Positions 1 to 42,857 of a DNA stretch of 42,857 nucleotides are shown here, one piece after another. The first letter of the stretch is position 1. Each line of letters begins with the position of its first letter. A model generated the notes under the pieces. That model was not told where the DNA came from. It searched no databases and saw only the letters and a list, made by a program, of their open reading frames with translations. The position numbers were made by a program, and so were the translations under genes. Source of the stretch: Bacteroidales bacterium (lineage in GTDB: Bacteria > Bacteroidota > Bacteroidia > Bacteroidales > UBA932); assembly GCA_017471045.1 (NCBI GenBank), contig JAFUWZ010000058.1, positions 1 through 42,857 of the forward strand. The letters are read 5' to 3'.

Positions 1-142
1 ACCAAATACAATGTGTTCCTTGCGCCCTTTGATCTTCTTGTTGCCGTCAATGCCACGGTCAGGAGCAACGATGTTGTGGATCCAAGATATTTTCAGTAAC
101 TTGCCACTGTTTATCAGTAAGGTTAGTTGGATATTGACTCAA
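1..142 (-). pseudogene. IS5-type transposase relic, internally deleted
   Basis: Read on the minus strand, a frame from about 142 to 59 gives SQYPTNLTDKQWQVTENILD, the typical N-terminus of an IS5-family DDE transposase, and then stops at TGA (59-61). An overlapping second frame from about 87 to 1 gives APDRGIDGNKKIKGRKEHIV, which is the segment around the second catalytic region of the same family. About 100 residues that should separate them are missing and the frame changes at the junction. The only possible start in the first frame is TTG at 142. The C-terminal part may continue beyond the left edge. It is inferred to be a dead insertion-sequence remnant; the family assignment rests on motif recognition only. 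Confidence 0.72.
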
Positions 143-242
143 AACTTTAATTGATTGGTGCTCATAAAGTTACGGAAAATATTACAATTAAGATACTGAT
201 TTTCAACTATTTTACATACAATATTAGCAAAATTTATTACTC

Positions 243-401
243 AAATTTAAACAGCTTCTAAATTTAGGGGATGCAATCCGCAACCAGTTGGAACAACGAA
301 TCGGCCGATCCCTGATCGTCACGCTGACATGGCAATTCGGCAAGTTTAGAAGAATTGAGCCTGTCAATCAAATAACTTTCGATAGACAAGATGCAGAATA
401 A
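243..401 (+). pseudogene. C-terminal relic of an outer-membrane beta-barrel protein
   Basis: A short open frame reads GDAIRNQLEQRIGRSLIVTL and then TWQFGKFRRIE before a TAA at 399-401. The pattern of alternating residues ending in W-x-F-G-K-F is how many Bacteroidetes outer-membrane barrel proteins (OMP_b-brl type) end. There is no start codon or upstream barrel in frame, so only the last one or two strands survive. It sits in the same AT-rich stretch as the transposase relic; insertion followed by deletion is a plausible cause. Positions 143-242 hold nothing I can recognise. Confidence 0.55.
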
Positions 402-425
402 GTTTCGGATTACTATATTTATTTA

Positions 426-1997
426 ATGGAAATGAGAATTACAATCATCGGTGCCGGGAATATCGGCGGCGCGACGGCCATCGGCCTGGCCTGCAGCCAA
501 GATGCCCCTCAAGTCACCGTGACGGCGCGGCACACCTCTTCCCTCGAACGATATGTCCCCTGCGGCATACGGACTTCCACGGACAACCGCAAGGCGGTAC
601 AGGGCGCGGATATCGTCTGCCTGGCCGTCAAGCCCTGGCAGATGGGGGCGGTCGTGCAGGAAATCAAGGACACGCTGGACTACAGCCGCCAGATTCTTGT
701 CTCCCTCGCACCCGGCATCCCGCCGGCCCAGTTCAATGAATGGTTCGACAAGGACGGAGCCTTGCCCGCCTGGGTCTACGCCATCCCCAACACGGCGGCC
801 CGGATCGGCGAAAGCATGACCTACATCGCCTCCGTCACGGCCAGCGAGGCACAGACCGAGCGCGTGGTGGATGTCTTCCGGCGCATCGGCCGCGTCGCCG
901 TCGTGCCCCTGGAACAGATGCTCTCCGGCACTTCCCTCGCCTCCTGCGGGATCGCCTATGCCTTCCGCTACCTCAGCGCGGCACAGAAAGGCGGCATCGA
1001 ACTGGGAATGGAGCCGGAAGCCGCGCTGGAGGCGGTATGCCAGACCGTACGCGGCGCCACGGCCCTGATCCAAGTAGGGGAATCCGATCCCGAAAGCGAG
1101 ATCAACCGTGTCACCACGCCCGGCGGGCTGACCCTCAGGGGTTTGCAGGCCATGGAGGAGGCCGGATTCAGCGACGCCGTCGTCCAGGGCCTCACCGTCA
1201 TCCGGCGTCCCCGCCGGCAGCGCATCGTCATCAAGGTCGGCAGCAATGTCCTGACCCGCGCCGACGGCTCCCTCGACACGACCCGCGTCTCCGCCATCGT
1301 GGACCAGATCGCCGCCCTCCGGCAGGATGGCTTCGAGCCGGTGCTCGTCACCAGCGGTGCCGTAGCCTGCGGCCGCAGCCTCATCCGCGAAGACGGAAAA
1401 CTCAGCGACGTCCAGCAGCGCCAGTTGTATTCGGCCATCGGCCAAGTTCGCCTGATGGACCTGTACTACAAGCTGTTCCAGGGATATGGGATCCCCGTGG
1501 GACAGGTCTTGACGATGAAGAAAAATTTCGAAGCCGGCCAGGAATATGAGAACCAGAAAAACTGCATCGAGGTGATGCTCCAGAGCCGGGTGCTCCCCAT
1601 CGTCAACGAGAACGACACGGTCAGCATCACGGAACTGATGTTCACGGACAACGACGAACTGTCCGGCCTGGTCGCCGCGATGACCGGTGCCGAGAGCCTC
1701 GTCATCCTGACCAACGTGGACGGGCTCTGCGACCGCTCGCCCGACGACCCCGAGGCCCGCATCATCCCCCGTGTCCTGCCCGGAGACGAAGTGGAAGGCT
1801 ACCTTTCGGCCCGCCGGAGCCGTTCCGGCCGGGGCGGCATGGCCTCCAAATGCAAGGTGGCCAGGGACCTGGCCAACCAAGGCATCCGGGTCATCATCGC
1901 CAACGGCAGGCGTGACCAGATCCTACCCGGCGTCCTGCAGGCGCCGCAAGAGACCCCTCACACCGTATTCGAGCCCCTATCTAAAAGCGAGGTGTAA
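426..1997 (+). CDS. proC-proB: Pyrroline-5-carboxylate reductase / glutamate 5-kinase fusion
   Basis: One 523-residue chain carries the first and last enzymes of proline synthesis. Residues 1 to about 258 are ProC: a Rossmann GAGNIG motif at 9-14, AIPNTAARIGES at 119-130, and the ProC signature VTTPGGLTLRGL at 229-240. Residues about 264-523 are the amino-acid-kinase domain of ProB: VIKVGSNVL (267-275), VTSGAV (308-313), NENDTV (394-399), FTDNDELSGLVA (406-417) and TNVDGL (429-434). The PUA domain found at the end of many ProB proteins is absent. The linker is only a few residues and the frame is unbroken, so it reads as a true fusion. The stop codon overlaps the proA start (TAATG). Start ATG 426 was chosen; ATG 432 is an alternative. 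Confidence 0.93.
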   Translation: MEMRITIIGAGNIGGATAIGLACSQDAPQVTVTARHTSSLERYVPCGIRTSTDNRKAVQGADIVCLAVKPWQMGAVVQEIKDTLDYSRQILVSLAPGIPPAQFNEWFDKDGALPAWVYAIPNTAARIGESMTYIASVTASEAQTERVVDVFRRIGRVAVVPLEQMLSGTSLASCGIAYAFRYLSAAQKGGIELGMEPEAALEAVCQTVRGATALIQVGESDPESEINRVTTPGGLTLRGLQAMEEAGFSDAVVQGLTVIRRPRRQRIVIKVGSNVLTRADGSLDTTRVSAIVDQIAALRQDGFEPVLVTSGAVACGRSLIREDGKLSDVQQRQLYSAIGQVRLMDLYYKLFQGYGIPVGQVLTMKKNFEAGQEYENQKNCIEVMLQSRVLPIVNENDTVSITELMFTDNDELSGLVAAMTGAESLVILTNVDGLCDRSPDDPEARIIPRVLPGDEVEGYLSARRSRSGRGGMASKCKVARDLANQGIRVIIANGRRDQILPGVLQAPQETPHTVFEPLSKSEV

Positions 1998-3247
1998 TGG
2001 AGAAAAACTGCCAATCCCTGTTTGAGAAGACGCGAAAAGCGTCCCTTGCCATCCCGCGGCTGAGCGAGCCGCAAAGGAACGCCGTCCTCCTGCGTCTGGC
2101 CCGTCTCCTGACGGAAGGAGCGGAATCGCTCCTCGCGGCCAATGCCGCAGACCTGGCCGAAATGGACCCCGGCAGCCCGCTCCGGGACCGGCTCCTCCTG
2201 AACCGGGAGCGGCTGGACGGGATCGCAGGCGACTTGCAAAAGGTTGCCTCCCTTCCCTCGCCCCTCGGCAAGATCCTTGACGAGCGGCCCCTGCCCAACG
2301 GCCTGCATCTGCGCAAGGTCCGGGTCCCTTTCGGCGTGATCGGTGTCGTCTACGAGGCCCGGCCCAATGTCACCTTCGACGTATTTTCGCTCTGCTTCAA
2401 AAGCGGCAATGCCTGCCTGCTCAAAGGCGGCAGGGATGCCGACCGTTCCAACCGGGAAGCCATCGCCCTGATCAAGCGCGCCCTGGAGGAAGAGGGTGCG
2501 GACCCGGACGCGGTCAATCTGCTGCCGTCTACCCACGATGCCGCCCGGGAACTGCTCGAAGCCGTCGGCTATGTGGACCTGGTGATCCCGCGCGGAGGAA
2601 GACGCCTGATCGACTTTGTCCGGGACAACGCCCGCATCCCCTGCATCGAGACGGGTGCCGGCGTGGTCAATACCTATTTTGACGCCGCCGGGGACCTGGA
2701 GAAAGGCCAGCGGATCGTCACCAATGCCAAGACCCGGCGCGTCAGCGTCTGCAACGCCCTGGACTGCCTGATCATCCATTCATCACGGCTGGCAGACCTT
2801 CCTTCCCTTGTCGCAGAAATGGCAGACCGTGTCACCTTGCTTGCAGACGTGCGTGCCTACGACGCCCTGGACGGCCGCTATCCGCAGGGACAACTCCTGC
2901 CGGCCCGGGACGAAGATTTCGGGACAGAATTCATGGACTACAAGATGGCTGTCAAGACGGTGGACAGCCTCGACGAAGCCCTCGCGCACATCCGCCGCTA
3001 CGGTTCCGGCCACAGCGAGGCCATCGTCACCGAGGACTCCGCCGCAGCCCGGGCCTTCCATCTGGAAGTTGATGCCGCCTGCGTCTATGTCAATGCGCCC
3101 ACCAGTTTCACGGACGGAGCCCAATTCGGCCTCGGCGCCGAGATCGGGATCAGTACCCAGAAACTCGGCGCCCGCGGCCCGATGGGGCTGGAAGAGATCA
3201 CCACCTATAAATGGCTGATCAACGGCGATGGCCAGACCCGGCCATAA
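1997..3247 (+). CDS. proA: Gamma-glutamyl phosphate reductase
   Basis: ProA reduces gamma-glutamyl phosphate to glutamate semialdehyde with NADPH, the step between the two activities of the upstream fusion. The 416 residues match the usual ProA length. Visible landmarks are VPFGVIGVVYEARPNVTFDV in the first third, the nucleotide-binding KSGNACLLKGG, IPRGGRRLIDFV, and the catalytic-cysteine segment NAKTRRVSVCNALD with Cys252. The start overlaps the proCB stop by one base, so the two are translationally coupled and the whole glutamate-to-proline route lies on one transcript. Its last 29 nt overlap the end of the convergent pnuT gene. Confidence 0.96.
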   Translation: MEKNCQSLFEKTRKASLAIPRLSEPQRNAVLLRLARLLTEGAESLLAANAADLAEMDPGSPLRDRLLLNRERLDGIAGDLQKVASLPSPLGKILDERPLPNGLHLRKVRVPFGVIGVVYEARPNVTFDVFSLCFKSGNACLLKGGRDADRSNREAIALIKRALEEEGADPDAVNLLPSTHDAARELLEAVGYVDLVIPRGGRRLIDFVRDNARIPCIETGAGVVNTYFDAAGDLEKGQRIVTNAKTRRVSVCNALDCLIIHSSRLADLPSLVAEMADRVTLLADVRAYDALDGRYPQGQLLPARDEDFGTEFMDYKMAVKTVDSLDEALAHIRRYGSGHSEAIVTEDSAAARAFHLEVDAACVYVNAPTSFTDGAQFGLGAEIGISTQKLGARGPMGLEEITTYKWLINGDGQTRP

Positions 3248-3821
3248 GCCGCAGCCACTTCCGGTAGCCGAAGACGGCGATGACCGTATAGAGACCGTAG
3301 ATCGCGGCCTTGAAAGGGATCCCCTTGCGGACATAGAGCACGCAGCAGACCGCATCCACCAGCAACCAAAGCAGCCATTGCTCGGCGTATTTCTGCGCGA
3401 GCGCCCAGAGGGCGACGATGCTCAGCGCCGTCGTGAAGGCGTCGGCGAGAGGAACGGTAGAGTTGGTGAAGGTCACCAGGATCCACCAGATCCCCCACCA
3501 CAGCAGCAGCACGGCCGCGAGGGCCGGCAGGATCTGCGAGCGCTTGAAATGCGTGACCGGCCGCCCGGCCGGAGCGGACGCCTCCGCCCCGGCCTTCGGC
3601 TGGAAGAACTTCCAGGCCAGGAAGCCGTACACCCCGGCCAGAACATAGTAGATGGCCATCCCGAAATCGGCATACAGGCCGGCCTTGTAGTAGAGGAACA
3701 AGTCGACGAGGGGCATCACGATACTCGCCAGCCAGAGCCAGATGCTGGCCTTATACTCGAGCCAGAGATAGACCAGCCCGACGACGAATCCGAGGATGTC
3801 CAGCAGCCGCAGCGTATCCAT
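3219..3821 (-). CDS. pnuT: PnuC-family transporter, probably thiamine (PnuT)
   Basis: A 200-residue, roughly seven-helix inner-membrane protein of the PnuC family. Helices rich in W and Y are visible: DILGFVVGLVYLWLEYKASI, WLWLASIVMPLVDLFLYYKA, MAIYYVLAGVYGFLAWKFF, and near the end WLLWLLVDAVCCVLYVRKGI and GLYTVIAVFGYRKW. PnuC proteins move nicotinamide riboside by facilitated diffusion, but in Bacteroidetes a branch encoded with a TonB receptor behind a TPP riboswitch is assigned to thiamine. Here the gene lies 4 nt after such a receptor, so thiamine is inferred. The thiamine pyrophosphokinase gene that often completes this operon is absent: the next gene downstream is proA on the other strand, overlapping by 29 nt. 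Confidence 0.85.
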   Translation of the reverse strand: MDTLRLLDILGFVVGLVYLWLEYKASIWLWLASIVMPLVDLFLYYKAGLYADFGMAIYYVLAGVYGFLAWKFFQPKAGAEASAPAGRPVTHFKRSQILPALAAVLLLWWGIWWILVTFTNSTVPLADAFTTALSIVALWALAQKYAEQWLLWLLVDAVCCVLYVRKGIPFKAAIYGLYTVIAVFGYRKWLRLMAGSGHRR

Positions 3822-3825
3822 TGGA

Positions 3826-6228
3826 TCAGAAGCGCAAGGCGATGTGGCCGATGACGGTCAGCGGAGCGACCGGCACGAAGCCCAGCTGATAGTAGCGGTT
3901 TTCATCCGTCAAGCCGCTGCTCTCCGAGATCGCGGAATACACCCAGCCGCTCTGAGCCACGCGGGCGGAGAAAATGTTGGCGGCATCCACACCGAGACGG
4001 AGCTCCTTGAGGAATTTCCGGAAATGGAAGGTGTAGTTGAGAGACAGGTCCGACAGGCTGTAGGCCGGGAGCGAACGGTCCGCATTCTCCGTATTGTCCA
4101 GATACATCCGGCTGACAAACCCTGTGTGCCAGACAGCCTGGAATCCGCCGGCATGCAGGTCGATAAAGCCGTTCAGGATCGCGTCCGGGGAGAAGGACAG
4201 GGCCTTGTCTTCATAGTGGAACACGGACACCTTTCTGTCCCAGTCATCGACATACTCGTCAAAGTCCAGCAGGCGGTTGCGGCTCAAGGCTGCGTTCCCC
4301 TCCAGGGTCAGCCAGGGCGCCAGATCCCAGGCGGCGGTCAGTTCCACGCCGGTCCGGTAGGAGTCGGGGATGTTGGTCGTCAGCGCTTCACCGATGTCGC
4401 TCACTTCCCCGGTTTGGACCAGCTGGTCCTTGTAACGCATGTAATACAGGTTGGCACCTGCACGGAAAGCGCTGGTACTGAGCTGATAGCCACCCTCGAA
4501 ATCCAGCAGGCGCTCGGCGCGAGGAGCAGGATATTTCCCATTGTCGGTGAAATTGTTCCGCTCGGGTTCGCGGTGGCTCAGGGCCGCAGAAGCATACAGG
4601 CGGTGCGCGCCGAAACTGAAGTTGAGACCGGCCTTGGGATTGAAGAAATCGTAGGTCTCGTCCACATCCAGAAAATGCTTGGAGGCCGTCCCGTCTTCGT
4701 TGTCAATGTATTTGTCGTTGTAGCCGCCGGTCTTGTACCGCACGCGGCGGTACTGGACATCCCCGAAAGCGCTCAGCCAGGGGGCCAGGGTGACCGTCGC
4801 CTTGGCAAAGACGCTGCCGTCGAACTTTGAGGCATCAGAATCGTAATACCGGTAGTTACCGTCCTTCAGGATCTGGTCTGAGAGCTCCGCATGGGAGGCA
4901 TAAAGCAGATATCCGAAATGGTTGCCCGTGAACTGCTGGACCGACAAGCCGGCGACAGCATGGAAGCGCTGGCGATTGTAACTGATGTTGGAGACCAGTC
5001 CGTAAGTATCCTGATCAAGGCCTTTCTGACGCACGAAGTCGCTCTTCTTGACCGTGTTCCCGGCCTTGTCCGTAAACCACGGAATGCCGTACTTGACCAG
5101 CTTGTTCTGATAACGGAACTCTTCATAGTAGCCATAGCCGCGGGTGTAATGGGCGACGGCTGAGAAATCCCAGTACCGGCCGGAATCCCAGGCGAAACTG
5201 AGGAGATGGTGGTTCTGCCAGAAGTTGTCGGTCGTGCGGGGCCAGTAAGACCCGTCGATCATCCGGTAACGTTCGACCCGATAGCTGCCGTCCTCGTTAT
5301 GATAGACCGTGTAATCATCGGCGCCGGGGAGGATTTCATACAGGCTGTTATACTGGCCCAGCCCGGCAGCATGGAGTTCCTGATAGGTTTTGATCCCGTC
5401 GTAGCTGTTCAGGCTGTAGCCGTCGTTCCCCGACGTGACGCCGTTCCAAGCCTGGCCCGTCATCTCATAATTGCCCAACAGCTTGTAGCTGAGGGTATAG
5501 TCGATGCCCAGCCAGGTCAGGGCCGCCAGGTAACTGCCGGAAGATCCGTCCGTCCCGTGCAGGTAGCCGTCGGTCGCCGTATGGTGCCAGGCCCCTTCGA
5601 GGACGAAATGGTTGCCCAGCAGCCCGGAGGAGAAACTTCCTCCCGCATTCCAAGTGTTGAAAGAGCCGTAGGATCCGGAAACCTCAAGGCTGGGGACCAG
5701 CGCAGGGGCCTTGGTGCCGAGGGCGACCGTGCCACCGAACGCGCCGTCGCCGTTGGTGGAAGTACCGACGCCGCGCTGGATCTGGACGCTGCCCAGCAGG
5801 GAGGCGTAGGAGTTCATGTTGGCCCAGAAGACCGTCTGGTCTTCGGGTGAATTGAGCGGCACGCCGTCGAGGGTCACGTTGATGCGGGAGCCTCCGGCGC
5901 CACGGATGCGCATGTAGCTGGTACCGGTGCCGACGCCGTTCTCGCTCCAGGCGAGGATGCCGGGCGTACGGGCGAAGAGCATCGGGAGTTCCTTGCCGGT
6001 GGACGAGAAGGACTGCAGCGAACGGCGATCGATGTTCGACACGGCAAAGGGTGCGTCCTTGGAGGCGCGCACGGCGCTGATGACGACTTCCTGAAGTTGC
6101 TCGACGAGGAGCGAGTCGGAGAGGTCCTTTTCCTGGGCCTTCAGGGCCGGAGCGGCCAGGGCCAGGCACGACAAAGCAGCCGTCAGCCTCAGGGCCGCGG
6201 CGTGGGATGTAAAGAAACGGTTGAACAT
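3826..6228 (-). CDS. TonB-dependent outer-membrane receptor, probably for thiamine
   Basis: An 800-residue TonB-dependent receptor. A signal peptide (cleavage likely after ALKA, about residue 31) is followed by a TonB-box-like QEVVISAVRA. The plug shows the standard GKELPMLFARTPGI, YMRIRGAGGSRINVTLDGVPLN and VQIQRGVGTSTNGDGAFGGT blocks, and the rest is aromatic-rich beta barrel ending in HIALRF with a terminal Phe. There is no carboxypeptidase-like N-terminal extension. The substrate is inferred from the TPP riboswitch in the leader and the adjoining PnuT: it would bring thiamine across the outer membrane using TonB energy, with PnuT handling the inner membrane. It is first in the operon. Confidence 0.9.
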   Translation of the reverse strand: MFNRFFTSHAAALRLTAALSCLALAAPALKAQEKDLSDSLLVEQLQEVVISAVRASKDAPFAVSNIDRRSLQSFSSTGKELPMLFARTPGILAWSENGVGTGTSYMRIRGAGGSRINVTLDGVPLNSPEDQTVFWANMNSYASLLGSVQIQRGVGTSTNGDGAFGGTVALGTKAPALVPSLEVSGSYGSFNTWNAGGSFSSGLLGNHFVLEGAWHHTATDGYLHGTDGSSGSYLAALTWLGIDYTLSYKLLGNYEMTGQAWNGVTSGNDGYSLNSYDGIKTYQELHAAGLGQYNSLYEILPGADDYTVYHNEDGSYRVERYRMIDGSYWPRTTDNFWQNHHLLSFAWDSGRYWDFSAVAHYTRGYGYYEEFRYQNKLVKYGIPWFTDKAGNTVKKSDFVRQKGLDQDTYGLVSNISYNRQRFHAVAGLSVQQFTGNHFGYLLYASHAELSDQILKDGNYRYYDSDASKFDGSVFAKATVTLAPWLSAFGDVQYRRVRYKTGGYNDKYIDNEDGTASKHFLDVDETYDFFNPKAGLNFSFGAHRLYASAALSHREPERNNFTDNGKYPAPRAERLLDFEGGYQLSTSAFRAGANLYYMRYKDQLVQTGEVSDIGEALTTNIPDSYRTGVELTAAWDLAPWLTLEGNAALSRNRLLDFDEYVDDWDRKVSVFHYEDKALSFSPDAILNGFIDLHAGGFQAVWHTGFVSRMYLDNTENADRSLPAYSLSDLSLNYTFHFRKFLKELRLGVDAANIFSARVAQSGWVYSAISESSGLTDENRYYQLGFVPVAPLTVIGHIALRF

Positions 6229-6276
6229 AAAACCTTACTGTATGGTAATACACATAAGGGGACGGGAAGATAGCGG

Positions 6277-6384
6277 ATTCCTACGCGGGCATTACCCCGA
6301 TCAGGTATGAGGGTATCATCTCAGCCTTGGCGCCCGCCTTCCTGAACCATCCGGTCCGTCCGGCCTCGCCTCAGCACCCCTTAG
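6277..6384 (-). promoter_or_regulatory. TPP riboswitch (THI element)
   Basis: Read on the minus strand, the leader of the receptor gene contains the conserved TPP-aptamer blocks in order: AAGGGGTGCTGAGG at 6384-6371, GGCTGAGATGATACCC near 6325, and ACCTGATCGGGGTAATGC followed by CCGCGTAGGAA, ending about 6277. The P3 side arm between the first two blocks is enlarged. These are the residues that contact thiamine pyrophosphate in known THI elements. It ends about 50 nt before the receptor start. I see no clear terminator stem with a U-run between them, so control is more likely at translation initiation; that part is inference. Confidence 0.93.
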
Positions 6385-6406
6385 CCTGCACCCTGCAGGC
6401 CGACGA

Positions 6407-6437
6407 CAAAGTTACGCACTTCCCGCCGATTCTGCAA
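6407..6437 (-). promoter_or_regulatory. Bacteroidetes-type promoter of the thiamine operon
   Basis: On the minus strand TTGC (6437-6434) and TAACTTTG (6414-6407) are separated by 19 nt, close to the Bacteroidetes primary-sigma consensus (TTTG, 19-21 nt, TAnnTTTG). The predicted start of transcription near 6400 leaves the TPP aptamer intact at the beginning of a leader of about 170 nt. Confidence 0.65.
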
Positions 6438-6533
6438 GAGCGGAGCAAATACACCCCACTCTGCCCCGCCGATCGTGTTTGCCCTTGCATCTCGGGGCAG
6501 AATCCCGACATATTGCCCCTGCGAGTTGCAAAA

Positions 6534-6613
6534 GCCGGGACTGCCGGTCTTTCAGAGGTGCAAGTGATTTTACCCTTCGGGGAATGCACCTCTGAAAGAC
6601 CGGCAGTCCCGGC
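6534..6613. repeat. Perfect 29-bp inverted repeat (long hairpin)
   Basis: The arm at 6534-6562, starting GCCGGGACTGCCGG, is repeated in perfect reverse complement at 6585-6613 around a 22-nt spacer. It lies 17 nt beyond the stop of the minus-strand hydrolase gene and about 97 nt upstream of the thiamine promoter. It could terminate hydrolase transcription, but a 29-bp stem without mismatch and without a flanking U-run is unusual for a terminator; a palindromic mobile repeat is an alternative. The remaining 6438-6533 holds nothing else I recognise. Confidence 0.85.
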
Positions 6614-6630
6614 GTCAACGCCGCAGGCAC

Positions 6631-7575
6631 TTACAGCGTCTTGGCCTTGACCAGGAAGGCGCGGACATGCTGGACGTACTCGGCCGGATGGTCCTTGTAG
6701 GCCATCGCATGCTCCGAGCCCGGTGCGACCCACATCTCCTTGTAGCCCTTCACTTTCGCGTCATAATTCTTCTGCAGATGCTCGAACGGGACAAAGTCGT
6801 CCTTGTCGCCGTGGATGAAGAGCATCGGCCGCTCGCACTTCGCAACCTGCTCCACGGAGGAAGCCTCCTTGAAGTCCCAGCCGTACTTATTGCGGCAGAC
6901 GATGTTGGCGCTGTGCAGCACCGGGAAGGGCGGAAGGTGGAACCAATCCTTGAGGTTGTGGGCAAACTGGTCCCAGACGGACGAATACCCGCAGTCCTCC
7001 ACAAATGCGCGGTAGTAAGCCGGCAGGTCATCACCGCTGAGCATCATCGTCGTGGCGGCGCCCATCGACACTCCGTGGACCACCAGGAAATCATCGCCCC
7101 AGATCTCGTGGGCCATGTCGGCGAAGCGCCGCACATCCAGGCGGTCGAACCAGCCCATCTGGACGGCCCGCCCCTCGGACTCGCCGTGATAGTGGAGATC
7201 CGGCACCATTACATTGTAGTTCAGGCTGTCACGGTACATGCGGACCAGGTTGAGGAAACAGATATGGTTGTCGGTATAGCCATGCACGACGACGGCGGTA
7301 CCCAGGGCCGAAGCCGGGTCGCAAGCCGAAGCATAGACGGCATGCAGTTTGTATCCGCCTTCCCCGGTCAGCGAAGTGTCGCGGAACATGCCCGCCTGGT
7401 GCAGGTCGTCGTACCAGGCGATGATCCCGGGATAGCGGGATTCGGTCTTGGCCCGGTCCCCTTCGAAATCATTGCCATGTTCCTCCGGCAGCAAAGCGAA
7501 CTTGCACATATATCGGCCGACGACGCAACTGTTGAGCGATAGAACGGCCAGCAGCAAAAAGAAAAACTTTTTCAT
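6631..7575 (-). CDS. Alpha/beta-hydrolase lipoprotein
   Basis: A 314-residue exported hydrolase. The N-terminus MKKFFFLLLAVLSLNSC is a lipoprotein signal with the lipidated Cys at 17. The alpha/beta-hydrolase core follows: the oxyanion segment VVVHGYTDN (96-104), the nucleophile elbow HGVSMGAA with Ser170, an acid in FIHGDKDDFVP (254-263), and the catalytic His in GSEHAM (His289). It resembles the prolyl-oligopeptidase-like esterases/peptidases annotated widely in Bacteroidetes; the substrate cannot be told from the sequence. It is a single gene behind its own promoter, divergent from the DUF389 gene. Confidence 0.85.
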   Translation of the reverse strand: MKKFFFLLLAVLSLNSCVVGRYMCKFALLPEEHGNDFEGDRAKTESRYPGIIAWYDDLHQAGMFRDTSLTGEGGYKLHAVYASACDPASALGTAVVVHGYTDNHICFLNLVRMYRDSLNYNVMVPDLHYHGESEGRAVQMGWFDRLDVRRFADMAHEIWGDDFLVVHGVSMGAATTMMLSGDDLPAYYRAFVEDCGYSSVWDQFAHNLKDWFHLPPFPVLHSANIVCRNKYGWDFKEASSVEQVAKCERPMLFIHGDKDDFVPFEHLQKNYDAKVKGYKEMWVAPGSEHAMAYKDHPAEYVQHVRAFLVKAKTL

Positions 7576-7606
7576 GGAAAATACATAGTTTTAGTCGTTA
7601 CGGCTG

Positions 7607-7637
7607 CAAAACTACGAAAAAAAGAAGGACGGACAAA
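7607..7637 (-). promoter_or_regulatory. Promoter of the hydrolase gene
   Basis: On the minus strand TTTG (7637-7634) and TAGTTTTG (7614-7607) are 19 nt apart, a full match to the Bacteroidetes -33/-7 pattern. Predicted transcription begins around 7601, about 25 nt before the ATG at 7575. Confidence 0.7.
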
Positions 7638-7650
7638 GAGTTGAAATATG

Positions 7651-7658
7651 TATATTTG
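7651..7658 (+). promoter_or_regulatory. -7 box TATATTTG upstream of the DUF389 gene
   Basis: TATATTTG matches the TAnnTTTG -7 box. No good -33 TTTG is present 19-21 nt upstream; that space is occupied by the -33 of the divergent hydrolase promoter. The box argues that translation starts at ATG 7681, not at the in-frame ATG 7648, which would lie inside the promoter. Confidence 0.5.
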
Positions 7659-7680
7659 CCAAAACAAGAACAGTCCCGAC

Positions 7681-8889
7681 ATGAACACGCACAGGCAGAA
7701 CCTGATCGCCCAAATCAAAAAAATCGTCAATCTGGGCGGGCACATGGACACGGAAGCGGCCTCCGAACGCATCCAGGCATCGATCCCCTTCCGAGGGCCC
7801 AACGTATGGATCCTTGCCTGTTCGATCCTGATCGCCTCAGCCGGCCTGAGCATCAACTCGACGGCCGTCATCATCGGCGCCATGCTCATCTCTCCCCTGA
7901 TGGGTCCGATCATCGGCATCGGACTGTCCCTCGGGACGGGAGACGCCAAGTTGCTGCGTTTCTCGGCGCTCAACCTGGCCGTCATGGTCATCGCCTCTCT
8001 CCTGTTCTCCACGCTCTTCTACATCATCTCCCCGCTGGAGCCGGTCACGCCCACGGAGTTGGAAGCCCGCACCAGCCCGACGATCTACGATGTGCTGATC
8101 GCCCTCTTCGGCGGATTCGCCGGCATCTTGGAAAACAGCCGCAAGGAGCACGGGACGGTCCTGTCGGGCGTTGCCATTGCGACCGCCCTGATGCCGCCGC
8201 TTTGTACCGCCGGATACGGGATCTCGCACCTGAGCTGGCATTTCTTCGGCGGCGCGATGTTTCTCTTCCTGATCAACGCCGTCTTTATCATCCTGGCCAC
8301 CTACCTGATCGTCAAATACCTGCGCTTCGAGCCGGTCGGTCAGTTGGGCAAGTTCAGTTCGCGCCGGGGCCGGGGCATCACCTCCTCGCTCCTGGTCGCC
8401 ATCGTGGCCGTGAGCCTGATCGCCGCCTTCCAGATGGTCCGGGAAAACAATTTCGAGCGGAAGGTCAACCACTTCGTCAATGACCACAAAATCATCGAGG
8501 GTTCCTACATCTACGACCACCAGTTCGGACCGAAACGGACCGTGACGATCTCCGTCGCGGGTGAACCGATGTCCGACGAGGCCTGGGTCGCGTTCTGGGA
8601 AGACGCCCGCAAGGCCGGGCTCGGCAAAGACCAGATCACCCTCCACCAGAATACCCGCTCGATGACCAAGGACCAGATCCTGCTGCTGATCCACGACCTG
8701 CATGGCGAGACCGATCTCGCCCTGAAGGCCAAGGACGAGCAGATCAGCACGCTCTCCCGGCAACTGGACTCCCTGCTCAGTCGCCAGGCCGAGCTGACCC
8801 GCCGGCAGGACAGCCTCACCGCCATCCTGCGACAGCAAGGGGAAAGGCCGGAAGAAGAACTTGAAAAAGACGCCGCTGAAAAGCCTTGA
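7681..8889 (+). CDS. DUF389-family integral membrane protein
   Basis: A 402-residue membrane protein of the DUF389 (TIGR00341-like) family, whose molecular function is not established. After a short soluble N-terminus come about seven hydrophobic helices, with the family hallmark SINSTAVIIGAMLISPLMGP near 58-77, a GFAGILENSRKE segment and GVAIATALMPPLCTAGYGI. From about residue 255 the chain is soluble, and the last 70 residues form a probable coiled coil (repeated LDSLLSRQAELTRRQDSL pattern). ATG 7681 is preferred over ATG 7648 because of the -7 box at 7651-7658. The gene ends before the aromatic operon and is not obviously linked to it. Confidence 0.85.
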   Translation: MNTHRQNLIAQIKKIVNLGGHMDTEAASERIQASIPFRGPNVWILACSILIASAGLSINSTAVIIGAMLISPLMGPIIGIGLSLGTGDAKLLRFSALNLAVMVIASLLFSTLFYIISPLEPVTPTELEARTSPTIYDVLIALFGGFAGILENSRKEHGTVLSGVAIATALMPPLCTAGYGISHLSWHFFGGAMFLFLINAVFIILATYLIVKYLRFEPVGQLGKFSSRRGRGITSSLLVAIVAVSLIAAFQMVRENNFERKVNHFVNDHKIIEGSYIYDHQFGPKRTVTISVAGEPMSDEAWVAFWEDARKAGLGKDQITLHQNTRSMTKDQILLLIHDLHGETDLALKAKDEQISTLSRQLDSLLSRQAELTRRQDSLTAILRQQGERPEEELEKDAAEKP

Positions 8890-8904
8890 TTTCTACATTT
8901 TTTT

Positions 8905-8912
8905 TATTTTTG
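8905..8912 (+). promoter_or_regulatory. Possible -7 box of the aromatic operon
   Basis: TATTTTTG fits TAnnTTTG and lies 49 nt before the pheA ATG, in an AT-rich gap following the DUF389 stop. The best -33 candidate (TTGA, 8886-8889) is only 15 nt away, shorter than usual, so this is a weak call. Confidence 0.35.
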
Positions 8913-8961
8913 TAATTGGTTTGCGTGCGCCGGTACGCGTGCGCGTGTGTATCCTCACATT

Positions 8962-10056
8962 ATGACAGAGCACAAAGAGTTGGATGATCTCCGCGTGGAG
9001 ATCCAGGAGACGGACCGGGAGATGGCCGCCCTTTTCGAGCGGCGGATGCGGCTCGCGGAGGGCGTCCTGCAGAACAAGATGGAGAAAGGACTCCCCGTCC
9101 TGGATGCGGACCGGGAAGCCCGGCTGCTCCAGAGAAACGCGAATTACATTTCCAACCCGGTCCTTCGGGAGTACTACATCCTCTTCCAGAAGAACCTGAT
9201 GGATTTGTCCAAATACTACCAGCGCCGGCTGATGAAGAAGATGCGCGTGGCCTACAGCGGCCTCCCGGGCGCTTTCGCCCAGATCGCCGTCAGCCGCCTC
9301 TTCCCGGATGCCGAGCCGCTGCCCTATCCCGATTTCGAAAGTGCCTACAAGGCCTGCGAAAACGGGGAAGCGGACGTGACCGTCCTCCCGGTCGAGAACA
9401 GCTATTCAGGCGAAGTGGGCAACGTGATGGATCTCGCGTTCGGAGGCAGCCTTTTCATCAACATGATGCTCGAACTGAGCGTCACCCAGAATCTGCTCGG
9501 CCTGCCGGGAGCCCGCTCCGCCGATATCAAGACGGTGGTCAGCCATCCCCAGGCACTCGCCCAGTGCGCCGCTTTCCTGCACGAAAAGGGCTACGAGCAG
9601 ATCGAATACGAAAACACGGCCCTGGCCGCGAAATACGTCGCCGGACAAGCCGACAAGACGATGGCGGCCATCGGCTCACTGGAAACGGCGGCCCGCTACG
9701 GGCTTGAAGTCCTGGAAGCCAACATCAACTACGCCGCGACCAACACCACCCGTTTCGCCGTTTTCTCCCGCGTCATGAACGCCCCTTCGAAGGGCACGAC
9801 CGGCGAGTTCTTCATCCTGGTCTTCACCGTCAAGAACGAGGCCGGCGCCCTTGCCAAGGTGCTGAACATCATCGGTGCGCATGGCTTCAATATGACCAAC
9901 CTGCGCAGCCGTCCGATGAAAGAGCCGCTCTGGAACCACTATTTCTTTGCGGAGCTGGAAGGCAACGCCAATTCAGAAGACGGGCGGGACCTGCTGACCC
10001 AGCTCGGCTCCGTGTGTGACCGGCTCAAACTGGTCGGAACCTACAAACGCATCTAG
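8962..10056 (+). CDS. pheA: Chorismate mutase / prephenate dehydratase (P-protein)
   Basis: Bifunctional enzyme taking chorismate to prephenate and then to phenylpyruvate. Residues 1-90 are an all-helical AroQ-type chorismate mutase (LDDLRVEIQETDREMAALFERRMRLAEGV, split over the first helix). Residues about 94-272 are the dehydratase: VAYSGLPGAFAQIA, VLPVENSYSGEV, VVSHPQALAQC, and the TRF catalytic motif at 263-265. Residues about 283-364 are an ACT domain (NEAGALAKVLNIIGAHGFNM), where phenylalanine normally gives feedback inhibition; the usual ESRP is LRSRP here. ATG 8962 gives a standard N-terminus; an upstream in-frame GTG at 8947 adds only five residues. aroB follows after 2 nt. Confidence 0.93.
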   Translation: MTEHKELDDLRVEIQETDREMAALFERRMRLAEGVLQNKMEKGLPVLDADREARLLQRNANYISNPVLREYYILFQKNLMDLSKYYQRRLMKKMRVAYSGLPGAFAQIAVSRLFPDAEPLPYPDFESAYKACENGEADVTVLPVENSYSGEVGNVMDLAFGGSLFINMMLELSVTQNLLGLPGARSADIKTVVSHPQALAQCAAFLHEKGYEQIEYENTALAAKYVAGQADKTMAAIGSLETAARYGLEVLEANINYAATNTTRFAVFSRVMNAPSKGTTGEFFILVFTVKNEAGALAKVLNIIGAHGFNMTNLRSRPMKEPLWNHYFFAELEGNANSEDGRDLLTQLGSVCDRLKLVGTYKRI

Positions 10057-10058
10057 GC

Positions 10059-11075
10059 ATGACGATCCTCCCCTGCACCACCCGGCAAGGCTCATACGAG
10101 ATCGTCATCGGCCGCGGCGTCCTCCGGGATGCCGGGACGCTCCTGGATCTCCGGCGCAAAGTCCTGGTCGTGACGGACAGCGGGGTGCCGGCTTCCTACG
10201 CCCGGACCGTCCTGGACGCCAGTCCGGAAGGATGGCTGCACGTGCTGCCGCAGGGCGAAGGGAGCAAGAACCTGGACCAATGGCAGGCGCTGCTCAGCGA
10301 GCTGACGGCGCACGGCTTCACGCGCGCCGACGCCGTGGTCGCGGTCGGCGGCGGCATGGTCGGGGACCTGGCGGGATTCGCGGCCGCCAGCTACATGCGC
10401 GGCATCGATTTCTATAACATTCCCACGACCCTCCTGTCCCAGCTCGACTCCTCGGTCGGCGGGAAGACGGGGGTGGATTTCGCCGGCATCAAGAACCTTG
10501 TCGGCGCCTTCAAGCAGCCGGCCAAGGTCCTGGTCGATCCGGACTGCCTCAAGACCCTGGATGCGCGCCTGCTCTACGAGGGGCTGGCCGAGGGCATCAA
10601 GATGGCTGCCACCTGCGACGCCGCCCTGTTCGACCTCATTGCCGGTACAGACAGCCTGGAGCGCGACCTCGAGGCCATCATCACCGGCGGACTGCGGATC
10701 AAGCGCGACGTCGTCGAACGCGACACGGACGAGCGGGGGCTGCGCCGCGTGCTGAATTTCGGCCACACCGTCGGCCACGCCATCGAAGCCGCGGCGGGCG
10801 GCTCGTTCTATCACGGTGAATGTGTGGCGGCCGGCATGATCGCCTGCTGCTCGGACACGGCCCGGGCCCGCCTGCTTCCCGTCCTGCGAAAATACGCGCT
10901 CCCCTCCTCCGACCCCTTCGACACGGACACCCTGATGTCCTATGTCCTCCACGACAAGAAGATGTCCGGCCAGAAGATGACCCTCGTGTATGTGGAGCGG
11001 ATCGGAAGCTTCGAGTTCCGCTGTATCCCCGCGGAAGAAGTCCGCACATACATCGACAGATACAAGCAGTTATGA
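10059..11075 (+). CDS. aroB: 3-dehydroquinate synthase
   Basis: AroB (338 residues) converts DAHP to 3-dehydroquinate, the second shikimate-pathway step, using NAD+ and a divalent metal. The NAD/active-site blocks are all visible: VVAVGGGMVGDLAGFAAASY, MRGIDFYNIPTTLLSQLDSS, VGGKTGVDF, and the metal-binding RRVLNFGHTVGHAIE with HG in the following YHGECVAAGM. Length is slightly short for the family. It begins 2 nt after pheA and its TGA overlaps the aroC ATG (ATGA at 11072-11075), so the three are translationally coupled. Confidence 0.95.
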   Translation: MTILPCTTRQGSYEIVIGRGVLRDAGTLLDLRRKVLVVTDSGVPASYARTVLDASPEGWLHVLPQGEGSKNLDQWQALLSELTAHGFTRADAVVAVGGGMVGDLAGFAAASYMRGIDFYNIPTTLLSQLDSSVGGKTGVDFAGIKNLVGAFKQPAKVLVDPDCLKTLDARLLYEGLAEGIKMAATCDAALFDLIAGTDSLERDLEAIITGGLRIKRDVVERDTDERGLRRVLNFGHTVGHAIEAAAGGSFYHGECVAAGMIACCSDTARARLLPVLRKYALPSSDPFDTDTLMSYVLHDKKMSGQKMTLVYVERIGSFEFRCIPAEEVRTYIDRYKQL

Positions 11076-12157
11076 AAAACAGTCTGGGCACCAGCGTCAT
11101 CCTGACGCTCTTCGGCGAATCCCACGGTCCCGAGATCGGCGCCGTGCTGGACGGCCTCGCGCCGGGCATCCCGGTGGACGAAGGCTTTATCGCCGCGCAG
11201 CTGGCCCGCCGCCGGCCGCAGGGACGCACGGATACGGCCCGGCGCGAGCCGGACGCATTCCGTATCGTCAGCGGCGTGTTCAACGGCAGGACGACCGGAG
11301 CACCGCTCTGCATCCTGATCCCCAACACGGACACGCGCAGCGCCGATTATGAAAAGAATCACGGGCTGGCCCGCCCGTCCCACGCGGACTATGCGGCCCA
11401 CATGAAATACGCCGGATATGAGGACTGGCGCGGCGGCGGCCACTTCAGCGGCCGCATCACGGCGGCCTTGGTCGCCGCGGGTGCGGTAGCGCTCGCCGCG
11501 CTCTCCGCCAAAGGCATCCGGATCGCCACCCATATCCTGCAATGCGGCGAGGTCCGGGACAAGGACTTCAGCGAATTCCCCGCCGAACTGGACCTTGTCA
11601 ATGGCAAGGACTTCCCGGTCATCCGACCCGTAGAGGTTGAGATGGAAGCCGTCATCCTGGCCGCCCGGGAGCGCAGCGACTCCGTCGGAGGTATCATCCA
11701 GACCGCCGTCAGCGGCCTTGAAGCCGGTCTGGGCGAACCGTGGTTTGACGCGCTGGACAGCGTCCTGGCCAGAGCCCTGTTCTCCATCGGCGGGATCAAG
11801 GGCATCGAGTTCGGTAGCGGATTCGCCCTCGCGGGGATGTACGGTTCCCAGGCCAACGACCCCTTCTGCCTGCAGGACGGCCAGGTCCGCACGCGGACCA
11901 ACCACAGCGGCGGTATCCAGGGAGGCCTGAGCAATGGGATGCCCCTCGTCTTCAACTGCGCCGTCAAGCCCACCCCCTCGATCGCCCAGCCCCAACAGAC
12001 TGTCAATTTCCTCACCGGAGAAGAGGCGGTCCTGCACTTGGTCGGACGGCACGATCCCGCCATCATCCGGCGGATCTGTCCCGTGGTGAGCGCCCTCACG
12101 GCCATCGTCCTCTGCGACCAGCTGGCCTTGCGCCACGGTACGGACTATTTGAGATAA
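11072..12157 (+). CDS. aroC: Chorismate synthase
   Basis: AroC (361 residues from ATG 11072) eliminates phosphate from EPSP to make chorismate and needs reduced FMN. Signature segments are LTLFGESHGPEIGAVLDG at the N-terminus, GRTDTARREPDAFRIVSGVF, RPSHADYAAHMKYAG, DWRGGGHFSGRITA, HSGGIQGGLSNGMP, AVKPTPSIAQPQQTV and GRHDPAI. An open frame extends further upstream into aroB, but homology starts at the ATG that overlaps the aroB stop. The next gene starts 20 nt downstream. Confidence 0.96.
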   Translation: MKNSLGTSVILTLFGESHGPEIGAVLDGLAPGIPVDEGFIAAQLARRRPQGRTDTARREPDAFRIVSGVFNGRTTGAPLCILIPNTDTRSADYEKNHGLARPSHADYAAHMKYAGYEDWRGGGHFSGRITAALVAAGAVALAALSAKGIRIATHILQCGEVRDKDFSEFPAELDLVNGKDFPVIRPVEVEMEAVILAARERSDSVGGIIQTAVSGLEAGLGEPWFDALDSVLARALFSIGGIKGIEFGSGFALAGMYGSQANDPFCLQDGQVRTRTNHSGGIQGGLSNGMPLVFNCAVKPTPSIAQPQQTVNFLTGEEAVLHLVGRHDPAIIRRICPVVSALTAIVLCDQLALRHGTDYLR

Positions 12158-12177
12158 AGGTTCAAGTCCCGGCGACC

Positions 12178-13539
12178 ATGGAATACGGACTCATCGGCGA
12201 ACATCTCGGACACAGTTTTTCGAAGGAAATCCACGGGAAGCTCTCCCCGGCGTCCTACGAGCTTCGGGAAGTGGCCCGCGAGGCCCTGCCCGGCTTCCTG
12301 AAGGAGGGCGACTTCAAGGGTATCAACGTCACCATCCCCTACAAGGAAGCCGTGATCCCCTATCTGGACGGGATCTCCCCGGAAGCGAAAGCCATCGGCG
12401 CCGTCAACACGATCGTCCGCCGCGAAGGCCGGCTCTACGGCTTCAACAGCGACTATTTCGGATTGGCCGCCCTGGCCGACAGGGCCGGCATCCGTTTCGA
12501 AGGCCGGCAGGTCCTCATCCTCGGGGCCGGCGGAGCGGCCAAGACGGTCGCCGCGCTCGCCCGCGACCGGGGCGCCGCGTCCATCACCCATGCGGTGCGC
12601 CATCCCCGGCCTGACGGCCAGCGGTCCCTGAGCGAACTCGGGCCCGGAGAGCCCTACGAGATCGTTGTCAACTGTACCCCCGTCGGCATGTTCCCCGGCG
12701 AAGAGGAAACGCCGGTCGACCTGAGGTACTTCCCGCGGCTTTGCGGTGTTCTGGACCTCATCTACAATCCCCTGCGCACCAACCTCATCCTCGACGCCGA
12801 AGCGCTTGGCATCCCCGCCGCCGGCGGCCTTTATATGCTTGTCGCGCAGGCTGCAAGAGCGCGGGATTTGTTCGACGACGTTCCAGATATCGTCAGAAGC
12901 CTGGCGGAGACGCCAGCGGGCATGCGGGCGCCCTCAGCCGCAAAAGACCGGTTATCCGCGCAGCGGATGACGCCGGATGAGAGGATGGACGAAGCCCCCT
13001 GCCGCAGGCGCTCGACAGCCCCCTCACGAATCAACGACGTCTTCGACGAGACCCTCCGCTCGAAACGCAACCTCGTCCTGATCGGGATGCCCTCCAGCGG
13101 CAAAAGCACGGTCGGGCAGCACCTCGCCGCCCGCAGCGGACGGACCTTTCTCGATACCGATGCCCTCATCATCGAACGCGCCGGCAAACCCATCCCCCGC
13201 ATCTTCGCGGAAGACGGTGAAGCCGCCTTCCGCCGGATCGAGTCGGAAGTGATCCGCGCGCTCTCCGTCCGCAACGGCCTCATCCTGGCGACAGGAGGCG
13301 GCGCGGTCCTCGATCCGGACAACGTGCGCCGGCTCAGGCGCAACGGGCTCCTCTGCCGGATCGACCGGGATCTGGAGCGCCTCACCCCGACCGAAGACCG
13401 TCCGCTCGCCCGCGACCCGCTTGCCCTGAAAGCCCTCTACGAGCAGCGCAAAAACGCCTACGCACGGGCCACGGATGTCGTCCTTGACAACAACGGACCC
13501 CTCGAAAACGCCCTCCAGCAAGCGAAAGCATTGATTTAG
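12178..13539 (+). CDS. aroE-aroK: Shikimate dehydrogenase / shikimate kinase fusion
   Basis: Two consecutive pathway steps in one 453-residue chain. Residues 1 to about 240 are AroE: HSFSKEIHG (12-20), NVTIPYKEA with Lys56, FNSDYFGL with Asp92 (the catalytic pair), the dinucleotide motif LGAGGAAKT (115-123), NCTPVGMFP (165-173) and GLYMLVAQAA (217-226). Residues about 296-453 are AroK: P-loop GMPSSGKST (303-311), shikimate-contacting FLDTD (324-328) and FRRIE (351-355), ATGGGAV (371-377), and RPLA in the lid (408-411). The domains are joined by about 50 low-complexity Arg/Ala/Pro-rich residues. Dehydroshikimate would be reduced and the product phosphorylated on the same polypeptide. The frame is unbroken. 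Confidence 0.93.
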   Translation: MEYGLIGEHLGHSFSKEIHGKLSPASYELREVAREALPGFLKEGDFKGINVTIPYKEAVIPYLDGISPEAKAIGAVNTIVRREGRLYGFNSDYFGLAALADRAGIRFEGRQVLILGAGGAAKTVAALARDRGAASITHAVRHPRPDGQRSLSELGPGEPYEIVVNCTPVGMFPGEEETPVDLRYFPRLCGVLDLIYNPLRTNLILDAEALGIPAAGGLYMLVAQAARARDLFDDVPDIVRSLAETPAGMRAPSAAKDRLSAQRMTPDERMDEAPCRRRSTAPSRINDVFDETLRSKRNLVLIGMPSSGKSTVGQHLAARSGRTFLDTDALIIERAGKPIPRIFAEDGEAAFRRIESEVIRALSVRNGLILATGGGAVLDPDNVRRLRRNGLLCRIDRDLERLTPTEDRPLARDPLALKALYEQRKNAYARATDVVLDNNGPLENALQQAKALI

Positions 13540-13551
13540 AAAACAAGTCTT

Positions 13552-14403
13552 ATGTTACAGAAAAACACCAAGATACTCATCATTGGTCTCGGCCTGATCG
13601 GCGGTAGTTACGCCCAGGGGCTCAAGCGGGCCGGATACGAAGTCGGTGCCGTCACCCGCTCGCAGAAGACGATCGACTACGCCCTTGCGCATGGCATCAT
13701 CGACAGCGGTACGACCCAGGTGACGCGCGGCTACGTGTCCCGCTTCGACCTTCTGGTCTTCGCCCTCTACCCCCATACCTTCCTGGAGTGGATTGACACC
13801 TGGCAGGACTGCATCAAACCCGGCGCCCTGCTGACCGACGTGACCGGCGTCAAGGGCAGCGTCGTCTATGCCGTCCAGGCCCGGTTGCGACCCGACCTCC
13901 AATTCATCGGTGCCCATCCGATGGCCGGCCGCGAGGTCGGCGGCGTGGAGAATGCCGACTGTGACATCTTCCGGGGCGCCAATTACATCGTCACGCCGAC
14001 AGAGCAGAACACGCCCGAGGCGGTCGAGACCTGCCGGGAACTGGGCCGCACGCTGGGATTCGCCCGCATCTCCACGCTCTCGCCCGCGCAGCACGACGAG
14101 ATGATCGGCTTCCTCAGCCAGCTCACGCACTGCATCGCCGTGGCCCTGATGAACTGCAAGGAGTCCCGCCACCTCGTGGATTTCACCGGAGACTCGTTCC
14201 GCGACCTCACCCGCATTGCCCGGATCAACGATGAGATGTGGAACGAACTGTTCCAGCTCAACAAGACCGAACTCCTCGCACAGATGGACCTCTTCCGGGG
14301 CGAATTCGACCGCCTGCGGGAGGCCATCGCCGAAGGCGACGAGACGACGGTCCGCGAGATGATGCGCACCTCCACCCGGCGGAGAAGTTACTTCGACAAA
14401 TAA
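13552..14403 (+). CDS. tyrA: Prephenate dehydrogenase
   Basis: TyrA (283 residues) oxidatively decarboxylates prephenate to 4-hydroxyphenylpyruvate for tyrosine. The NAD-binding motif ILIIGLGLIGGSYAQGLKRA is at the N-terminus, followed by DVTGVKG, the catalytic-site segment IGAHPMAGREVGGVENA, and the helical C-domain with LSQLTHCIAVALMN and GDSFRDLTRIARINDEMWNE. There is no chorismate-mutase or ACT domain, which fits with the mutase being fused to PheA. It follows aroE/K by 12 nt and precedes the DAHP synthase by 8 nt. Confidence 0.94.
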   Translation: MLQKNTKILIIGLGLIGGSYAQGLKRAGYEVGAVTRSQKTIDYALAHGIIDSGTTQVTRGYVSRFDLLVFALYPHTFLEWIDTWQDCIKPGALLTDVTGVKGSVVYAVQARLRPDLQFIGAHPMAGREVGGVENADCDIFRGANYIVTPTEQNTPEAVETCRELGRTLGFARISTLSPAQHDEMIGFLSQLTHCIAVALMNCKESRHLVDFTGDSFRDLTRIARINDEMWNELFQLNKTELLAQMDLFRGEFDRLREAIAEGDETTVREMMRTSTRRRSYFDK

Positions 14404-14411
14404 CGAAAACG

Positions 14412-15446
14412 ATGAATATGATCATGAAACGCAAGCTCTTCGAGCCCCAGGAGATCAAGGACATGTACCCGATCTCGCCCGAAGGCGCCGCCTACAAGAA
14501 ACAGAATGACCAGCAGATCCAGGACGTCCTGAGCGGCAAGTCATCCAAGATGCTGCTCATCATCGGCCCCTGCTCGGCCGACCACGAGGACTCCGTCATC
14601 GACTATATCAACCGCCTGCGTCCCGTCCAGGATGCCGTCAAGGACCAGTTCGTCATTATCCCGCGCATCTATACCAACAAGCCCCGCACCACGGGCGCCG
14701 GCTATAAGGGAATGCTCCACCAGCCCAATCCCCTGGCGGACCCGGACATCTTCCGGGGCCTGATCGCCATCCGCCGCCTCCACATGAAAGCGCTCAACGA
14801 GGCTGGCTTTTCCTGCGCGGACGAGATGCTGTATCCCGAGAACCACCTGTTCCTCTCCGACCTGCTGTCCTATGTCGCGGTCGGCGCGCGGAGCGTCGAG
14901 GACCAGCAGCACCGGCTGACGGCCAGCGGCGTGGACATCCCCGTCGGGATGAAGAACCCGACCAGCGGCGACCTCTCGGTGATGATGAACTCCATCAAGG
15001 CGGCCCAGAGCGGCCACAGTTTCATCTACCGCAACTGGGAAGTGGAGAGCAAGGGCAATCCCTTCGCCCACGCCATCCTGCGCGGCTATGTGGACAACCA
15101 CGGCACGACGCACCCCAACTATCACTACGAGGACCTTTCGTGCGTATGCGAACTCTACGAGGCCATGCCGGGCCTTCACAACCCCGCCGTCATCGTGGAC
15201 TGCAACCATTCCAACTCCGGCAAGCGCTTCCTCGAGCAGATCCGCATCTCCAAGGAAGTCCTCCACAGCATGCGCCACAACGAGGACATCAACCGCCTGG
15301 TCAAAGGGCTGATGATCGAATCCTACATCGAAGACGGCGCCCAGGGCGCCGGGGAATGCACCTACGGCAAGTCCATCACCGATCCCTGTCTCGGCTGGGA
15401 AAAGACCGAGCGGCTGATCTACGAACTGGCCGCCTTGCGCGCCTGA
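14412..15446 (+). CDS. aroF: DAHP synthase, class I (AroF/G/H type)
   Basis: First enzyme of the shikimate pathway, condensing PEP and erythrose 4-phosphate; 344 residues from ATG 14412. Class Ialpha signatures are IIGPCSADHEDS, PRIYTNKPRTTGAGYKG, FSCADEMLYPE, PVGMKNPTSGD, AVIVDCNHSNSGKR and MIESYIEDGAQ, which include the metal-binding Cys, His and Glu positions. There is no added ACT or chorismate-mutase domain. Its frame is open upstream into tyrA, but the recognisable N-terminus begins here. As last enzyme gene of the cluster it brings the entry step next to the Phe and Tyr branches; aroA and a dehydroquinase gene are not in this window. Confidence 0.94.
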   Translation: MNMIMKRKLFEPQEIKDMYPISPEGAAYKKQNDQQIQDVLSGKSSKMLLIIGPCSADHEDSVIDYINRLRPVQDAVKDQFVIIPRIYTNKPRTTGAGYKGMLHQPNPLADPDIFRGLIAIRRLHMKALNEAGFSCADEMLYPENHLFLSDLLSYVAVGARSVEDQQHRLTASGVDIPVGMKNPTSGDLSVMMNSIKAAQSGHSFIYRNWEVESKGNPFAHAILRGYVDNHGTTHPNYHYEDLSCVCELYEAMPGLHNPAVIVDCNHSNSGKRFLEQIRISKEVLHSMRHNEDINRLVKGLMIESYIEDGAQGAGECTYGKSITDPCLGWEKTERLIYELAALRA

Positions 15447-15506
15447 GGAAGCGCCGGCACCGAACGGGTGGAGGCAGCAAAGCACCTGCCCGGGACATAA
15501 ACGACT

Positions 15507-17222
15507 ATGAAACTCAAGCTATATCTCTACGTATCTGCCATCTGCCTGGCAGCCTGTCAGATGCGCCCCCTCCATTCCCCCTCCCTGGCGGGCACGGCCC
15601 CCCGGGAGTTCCGTACGGATTCCACTTTTTACCGGCTGATGTTTGACGATCCTTACAGGGCCTTGGACCTGCTGGATTCCGCCGTGCTCTGCGCGGCCCT
15701 GCCCCGCTACGAGGCAGACATCTGCCGCGCCGCCATTTACTACAACCCGCTCCGGCAGGATGACATGGCCCTGCACTGTGCCCTGGCCGCCAGCCAGTCC
15801 GACTCGGTCCGCCTCGTGCCGCAGCGGCTGGTGCGCGTCCTGAGCGTGCTCGGCCACCTCGCCCTGATCCACGGCGACTATGAGGGCGGCCTGCGATACG
15901 GGACGGAAGGGCAGCGGGTCGCGCACAATGCGGGTTTGGAGAAAGCGGAAGGAGAGATGCTGTTCCTGATCGGGGAATGCATGATGCGTACCGATGATGT
16001 CGAGGAGGGTCGACGCCACATGGACAAAGCCGTGGAGATCTATGCCGGAGGGCAGGATGCCGCCTCCCTCCAGATGCTGTCCCACTTCTACGGGGAGCAG
16101 ATGGTCTTCCTCTCGGACGCCGGGCTTCTCGCCGAAGCGATCCGGAAGGGAGAAGAGCGGGAGCGCGTCATCGAAAGGATGAAGGCGCTGCCGGGCGTGC
16201 CCGGAGCCTATGTGGACCAGGAAGCGGGCTACCTCTGCTCCAAGATGGCTTATTACCTGGTCCAGGCAGGCCGGCGAACCGAAGCGGCGCAGTATGCCCG
16301 CCGGTTCCAGGCAACAGATTTCGCGCACACGCCGGATGGTTCGGTGCTGATCGTGGAGTATCTGCTGGAAAGCGGGCAATACGACCAAGCCCTCGCCCTG
16401 CTGGGTCCGAAGTCCCGCACAGACCAGGACAGTCCGGCCCTCGAAGACCGGATTTACTATCTCGGGCTGGCGTCCCGCGCCTATGCCGCCAGCCATCGTT
16501 TCCAGGAAGCCTATTCGCTCGCATGCGAGCAATCTTCCCTCCGTGACAGCCTGGAGACGTGCAAGGCCGGGAGCCAGGCCCGCAGCCTCTCCCGGCTGTA
16601 TGGGGTCGAACAGTTGGAGAGGCAGGTGCAGGACGCGCAGCAGAAACGCAAGTTCCTCGACGCCATCATTGCCGTCCTCCTGGCCCTGTTCGTCGGAACG
16701 GTCCTGACGGCCTGCAAAATCTGGAAGGATCACCACACCATCCGCATCAACGGCGTTTCCCTGCTCAACAAAGCCGACAGGATGAGCGCCGCGAGGCCGG
16801 TCCCGGCGGGCCCGACCGCCGAAAAGACGGGAGACGATCCCGACCTGGCCTTGTTCCGGCGACTCGAAAGATACATGGAAGAGGATAAGCCCTTCCTGTC
16901 CAAAAACCTCTGCCGGGAGGACATCCTCAAGGTCCTTCAAGTGGACAAAAACCGGCTCTCGTCCATGTTCCGGAAAGCATACGGCGGCATCAGTTTCCCG
17001 ATGTACGTCAACGAAAAGCGGCTGGATTACTCCGTCCGGCTCCTGCGAAACCATCCCAACTACACCGTCGCAGCGATTGCCGACGAAGCCGGTTTCGCAT
17101 CGGTCCGCAGTTTCCAGTCCAATTTCAAGAGCCATTTCTCCATGACCGTATCCGAATATCGGACCTACATCCGGATGACGGACGGGGCCGCCCGGCCGTC
17201 ATCGCCCCTCAAAAGGCAATGA
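15507..17222 (+). CDS. Membrane-anchored TPR / AraC-type transcriptional regulator
   Basis: A 571-residue regulator with the architecture: exported N-terminus, helical repeats, membrane helix, DNA-binding domain. The start MKLKLYLYVSAICLAACQ carries a lipobox-like LAAC, so the N-terminal part may be periplasmic and lipidated. Residues about 50-370 are TPR-like helix pairs. A helix at about 385-407 (FLDAIIAVLLALFVGTVLTA) spans the membrane. Residues about 460-555 are an AraC-type HTH (ILKVLQVDKNRLSSMFRKAY, then VAAIADEAGFASVRSFQSNF). In Bacteroidetes such proteins are thought to control neighbouring surface genes; here it converges on a fimbrillin-like gene with a 14-nt tail overlap. The signal sensed is unknown. 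Confidence 0.85.
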   Translation: MKLKLYLYVSAICLAACQMRPLHSPSLAGTAPREFRTDSTFYRLMFDDPYRALDLLDSAVLCAALPRYEADICRAAIYYNPLRQDDMALHCALAASQSDSVRLVPQRLVRVLSVLGHLALIHGDYEGGLRYGTEGQRVAHNAGLEKAEGEMLFLIGECMMRTDDVEEGRRHMDKAVEIYAGGQDAASLQMLSHFYGEQMVFLSDAGLLAEAIRKGEERERVIERMKALPGVPGAYVDQEAGYLCSKMAYYLVQAGRRTEAAQYARRFQATDFAHTPDGSVLIVEYLLESGQYDQALALLGPKSRTDQDSPALEDRIYYLGLASRAYAASHRFQEAYSLACEQSSLRDSLETCKAGSQARSLSRLYGVEQLERQVQDAQQKRKFLDAIIAVLLALFVGTVLTACKIWKDHHTIRINGVSLLNKADRMSAARPVPAGPTAEKTGDDPDLALFRRLERYMEEDKPFLSKNLCREDILKVLQVDKNRLSSMFRKAYGGISFPMYVNEKRLDYSVRLLRNHPNYTVAAIADEAGFASVRSFQSNFKSHFSMTVSEYRTYIRMTDGAARPSSPLKRQ

Positions 17223-18969
17223 CCGGCCGTGCGGTATATCCGTTCGTGCTTCCCTCGCCCGTCGTTTTGGGCATGTATCCGAGCCGTACGTCCGTCGCGG
17301 TAAGCAGTACGACAGCGCCCGTCCCTTCCGAAGTAGCCTCGTCGCAGGCCCAGAGATACCAGTCCATCTGCCCCTGCCAGGGCAGATAGAAGGTGGTGCT
17401 CGCGATCCTGCCACCATCGACGTAGCGGGAAAGGATCGGGTTGGACCAGGACGAGAAATAGTCGCAGAAGCGGTCCAGGCAATCCTGTTTGGCGGAGGCC
17501 GAGGCGAAATGCCAGGTGAACGACTTCACCCTTCCGTCTTCCGTCACGGTCTCAAGCTGGTCCGGATCCAGACCGCCCAGTCCCGTAAAGGCGAGGAACC
17601 ACTGCCCCGTACTCGGAAGGAACCACCCGCTGGAAGCGGCCGGCGTCTCGAACACATAGGTATTGGGGGTGCTGCTGTAGGCCTGGACCCAGACGTCGGT
17701 ACCGTATTCCATCGCAGCCGGGATGGCCGATACGGTCGGTACGCGCCCGGCCAGATATGCGCCCCAACCATGATCCGTCAGGTACAGGTCCCGCACGATA
17801 CGACAAGTCGAAAGGCCATCCAGGTTGTCCATCATGACGAGCGGCGCAGTCGCATCGGCTTCTTCAAAGACATCGGGCGTTTCCGGATAGTCCACATTTT
17901 CCGGTCCCCATTCCGCCGGCCAGGCTCCGTCGCGCAGGGCCATGGCGTATCCGTGGGTATACCCGGAAGCCCGGTCCGCAGCGGACGTGTAATTGCTCAT
18001 GACCACGGCAATGGGATATTTGTCCGCATAATAGGCCAGGGGCCCCCAGGTGCCGTCGATATAGTAGTAATCCCCGACGGAAGGGACGGCGTGGCCGGGC
18101 GAGAACTTGACCTGGCGCGCCACGACATCGCCCGCACGGAAGGACCGGTTGACCAAGGTGAGATAGCGCCGGTACGTCTTCCCGCTGCCGTCCGTAACGG
18201 CGATGGAGAGCTCCCCGCAGAGGGTATCGCGAGGAGGGACCACGAAGTAGATCTTCGCCGTGCCCGCTTCCCCGGAGAGGGGCGTAACCGGCACGAGCGT
18301 ACAGAAAGCGGCATCGCCGACCTCCATCCTCTCTTCCCCGTCCAGCCCGGTCTTGAAGGTGACCTCCCGCGCAAAGAGGGCGTCACTGCCCTCATCCGGC
18401 CGGAAAGACATCTCCACCTGGGAGATCCCCTCCGCAAACAGGTCGGAGACGATATCCAGGCGCACGACACAAAGTTTGTGGGCAAAACGCAGCGGGCTCC
18501 CGGCCGGTGCGGACGCGGCGACCAGTTCGTGCTGCTGCACGCTTCCCACAGTCCCGTCCTGTCCGGTCAAATCCACATGGGCAGCAAGGCGGTCTCCGTC
18601 GAGGGTGACCTGGATATAATCGGACAGCGCATTGACCGCGCAATGGCGGCTGGCGGCAAATGCTGCGGCCTGAGCGGGCGTGGAGACCTCACCCGTAAAA
18701 TGGCCGGGATTGGAAGCGGAATTGTACAGATCCACCCGCCCGGCATCCCCGTACAGGACGGCAATCCGGTCCTGATCCTCCCAGGAGCATTTCAGGCCTT
18801 CCCGGCTGTCTTCTGTCTCGCGGATTTTGGTCCTTAGGAGCCGCACGCCGGCATCCAGCGATACCGGATATCCTCCGTCCATTTTGGAACCGCACGGTTC
18901 CGTTCCGCTGCATGCGGCCAGTACGGCCAGGCACGCAAGGACCCCTGTAAGTCTTCCTTTCTCAAACAT
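17209..18969 (-). CDS. Fimbrillin-like surface lipoprotein
   Basis: A 586-residue exported lipoprotein: signal peptide MFEKGRLTGVLACLAVLAAC with lipidated Cys, then a beta-rich chain beginning SGTEPCGSKMDGGYPVSLDA. The first about 300 residues resemble the fimbrillin/Mfa-like immunoglobulin-type fold (QDRIAVLYGDAG, LRFAHKLCVVRLDIVSD, IYFVVPPRDT). The C-terminal half (VGDYYYIDGTWG onward, with GWFLPSTGQWFLA) resembles the C-terminal domain of putative fimbrial tip or adhesin proteins. ATG 18969 is preferred because it begins 5 nt after the stop of the small upstream gene; an in-frame start at 18984 would overlap it. A surface or pilus-tip role is inferred. Confidence 0.72.
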   Translation of the reverse strand: MFEKGRLTGVLACLAVLAACSGTEPCGSKMDGGYPVSLDAGVRLLRTKIRETEDSREGLKCSWEDQDRIAVLYGDAGRVDLYNSASNPGHFTGEVSTPAQAAAFAASRHCAVNALSDYIQVTLDGDRLAAHVDLTGQDGTVGSVQQHELVAASAPAGSPLRFAHKLCVVRLDIVSDLFAEGISQVEMSFRPDEGSDALFAREVTFKTGLDGEERMEVGDAAFCTLVPVTPLSGEAGTAKIYFVVPPRDTLCGELSIAVTDGSGKTYRRYLTLVNRSFRAGDVVARQVKFSPGHAVPSVGDYYYIDGTWGPLAYYADKYPIAVVMSNYTSAADRASGYTHGYAMALRDGAWPAEWGPENVDYPETPDVFEEADATAPLVMMDNLDGLSTCRIVRDLYLTDHGWGAYLAGRVPTVSAIPAAMEYGTDVWVQAYSSTPNTYVFETPAASSGWFLPSTGQWFLAFTGLGGLDPDQLETVTEDGRVKSFTWHFASASAKQDCLDRFCDYFSSWSNPILSRYVDGGRIASTTFYLPWQGQMDWYLWACDEATSEGTGAVVLLTATDVRLGYMPKTTGEGSTNGYTARPVIAF

Positions 18970-18974
18970 AAGAA

Positions 18975-19121
18975 CTATTCCCAATAATCGTATTCATCCT
19001 CATAATCTTCCAGGTCGAGGACATGTCCTTCGATGGAGGCGGATAGCGTCACCAGGAGCAAAGGGCTGTCCAGTTCCGCCCATCCGGCCTCGGGCTGCTG
19101 ATAGTTTTTTTCTTTTTTCAT
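18975..19121 (-). CDS. 48-residue acidic peptide gene upstream of the fimbrillin-like gene
   Basis: Minus-strand ATG 19121 to TAG 18975 encodes a 48-residue peptide starting MKKEKNYQQPEAGWAELDSP and ending in a strongly acidic, Tyr-rich DLEDYEDEYDYWE. It has no signal peptide or membrane helix. It sits between a well-formed promoter and the fimbrillin-like gene with only 5 nt to the next ATG, so it is first gene of that operon and likely translated. I do not recognise the family; similar short acidic reading frames occur at the head of Bacteroidetes surface-protein operons. Function unknown. Confidence 0.65.
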   Translation of the reverse strand: MKKEKNYQQPEAGWAELDSPLLLVTLSASIEGHVLDLEDYEDEYDYWE

Positions 19122-19140
19122 CTGCCTTGTTTTTATGCGG

Positions 19141-19171
19141 CAAAGATAAACGGTCCGCGAAGCCTGCCCAA
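19141..19171 (-). promoter_or_regulatory. Promoter of the small peptide / fimbrillin-like operon
   Basis: On the minus strand TTGG (19171-19168) and TATCTTTG (19148-19141) are 19 nt apart. Transcription would begin near 19135, only about 14 nt before the ATG of the 48-codon gene. Positions 19172-19304 hold no further feature I can support. Confidence 0.6.
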
Positions 19172-19304
19172 GGCTTTCCGGCGCCTGCCGGTGAGGGAAA
19201 GTCCGCCAAGATGTGCGGACAAAAATGCGCCTGCTGCAACGCTGTCCGAACTTGCAGGTTTATGATATTTTGCGTAACTTGCTTTACTTAATTGTAGGCT
19301 TGAT

Positions 19305-20387
19305 ATGGACAAAGAGCAAAAGTACCGCAGCCTCCTGCCCCAGGCGGTTTCGCTGATCGGCGCATCCAAGGATCTGGTCGCCGACATGGCCAATCTGAGC
19401 GCCCTGCTTCACCAGGAAATGGGCTGGTGGTGGACCGGATTCTACCGGGCTGTCGGCAACGAACTGGTGCTGGGGCCCTTCCAGGGGCCCGTCGCCTGCA
19501 CCCGGATCGGATTCGGCAAAGGCGTCTGCGGCAGTGCCTGGGAGCGCGGGGAGACGGTCATCGTCCCGGATGTAGAAGCGTTCCCCGGCCACATTGCCTG
19601 TTCGACTGAGTCCCGCAGCGAAATCGTCGTGCCGGTCCGCCTCTGCGGAGAGATCCGCGCCGTCCTGGACATAGACAGCCGCGAGCTGGCCTGCTTCGAC
19701 GGAACGGACCGCCTGTATCTGGAGCGGATCTGCACGGAACTCGCCTGCCGGATCAATCCGGAGCTGCGCGCATACGTCGAATCCGAGATCCTTCCCCGCT
19801 ACGACAGCTTCGACAAGGGGCATCGGCGGGACCATGCGGAAACCGTTATCGCCCAGTCCCTGCAACTCTCCACCTGGTATGACGTGCAGCCGGATCTGGT
19901 CTATACGGCGGCGGCTTGCCACGACATCGGTCTCTGCGAGGACCGGGCGACGCACCACATCGTGTCGGCCCGTCTGATCCGCGAGGATACGAACTTGCAG
20001 AAATGGTTCAACGCCAAGCAGATCGCGTTGATCGCCGATGCGGCGGAAGACCACCGGGCCTCCTCCGGCCACGAACCGCGTACGATCTACGGCAAGCTGA
20101 TCGCGGAAGCGGACCGGCAGATCCTCCCCGAGACGGTGATCCGCAGGACGATCCAGTACGGCCTCTCGCACTACCCCGGACTGGACCGGGAAGGACACTG
20201 GGCCCGTACCTTGGAGCATCTCCACGAGAAATACGCCGAAGGCGGTTATCTCCGCCTCTGGATCCCCCAGTCCCCCAATGCCGCCCGGCTGGAAGAGCTG
20301 CGCCGCCTCATCCGCGACGAGGCGCGCCTCCGCACCCTGTTTGAAACCTTTTATCAGGAAGAAAATGATCAAGAACCTCATATTTGA
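19305..20387 (+). CDS. Free methionine-(R)-sulfoxide reductase fused to an HD phosphohydrolase domain
   Basis: Residues 1 to about 155 are a GAF-fold fRMsr: WWWTGFYRA, the three cysteines Cys65 (VACTRI), Cys75 (KGVCGSA) and Cys99 (PGHIACST), and VLDIDS. Their spacing (10 and 24 residues) matches the catalytic set of E. coli fRMsr, so reduction of free methionine-R-sulfoxide is credible. Residues about 165-345 are an HD domain: RRDHAET (His177), ACHDIGL (His206-Asp207), then further His/Asp residues, giving a probable metal-dependent phosphohydrolase. fRMsr is normally a stand-alone protein of about 160 residues. The reading frame is continuous through both domains. Its last 23 nt overlap the HAD gene. 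Confidence 0.88.
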   Translation: MDKEQKYRSLLPQAVSLIGASKDLVADMANLSALLHQEMGWWWTGFYRAVGNELVLGPFQGPVACTRIGFGKGVCGSAWERGETVIVPDVEAFPGHIACSTESRSEIVVPVRLCGEIRAVLDIDSRELACFDGTDRLYLERICTELACRINPELRAYVESEILPRYDSFDKGHRRDHAETVIAQSLQLSTWYDVQPDLVYTAAACHDIGLCEDRATHHIVSARLIREDTNLQKWFNAKQIALIADAAEDHRASSGHEPRTIYGKLIAEADRQILPETVIRRTIQYGLSHYPGLDREGHWARTLEHLHEKYAEGGYLRLWIPQSPNAARLEELRRLIRDEARLRTLFETFYQEENDQEPHI

Positions 20388-21012
20388 TTTTGACGGTACC
20401 CTGGCCGACACCCAGGAAGGCATTCTTGCGACGGAACGCGAGATGCTCCTCCGGATGGGCCTTTCCGTGCCGGTCCGGGAGCAGATGTGCTCCGCCATCG
20501 GCCTGCCCCTTCCCGAATCCCTGCGCCGGGGCTGCAACATCCCCGAGGAGCGCGTGGACGAAGCCGTCCTGCTGTACCGGGAGCTCTTCTTCGACTATGC
20601 GCCCCGACACATCGTCCTCTTCGACGGCGTCAAGGAGACCCTTGCCGCCTGTGCGCAGCGGGGCATCCGGATGGCGATCGCGACTTCCCGCAGCAGCAAC
20701 TCCCTCGACGTGATCCTCGCCACGCACGGAATCGACGGCTATTTCCCCTGGCGGGTCACCGCCGACTGCGGCATCAAGGCCAAGCCGGCCCCGGACATGG
20801 TCCTGCATCTGCTGGAGGAGATGAGAATCGAGGCTGGCGAGACCCTCGTCGTCGGCGACACGACTTTCGATCTGGAGATGGGACAAGGCGCCGGATGCCG
20901 GACCGCAGGGGTCAGTTACGGCAACCACTCCCGCGAGTTGCTCGCCACCGTCCGGCCCGACTGGATCATCGACCGCTTTGCGGCGCTCTTACCCATTCTC
21001 GATAAAGCCTGA
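20365..21012 (+). CDS. HAD-family phosphatase (phosphoglycolate phosphatase-like)
   Basis: A 215-residue haloacid-dehalogenase-type phosphatase from ATG 20365. Motif I is LIFDFDGTLADT with nucleophile Asp8 and acid Asp10; a helical cap follows; motif II is the Ser in IATSRSS; motif III is the Lys in KAKPAPDM; motif IV is VVGDTTFDLEMG. It resembles phosphoglycolate or pyrophosphate phosphatases (Gph/PpaX type), but the substrate cannot be assigned. It overlaps the fRMsr-HD gene by 23 nt and the dehydrogenase gene follows after 4 nt, suggesting one transcript for the three. Confidence 0.87.
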   Translation: MIKNLIFDFDGTLADTQEGILATEREMLLRMGLSVPVREQMCSAIGLPLPESLRRGCNIPEERVDEAVLLYRELFFDYAPRHIVLFDGVKETLAACAQRGIRMAIATSRSSNSLDVILATHGIDGYFPWRVTADCGIKAKPAPDMVLHLLEEMRIEAGETLVVGDTTFDLEMGQGAGCRTAGVSYGNHSRELLATVRPDWIIDRFAALLPILDKA

Positions 21013-21016
21013 GATT

Positions 21017-21943
21017 ATGAAAATCGTATTCCTGGATGCCTCCACACTGGGCGGGACTTCCCTCGCCCCCATCGCCGTCCTCGGCGAACTGGTCTGCTAT
21101 CCGACCTCCACGCCGGAAGAAGCTTTGCAACGGGTCGCTGATGCCGAGGTCCTGATCATCAACAAAGTTAAGGTAACGGACGAGCTGCTGGCCGCGGCTC
21201 CCAGGCTGAAGCTGGTCTGCGAAGCGGCGACCGGCGTCAACAACATCGACCTCGCCGCAGCCGGGCGGCGTGGCATCCCGGTCCGCAATGTGGCCGGTTA
21301 TTCCACCGACGCGGTGGTGCAGCTCACTTTCACCCAGCTGCTCAGCCTGTTGACCGGACCGGAGCGCTTCGATGCCTATGTCAAAGACGGGCGCTACGCC
21401 CGCAGCCCGATCTTCACCGAAGTCTCGCAGCCCTTTACCGAGCTCTCCGCCAAGACGCTCGGCATCATCGGGATGGGCACCATCGGCAACCGGGTCGCCC
21501 GGGTCGCCGACGCCTTCGGGATGACGGTCCTCTACTTCTCGACTTCCGGGACATCGCATTGCCGGGACTATCCCAGCGTTTCGCTGGAGGCACTGCTCAC
21601 CCGCTCCGACGTCGTCAGCATCCATGCCCCGCTCAACGAGCGCACGGCGGGCCTGATCGGTGCGGCCGAACTCGCCCGGATGAAACCCACGGCCCTGATC
21701 CTCAACATGGCGCGCGGCGGCATCATTGACGAGGCCGCCCTGGCCGATGCGATCAGCGACGGCACGATCGCCGGCGCGGCCGTGGATGTCTTCACCTGCG
21801 AGCCTGTCCCTGAAGGGCAGCCTCTCCTCCATACCACGCACCCCGAACGGCTGCGTCTCTCGCCCCACGTCGCCTGGGCCAGCCAGGAAGCCCTGGACCG
21901 GCTGGTCCAGGGCATCGCTGACAATATCCGGAAAGGATTCTAA
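21017..21943 (+). CDS. D-2-hydroxyacid dehydrogenase (hydroxypyruvate/glycerate reductase-like)
   Basis: A 308-residue NAD(P)-dependent dehydrogenase of the D-2-hydroxyacid family. The nucleotide fold has GMGTIG at 152-157. The catalytic triad is visible as Arg233 (NMARGGIID), Glu262 (TCEPVPEG) and His284 (SPHVAWAS). The N-terminal EAATGVNNIDLAAAGRRGIP is typical of glycerate/hydroxypyruvate reductases. Encoded with a phosphoglycolate-phosphatase-like HAD protein, a role in two- and three-carbon acid recycling is possible but unproven. ATG 21017 was chosen from the family N-terminus; its end overlaps the convergent DUF4251 gene by 4 nt. Confidence 0.87.
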   Translation: MKIVFLDASTLGGTSLAPIAVLGELVCYPTSTPEEALQRVADAEVLIINKVKVTDELLAAAPRLKLVCEAATGVNNIDLAAAGRRGIPVRNVAGYSTDAVVQLTFTQLLSLLTGPERFDAYVKDGRYARSPIFTEVSQPFTELSAKTLGIIGMGTIGNRVARVADAFGMTVLYFSTSGTSHCRDYPSVSLEALLTRSDVVSIHAPLNERTAGLIGAAELARMKPTALILNMARGGIIDEAALADAISDGTIAGAAVDVFTCEPVPEGQPLLHTTHPERLRLSPHVAWASQEALDRLVQGIADNIRKGF

Positions 21944-22455
21944 GGCTTTACCGGCTCGAAATAGAGTTCGCCGGTGTAGTGCATCGGGGTCTTGCCCGGC
22001 GTCGTGACGCGGATATCCACGGAGCCGTTTTCGAAGACTGACAGGGAGAAATGGTAGGTCGCCTGGCGCCTGCGGCCCTGGAAATAGATCCCGTACTCCC
22101 CCTTCCGCTGCACCCGGGAACGGTCGATGTACAGTTCCTCGAGCGGCGCATCCTCCAGCACGATGGAAGAATCATCCACACCGTAAACCACGCTCATCCG
22201 GCTTTCCCCGAAGAATGGCAGGCGCGTACGGACCACGCCGTCATGAATGACGAGGGAGTATTCCCGCGATGACTGGATCACCGGTCCCCGGAATGGATAA
22301 ATGGCCGTGATATCGATGATCATATCCTGATTGTCTACGGACCACTCCACATCAGCGGCCAGCGCCTCCCGCTCCGCCTGCGTCATCCGGTATGACGGGC
22401 CGCAGGAGGCACATATCACTGCAGCAAAAACAAAGGCAAGAATCTTTTTCATCAT
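21940..22455 (-). CDS. DUF4251-family lipoprotein
   Basis: A 171-residue exported protein. MMKKILAFVFAAVICASCG is a lipoprotein signal (Cys at 18), followed by SYRMTQAEREALAADVEWSV and then about 120 residues of beta-strand-rich sequence typical of DUF4251: DMIIDITAIYPFRGPVIQSS, EYSLVIHDGVVRTRLPFFG, and the closing RVTTPGKTPMHYTGEL. The family is common in Bacteroidetes and has no established function; envelope location is inferred from the lipobox. The start is ATG 22455 or the adjacent ATG 22452. It has its own promoter overlapping that of the divergent SDR gene. Confidence 0.83.
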   Translation of the reverse strand: MMKKILAFVFAAVICASCGPSYRMTQAEREALAADVEWSVDNQDMIIDITAIYPFRGPVIQSSREYSLVIHDGVVRTRLPFFGESRMSVVYGVDDSSIVLEDAPLEELYIDRSRVQRKGEYGIYFQGRRRQATYHFSLSVFENGSVDIRVTTPGKTPMHYTGELYFEPVKP

Positions 22456-22461
22456 CGTTCG

Positions 22462-22492
22462 TTTGAGAGTTCCTTCAAATTTAGTATTTTTG
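22462..22492 (+). promoter_or_regulatory. Promoter of the SDR-family gene
   Basis: TTTG at 22462-22465 and TATTTTTG at 22485-22492 are 19 nt apart, an exact match to the Bacteroidetes -33/-7 pattern. Transcription would begin near 22498, about 24 nt before the ATG at 22522. Confidence 0.72.
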
Positions 22493-22507
22493 GATAAAAG
22501 GACCAAA
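22476..22507 (-). promoter_or_regulatory. Promoter of the DUF4251 gene
   Basis: On the minus strand TTTG (22507-22504) and TAAATTTG (22483-22476) are 20 nt apart. The element occupies the same DNA as the plus-strand promoter at 22462-22492, so the two start sites cannot be used at the same moment. Confidence 0.68.
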
Positions 22508-22521
22508 ACCGACGAATCGAC

Positions 22522-23541
22522 ATGAAAAAAGCACTCTTTATCGGCGGGACCGGCACCATCAGCGCCGCCATCACCCGTACCGTCGCCGCTTCCGGCGAGT
22601 GGGAATTGTATCTGCTGAACCGCGGCAAAAGGCAGGAGGCCGTGCCCGAAGGAGTCCGGCAGATCATTGCTGACATCCACGACGAGGCGGCTGTCGCGGC
22701 TGCGATCGAAGGCTTGCAGTTCGACTGCGTGTGCGATTTCATCGGATTCGTCCGATCCGATGTCGAGCGCGACTGGCGGCTATTCCAGGGCAGGACGCGG
22801 CAGTATATATACATCAGTTCGGCTTCCGCCTACCAGAAGCCGGCTGCCCATTACATGGTCGATGAAGGGACGCCGCTCGCCAATCCCTACTGGCAGTACT
22901 CGCGCGACAAGATCGCCTGCGAGGAGTTCCTGATGGAGAAATTCCGCAGCGAGGGCTTTCCCGTCACGATCATCCGCCCCAGCCATACTTACGACGAGCG
23001 CAAACTGCCCACGGGCGTCCACGGCAACGTGGGGTCCTGGCAGATCGCACGGAGGCTGCTCGCAGGCAAACCGGTCATCGTGCAAGGCGACGGCAGTTCC
23101 CTCTGGACGATGACGCACAACAGCGATTTCGCCCGGGGATTTGTCGTCCTGATGGGCAATCCGCACACCCTTGGCAACGCGTTCCAGATCACCTCCGACG
23201 AGACCCTCACCTGGAACCAGATCTATGAGAGCATCGCCCACGCCTTGGGCGTGGAGTGCCGGCTCTACCATGTCGCCTCCGACTGGCTCGCCGCCGTCGG
23301 TCCCCAGTACGACCTGGAAGGCGGCATGCTCGGCGACAAGGCCGTTAGCGTCGTGTTCAACAACGCCAAACTCAAACGTGCCGCCCCGGGCTTCACCGCC
23401 ACGGTCCGCTTCGACGAAGGCGTCCGCCGGACCGTGGAGCACATCCTCGCCCACCCCGAACTCCAGGCGGAAGACCCGGAGTTCGACGCCTGGTGCGACC
23501 GTGTCATCGCCGCCCAGGAGGCTGCGAAAAAACAGTTCTAG
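22522..23541 (+). CDS. NAD-dependent epimerase/dehydratase-type SDR protein
   Basis: A 339-residue extended short-chain dehydrogenase/reductase. The Rossmann motif is ALFIGGTGTIS at 4-14. YISSASAYQKP and a Y-x-x-x-K pair in YWQYSRDKIA give a plausible catalytic site. IIRPSHTYDERK and the later VIVQGDGSSLWTMTHNSDFA are conserved in NAD-dependent epimerases and the CSP41-like group. The substrate cannot be assigned. It stands alone behind a consensus promoter, divergent from the DUF4251 lipoprotein gene, and is followed directly by an AraC-type relic. Confidence 0.82.
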   Translation: MKKALFIGGTGTISAAITRTVAASGEWELYLLNRGKRQEAVPEGVRQIIADIHDEAAVAAAIEGLQFDCVCDFIGFVRSDVERDWRLFQGRTRQYIYISSASAYQKPAAHYMVDEGTPLANPYWQYSRDKIACEEFLMEKFRSEGFPVTIIRPSHTYDERKLPTGVHGNVGSWQIARRLLAGKPVIVQGDGSSLWTMTHNSDFARGFVVLMGNPHTLGNAFQITSDETLTWNQIYESIAHALGVECRLYHVASDWLAAVGPQYDLEGGMLGDKAVSVVFNNAKLKRAAPGFTATVRFDEGVRRTVEHILAHPELQAEDPEFDAWCDRVIAAQEAAKKQF

Positions 23542-23544
23542 CCA

Positions 23545-23789
23545 TGGAGTAAACTTGGAGATGGTTTGGGCCATCGAGATCCGCTTCCGCAAGGAGAGGA
23601 AGCCCCTGACCATGCTGTCGTATTTGGAAAAGACGCGGCTGGACCATCTGGCCCGCCTGCTTGAAACGACGGATCAGCAGGCCAAGGAAGCCTGCGCCCG
23701 TGTCGGACTGGTCGAAAACACCCATGTCGCAGGGCTGCACGCCATCAGAATACCGTCGGGAAAAAGCTAAAGACAGGGCGTCGTTTTAA
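23545..23789 (+). pseudogene. AraC-type DNA-binding domain relic, frameshifted
   Basis: The first frame reads LSYLEKTRLDHLARLLETTD followed by QQAKEACARVGLVENTHV, the characteristic second helix-turn-helix region of AraC regulators. Around 23728 the match moves to another frame, which reads QGCTPSEYRREKAKDRASF and stops at 23787-23789; GCTPSEYR is the usual end of an AraC domain. About nine residues (the F-x-R-x-F-K helix) are missing at the shift. There is no effector domain upstream, since the SDR gene ends at 23541. This is a remnant, not a gene; it lies next to an intact AraC gene on the other strand. Confidence 0.6.
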
Positions 23790-23803
23790 TCCACCGGACA
23801 AAA

Positions 23804-24682
23804 TTATTTCCGGCGCCGGTACTCTTTCGGGGACAGGCCTTGCATGCGCGTGAAGAATTTGCTGAAAACCGCCTGGTCCGAAAAATGAAGGTAGTCGGAA
23901 ATCTGGGCGATGCTCAGCGTGGAGGTTCTCAGTAGGAAAGTCGCTTCCATCGCCAGGAACTGGTTCACATAACCCATGACAGTCTGTCCGGTCAACTGCC
24001 GGACAACCCGTGACAGATAAGTGGGGGTAATATGCAAGGCACCAGCATAAAAGGCGATCCCGTGATGCGCGATGAAGTTTTCCGGAAGCAGGCGTATGAA
24101 ACCCACGAACAAGTCTTCCTTCCGTTTTCGGGGAAGTTCCGATTCCGAGGTCTCTTCGATGATCCCTTGAATCTCAAGCAGGAAAACAGCAAAAAGATGC
24201 TCGACAATGGCCGCTTTATGCGCCTGGTCCGTGTAAAGGTAACGGCGGATCTCCTCCAGGCGGGCTTGCAGGGTCATGGATATCTCCTCGGGCAGGCTGA
24301 TCCGAGGCTCCCGGACCCGGATGATGGGAAGAAAAGCGGTCCGGATCATGTCCCGGACGGTGTCCGCTTCCAGCGTCATGCGCTCATCGGCCAGCAGACA
24401 CAGGCCCCTGTAGTTCTCCGACGCTGAAAGAATGATAACCGACATGCCGGGAGAATAGATATAGAGGTCATGCGGGCCAAGGGTCAACTCCCGTCCGTTA
24501 TAAAGGATGGAGAGCCAGCCTTCCAGAACCAACGTAAAAGTATAGGCAGACATGAATCCCTGCGTCCGGTTCGCCCGGAAAGTAATGGCTGCATCCGTCC
24601 TGTCACACTGAATGCGGCCGTCCCATCCGTCATAAGGAAGGCACCCATGCATCTTGACCCATGCGTCTTTTAAGCTGTACAT
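23804..24682 (-). CDS. AraC-family transcriptional regulator
   Basis: A 292-residue regulator with a cupin-like N-terminal sensing half (LVLEGWLSILYNGRELTLGP, DLYIYSPGMSVIIL) and a C-terminal AraC HTH domain from about residue 195: AGALHITPTYLSRVVRQLTG and IAQISDYLHFSDQAVFSKFF, ending in GLSPKEYRRRK. It is divergent from the ferritin-like operon, so it may control it and itself. A consensus promoter places transcription at about 24681, right at the ATG 24682; the message would be essentially leaderless, or translation starts at Met11 (24652). The inducer is unknown. Confidence 0.87.
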   Translation of the reverse strand: MYSLKDAWVKMHGCLPYDGWDGRIQCDRTDAAITFRANRTQGFMSAYTFTLVLEGWLSILYNGRELTLGPHDLYIYSPGMSVIILSASENYRGLCLLADERMTLEADTVRDMIRTAFLPIIRVREPRISLPEEISMTLQARLEEIRRYLYTDQAHKAAIVEHLFAVFLLEIQGIIEETSESELPRKRKEDLFVGFIRLLPENFIAHHGIAFYAGALHITPTYLSRVVRQLTGQTVMGYVNQFLAMEATFLLRTSTLSIAQISDYLHFSDQAVFSKFFTRMQGLSPKEYRRRK

Positions 24683-24686
24683 AACA

Positions 24687-24718
24687 CAAATATAAAGAAT
24701 AGTTTCGTCTCGAACAAA
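24687..24718 (-). promoter_or_regulatory. Promoter of the AraC-family regulator gene
   Basis: On the minus strand TTTG (24718-24715) and TATATTTG (24694-24687) are 20 nt apart. The -7 box ends only 4 nt before the annotated ATG, which bears on the choice of start codon. Confidence 0.65.
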
Positions 24719-24760
24719 TACAGGTTCCTTTCAGACAAGCGTAGTCTGTTCGTTTTTAAC

Positions 24761-24768
24761 TAACTTTG
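24761..24768 (+). promoter_or_regulatory. -7 box TAACTTTG of the ferritin-like operon
   Basis: TAACTTTG matches the -7 consensus and lies 45 nt before the ATG at 24814. No TTTG is found at the expected -33 distance, which suits a promoter that needs an activator. Upstream are nested inverted repeats: CGAACA (24711-24716) with TGTTCG (24747-24752), and CAGAC (24732-24736) with GTCTG (24744-24748). They are possible operator sites. Confidence 0.45.
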
Positions 24769-24813
24769 TAAAATATAAAGAAACAATTCATTCATTTATA
24801 AGCTTTAGAAACG

Positions 24814-25275
24814 ATGACTAAAGAAGAAGCCCTGAAAAGATTTGCCGAATTCGGTGCGGCCTGGTTCGGAAACAGCAAACAGCATTTCGCCTTCTCGGCC
24901 TATGATCGTCTGCAAGGCTGGAACAAGCTGGCTGACAAATGGAAAGAGGAAGCCGAGGAAGAGTGGGAAGAGGCTGAAGAAGTGCTTAACCGCCTGGTGG
25001 AACTCGGTTGCAAGCCTGCCGACCTGCAGCAACTGATGAAAACGGTGGAATTTCCTTTCTGCGATGATCCCAAACAGCAGATTGAAGGCGACTACGAGCC
25101 GGAGGCCGTGAAGATGCTAAGCGAACTGGCTGAAGCCTTTGCAGATGATTATCCCACCCAGAAACTCATCTACAAGTGGATTGACGGAGAGAAAGAGCAC
25201 ATGGCCTGGGAGGCGCAGTACCTCCATTTTATTGAGAAACTCGGTTATGAGAATTTCCTTATTGCGATGATGTAA
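24814..25275 (+). CDS. Small helical protein, possibly ferritin-like
   Basis: A 153-residue soluble protein predicted to be almost all helix: FSAYDRLQGWNKLADKWKEE, then an acidic EEWEEAEEVLNRLVELG, then AVKMLSELAEAFADDYPTQK and a C-terminal helix with EKEHMAWEAQYLHFIEKLGY. The arrangement and the E-x-x-H in the last helix resemble a ferritin-like four-helix bundle that binds metal, and helix two could supply the other ligands. I cannot confirm the metal site by eye. It is first in a small operon with a PPOX-like flavoprotein and a winged-helix protein and followed by a rubredoxin relic, which suits a redox or oxidative-stress role. Confidence 0.55.
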   Translation: MTKEEALKRFAEFGAAWFGNSKQHFAFSAYDRLQGWNKLADKWKEEAEEEWEEAEEVLNRLVELGCKPADLQQLMKTVEFPFCDDPKQQIEGDYEPEAVKMLSELAEAFADDYPTQKLIYKWIDGEKEHMAWEAQYLHFIEKLGYENFLIAMM

Positions 25276-25279
25276 CCTC

Positions 25280-25678
25280 ATGGAAAAGATTCAGAAAGTT
25301 TTTGATTTCCTGCAGGATGCAGGGACCTTCTATCTGGCTACTGTCGAGGGTGACCAGCCCCGCGTTCGCCCGTATGGAGCCATGTTGCTCTTTGAAGGCA
25401 AGATCTACATCATGGCCTTTGGCCAGACCCATGCCACCCATCAGATTGCTGCCAACCCAAAGGCTGAGATCTGCGCTTTCAAGGGACAGACCCTCCGCAT
25501 CGAGTGCAAACTCGTGGAGGACAACCGTCCCGAGGTCGGCCATGCGCTGGTCGAGAAAATGCCCGTTCTGAAGCCTGCCCTCGGTGAGAATGGCGAGAAC
25601 GGTGTCATGTATTATCTCAAGGACGCCACCGCCACCTTCTTCAAGATGATGGAAACCGTCGAGACAGTTGAATTCTAA
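25280..25678 (+). CDS. Pyridoxamine 5'-phosphate oxidase-like flavoprotein
   Basis: A 132-residue split-barrel protein of the PNPOx-like group that normally binds FMN. The N-terminal pattern FLQDAGTFYLATVEGDQPRV followed by RPYGAMLLFEGKIYIM and a N-P-K-A-E-I-C-A-F strand is the typical form of these small proteins. Family members include heme- or F420-associated oxidoreductases and many uncharacterised ones, so the substrate is open. It follows the ferritin-like gene by 4 nt and precedes the winged-helix gene by 12 nt, indicating co-transcription. Confidence 0.8.
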   Translation: MEKIQKVFDFLQDAGTFYLATVEGDQPRVRPYGAMLLFEGKIYIMAFGQTHATHQIAANPKAEICAFKGQTLRIECKLVEDNRPEVGHALVEKMPVLKPALGENGENGVMYYLKDATATFFKMMETVETVEF

Positions 25679-25690
25679 ATTTGTACAGTC

Positions 25691-25864
25691 ATGAAAGATC
25701 AAGTACTCCAGGCCATGCACGAAGCGGGCAAGCCCGTTTCCGCGGGTGAGGTGACCAAGGCCCTCGGCGCCGACCGAAAAGTAGTGGACAAGGCTTTTGC
25801 CGAGCTCAAGAAAGAAGGCGCCATCGTGTCTCCGGTCCGCTGCAAATGGGAACCGGCCAAGTAG
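25691..25864 (+). CDS. 57-residue winged-helix DNA-binding protein
   Basis: ATG 25691 to TAG 25864 encodes 57 residues: MKDQVLQAMHEAGKPVSAGE, VTKALGADRKVVDKAFAELK, KEGAIVSPVRCKWEPAK. This is a minimal winged helix: a first helix, the turn V-S-A-G-E-V-T-K-A-L, a recognition helix with D-R-K-V-V-D-K-A-F and a short wing ending VRCKWEP. It resembles the small transcriptional-regulator-like proteins seen alone in Bacteroidetes. As third gene of the redox operon it may autoregulate it; that is inference. No sensor domain is present. Confidence 0.72.
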   Translation: MKDQVLQAMHEAGKPVSAGEVTKALGADRKVVDKAFAELKKEGAIVSPVRCKWEPAK

Positions 25865-25896
25865 TCCGACGACGAAAATACCGGCAGTGAAATCCA

Positions 25897-25925
25897 GAAA
25901 GGATGGGTTCTGTTCCTATCCTTTC
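25897..25925 (+). terminator. Possible terminator hairpin
   Basis: GAAAGGAT (25897-25904) pairs with ATCCTTTC (25918-25925) around a 13-nt loop, 33 nt beyond the winged-helix stop. The stem is short and only a weak T-run follows, so this is a tentative call. Confidence 0.25.
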
Positions 25926-25949
25926 GCTTTTGGTGGTGAAGAAGGCTTC

Positions 25950-26099
25950 TGCTTCATCTCGGCCAAAGGACCTACCAGAAGCCCAGCGCGTGATGGATCT
26001 GGCCGAGCAGACTGTGTGGCCTTCGAAGACCTTCCAGAGGACAGGAAGTGACTCCCCTGCAAACGCAAAAAAGAGAAGTTCGTTCCGGCAGAGGAATAA
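25950..26099 (+). pseudogene. Rubredoxin relic
   Basis: One frame reads VAFEDLPEDRK, then TGA (26049-26051), then LPCKRKKEKFVPAEE and TAA at 26097-26099. Rubredoxins end in the order F-E-D-L-P-E-D-W-x-C-P-x-C followed by K and a final F-x-P-x-E, so the match is close except that the conserved Trp is Arg (AGG for TGG) and the first Cys of the second metal pair is a stop (TGA for TGC). The N-terminal C-x-x-C is not recognisable. A rubredoxin after ferritin-like and flavin-binding genes would suit the operon, and it is now dead. The start of the relic is uncertain; nothing else is seen in 25926-25949. Confidence 0.5.
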
Positions 26100-26117
26100 T
26101 CATCCGCACTAAAAAGA

Positions 26118-26160
26118 AACAATCCCCGACAGAACCATCACTGGAATGCCGGGGATTGTT
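26118..26160 (-). terminator. Intrinsic terminator downstream of the patatin relic
   Basis: AACAATCCCCG (26118-26128) and CGGGGATTGTT (26150-26160) form a perfect 11-bp stem around a 21-nt loop. On the minus strand the stem is followed by TTTCTTTTT (to 26111), the form of an intrinsic terminator. It lies 40 nt after the end of the patatin-type reading frame. Confidence 0.7.
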
Positions 26161-26199
26161 ATTCTGATGGAGTTACGATACGCATACAATCCATCATCT

Positions 26200-26980
26200 T
26201 TAGAAGTCGAAGCCGATGGAGGCGTATAAGGTGAATCCACTGATGTCGCACCACTGGGCGGCGACCCGCAGGGGACCGATGATTGTCTGACGCGCGTATT
26301 CCATGCCGACGAATCTGACCTCGTCCACCTTGATCTTCGTCCGGGCCAGGTTGATGGCGGAGGGATGGCTGGTGACCTCAGGCGACCGCTCTCCGGCAAC
26401 GCGATTCGCGATGTCTTCGAACATTTCCTTCTGCCGGATCGCATTTTGGTAGCCCTGATCGATGATGTCGTCCACGGACGCATCGTCGAAGGACAGCATC
26501 GTGTACCCCGCCAACTCGTGTTGAACGCCAACATTCAGCATCTCGCGGGCAGGGCCGTTGGTGCCGGAGGCCAGGAGGGTGATGGTCTGCAGGAGGAAGT
26601 CAACGGGCGAATTGAGTTCGTTCAGTTCACGGTGGATGGCCACGTCCGAGCCGATGATGTAGTCTGCACCCATAGCCTTGGCGATATCGACAGGGTAGTT
26701 GTTCCGCATACCGCCATCCAGGAGCACCTCGCCGTTCTTGTGCACGGCGCGGAAGTAGAACGGGATGGCCATTGTGGAACGGAGGGCGTCAGTGATGCTG
26801 CCGGATGGAGTCCATCCGCGCGCGAACTTTCGCAAACGCGATGGAATCTATCTCCGGATGGGCGCTTTCCAGGATGGGCTTGTATTCTTCCTTCGGGTTA
26901 TTCTGGTCTGCAAGGGTCTGCGCCTGGGTGCTCACAGCGAGCGCACAAGCGAACAGCAGGATCGAAAACAGTCTTTTCAC
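26200..26980 (-). pseudogene. Patatin-like phospholipase relic with internal deletions
   Basis: The N-terminal frame (start GTG 26980) has a signal peptide, MKRLFSILLFACALAVSTQA, and ends RARMDSIRQHH at a stop at 26789. A second frame then runs GSITDALRSTMAIPFYFRAV, LLDGGMRNNYPVD (the patatin D-G-G motif) and on to KIKVDEVRFVGMEYA, a POTRA-like piece, followed directly by GFTLYASIGFDF, the look of a last barrel strand. Missing are the oxyanion G-G-G-x-G and the G-x-S-x-G nucleophile, and most of the C-terminal barrel expected from the roughly 750-residue Bacteroidetes patatin/barrel proteins. CGGCAGCATC at the first junction could be deletion microhomology. No active enzyme is possible. Confidence 0.75.
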
Positions 26981-27047
26981 CGGTGTTTTCTATAGTTTTC
27001 AGCTTAATGAAAAAATATAGCATTAATTTCGCACATGTATTCCCACC

Positions 27048-27086
27048 TTGTCATTTCGACCGAGGGAGGTAGCGGGCGGAGAGATC
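27048..27086 (+). repeat. Interspersed repeat copy (TTGTCATTTCGACCGAGG type)
   Basis: TTGTCATTTCGACCGAGG begins a GC-rich stretch ending GGAGAGATC in the gap between the patatin relic and the MFS gene. It is a single copy here, but sequences of this form (GTCATTTCGACCGA... ending AGATC or AAATC) are familiar as dispersed repeats in Bacteroidetes. It shares the TGTCATT head and AT-C tail layout with the repeats in the exporter operon. No gene is seen in 26981-27177. Confidence 0.5.
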
Positions 27087-27177
27087 CGCGCACAAATGAT
27101 CCTCATTTTTCTAAAAACAAAACCGGGAGCGCAGCGACTGCATTTCCGGTCAATCATGAAACGAATCTCAGGATCTG

Positions 27178-28314
27178 TTATCCTTGAGGAAGCATCTGCT
27201 GTTTGCGGGTCATAAAAGCCTGAGCCAGATATACAACGGCGATCCCTGCTCCGACAAGATAGGGTGAAATATGCAGCATTCCGGCAGTCGGAGATACGAT
27301 GAGCGGCGAGAGGAATTGCCCCAGATAAAGGGCAGCCGAAAGCAGCGGCATCACGGTTGTGGCGGCCTCCTTGCCCGCTTTTACAGAGCCGATGGTATTA
27401 AGATAAGGAACACCGATGCCGTTGGCGATGCCGATCAAGGCAGAACCGAGCAGCAGCCAGACGAGACTGTTTCCCACTGCAAGACAGAGATATCCGGCCA
27501 GAAAGCCCAGCGGTGCAGCATATTTCATCTGAGAAGCGAAGCGCTTCATCAAAAAGCCGAAGACCAGTCCCACAAGAAAGGCCACCACGTCCAGTCCCAC
27601 CATCACCAACGTAACTCCCATTTCGCTCAAGGAGTCCGACGCCGTCAGCGCAAAGTGGGTCGGATAAATGAAAAACAATACCATCACCAGGAACATACCC
27701 ACTACCGAAGGATGGAATCGTTTGAGCAGAGTAAGGGATACCCCTCCCCTGCCGGCAAGACGCTCATTGGGCAGGAACAGGGCGACAAGGAGCGCGGCAA
27801 TCAATCCCAGAAGATACACCAGGAAAGCATAATTCCAGCTTACAGAGGCCAATAAACCTGCCAGAAATGTCGCAACTACGCCGCCCATCTGGTTCATGGC
27901 GGCGGAAAGGCCCATCAGTCCGGCCTGCTCCTCCGGCGGGAAATAATAGGCCAGCAGACCCGTGGACAGCGGCATGATCATCCCGACACTCACGCCCATT
28001 AGCGCCCTGAAACAAAGCAGCACCCAGATGTTGTCCACAAAGAATGCACCTGCTCCGGCCAGAACATACAGGGAAAGCCCGGCGAGCGCCAGTGTCCTCG
28101 TTTTCATCCACCGGCACAGAAGCGGGAAGACAAGGTTGGTAAGGATGATAAACAAGGCCGGAAGGCTTACAATGAGCTGGATAAGCAGCGGACTCTGCCC
28201 GTCAAAATGCCGGCTGATAACACCCAATGCGGGAGCAATGGCAGCTCCGGCCATGACGGTTAACAGACTGATGGAGAGAATGGTAAAAAGCAGTCTCCTC
28301 TTTTTCATAATCAT
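27178..28314 (-). CDS. Major facilitator superfamily transporter
   Basis: A 378-residue inner-membrane protein with about twelve hydrophobic helices in two halves. The N-terminal half has LLTVMAGAAIAPALGVISRH in helix one, RWMKTRTLALAGLSLYVLAG in the loop after helix two (MFS motif A region), and FRALMGVSVGMIMPLSTGLL in helix four. It resembles drug/metabolite:H+ antiporters of the DHA1 type, but the substrate cannot be told. It is a single gene with a -7 box about 60 nt upstream of its start. Start MIMKKRRLL; the third residue is an alternative ATG. Confidence 0.85.
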   Translation of the reverse strand: MIMKKRRLLFTILSISLLTVMAGAAIAPALGVISRHFDGQSPLLIQLIVSLPALFIILTNLVFPLLCRWMKTRTLALAGLSLYVLAGAGAFFVDNIWVLLCFRALMGVSVGMIMPLSTGLLAYYFPPEEQAGLMGLSAAMNQMGGVVATFLAGLLASVSWNYAFLVYLLGLIAALLVALFLPNERLAGRGGVSLTLLKRFHPSVVGMFLVMVLFFIYPTHFALTASDSLSEMGVTLVMVGLDVVAFLVGLVFGFLMKRFASQMKYAAPLGFLAGYLCLAVGNSLVWLLLGSALIGIANGIGVPYLNTIGSVKAGKEAATTVMPLLSAALYLGQFLSPLIVSPTAGMLHISPYLVGAGIAVVYLAQAFMTRKQQMLPQG

Positions 28315-28374
28315 AGTTTTAAATCCAATGGAGACTTACAGCTCTACCAAGCTTGCAATGACTATTTTGCGGCG

Positions 28375-28382
28375 CAAAGATA
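28375..28382 (-). promoter_or_regulatory. -7 box TATCTTTG of the MFS gene
   Basis: On the minus strand TATCTTTG fits the -7 consensus and lies 61 nt upstream of the MFS start. There is no convincing -33 TTTG at the right distance. Otherwise 28383-28482 holds nothing recognised. Confidence 0.4.
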
Positions 28383-28482
28383 CAAAAAAATTCAGATCCG
28401 GACAGGTCGGTCCATATCTTGCCCTTCGGACACCGTTGAAATACATCCGACGCAGATGACACTGGTAATTGACGGGGATGGG

Positions 28483-29220
28483 CTACTCCTCGTCCGGCTG
28501 CTGTCCATCGTGGGCTTTCCACTGGCACTCGGTGATCTTCATATCGGTGAAGACGGCCGTGAAGGAAGATTCCTCCGGGGAGCAGGCATAGACGCCGAAG
28601 CGGATGAGGCCCGTCCCGGCAGCCATGTGGCAGATGCGCATCTGACTGAAATTCTCCCCGTCCGTGGAGCATTCGATGCAATAATCATCGGCCCTGCGGG
28701 AAAAACGGTACCACATCGTCTTGACATCGGCCGGGATGGCTGTGGTGGCCCAGTCGGAATAACCGTTGTTGGTAGCCACGCTGCCCAGGTGCTGAAACGT
28801 CTCATTTTCAAATTCGACCGAACCCTTGAGCCAGTTGTCGCCGTCCAGGTACATCACCACGCCGCACTGATCGAAGCGCTGGTGGCTCAGCGTAAAATCG
28901 GTCTTGACAATGAAGCTGAAAAATGGCTCCTGCGTCTGCATCTGGTAAACGGGGGCATTGTCGTTTCGGAAATGATAATAGGTCCGCTGCCAAAGGTCCG
29001 TATGCGGCGCGGTGGTAATGGTCAGCGTATCGCCGCTGATGGCGTAGGCACCGGGCTCCCTCGTCCACTGCATGGAGGCAAGATCGACCCTTCCGCCGCT
29101 GCCAAGTGCCCGTGTAACATCGTCCGGAATACCGGCATCAGCACTCTTGGGAGAAGGATTGCCGCAACAGACGGCCAGGCAGCAAATGATGGCAAGAGAT
29201 AGAGGTTGAAAGCGTTTCAT
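28483..29220 (-). CDS. DUF1349-family lipoprotein
   Basis: A 245-residue exported protein. MKRFQPLSLAIICCLAVCCG is a lipoprotein signal (lipobox LAVC, Cys at 18). The mature part is a beta-sandwich of the DUF1349 type, related to the C-terminal lectin-like domain of beta-xylosidases: LTITTAPHTDLWQRTYYHF, PFFSFIVKTDFTLSHQRFDQ, GVVMYLDGDNWLKGSVEFEN, YSDWATTAIP, MWYRFSRRADDYCIECSTDG. Such proteins usually bind or act on glycans, but no catalytic residue is known. ATG 29220 was chosen over an in-frame ATG at 29247 because the signal peptide starts here. It is a single gene with its own promoter. Confidence 0.82.
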   Translation of the reverse strand: MKRFQPLSLAIICCLAVCCGNPSPKSADAGIPDDVTRALGSGGRVDLASMQWTREPGAYAISGDTLTITTAPHTDLWQRTYYHFRNDNAPVYQMQTQEPFFSFIVKTDFTLSHQRFDQCGVVMYLDGDNWLKGSVEFENETFQHLGSVATNNGYSDWATTAIPADVKTMWYRFSRRADDYCIECSTDGENFSQMRICHMAAGTGLIRFGVYACSPEESSFTAVFTDMKITECQWKAHDGQQPDEE

Positions 29221-29262
29221 CGTATCAATAATCTGGTTTAGGATCATCCGTTATTTGCGGCA

Positions 29263-29294
29263 CAAAGGTAAGGTTTTTCGGGCGCAAGAGCAAA
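29263..29294 (-). promoter_or_regulatory. Promoter of the DUF1349 gene
   Basis: On the minus strand TTTG (29294-29291) and TACCTTTG (29270-29263) are 20 nt apart. Transcription would begin near 29257, about 37 nt before ATG 29220, which supports that start codon. Confidence 0.65.
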
Positions 29295-29362
29295 AGAAAG
29301 CCGAGCACACAAGGAGAATGTCCGTTTCCAGACAACGCATTAGGTTTTACGATGAAAACTCC

Positions 29363-29370
29363 TAACTTTG
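29363..29370 (+). promoter_or_regulatory. -7 box TAACTTTG of the NAD(P)-binding protein gene
   Basis: TAACTTTG matches the -7 consensus 20 nt before ATG 29390, predicting a very short leader. No clear -33 TTTG is present at 19-21 nt. Confidence 0.45.
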
Positions 29371-29389
29371 TAAAAATAGCATATTCAAA

Positions 29390-30028
29390 ATGAAAGCACT
29401 GGTTATTGGCGCTACGGGCGCTGTCGGCAGAGACCTGATTCAGCAACTCCTGGAAGACGGATCTTTTGAGCGGATTGATGTGTTCGTGCGCCGGGAAATA
29501 GCTGTTACATCTGCCCAATTGATTTCTCACGTGGTTGATTTTGACCATCCGGAATCCTGGACCGCCCTTCTTACCGGTGACGTCCTCTTTTCCTGCCTCG
29601 GGACAACCATCAAGGCAGCAGGAGGTCAGGATGCGCAGTGGAAGGTTGACTATACCTATCAGTATCAGGCGGCGAAAGCAGCCCGCGAAAACGGCGTCAG
29701 CACACTCGTGCTTGTTTCATCTGTCGGCGCGAACGCCCTATCAAGAGTCTTTTACACAAGAATGAAGGGGCAGTTGGACGAAGATGTTCAGAAACTCGGT
29801 TTCCCGGGAGTCTTCATCCTCCGGCCACCGTCCCTGATCCGGAAAGGGAGCGACCGCTTTGGCGAAAAACTCGGTGTGGCTGCGCTCAAAGCCTTAAATG
29901 CCATCGGCATCATGCGCTCATGGAAGCCGATGCCGACAGAGGAAGTGGCCTCGGCAATGATACGGCTCGCAAAAACTGAAACGACCGGAACACACATTAT
30001 CGAATCCCAAAATATCCGGTCCGTCTGA
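29390..30028 (+). CDS. NAD(P)H-binding atypical SDR protein
   Basis: A 212-residue single-domain Rossmann protein. The dinucleotide motif ALVIGATGAVGRDLIQQLL is at 3-21; later landmarks are DVLFSCLGTTIKAAGG, LVLVSSVGANALSRVFYTRM and VFILRPPSLIRKGSDRFGE. This is the pattern of the NAD(P)-binding/HTATIP2-like atypical SDRs, in which YTRMKGQLDEDV carries the Y and K. The substrate is unknown. It stands alone after the DUF1349 gene, divergent from it. Confidence 0.8.
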   Translation: MKALVIGATGAVGRDLIQQLLEDGSFERIDVFVRREIAVTSAQLISHVVDFDHPESWTALLTGDVLFSCLGTTIKAAGGQDAQWKVDYTYQYQAAKAARENGVSTLVLVSSVGANALSRVFYTRMKGQLDEDVQKLGFPGVFILRPPSLIRKGSDRFGEKLGVAALKALNAIGIMRSWKPMPTEEVASAMIRLAKTETTGTHIIESQNIRSV

Positions 30029-30170
30029 GCGCTATACTCCATTTTTCTCCATCCAAAGCAAACGCAAAGAGAGTTAATCTGCCCCACTCGTAAAAGTCAA
30101 ACAGAGGGCCAAGGTACAAAAACGGTTGGTGTTGTACCCAGGGACGCCAGCATGGAACGGGAGTCCCACC

Positions 30171-30335
30171 GTCGCCTGGTGCGCCTCGCAGCTGGCCTAT
30201 TCCACCCGCTATTTCGGCGGCATGGTTGTAGGCTACACATCCACGACTTTATCATCGGCGAGGCCAAGAATCTGCTAATGAAAGGCCTCAGCGCCGGCGC
30301 AATGGATTACATCATTACGGAATCGTCCAGATGTT
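30171..30335 (+). pseudogene. Second AraC-type domain relic, frameshifted
   Basis: One frame at 30171-30230 reads VAWCASQLAYSTRYFGGMV, like the first recognition helix of an AraC domain (C-x-x-L-x-x-S-x-R-Y-F). A different frame from 30245 reads DFIIGEAKNLLMKGLSAGAM, like the linker helix that follows (I-x-x-A-K-x-L-L). The rest of the domain is not recognisable, and there is no sensor domain. It lies beyond the end of the CMD-cupin gene and partly underneath its last codons. The assignment rests on helix patterns only, so it is tentative; 30029-30170 holds nothing I recognise. Confidence 0.42.
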
Positions 30336-31376
30336 CGACAAAGATCTCGATGCTTTTGAATACTGCTCATCCGTGACCGGCTCCAGCCACTCGTTGGACT
30401 GTTCGCCGCCCGTTGCAACATGGGTGGTGAGGTGTTGAAACCAACAGTCTTTCTGAGCGCCGTGCCAGTGCTTCACCTCAGCGGGAATGTCGATGATTAT
30501 GCCAGGCATGAGAGGGGTAGCCTGCTTGCCCCATTCCTGATACCAGCCGCGTCCGGAGACGCAGATCAGTATCTGATGCGCACCGTGATGGATGTGCCAG
30601 CTGTTGCGGCATCCAGGCTCGAACGTGACGTTGGCATAATGGGCAACAGTGGCAGTACCCGCAGCGAGGTTGGCGGGCAGAACAGGTGCTAAATGACTAT
30701 TGCCGATGAAGAACTGGGCATAGGCATCATTGGGATTGCCTTTTGGCCATGCCCCTGCATTCGCATCCGCTGCGGAGTCTACCTGGCTGTAACCATGGGA
30801 AGAGAGCCATCTGCAGAGTTCATCCACCTGCTCCTTGGTATTTCCCATATTCACGGCTCCTGCTTTGTGGGCCGCCAGCTGCGGCTCAACACCTTTCAGG
30901 CTACTGAGGGCCGCTACGGTAACAAGCTCACGGTCTGCGGCCGAAAGCCCGTCACCGGCAAAGATGTCGCCAAAGAGGTGCGACTTCAAGTAGTAATCGT
31001 CCTGCGGGCAGAAGTCGAAGTCGAAAGGTTTTCCGGTGAGACGGGTCTGCACCTGAGTGCCTTGCAGCAGTGCCTGTTTGGCATCGGACCAGACGGCGGG
31101 GCGGGCAAAGGGCTTGCCCTCATTGTCGTTGATGCCCTGTACTTTCCTATCGGCCAGCACTTTTTGCAGTGTGCCTAGCGCATTCAGCGAACGTGGGAAT
31201 CCCGTATAAGCATAGAGTTGCGAGAAGGCCTCTTTGAGTTCATTGATGGTTAGGCCTCCATCCAATGCACGGCGGATAGCAGGATCAAGACGCCCGATAT
31301 CGCCCTGCGCCTCCAGCGAAGCACAGGCACAAAGCAGTAGTTGACGCTCGGAAAGCGTCTGCGCGGAAATGTTCAT
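30315..31376 (-). CDS. Carboxymuconolactone decarboxylase-like / cupin fusion
   Basis: A 353-residue protein made of two AhpD/CMD-like modules and a cupin. Residues about 10-90 (LDPAIRRALDGGLTINELKE, YAYTGFPRSLNAL) and about 125-210 (LSAADRELVTVAALSSLKGV, QLAAHKAGAVNMGNTKEQVD) are CMD domains. Residues about 240-320 are a cupin with metal-type ligands in NSWHIHHGAHQILICVSGRG and PAEVKHWHGA. Such fusions are common in oxidative or quinone-related clusters; activity is not established. The first CMD lacks an obvious C-x-x-C. The last about 13 residues (after DEQYSK) look like a read-through tail over the AraC relic. Downstream of the aldo/keto reductase relic and probably once co-transcribed with it. 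Confidence 0.78.
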   Translation of the reverse strand: MNISAQTLSERQLLLCACASLEAQGDIGRLDPAIRRALDGGLTINELKEAFSQLYAYTGFPRSLNALGTLQKVLADRKVQGINDNEGKPFARPAVWSDAKQALLQGTQVQTRLTGKPFDFDFCPQDDYYLKSHLFGDIFAGDGLSAADRELVTVAALSSLKGVEPQLAAHKAGAVNMGNTKEQVDELCRWLSSHGYSQVDSAADANAGAWPKGNPNDAYAQFFIGNSHLAPVLPANLAAGTATVAHYANVTFEPGCRNSWHIHHGAHQILICVSGRGWYQEWGKQATPLMPGIIIDIPAEVKHWHGAQKDCWFQHLTTHVATGGEQSNEWLEPVTDEQYSKASRSLSNIWTIP

Positions 31377-31485
31377 GTTTTGCCATTATATAAAGTGATC
31401 GTAATCTCTCGGTCAGTGTAACGCCCAGGAAAGGGAAGACTCGCCAGCGTGGGGGCAGAATGCGATCCGTCGTGCCTATGCCTAT

Positions 31486-32165
31486 TTATTTCCCCCAGGT
31501 CATGAATTGTTCAACGGTAGCCGGATCGGCGTGATGGAAGAAAAGGCTCTTTCCGGTATCCAAATGGCCTTAAGCGCCCCGTTGGTAAAGAATCCTTTCC
31601 GGCCCTCAGCAAAAGGGCCCCAGGACATGGGTTGGCAATGATACTTGCGCATATATTCGCGAGCCTCCGTCTGCTGGAAGAATACGTGATTCTCCACCTG
31701 GTTCACGGCCGGTTTCACCTCGACATGCTCATGAAGATCAATCAGGCGGTCCGGATAAAAAATGCTCAAGCCTATGGCGCGCACTTTACCTTCGCGGCAG
31801 GCCTCCTCCATAGCCCTGTAAGTGCCGTAATAGTCTCCGAAAGGCTGGTGAATCAGAAGCAGATCGATATACTTTGTCTGAAGTTTTTTGAGACTCTCCT
31901 CAATGCTGGCCTTGGCTTTCTCATACCCGGCATTGGAAATCCAGACCTTGGTCACCAGGAAGAATTCGCTGCGGGCCATGCCGGATTTGGCGACAGCGTT
32001 GCCCACGCCTTCCTCGTTGTGATATGCCTGGGCGGTGTCTATTAGCCGGTAACCGACGCGGATGGCATCGGCCACGCAGCGTTCACACTCCTGAGGGTCT
32101 ATTTGATAAACTCCATAGCCCAGGATGGGCGTTTTTACTCCGTTGTTCAGTGTTACGTATTCCAT
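31486..32165 (-). pseudogene. Aldo/keto reductase relic with C-terminal deletion
   Basis: The reading frame gives an intact N-terminal two thirds: PILGYGVYQI, VGYRLIDTAQAYHNEEGVG (Asp and Tyr of the AKR tetrad), FFLVTKVWI (Lys) and DLLLIHQPFGD (His), then VNQVENHVFF and SWGPFAEGRKGFFTN. After that it turns to unrelated residues and stops at 31500. In a neighbouring frame the true C-terminus SLFFHHADPATVEQFMTWGK follows, with TAA at 31486-31488. About 60 residues, including the cofactor phosphate-binding I-P-K-S segment, are deleted with a frameshift. The catalytic residues remain but the cofactor site does not, so it is called a pseudogene. Confidence 0.75.
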
Positions 32166-32269
32166 ATGAAAGGATGGGTTTTGTTTCTAATCAAAGGTCG
32201 GGAGTTTCATTTTTTTGGTTGTTGCACATTATGCATTAATGTTTTCACATTTTACACTATATTTACATC

Positions 32270-33082
32270 ATGGACTTCTTCTATTCAGAGAATATTGAGG
32301 ATATCGGACTTCCGGAGCTCAGGAATTGCTGCTTCCATCTGCTGTGCACCGAAGGCGAAGGTTCCCTGGTGTATTATGACCGTTGTTTCCATTTCCGAAG
32401 CAGCGACCTGCTGGTCCTGCCCCGACCGGAAGCGGTGAGCAATCTGGCCCTCACTTCTGGTACCGTCGGAGAGTTCTTTGCGGCCGATTACAAGTTCCTG
32501 CAGAACCAGCTCCCGGCCAACAACTACAGCATCGGCGGCAGCATCAGCCTATATGGTAATCCAGTTATTTCCCTGACCAGCGTCCAAGCCGATGTTTTCC
32601 TGGCTGATATCCACCGGCTCCGGGACCGGATGGAGGAGAAAGGCCACCGCTTCTACCGAGAACTGATGGGAAGCCTCTGCCTTACAATGATGTACGACAT
32701 CTTCTCCTTCCACAGCCAGCGGGATGGCGGAAATGCTTCTACGGAGCGGGCCGGCTTCTTTGTAAACGAACTCATGCGGCTTCTCGCTGAAGGGAACTGC
32801 CGCACGGAACGCTCTGTCGGCTGGTATGCCGCCCAATTGAGTGTTTCGGAGAAGTATCTCTCCTCCACGGTAAAACGCCTGACCGGACATTCGGTCATGT
32901 CCTTTATCGACAGACACACAATTCCTATCCTCAAAGAATACCTGAACAATCCGCGCTATTCGCTCACACAGATAGCGGACAGGATGAATTTTGCATCACT
33001 GTCCTACTTCAGCAGATATTGTAAAAAGCACCTTGGGAGGTCGCCTTCCGAATATCGCTCCAGTTTACAGCCACAGGGATAG
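32270..33082 (+). CDS. AraC-family transcriptional regulator
   Basis: A 270-residue regulator with a cupin-like N-terminal half (FHLLCTEGEGSLVYYDRCFH, DLLVLPRPEAV) and a C-terminal AraC HTH domain: YAAQLSVSEKYLSSTVKRLT, then YSLTQIADRMNFASLSYFSR and the closing HLGRSPSEYRSSL. It is divergent from the aldo/keto reductase relic and CMD-cupin gene, the common layout in which the regulator activates the oxidoreductase operon. Unlike the two AraC relics nearby it appears complete. The inducer is unknown. Of the intergenic 32166-32269, only a near-match TATATTTA upstream of the start was noticed. Confidence 0.86.
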   Translation: MDFFYSENIEDIGLPELRNCCFHLLCTEGEGSLVYYDRCFHFRSSDLLVLPRPEAVSNLALTSGTVGEFFAADYKFLQNQLPANNYSIGGSISLYGNPVISLTSVQADVFLADIHRLRDRMEEKGHRFYRELMGSLCLTMMYDIFSFHSQRDGGNASTERAGFFVNELMRLLAEGNCRTERSVGWYAAQLSVSEKYLSSTVKRLTGHSVMSFIDRHTIPILKEYLNNPRYSLTQIADRMNFASLSYFSRYCKKHLGRSPSEYRSSLQPQG

Positions 33083-33251
33083 CCCATCAGCATATCTGCT
33101 ATCATGGTACCCTGAATGATAGAGCGATGCAAAACTTCCTTTCTGCGACAAGGCCGCTTTCTATTTTACTCGGCCAGAGGCTAGCCGATAAGGGGCATGG
33201 CAAACCGCATAAACCAATTGATCTGGACCGTTTGCCGGCACGGGAGTTGCG

Positions 33252-33283
33252 TTTGCGTGTGCAGGAGAAAATATGTACATTTG
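33252..33283 (+). promoter_or_regulatory. Promoter of the two-component operon
   Basis: TTTG (33252-33255) and TACATTTG (33276-33283) are 20 nt apart. Transcription would begin at about 33289-33291, at most a few bases before ATG 33293, so the response-regulator message is predicted to be nearly leaderless. Nothing else is recognised in 33083-33251. Confidence 0.65.
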
Positions 33284-33292
33284 AAGTGCAAT

Positions 33293-34645
33293 ATGGCTAT
33301 AAAGAAAGGAAAGATACTTATCGTGGACGACAACGCCGGCATCCGCCAGACGCTCAAGATTTTGCTGCCGATGCATTTCGCCGAGGTGGAGGCACTCCCC
33401 TCGCCTGTGACGCTGGTCAGCACGCTAGAGCGTTTCCGGCCGGATGTGGTGCTGCTGGACATGAACTTCACGACCAGCATCAATACCGGCAACGAAGGCC
33501 TCTACTGGGCCGAAGAGATCAAGAAGATGATGCCGGAGGTGGAGGTGGTACTGTTCACCGCGTACGCCGATATCCAGCTGGCCGTGGAGGGGATGAAGCG
33601 CGGGGCGTTTGACTTCATCGTGAAACCTTGGGACAATGAAAAGCTGGCAGCCACGCTTAGCGCTGCGCGAGACAAGGCCCGGAAGGCGATGGGAAGGGAT
33701 GCCAGAAAGGAGGAAGAGAAGGCGCCTTCCATGCACTGGGGCTCTTCGCACGCTATGGCCATCATCCAAAAGACCGTGGATAAGATCGCGCCGACCGATG
33801 CGACGGTGCTCATTACCGGCGAGAACGGTACCGGCAAGGATGTGCTGGCGCGCGAGATTCATGCCCACAGCCTCAGAAGCGGGAAGCCGATGGTGGCGGT
33901 AGATGCCGGCGCCATCACCGAGACGCTCTTCGAGAGCGAACTTTTCGGCCACGTAAAAGGAGCTTACACCGATGCGCATACGGACCACGTGGGCAAGTTC
34001 GAGCAGGCCGATGGCGGGACGTTGTTCCTCGATGAAATCGGCAACATTCCCCTGCATCTGCAGGCCAAGTTACTGCGGGTGATTCAGAACAGAAGCGTTG
34101 TGCGGGTTGGCGGCACTAAGGCCATTCCTGTAGATATCCGGCTGATTTGTGCCACGAATATGGACCTGGAGCAGATGGTCCGTGACGGCAGGTTCAGGGA
34201 GGATCTATACTACCGCATCAATACCGTTCACATCTCTCTGCCGCCCCTGCGTGAGCGCAAAGATGACATCGTACCGCTGGCGGAACGATTCGTTGCTCAG
34301 TTTGCGGACAAATATCACCGGCCCGTGACAGGGCTGGATGATGCAGCCAAGTCGGCGCTAGAAAGCGGCCGTTGGAATGGCAATATCCGGGAACTCCAGA
34401 ATGTCATCGAAAAGGCGGTGATCCTTTCCGACGGAGCCACGCTTGGCGCAAATGACATCCATCTGGAGCAAGCCCGGGCCGGTATCTCTGTTACCGGGAC
34501 ATGGAAGGCTGTCAGTGACGCCGAGGAGGAAAGAAGGGTCCGGGAGGCGATTCAGCGCAGTAACGGGAACATTTCTGCAGCGGCGAAAGCCCTCGGCATC
34601 AGCCGGCCCACCTTATACGCAAAGATGAAAAAATACGGGCTATGA
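33293..34645 (+). CDS. Sigma-54-dependent response regulator, NtrC family
   Basis: A 450-residue enhancer-binding protein. Receiver domain 1-120: ILIVDDNAG (8-16), phospho-acceptor Asp56 in VVLLDMNF, and Lys111 in IVKPWD. AAA+ domain about 146-385: Walker A GENGTGKD (176-183), the sigma-54 contact loop GAYTDA (223-228; the classical form is GAFTGA), Walker B TLFLDEIG (243-250) and [10 protein letters not shown]. Fis-type HTH at the C-terminus: [23 protein letters not shown] 33293 is chosen because the receiver begins here and the promoter ends just before it. The kinase gene overlaps its end (ATGA), and a sigma-54 promoter lies before the next operon, the probable target. Confidence 0.93.
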
Positions 34646-35523
34646 CCTTCTCTATTTGGCATATCATCGGGGTTGCCGTCATCATCGCGGTTGTAGCGAC
34701 GGCGATGGCTACGCTGAGGACCCGCCGGAAGGATATCAAGAAAGTGGCCTACATGATGGATGCGCTGGAAGACGGAGAACTGAACTTCCATTTCCAGGAC
34801 AAGAACAAGTTCAACCGCACGCTCAATCGCATCCGCACCATCTTTGAGAAGCAGCGCCAGGCGCACGAACAGGAATCCTGGACCAAACTGATCCGCGTGC
34901 TCACGCACGAAATCATGAATACGGTATCGCCCATTGCATCGTTAAGCGATGCCCTGTCCCGGTCTATGGACGAGACCGGCCATAGTGAGCTGGACGTGAA
35001 GGCCGGGCTGGACACGATCTCCGACTCCTCCAAGAACCTGATCAAGTTCGTGGAAACCTATCGGAAACTCTCCGGCGTGGCCCGACCGGTGAAAAAAGCC
35101 GTCGGGCTGCAGGAACTGATGGATAAGGTCATCAGCCTGGACCAAGAACTCCTGACCGCCCACGATGCCGTCTGCGCCTATACTCCGGAGGAACCCGATC
35201 TGATGGTGTATGCCGACGAAGGGCAAATCAGCCAGATTCTTATCAATCTGATCAAGAACGCGTTGCAGGCAAACGCCAAGCATATCCAAATTACCGGCAG
35301 GATGGGCAAGGAGGATGATGTGATCTTGCACATCGCCAACGACGGCGAGCCTATTCCCGTGGCCGCGAAGGAGCAAATTTTCGTCCCCTTTTATACCACC
35401 AAGAAAGAAGGCTCCGGTATCGGCCTTTCCCTGACCCGCCTGATCATGCGTCAGCACAACGGATCCATTGACCTGGTGAAAAGTGACGTGAGCGAAACCG
35501 TGTTTGAACTACGATTCAGGTAG
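34642..35523 (+). CDS. Sensor histidine kinase, partner of the NtrC-type regulator
   Basis: A 293-residue kinase. One membrane helix (about 4-24) is followed by a short linker, then the H-box RVLTHEIMNTVSPI with His89, and an ATPase domain with N-box ILINLIKNALQAN, IANDGEPIP, FVPFYTTKKEGSGIGLSL and a final ETVFELRFR. There is no periplasmic sensing domain, so it probably responds to membrane or cytoplasmic cues, or to another membrane protein such as the exporter. The ATG overlaps the regulator stop by 4 nt, indicating translational coupling. Confidence 0.92.
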   Translation: MTFSIWHIIGVAVIIAVVATAMATLRTRRKDIKKVAYMMDALEDGELNFHFQDKNKFNRTLNRIRTIFEKQRQAHEQESWTKLIRVLTHEIMNTVSPIASLSDALSRSMDETGHSELDVKAGLDTISDSSKNLIKFVETYRKLSGVARPVKKAVGLQELMDKVISLDQELLTAHDAVCAYTPEEPDLMVYADEGQISQILINLIKNALQANAKHIQITGRMGKEDDVILHIANDGEPIPVAAKEQIFVPFYTTKKEGSGIGLSLTRLIMRQHNGSIDLVKSDVSETVFELRFR

Positions 35524-35585
35524 GGTTTTCTATTCCGGAATTGTGTTTCCCCCTTGGAGACGGAACGGATTGCCTCAAGTCGCAA

Positions 35586-35635
35586 GTGTAAAGTTCGTGT
35601 GTAAAGGGAGTGTAAAGTTTTTACAGGCTTTACAC
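35586..35635 (+). promoter_or_regulatory. Cluster of GTGTAAAG boxes, candidate enhancer sites
   Basis: The 8-mer GTGTAAAG occurs exactly at 35586-35593, 35599-35606 and 35610-35617, and its reverse complement CTTTACAC at 35628-35635. The last two form a perfect 10-bp inverted repeat (35608-35617 with 35628-35637) around 10 nt. A fifth copy (CTTTACAC) lies at 35721-35728, just before the tolC ATG. The cluster lies 50-100 bp upstream of the sigma-54 promoter, where NtrC-type activators bind. Confidence 0.7.
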
Positions 35636-35682
35636 TCTTTGTAATTTATATTCCTACCTATCAATCAACGAGTTGAATATTT

Positions 35683-35698
35683 TGGCACGGGGCGTGCT
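35683..35698 (+). promoter_or_regulatory. Sigma-54 (-24/-12) promoter of the exporter operon
   Basis: TGGCACGGGGCGTGCT fits the sigma-54 consensus TGGCACG-N4-TTGC-T with one mismatch (G for the first T of TTGC). The invariant GG (35684-35685) and GC (35696-35697) are 10 nt apart as required. Transcription would begin near 35709, before ATG 35730. An NtrC-type gene encoded directly upstream supports it. Confidence 0.8.
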
Positions 35699-35729
35699 TG
35701 TGTTTGGCATGGTGATAATCCTTTACACG

Positions 35730-37073
35730 ATGATACGAAGCAGATTCATAACGTTTTTTGTGTGTAGTGCGGCAATAGGGCTTTTCGCCGCGAGGGCGGA
35801 AGCCCAGGAGCCGCAGGTGATGACGCTGCACGACTGCATGACCTATGCCATCTCCAATTCCACCAGGATCCGCATCCAGCAGGCGGCCGTGGGTGATGCA
35901 CAGATTGACAGGCGCGACGCCGCACTGGCGCTGTTCACACCGCAGATATCGGCCCAGACGTATGCCTATTACAACTTCGGCCGAAGCATCGACCCGCAGA
36001 CAAATACCTATTTCAACACGACATCTTTCCACAACAACTATGGGGTGTCGGCCGGCTACGACCTCTTCGACGGTTTCCAGGCGGTGAACAATTACCGGAT
36101 TTCCAAAACCGGGATGCTCATTGCCGATTCACAGGAGAAGCAGGTGGAAGCCGATATCTGCCTGGCGGTGATGGAGGCCTACTACAATGTGGTGTACTAC
36201 AAACGGCTGGCCGATGTCTATGAGGAACAGGTGGCAACTGCCGAACAGGCGCTGACCAAGGCGTGCAGGCAGGAGGAACTGGGCCAGAAAGGCCATGCCG
36301 ATGTGATCCAGATGGAGGCCGATTTGGCCGACCGTCAGTACGACCTGACGAATACATACAATATGTATCTGGACCAGAAGATGACGCTGGCCGACCTGAT
36401 GTTCTGGCCGTTGGATGAAGAACTAGTGATTGATACGTCCATGCCGGTGTGGGAGATTGAACCGGTATCTACCGCTGCTGTGGTGGACTTTGCCCTGGAG
36501 CATAATCCGGGCATCCGGATTGCTTCCTGGCAGCAGTTGAACACGAAACGCGAACTGAACACGGCCAAGTGGCAGCTGTTGCCCACCGTTGGCCTCTATG
36601 CCGGCTGGAGCACCAGCTACTACACCTATCAGGGCTCGGAGACGGCCACCTTTGCCAATCAGTTCAAGAACAATGGTGGTGAGTACGTGGAACTGTCGCT
36701 CCAGATTCCCATTTGGAGCCGCCTGAGCAGGCATTCTGCCATCAGCCGCCGGCAGCACGCTTTTGACAAGGCCACGGCAGAGTTGGACCAGAAGCTCCGC
36801 GATGTGGAAGCAGAGGTAAGAAGAGCCATCCAGGACCGGGACGGCGCTGCGACGGCATACCAACAGGCGCAGCGGAAGGCCGAAGTGCAGGCCGAGGCCT
36901 ACACCCTGAACCTCAAGAAACTGGAGATGGGGCTGATTTCCCCCCTGGAGTTCCAGACGGCGGGCAACAATTACCTGAAGGCCCAGGCCGACGAGATGAA
37001 CAGCCTGTTCAAGTATCTCATCAAGCAGGCGGTGGTCAGATATTACAATGGAGTAGAATATATCAATCAATAA
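35730..37073 (+). CDS. TolC-family outer-membrane efflux protein
   Basis: A 447-residue outer-membrane factor. A signal peptide, MIRSRFITFFVCSAAIGLFA, is cleaved probably after RAEA; two long helical repeats follow, starting VMTLHDCMTYAISNSTRIRI and later LEHNPGIRIASWQQLNTKRE, with barrel strands between (YYNFGRSIDPQTNTYF; GLYAGWSTSYYTY). The frame is open back to a TTG at 35673, but that would overlap the sigma-54 promoter, so ATG 35730 is preferred. It would form the outer-membrane channel for the HlyD and FtsX-type proteins encoded downstream. Confidence 0.9.
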   Translation: MIRSRFITFFVCSAAIGLFAARAEAQEPQVMTLHDCMTYAISNSTRIRIQQAAVGDAQIDRRDAALALFTPQISAQTYAYYNFGRSIDPQTNTYFNTTSFHNNYGVSAGYDLFDGFQAVNNYRISKTGMLIADSQEKQVEADICLAVMEAYYNVVYYKRLADVYEEQVATAEQALTKACRQEELGQKGHADVIQMEADLADRQYDLTNTYNMYLDQKMTLADLMFWPLDEELVIDTSMPVWEIEPVSTAAVVDFALEHNPGIRIASWQQLNTKRELNTAKWQLLPTVGLYAGWSTSYYTYQGSETATFANQFKNNGGEYVELSLQIPIWSRLSRHSAISRRQHAFDKATAELDQKLRDVEAEVRRAIQDRDGAATAYQQAQRKAEVQAEAYTLNLKKLEMGLISPLEFQTAGNNYLKAQADEMNSLFKYLIKQAVVRYYNGVEYINQ

Positions 37074-37077
37074 TGAG

Positions 37078-37102
37078 ATGCCCGGTCAGGCCGGGCATGA
37101 CG
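37078..37102 (+). repeat. Palindromic intergenic repeat
   Basis: ATGCCCGG and CCGGGCAT flank the 5-nt loop TCAGG (37078-37098), followed by GACG. It fills the gap between tolC and hlyD. The layout GCCCGG-loop-CCGGGC-ATGACG is a familiar dispersed repeat type, and its ATGAC end matches the GTCAT end of the 27-bp repeats further along the operon. Confidence 0.65.
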
Positions 37103-37110
37103 AAAGGATT

Positions 37111-38367
37111 ATGGATAAGATTATCAAGAAGGAAACAGGTTGGCGGGTAGCTTTCACCAAGAAAGCACTGCCCTGGTGGCTGGGTGCGCTGCTGCTGGTG
37201 TTCATCGTGTATCTGATTGCGCGTCCTAACAACAAGACGCTACGGGTGGACAAGGACAGCATTACGGTGTCGATTGCCGTGAAGGGCGAATTCAACGACT
37301 ATATCCGCATCAGCGGACGGGTGCAGCCGATGACGACCATCCAGCTTTCGCCCCAGGAAGGCGGTATCGTGGAAAAGATTCTCATCGAGGAAGGTTCCCC
37401 GGTGAAAGCCGGCGATGCAATCCTTATCCTGAATAACGACAACCTGGACCTTCAGATCCTGAACTCCGAGGCGGAGTTGGCCGAGAAGGAGAACATCCTC
37501 CGCAACACGCAGATCCAGATGGAGCAGCAGAAACTGGACGTGCGGCAGAATGAACTGGAATACGGCACCAATGTGGACCGTCTGAAACGCGCCTACGAGC
37601 AGCAGAAGGCCCTGTATGAGGACAAGCTCATCGCCAAGGAAGACTATTTGAAGGCCGAAGAGGATTACCGCCTGGCACTCCAGAAGTACGAACTTATCCG
37701 CGAACGCAGCAAGCAGGACAGCCTCTATCGCGGCACCCAGATTGACCGGATGGAAGAGTCGTTGGAGAACATGCTCCTGAACATGCAGATGATCCGCAGG
37801 CGCAAATCGAACCTCATCGTAAAGGCGCCTATCGACGGCGAGCTGGGCCTGCTGGACGTAGTGCTGGGCCAGAGCATCGCCAGCGGCACAAAAATCGGCC
37901 AGATCAATAGCGTAGGTGTCTATAAGGTGGAGGCTCAGATTGATGAGCACTACATCGACCGCGTTGTGGCAGGACTGGAGGCCACCTTCGAGCGCCAGGG
38001 CGAAACCTATTCCACCTCCATCCGTAAAGTGTATCCGGAGGTGCGTGACGGCAAGTTCAAGGCCGATTTCAAGTTTGACGGCGTCCAGCCCGACAACATC
38101 CGCAGCGGCCAGACCTACTACCTGAATCTCCAGCTGGGCCAGAGCGAAGAGGCGGTCATCATCCCCCGCGGCACCTTTTATCAGAAAACCGGCGGAAAAT
38201 GGATTTACGTTGTTAACAAAGACGGCAGCAAAGCCGTCAAAAGAGAAATCCGCATCGGCCGCCAGAACCCGCAATACTACGAAGTTCTGGAAGGTCTGGA
38301 GCCCGGCGAGAAGGTGATTATCTCCGGGTATGAGACTTATGGGGATTCAGATGTGCTGGTATTTTAA
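37111..38367 (+). CDS. Periplasmic adaptor (membrane fusion protein, HlyD/MacA type)
   Basis: A 418-residue adaptor. One N-terminal membrane anchor (ALPWWLGALLLVFIVYLIA), then a barrel/lipoyl half (IRISGRVQPMTTIQLSPQEG, GGIVEKILIEEGSPVKAGDA), a long coiled-coil hairpin about 110-235 (EAELAEKENILRNTQIQMEQ onward), the second lipoyl half (LIVKAPIDGELGLLDVVLGQ), and beta-barrel/membrane-proximal domains ending LEPGEKVIISGYETYGDSDV. It would link the FtsX-type pump to TolC. ATG 37111 (MDKIIKK) was chosen because the in-frame ATG 37078 lies in the palindromic repeat and adds an unrelated MPGQAGHDERI. Confidence 0.9.
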   Translation: MDKIIKKETGWRVAFTKKALPWWLGALLLVFIVYLIARPNNKTLRVDKDSITVSIAVKGEFNDYIRISGRVQPMTTIQLSPQEGGIVEKILIEEGSPVKAGDAILILNNDNLDLQILNSEAELAEKENILRNTQIQMEQQKLDVRQNELEYGTNVDRLKRAYEQQKALYEDKLIAKEDYLKAEEDYRLALQKYELIRERSKQDSLYRGTQIDRMEESLENMLLNMQMIRRRKSNLIVKAPIDGELGLLDVVLGQSIASGTKIGQINSVGVYKVEAQIDEHYIDRVVAGLEATFERQGETYSTSIRKVYPEVRDGKFKADFKFDGVQPDNIRSGQTYYLNLQLGQSEEAVIIPRGTFYQKTGGKWIYVVNKDGSKAVKREIRIGRQNPQYYEVLEGLEPGEKVIISGYETYGDSDVLVF

Positions 38368-38369
38368 TT

Positions 38370-38396
38370 TGTCATTCTGAGCGAAGCGAAGAATCT
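38370..38396 (+). repeat. 27-bp repeat, copy 1 (left of GIY-YIG gene)
   Basis: The unit starts TGTCATTCTGAGCGAAG and ends CGAAGAATCT; ATTCT and AGAAT form a short stem. It begins 2 nt after the hlyD stop and is a perfect inverted partner of copy 2. Confidence 0.9.
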
Positions 38397-38410
38397 AAAT
38401 TTTTGATATT

Positions 38411-38704
38411 ATGTACAATACATACTATGTTTATATTATGTCAAGCCTGAGTAACACAACCATCTATGTTGGTGTTACCAATGACTTGGAACGAAGAGTG
38501 TCCGAACATAAATCTGGTATTATATCAGGTTTCACTCAGAAGTACAACTGCAAAAAACTTGTATACTTTGAATCTTTCTCTGATATAGAACAGGCAATTG
38601 ATAGAGAAAAACAATTGAAAGGGTGGGTCAGAAAGAAGAAAGATGCTTTGATTGATTCAATGAATCCCGAAAGGAAAGATTTAGCTGCAGAATGGAGTAT
38701 ATAA
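38411..38704 (+). CDS. GIY-YIG nuclease-domain protein between inverted repeats
   Basis: A 97-residue stand-alone GIY-YIG domain. The GIY part is YYVYIM (5-10) and the YIG part is TIYVGVTNDLERRVSEHK (17-34), giving the two catalytic Tyr, Arg28/29 and His33; the metal-binding Glu is Glu66 in AIDREKQLKGW. All key residues are present, so DNA cleavage is credible. It lies within an exporter operon but is plainly AT-rich beside GC-rich neighbours, and perfect 27-bp inverted copies of a repeat lie 14 nt before its ATG and 1 nt after its stop. This suggests acquisition as a unit. Relatives are annotated UPF0213 or excinuclease-like, with no proven role. Confidence 0.9.
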   Translation: MYNTYYVYIMSSLSNTTIYVGVTNDLERRVSEHKSGIISGFTQKYNCKKLVYFESFSDIEQAIDREKQLKGWVRKKKDALIDSMNPERKDLAAEWSI

Positions 38705-38705
38705 T

Positions 38706-38732
38706 AGATTCTTCGCTTCGCTCAGAATGACA
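38706..38732 (-). repeat. 27-bp repeat, copy 2 (right of GIY-YIG gene)
   Basis: Exact reverse complement of copy 1, starting 1 nt after the GIY-YIG stop. With copy 1 it bounds a 363-bp unit (38370-38732). Confidence 0.9.
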
Positions 38733-38755
38733 ATACTTCGCTCAGAATGACAATA
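38716..38755 (+). repeat. Tandem 20-bp duplication of the repeat end
   Basis: CTTCGCTCAGAATGACAATA at 38716-38735 is repeated exactly at 38736-38755, directly before the permease ATG at 38758. The second unit is a partial extra copy (17 bp) of the 27-bp repeat plus AATA, possibly a scar of insertion or slippage. Confidence 0.88.
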
Positions 38756-38757
38756 AT

Positions 38758-41106
38758 ATGAAGCTATTCAGAAAGACGGGCGTTTCGACGCTGATTAATG
38801 TGCTGGGGATGAGCGTGGCGTTTGCTGCGGCGATGATCCTGATGGTGCAGGTGAAGTGGGACGCCAGCTACGACAGGAACTTCAAGGGGCACGGGAAGGT
38901 GTTCCGGACGGAGAACAACTGGATAGACGACGGACTGTTCAATACGGGAATCAGCCGGCCGGTCATTGAGTTGGTGCGGACCGCCAGTCCAAACATAGAG
39001 GCCGTTGGAACCATCCATGAGACAGGGCAGCAGATCTTCTACAAAGAAGGGGACAAGGAATCGGCCATCACCATCCCTTCCGTACAGGTGGACAGTACCC
39101 TGTTATCGGTCTTCCCCTTTGAATGGGTGGAGGGTTCGGCAAAGGAATTCACCACCCAGGGGACGGCTGTCCTCAATGAGGCCTTTGCCAAAATGATTTT
39201 CGGTGAAGAGAGTGCCGTGGGCAAATTGCTTTTGACGGGAGACAGCGACCCGTGCCGCATCGTCGGGGTCTTCAAAAACTCGCCCCGCAACTATAGCATG
39301 CACTATGGCATCATTATAAATATGGGAGACTGGCTCCTGCACGACGTAAACGAATGGTCTTTTGCCGCTTATTTAAAACTGAATGATCCCTCTCAAGTTC
39401 AGGAAACCGAATCCGCCATTTTGGATGCACTGGCACCCGATTTATTTGGAGAATCCTCTGACGAAGAGATTGCAAAATATCGCAACGGCTTCCGTATCAG
39501 CAACTTGCATGAATCCCACTTCGAGCGGGATGTCCGGGCAAACATCGTGAGTGCCAATAAATCCATTACCATCACGCTGGCCGCCATTGCCATCCTGCTG
39601 ATTCTCATTGCCATCATCAATTTCATCAACTTCGCCTTTGCAGAAATTCCTTTCCGCATCAAGAGCATCAATACCCGGAAAGTCCTGGGTGAAGGGCGCG
39701 GGTCACTCATCGGCAGGCAGCTGCTACATGCCGGAGTCATCGCCCTGGTGGCTTTTGCTCTGGCCTGCCTGATTGTCCACGTGGTGAGTGGAACATCTTG
39801 GGCGTCGTATGTGTCGGACTCCATTGCGCTGAAGGATAATATCGGCATTCTGGCCATTACGCTGGGTATTGCCCTTCCTTCTGCAGTGGTTGCCGGAATT
39901 GCTCCCGCACTGTATTCCACCTCCCAGCCGGCGGCATTGGTGCTCAAAGGTTCCTATGGGACCAGTGTGAAAGGCCGCAGTCTGCGAAATGCCCTGGTAG
40001 CCTTACAATTCATCCTTTCCTTCGTGTTCATCCTGATGGCGTTGTATGTGAACGTGCAAACCAAGTTCATGGCCCGCAAGGAAATGGGCTTCCCGCAGGA
40101 GAATATCGTTCAGGTGTGGTGCGGCTACTATGCCGGCGGGGCGCACGATGCGGTGAAAGACAAACTGCTTCAGAACCCGTCCATCGTGGACGTAACCTTT
40201 GCCGATAACCTCATCGTCTCCGACGCAAAGATGGGTTGGGGGCGCACGGGAGATGACGGAAAGCAGGTCTTCATGGAAGTGCTTCCGGTCACGGACGACT
40301 TTGTGAGATTCTTCGGCCTACAGATCGTGGACGGACGGGATTTCCAGGAGTCCGACAACCAGAGCTATGCAGGGTGTTTCATCGCCAACGAGACCTTTAT
40401 CCAGAGTTTTCCCCAGTATCACGTGGGCAGCTTCATGGGCGGCCATGTGGACGAGGCGGAGATTGTGGGCATCGTAAAGGACTTCCATTTCAAGTCCCTC
40501 AAGCATCCGATGGGCCCGCTGGTGCTTTATAACTGGGGGAAGACGCAGTGGCGCAATTTCAGCGTGATGTACGTAAAAATGGCTCCCGGTGCTGATTTCA
40601 AGGAGGTTTCGAAGTATATCAAGGAAGTTGTCTGCACCTATGATCCTTCCCGCCAGCCGGACCAGGTAAACGTGCGTCATCTGGACGAATGGATTGAGAA
40701 TATGTACCAGAGTGAGCAGTCGCTGGGTAAGCTCATCACCATCGCCTCCATTGTGGCCCTGCTGATTGCCATCATCGGTATCATCGGCCTGGTGTTCTTT
40801 GAAACGCAGTTCCTGAAGAAGGAGATTGCCGTGCGGCGCGTAAACGGTGCCACGGTGGGAAGCATCCTGCAGATGATCAATAAGAAGTACATGGTAATGG
40901 CCGGAGTCAGCTTTGCTGTGGCCGCTCCGTTTGCATGGTGGATTATGTCGGTATGGCGCAAGGGCTTTGCTTATCAGGCGCCCATCCCGGTGTGGATATT
41001 TGTGATGGCGCTGCTACTGGTCGCGGCCATTACCCTGGTCGTAGTGATTCTCCAGAGCTGGAGAGCGGCCAATGCCAACCCGGTAGAATCGTTGAAAAAT
41101 GAATAG
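38758..41106 (+). CDS. FtsX/MacB-type ABC transporter permease
   Basis: A 782-residue permease with two FtsX modules. Helix one (TLINVLGMSVAFAAAMILMV) is followed by a periplasmic MacB-type core (about 35-270, with VEGSAKEF, TAVLNEAFAKMIFGEESAVGK), three helices about 275-395 (ITLAAIAILLILIAIINFIN and on), a second N-helix about 415-435, a second periplasmic region, and three C-terminal helices with IGLVFFETQFLKKEIAVRRV and NPVESLKNE at the end. Such proteins are mechanotransmission pumps, not channels, working with the ATPase, adaptor and TolC. Its TAG stop runs into a copy of the 27-bp repeat. Confidence 0.9.
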   Translation: MKLFRKTGVSTLINVLGMSVAFAAAMILMVQVKWDASYDRNFKGHGKVFRTENNWIDDGLFNTGISRPVIELVRTASPNIEAVGTIHETGQQIFYKEGDKESAITIPSVQVDSTLLSVFPFEWVEGSAKEFTTQGTAVLNEAFAKMIFGEESAVGKLLLTGDSDPCRIVGVFKNSPRNYSMHYGIIINMGDWLLHDVNEWSFAAYLKLNDPSQVQETESAILDALAPDLFGESSDEEIAKYRNGFRISNLHESHFERDVRANIVSANKSITITLAAIAILLILIAIINFINFAFAEIPFRIKSINTRKVLGEGRGSLIGRQLLHAGVIALVAFALACLIVHVVSGTSWASYVSDSIALKDNIGILAITLGIALPSAVVAGIAPALYSTSQPAALVLKGSYGTSVKGRSLRNALVALQFILSFVFILMALYVNVQTKFMARKEMGFPQENIVQVWCGYYAGGAHDAVKDKLLQNPSIVDVTFADNLIVSDAKMGWGRTGDDGKQVFMEVLPVTDDFVRFFGLQIVDGRDFQESDNQSYAGCFIANETFIQSFPQYHVGSFMGGHVDEAEIVGIVKDFHFKSLKHPMGPLVLYNWGKTQWRNFSVMYVKMAPGADFKEVSKYIKEVVCTYDPSRQPDQVNVRHLDEWIENMYQSEQSLGKLITIASIVALLIAIIGIIGLVFFETQFLKKEIAVRRVNGATVGSILQMINKKYMVMAGVSFAVAAPFAWWIMSVWRKGFAYQAPIPVWIFVMALLLVAAITLVVVILQSWRAANANPVESLKNE

Positions 41107-41166
41107 ATCCTTCGCTAACGCTCAGGATGACAAAGCGGCTGTCATTCTGAGCGAAGCGAAGAATCT
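41105..41166. repeat. Inverted pair of 27-bp repeats, no gene between
   Basis: 41105-41132 is a minus-orientation variant (AGATCCTTCGC...AGGATGACA) and 41140-41166 a plus-orientation copy identical to copy 1, separated by 7 nt. In the variant both stem arms have changed together (ATCCT with AGGAT instead of ATTCT with AGAAT), keeping the base pairing. The stop codon of the permease (TAG 41104-41106) overlaps the first two bases of the repeat. Confidence 0.88.
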
Positions 41167-41204
41167 AAAAGAGAAATAATAAACAAATTAAAATACAATT
41201 AATT

Positions 41205-41885
41205 ATGATTACTGTTTCCAATCTTTCCAAGATCTTCCGGACGGAAGAAATCGAGACCACGGCACTCAACGGCGTTTCTATTGAAATCAAGGACGGCGAG
41301 TTTGTCGCTATCATGGGGCCTTCGGGCTGCGGCAAATCCACGCTGCTGAATATCCTGGGTCTTTTAGACAATCCCACCAGCGGCAGCTACAAACTCCTGG
41401 ATACCGAGGTGGCGAACCTCAAGGAGAAGGAGCGTACCAAGTTCCGCAAGGGCAACATCGGATTCGTGTTCCAGAGCTTCAACCTCATTGACGAACTCAA
41501 TGTCTATGAGAACATCGAGTTGCCGCTTCGCTACCTGAATATCAGCGCGGCTGAGCGCAAGCAGAAGGTCACGGACATCATGAAGCGGATGAACATCAGC
41601 CACCGCGCCCAGCACTTCCCGCAGCAGCTTTCCGGCGGTCAGCAGCAGCGCGTAGCCATTGCCCGTGCCGTCGTCGCAGGCCCGAAGCTGATCCTCGCCG
41701 ATGAGCCCACCGGTAACCTGGACTCCAAGAACGGCAAGGAGGTGATGGACCTGCTGAGGGAACTGAACTCCGAGGGTACGACCATCGTGATGGTAACCCA
41801 CAGCCAGAAGGACGCGGCGCAGGCGCAGCGAACGATTGACCTGTTTGACGGGCAGATCGTTTCAGATGTGAAGAACGAACTGTAG
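41205..41885 (+). CDS. ABC transporter ATP-binding protein (MacB/LolD type)
   Basis: A 226-residue ATPase: Walker A IMGPSGCGKSTLLNILGLLD, Q-loop GFVFQSFNLIDELNVYENIE, signature QLSGGQQQRVAIARAVV, Walker B LILADEPTGNLDS, and switch His in IVMVTHSQ. The sequence NLDSKNG and the overall length place it with the MacB/LolD/FtsE group that drives FtsX-type permeases. It lies between the two permease genes, so it likely powers a heterodimer or either homodimer. Its TAG stop overlaps the start of the next repeat copy. Confidence 0.95.
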   Translation: MITVSNLSKIFRTEEIETTALNGVSIEIKDGEFVAIMGPSGCGKSTLLNILGLLDNPTSGSYKLLDTEVANLKEKERTKFRKGNIGFVFQSFNLIDELNVYENIELPLRYLNISAAERKQKVTDIMKRMNISHRAQHFPQQLSGGQQQRVAIARAVVAGPKLILADEPTGNLDSKNGKEVMDLLRELNSEGTTIVMVTHSQKDAAQAQRTIDLFDGQIVSDVKNEL

Positions 41886-41952
41886 ATTCTTCGCTGCGCT
41901 CAGAATGACATAGTTGGCTCCGTCCTGTCATTCTGAACGAAGCGAAGAATCT
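41884..41952. repeat. Second inverted pair of 27-bp repeats, no gene between
   Basis: A minus-orientation copy at 41884-41910 (AGATTCTTCGCTGCGCTC...) and a plus-orientation copy at 41926-41952 (TGTCATTCTGAACGAAG...) are separated by 15 nt. Each differs from the exact unit by one base in the loop. The ATPase stop (TAG 41883-41885) overlaps the first copy. Confidence 0.88.
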
Positions 41953-41980
41953 GAGATAGCAAAGAATCGAACAGCAATCC

Positions 41981-42857
41981 ATGAAGAGTTATCTGAAATT
42001 CCTCTCACGCAACAAGTTGTACACAGCTATTGAAGCGGTGGGGCTGGCGGTGAGCCTGGCGTTTGTCATTATCATCGGCAGTTATGTGTGGCAGCAGTTT
42101 TCGGTGACGCGGGAGCACCCGGACCGGGAAAGAGTTTATGTACCCGGAACGCCGGGATTCCCTGCGCTTACCTACGGTTTCCCGGAGGCTATCGGGGATA
42201 TTCCGGAAATAGAGTCCGTTTCCAGGATGTGCAATGTGGTCGTACATCCTGTCATTCGGGGAGAGCAGACGGATGCGGAGAGCGTCGGCGTGGAACCGGA
42301 GTTCTTTGAGATTTGTCCCCAGTTCCGTTTTTTGGAAGGCTCTGCAGAGGTGCTTTCCGCCGAGTCCAATGTCATTATATCGAATTCCTTTGCCAGAAAG
42401 CACAGCCTGTCGGTAGGTGATGCGCTTGACATCGGTGGCAGCAGCTATACCGTCGGTGCCATCTTGGAGGACCTGAAAAGTACGGTCGTCATACCTTATG
42501 ACATATTCCGCAATGTCGCTGTTTACAAAGGCGCCTGGCAGCCGTTCGACAACTACGGCAGTACGGTCACGCTGCTCAAGGTCCGTCCCGGTACAGACAG
42601 GAAAGTCCTGTATGACAAATTGGAAACCGTTTGCAAAGACGTTTATGCAGGCATCTATGGGCAGTCTTTCTTTAGGCATCTGGAACTATCGCGTTACGAC
42701 GAATTGTTTTTCAAGGAGACCGAGGGATTTTTCCGGCACGGAGACAAAGGGACGCTCAGGGTGCTGACGCTGGTTGGGCTCCTGCTGCTTCTTTCGGCCA
42801 TCCTGAACTATATCAACCTGTCTGTCGCACTCACCGGGAAGCGGGCAAAGGAAATGG
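41981..42857 (+). CDS. Second FtsX/MacB-type permease, cut by the window edge
   Basis: The frame is open from ATG 41981 to the end, giving 292 residues. It starts MKSYLKFLSRNKLYTAIEAV with a first membrane helix GLAVSLAFVIIIGSYVWQQF, followed by a MacB-type periplasmic core (YVPGTPGFPALTYGFPEAIG, EVLSAESNVIISNSFARKHS, LDIGGSSYTVGAILED) and a second helix LVGLLLLLSAILNYINLSVA at about 265-285. It is a paralogue of the permease at 38758 and the next member of the same operon. The remaining helices lie outside the window. Confidence 0.88.
   Translation, partial: MKSYLKFLSRNKLYTAIEAVGLAVSLAFVIIIGSYVWQQFSVTREHPDRERVYVPGTPGFPALTYGFPEAIGDIPEIESVSRMCNVVVHPVIRGEQTDAESVGVEPEFFEICPQFRFLEGSAEVLSAESNVIISNSFARKHSLSVGDALDIGGSSYTVGAILEDLKSTVVIPYDIFRNVAVYKGAWQPFDNYGSTVTLLKVRPGTDRKVLYDKLETVCKDVYAGIYGQSFFRHLELSRYDELFFKETEGFFRHGDKGTLRVLTLVGLLLLLSAILNYINLSVALTGKRAKEM

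Follow-up and report, generated by a model that had tools for sequence, protein, structure and literature searches.

The window, as we call the whole stretch of DNA analysed (42,857 nucleotides of a Bacteroidales bacterium contig), contains an exporter gene cluster with a short GIY-YIG nuclease gene, framed by inverted repeats, in its midst. The features of this locus are as follows.

38370..38732, no strand: whole unit of 363 bp, bounded by the outer ends of its two REPs, its ends common to units at other sites
38369..38397, plus strand: left CGTC-type REP, TGTC head outward, TTGTCATTCTGAGCGAAGCGAAGAATCTA, a perfect inverted copy of the right REP
38411..38704, plus strand: GIY-YIG nuclease gene, 97 aa, Pfam PF01541 E = 5.7e-19, conserved residues near-invariant
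38705..38733, minus strand: right CGTC-type REP, head outward, tail abutting the stop codon, from the inverted-repeat match
38716..38755, minus strand: head half of the REP partly duplicated in tandem (20 nt, direct repeat D1), beside the ftsX start
37078..38367, plus strand: HlyD-type membrane fusion gene, left insertion flank (Pfam HlyD)
38758..41106, plus strand: MacB/FtsX-type permease gene, right insertion flank (Pfam MacB_PCD/FtsX)
41141..41166, plus strand: extra exact REP copy in the gap separating ftsX from the ABC ATPase gene, from a core search of the window
41884..41909, minus strand: extra REP copy with 1 mismatch (core search), half of a heads-inward pair with 41927..41952
41927..41952, plus strand: extra REP copy with 1 mismatch (core search), other half of the heads-inward pair with 41884..41909

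An earlier note on this DNA had described an AT-rich gene of 97 residues between hlyD and an ftsX gene of an exporter operon, framed by exact 27-bp inverted repeats as a unit of 363 bp. The repeats are real and somewhat longer, with 29 nt per arm at 100% complementarity; the left one ends 13 nt before the nuclease ATG, and the right one follows directly on the stop codon. The location also holds, with a Pfam HlyD match upstream and a MacB_PCD/FtsX match downstream, in a cluster that additionally carries an OEP gene and an ABC ATPase gene (Pfam). The nuclease gene has 34.4% G+C, as against 58.0% for the window, 55.0% for hlyD and 53.5% for ftsX, and its GC3 is 35.1%, as against 74.6% and 69.3% for the two neighbours. 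Exact inverted repeats of at least 20 nt within 1 kb occur twice in the window, as the pair flanking the nuclease gene and as a second pair at 6534-6613 with arms of ~29 nt.

Further CGTC-type REPs, whether of this class or of others, lie at other joints of the exporter cluster (37078-37101, 41107-41131, 41141-41166 and 41884-41952), heads-inward pairs included. The REP at 37078-37101 overlaps the start of the hlyD frame, whose opening MPGQAGHDE is probably repeat and not protein. A minus-strand open frame at 41596-41982, containing CHSERSEES and FASFRMT, is translated repeat sequence, of a kind likely to be annotated as spurious small proteins.

The encoded protein belongs to the GIY-YIG superfamily, as judged from its profile match and its conserved Tyr, Tyr, Arg and Glu. 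Among the 192 relatives that reach 75 aa, Y19 and G21 are each conserved in 190/191, R29 in 189/192, H33 in 192/192, E66 in 191/192 and N85 in 191/191. A full catalytic set had been ascribed to the gene at the outset; these positions are near-invariant, and which of them are catalytic is judged by analogy with the superfamily. At the profile level its sequence relatives are UPF0213-type GIY-YIG proteins (PDB 1zg2, E 5.7e-8; 1ywl, E 5.9e-6) and the UvrC N-domain (1yd6, E 0.01). The window's genome has one further GIY-YIG domain, within a 616-codon frame taken to be UvrC. A part in a defence system is unlikely, PADLOC having returned no match for three proteins, and so is a phage homing gene: one relative used as query gave 0 matches in 50,697 phage records, and the family had two loci in the viral collection.

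The repeat is recognisable by its form. A superfamily of CGTC-tagged REPs was described in 2013 by Di Nocera, De Gregorio and Rocco; that survey includes Neisseria dRS3 (CGTC-1) and Rickettsia RPE-4/6 and lists Neisseria, Sinorhizobium meliloti and Azospirillum lipoferum among the hosts (PMC3733652). As given there, these REPs have a CGTC, TGTC or CCTC head, a stem of 8-9 bp opening with A-T and T-A, and a short tail that is mostly CCA; they occur mostly as inverted dimers, in five phyla, and "apparently" lack a dedicated transposase (PMC3733652). The window repeat begins with TGTC, one of the unpaired heads of this superfamily, and ends in CT. In form it is a CGTC-type REP, of the superfamily reported without an enzyme, a point that the earlier note had missed. 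Its 26-nt core occurs five times in the window at ≤3 mismatches (0 in 100 dinucleotide shuffles) and, like other CGTC REPs, it is multicopy, with 13 genomic copies at ≤3 mismatches (reversed control, 0); inverted dimers are present in genome G261.

Around the nuclease genes of the window and its relatives we collected 321 distinct repeats, with heads TGTC (210), CGTC (91), TCTC (11) and CCTC (9), a head set that the detector demanded, and with tails CT in 211 and CC in 82. Their form, with this head and an A-T stem start, is that of the published CGTC REPs; the window class stands apart in its tandem GA mismatches and CT tail, most repeats in the survey fitting CCA (PMC3733652). The stem of the window class starts with A-T and has 5 + 2 pairs broken by GA/GA; fully paired classes are found at other loci. 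For the 27-nt repeats that have GA at positions 10-11 (45 in all), the detector left the inner pair 12-18 unconstrained; this pair is A-T in 17, G-C in 14 and C-G in 11 and hence paired in 42/45. The outer five pairs, which the detector selected for, are 99.6% paired, as against 24-30% with the partner slid by 1-2 columns. GA and GA are opposed in 35/45 of these repeats and GNA loops are present in 28/45. The GCGNAGC mini-hairpin is an unusually stable DNA. With ViennaRNA DNA folding the window's repeat showed no extra stability over shuffles (z -0.01), nor did a TGCGAG-class repeat (z 0.39), whereas a fully paired class did (z -4.29).

We then examined how regularly such repeats accompany the nuclease. 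A relative is present in 21/199 genomes of the same family and, at E 1e-10, in 214/395 genomes of the same phylum. From 203 gene matches in 193 loci, nine were dropped (flank <120 bp or duplicate sequence), leaving 194 genes, some of them broken or partial. Titled genome records supplied 79 loci from the best 80 of at least 550 relatives and therefore lean towards the query, and the phylum-sample loci were drawn from best-scoring matches. An outward CGTC-type hairpin lies within 250 bp on at least one side of 146 of the 194 genes, upstream in 108, downstream in 132, on both sides in 94 and on neither in 48, so that most relatives are flanked on at least one side, in favour of the earlier note; 30/194 genes have no hairpin in either orientation within that distance. 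In the window's own family the pairing is weaker: outward hairpins flank 6 of 24 genes on both sides and are absent from 10, some of which (L020 and L026, for example) show long inverted repeats.

The arrangement is oriented and local. For the titled-record set (78 genes, drawn from the best 80 of at least 550 relatives), outward hairpins within 150 bp reach 2.39/kb upstream and 2.31/kb downstream, inward ones 1.20/kb and 0.26/kb, and the density falls to ~0.1/kb at 1-6 kb. A relaxed detector (200 bp) found hairpins upstream of 44, downstream of 57 and on both sides of 38 of these 78 genes, as against 13, 26 and 4 of 379 control ORFs taken from these loci, for which intergenic length was unmatched; a strict detector gave 23, 23 and 21 of the 78 as against 11, 10 and 2 of the 379. 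Applied to all 194 genes, the strict detector found both sides occupied in 39, and seven scrambled heads each gave 0/194. An ungapped inverted-repeat score of at least 16, a measure that underestimates loci with unequal loops, was reached by 65/194 genes and by 43/1500 mismatched pairs. None of four Y1-transposase genes and none of three UvrC-type frames (one a 19-codon fragment) had outward CGTC hairpins.

The pairing crosses phyla. Within the same 78 genes (best 80 of at least 550), both sides carry hairpins in Bacteroidota (19/47), Bacillota (9/14), Pseudomonadota (3/4), Nitrospirota (2/2), all four unplaced loci and single loci of Spirochaetota, Myxococcota, Chloroflexota and Ignavibacteriota; Actinomycetota and Fusobacteriota are one-sided and Elusimicrobiota has no outward hairpin. 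A plasmid collection held 33 records with a relative, of which 17 were taken, the other 16 being apparent duplicates by organism, score and place, except H32. A CGTC-type hairpin lies within 350 bp in 16/17 of these loci, Novosphingobium being the exception, and outward hairpins lie on both sides in 11/17, with the S. meliloti locus counted as two-sided through an ambiguous palindromic copy. At the Neisseria gonorrhoeae locus of this collection the nuclease gene is accompanied by CGTCATTCCCGCG-type repeats, and the pairing is likewise seen in Sinorhizobium meliloti, Azospirillum lipoferum and the cyanobacterium Planktothrix. Three of the plasmid-labelled records (NZ_CP119140.1, NZ_CP119142.1 and NZ_AP026896.1, 2.2 to 4.9 Mb, from Neisseria gonorrhoeae and Aeromonas caviae) are chromosome-like in size. 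Elsewhere, nuclease genes cluster within a few kb (L224, L210 of genome G251 and L182 of genome G264), and G251 has 13 matches genome-wide. This recurrence across many bacterial phyla makes the nuclease a strong candidate for the long-missing enzyme behind the spread of CGTC REPs.

The class of the repeat follows the nuclease protein and not the genome. The two REPs at a locus have 6.76 of 8 stem letters in common, as against 4.90 between loci, a difference reached in 0/2000 permutations (94 genes). On a FastTree protein tree of 112 common-class genes the REP class changes 39 times, as against a mean of 77.6 and a minimum of 71 in 200 shuffles. Between genomes, a match of 7-8 letters is found in a fraction of 0.08-0.16 of the pairs at 40-55% protein identity, of 0.44 at 65-70%, of 0.76 at 70-79%, of 0.61-0.64 at 80-89% and of 1.00 above that (8 pairs), with 0.28 in a sparse 30-35% bin. 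Within genomes, REP classes differ in 12/13 divergent pairs (48-68% identical) and agree in 13/13 close pairs (≥89%), these pairs coming from few source genomes and being non-independent.

Copy numbers of individual classes were counted in 22 genomes at ≤2 mismatches. In genome G583 the TCCCGCG class has two copies, and in G463 the TGCGAG class has two; in each case both flank a nuclease gene. These genomes also hold 35 and 16 GA-type copies, respectively, and two and six nuclease matches in all. Where it flanks a nuclease gene, the TCCCGCG class otherwise reaches 106 (G214), 24 (G209) and 33 (G261) copies; it also occurs where the nuclease genes examined have another class (G358, 322; G278, 10; G034, 1; G268, 1) and has 0 copies in the other 14/22 genomes. 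The TGCGAG class flanks a gene in G039 (60 copies), G577 (16), G408 (5) and G463, has two copies in G561, and has 0 in the other 17, including G320, where a TGCGAG-type repeat of other length flanks the gene. The six nuclease-negative genomes of the set have 0 copies of both classes. A TTCGA-class pattern was found in 0/22 genomes, an uninformative count given a fixed pattern length unfit for varying loops.

The limits of the unit were defined by comparison with other sites. With a 1351-bp query, similarity spans 38370-38732 in G619, 38369-38732 in G616 and 38362-38734 in G620; these units are ~70% identical, lie in different flanks and end within 8 bp of the REP outer ends, in agreement with the bounded unit that had been proposed. 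A genome of another genus, G034, has both hlyD and the unit in common with the window (81% over 1760 bp; 87.6% for the unit alone), and similarity stops at the start of the next gene. Junctions free of the insert, which the earlier note had suggested looking for between hlyD and ftsX, were found in six genomes of the same genus among 22 loci examined, with gaps of 3, 3, 22, 9, 3 and 9 bp; the ftsX match at one of them, L249, is weak (67% over 115 bp), and strict orthology of these gene pairs is unproven because the operons have paralogues. In A. lipoferum a nuclease gene with a REP dimer on either side lies between sufB and sufC, which are 617 bp apart, and in four other Azospirillum genomes the sufB-sufC gap without nuclease measures ~32 (read from the sequence), 87, 91 and 129 bp. 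By eye, no CGTC repeat was seen at the six hlyD-ftsX junctions or in these sufB-sufC gaps. At L253 and L254, of the same genus, other CGTC-like repeats follow hlyD, with no nuclease in the stretch examined. Common ends at different sites, together with junctions without the insert in relatives, are as expected of a mobile element with terminal inverted repeats. By eye, no target-site duplication was seen at the few hlyD-ftsX, other-site and Azospirillum junctions inspected, and no within-species excision was seen.

Repeat pairs of the same form also occur without the gene. In G261, 15 stretches resolved into 12 gene-less dimers (one sharing the stretch of the gene unit), the gene unit and three short perfect palindromes. 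The 12 dimers are head-outward with gaps of 18-22 nt, the same arrangement as the gene-bearing dimer. The short dimers (L312-L324) share further, partly inverted sequence beyond their heads that is absent from the gene-bearing unit, so that a longer composite repeat may exist. On two Rhizobium plasmids (L301 and L329), two REP dimers and one, respectively, lie in direct repeat beside the nuclease gene; we did not count this strain difference as movement because plain recombination between direct repeats suffices.

Repeats and nuclease are associated at the level of genomes, but a good many nuclease-free genomes have repeats too. The repeats are found in 36/199 genomes of the family sample. G129 and G189 have 91 and 78 copies and no nuclease relative at E 0.001; a Pfam search of 17 repeat-bearing genomes without a clear nuclease gave matches confined to long frames of 287-700 codons in 13 and none in four, G129 having in addition one weak match of 170 codons. 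In the phylum sample, at least five GA-type repeats are present in 115/214 nuclease-positive and 38/181 nuclease-negative genomes, an odds ratio of 4.4 with kinship ignored (reversed-pattern control, 0.18 per genome); 18 nuclease-negative genomes have at least 20 copies. Of 18 genera with both kinds of genome, nuclease-positives are higher in 11, lower in three and equal in four. Such genomes may have lost the nuclease and kept its repeats, or the gene may fall in a gap of a draft assembly. The earlier note had counted two findings against its own proposal, relatives mostly without flanking repeats, and repeats abundant where the nuclease is lacking and never polymorphic with it: the former is not what we see, most relatives being flanked, but the latter applies in part, some nuclease-free genomes being rich in repeats and L253 and L254 having repeats after hlyD with no nuclease seen there.

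The closest known parallel is the REPtron, in which a small enzyme gene, that of a RAYT/TnpA-REP HUH tyrosine transposase, likewise lies between REPs of the GTAG type. The gene-less REP dimers found elsewhere are known as REPINs. Unlike REPtrons, the window unit has an unrelated GIY-YIG nuclease in place of the HUH tyrosine transposase, and its repeat is headed TGTC and not GTAG. The RAYT enzymes of REPtrons are repeat-specific according to the 2013 survey, which presents CGTC REPs without an associated enzyme (PMC3733652). In the window unit the space between the two repeats is taken by a GIY-YIG gene. A second parallel is offered by selfish nuclease genes. Free-standing GIY-YIG homing endonuclease genes of the I-TevI type spread with their own target; theirs is a split site, whereas the window unit is bounded by two whole inverted repeats, one relative of its nuclease as query drew no match in 50,697 phage records, and the family has two loci in the viral collection. 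Among titles and abstracts, with subscription journals and preprints outside the scope, no link between GIY-YIG genes and REPs was found, and "GIY" is absent from the main text of three papers citing the CGTC survey (PMC6006769, PMC12306157, PMC5896051). The repeats have the form of a known superfamily and the protein a known fold, and their pairing as one cross-phylum unit appears undescribed in the literature searched.

These data lead us to propose a small mobile unit of 363 bp, a GIY-YIG gene within a head-outward pair of CGTC-type REPs, whose nuclease most likely acts as cognate enzyme to this REP class; we consider this probable. The REP/RAYT-like logic with a GIY-YIG enzyme, put forward before, gains support from the pairing, the empty junctions and the recurring ends; recognition, cutting, movement and strand chemistry are what we infer from them. 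The nuclease would recognise the REP hairpin or its YGTC-AT head and would nick or cut at the recognised REP. The unit, or gene-less REP pairs, would then be copied into new intergenic sites with the aid of host replication or repair. GIY-YIG enzymes hydrolyse DNA, and we know of none with strand transfer or strand joining, which is why insertion would lean on the host. The short REP dimers would stand to the unit as REPINs stand to RAYTs, as its non-autonomous derivatives. Several results weigh against this proposal: the nuclease-free genomes rich in repeats, the 48/194 relatives (10/24 in the window's own family) without an outward hairpin, the 322 copies in G358 of a class other than that beside the nuclease gene examined there, the enrichment of inward hairpins upstream, the other REP classes and further nuclease genes of G583 and G463, and the ordinary folding stability of the window's repeat.

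The reading with the best support is that of an autonomous unit with a nuclease directed at its own repeat, and several others were weighed against it. The nuclease could be a homing parasite that cuts pre-existing REP dimers, its gene being copied into their spacers while something else spreads the REPs. GIY-YIG nucleases are classic homing enzymes, the gene occupies a dimer arrangement also found gene-less, and many genomes have REPs without the nuclease, as do the stretches after hlyD at L253 and L254. Such an origin is nevertheless unlikely in our judgement, since the gene-flanking classes of G583 and G463 occur nowhere else in those genomes at ≤2 mismatches, although other classes are present, REP class tracks the protein and not the genome, and the insert-free hlyD-ftsX and sufB-sufC junctions appear devoid of CGTC repeats. 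Movement of REPs and nuclease gene alike by another enzyme, such as a Y1/RAYT-type transposase, has some footing in the Y1_Tnp matches of 18/22 genomes tested (one weak match in the window's genome), but the four Y1 genes examined lack outward CGTC hairpins, four repeat-bearing genomes (G189, G183, G039 and G121, some incomplete) have no Y1 match, and the 2013 survey found no CGTC-flanked tyrosine transposase gene (PMC3733652); we give it a slim chance.

Slimmer still is the chance that the two are passive neighbours, a foreign nuclease gene having settled in intergenic spots where REPs also gather. REPs are indeed intergenic and common, and some control ORFs have them too, but passive landing is made unlikely by the enrichment over ORFs of the same loci (intergenic length unmatched), the orientation bias and the matching classes of the two flanks, as well as by units that end at REPs. 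We regard as the most improbable of these accounts a host-useful module, in which the nuclease would serve repair or regulation while the REPs would provide binding sites or stop transcription. It would suit a right repeat placed directly after the stop codon, and REPs often lie downstream of genes according to the survey (PMC3733652); the patchy presence within the family, the multiple copies per genome (up to 13) and a base composition foreign to the window speak against it.

Taken further, the unit would represent a new class of mobile element, in which a GIY-YIG nuclease on its own, without any transposase, moves both itself and gene-less pairs of CGTC REPs by recognising a YGTC-headed DNA hairpin and is the missing enzyme of CGTC REPs across about ten phyla; for this broader proposal we see the arguments as evenly poised. 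CGTC REPs are widespread, as dRS3 in Neisseria, RPE-4/6 in rickettsiae, repeats in rhizobia and, here, in many Bacteroidota. The describers of 2013 asked what moves these repeats and found no enzyme (PMC3733652), and a cognate nuclease is a directly testable answer. If true, it would provide a second enzyme chemistry for REP dispersal, unrelated to HUH transposases, would explain many genes named only "GIY-YIG nuclease family protein", and would offer a paired enzyme-hairpin system open to in vitro study.
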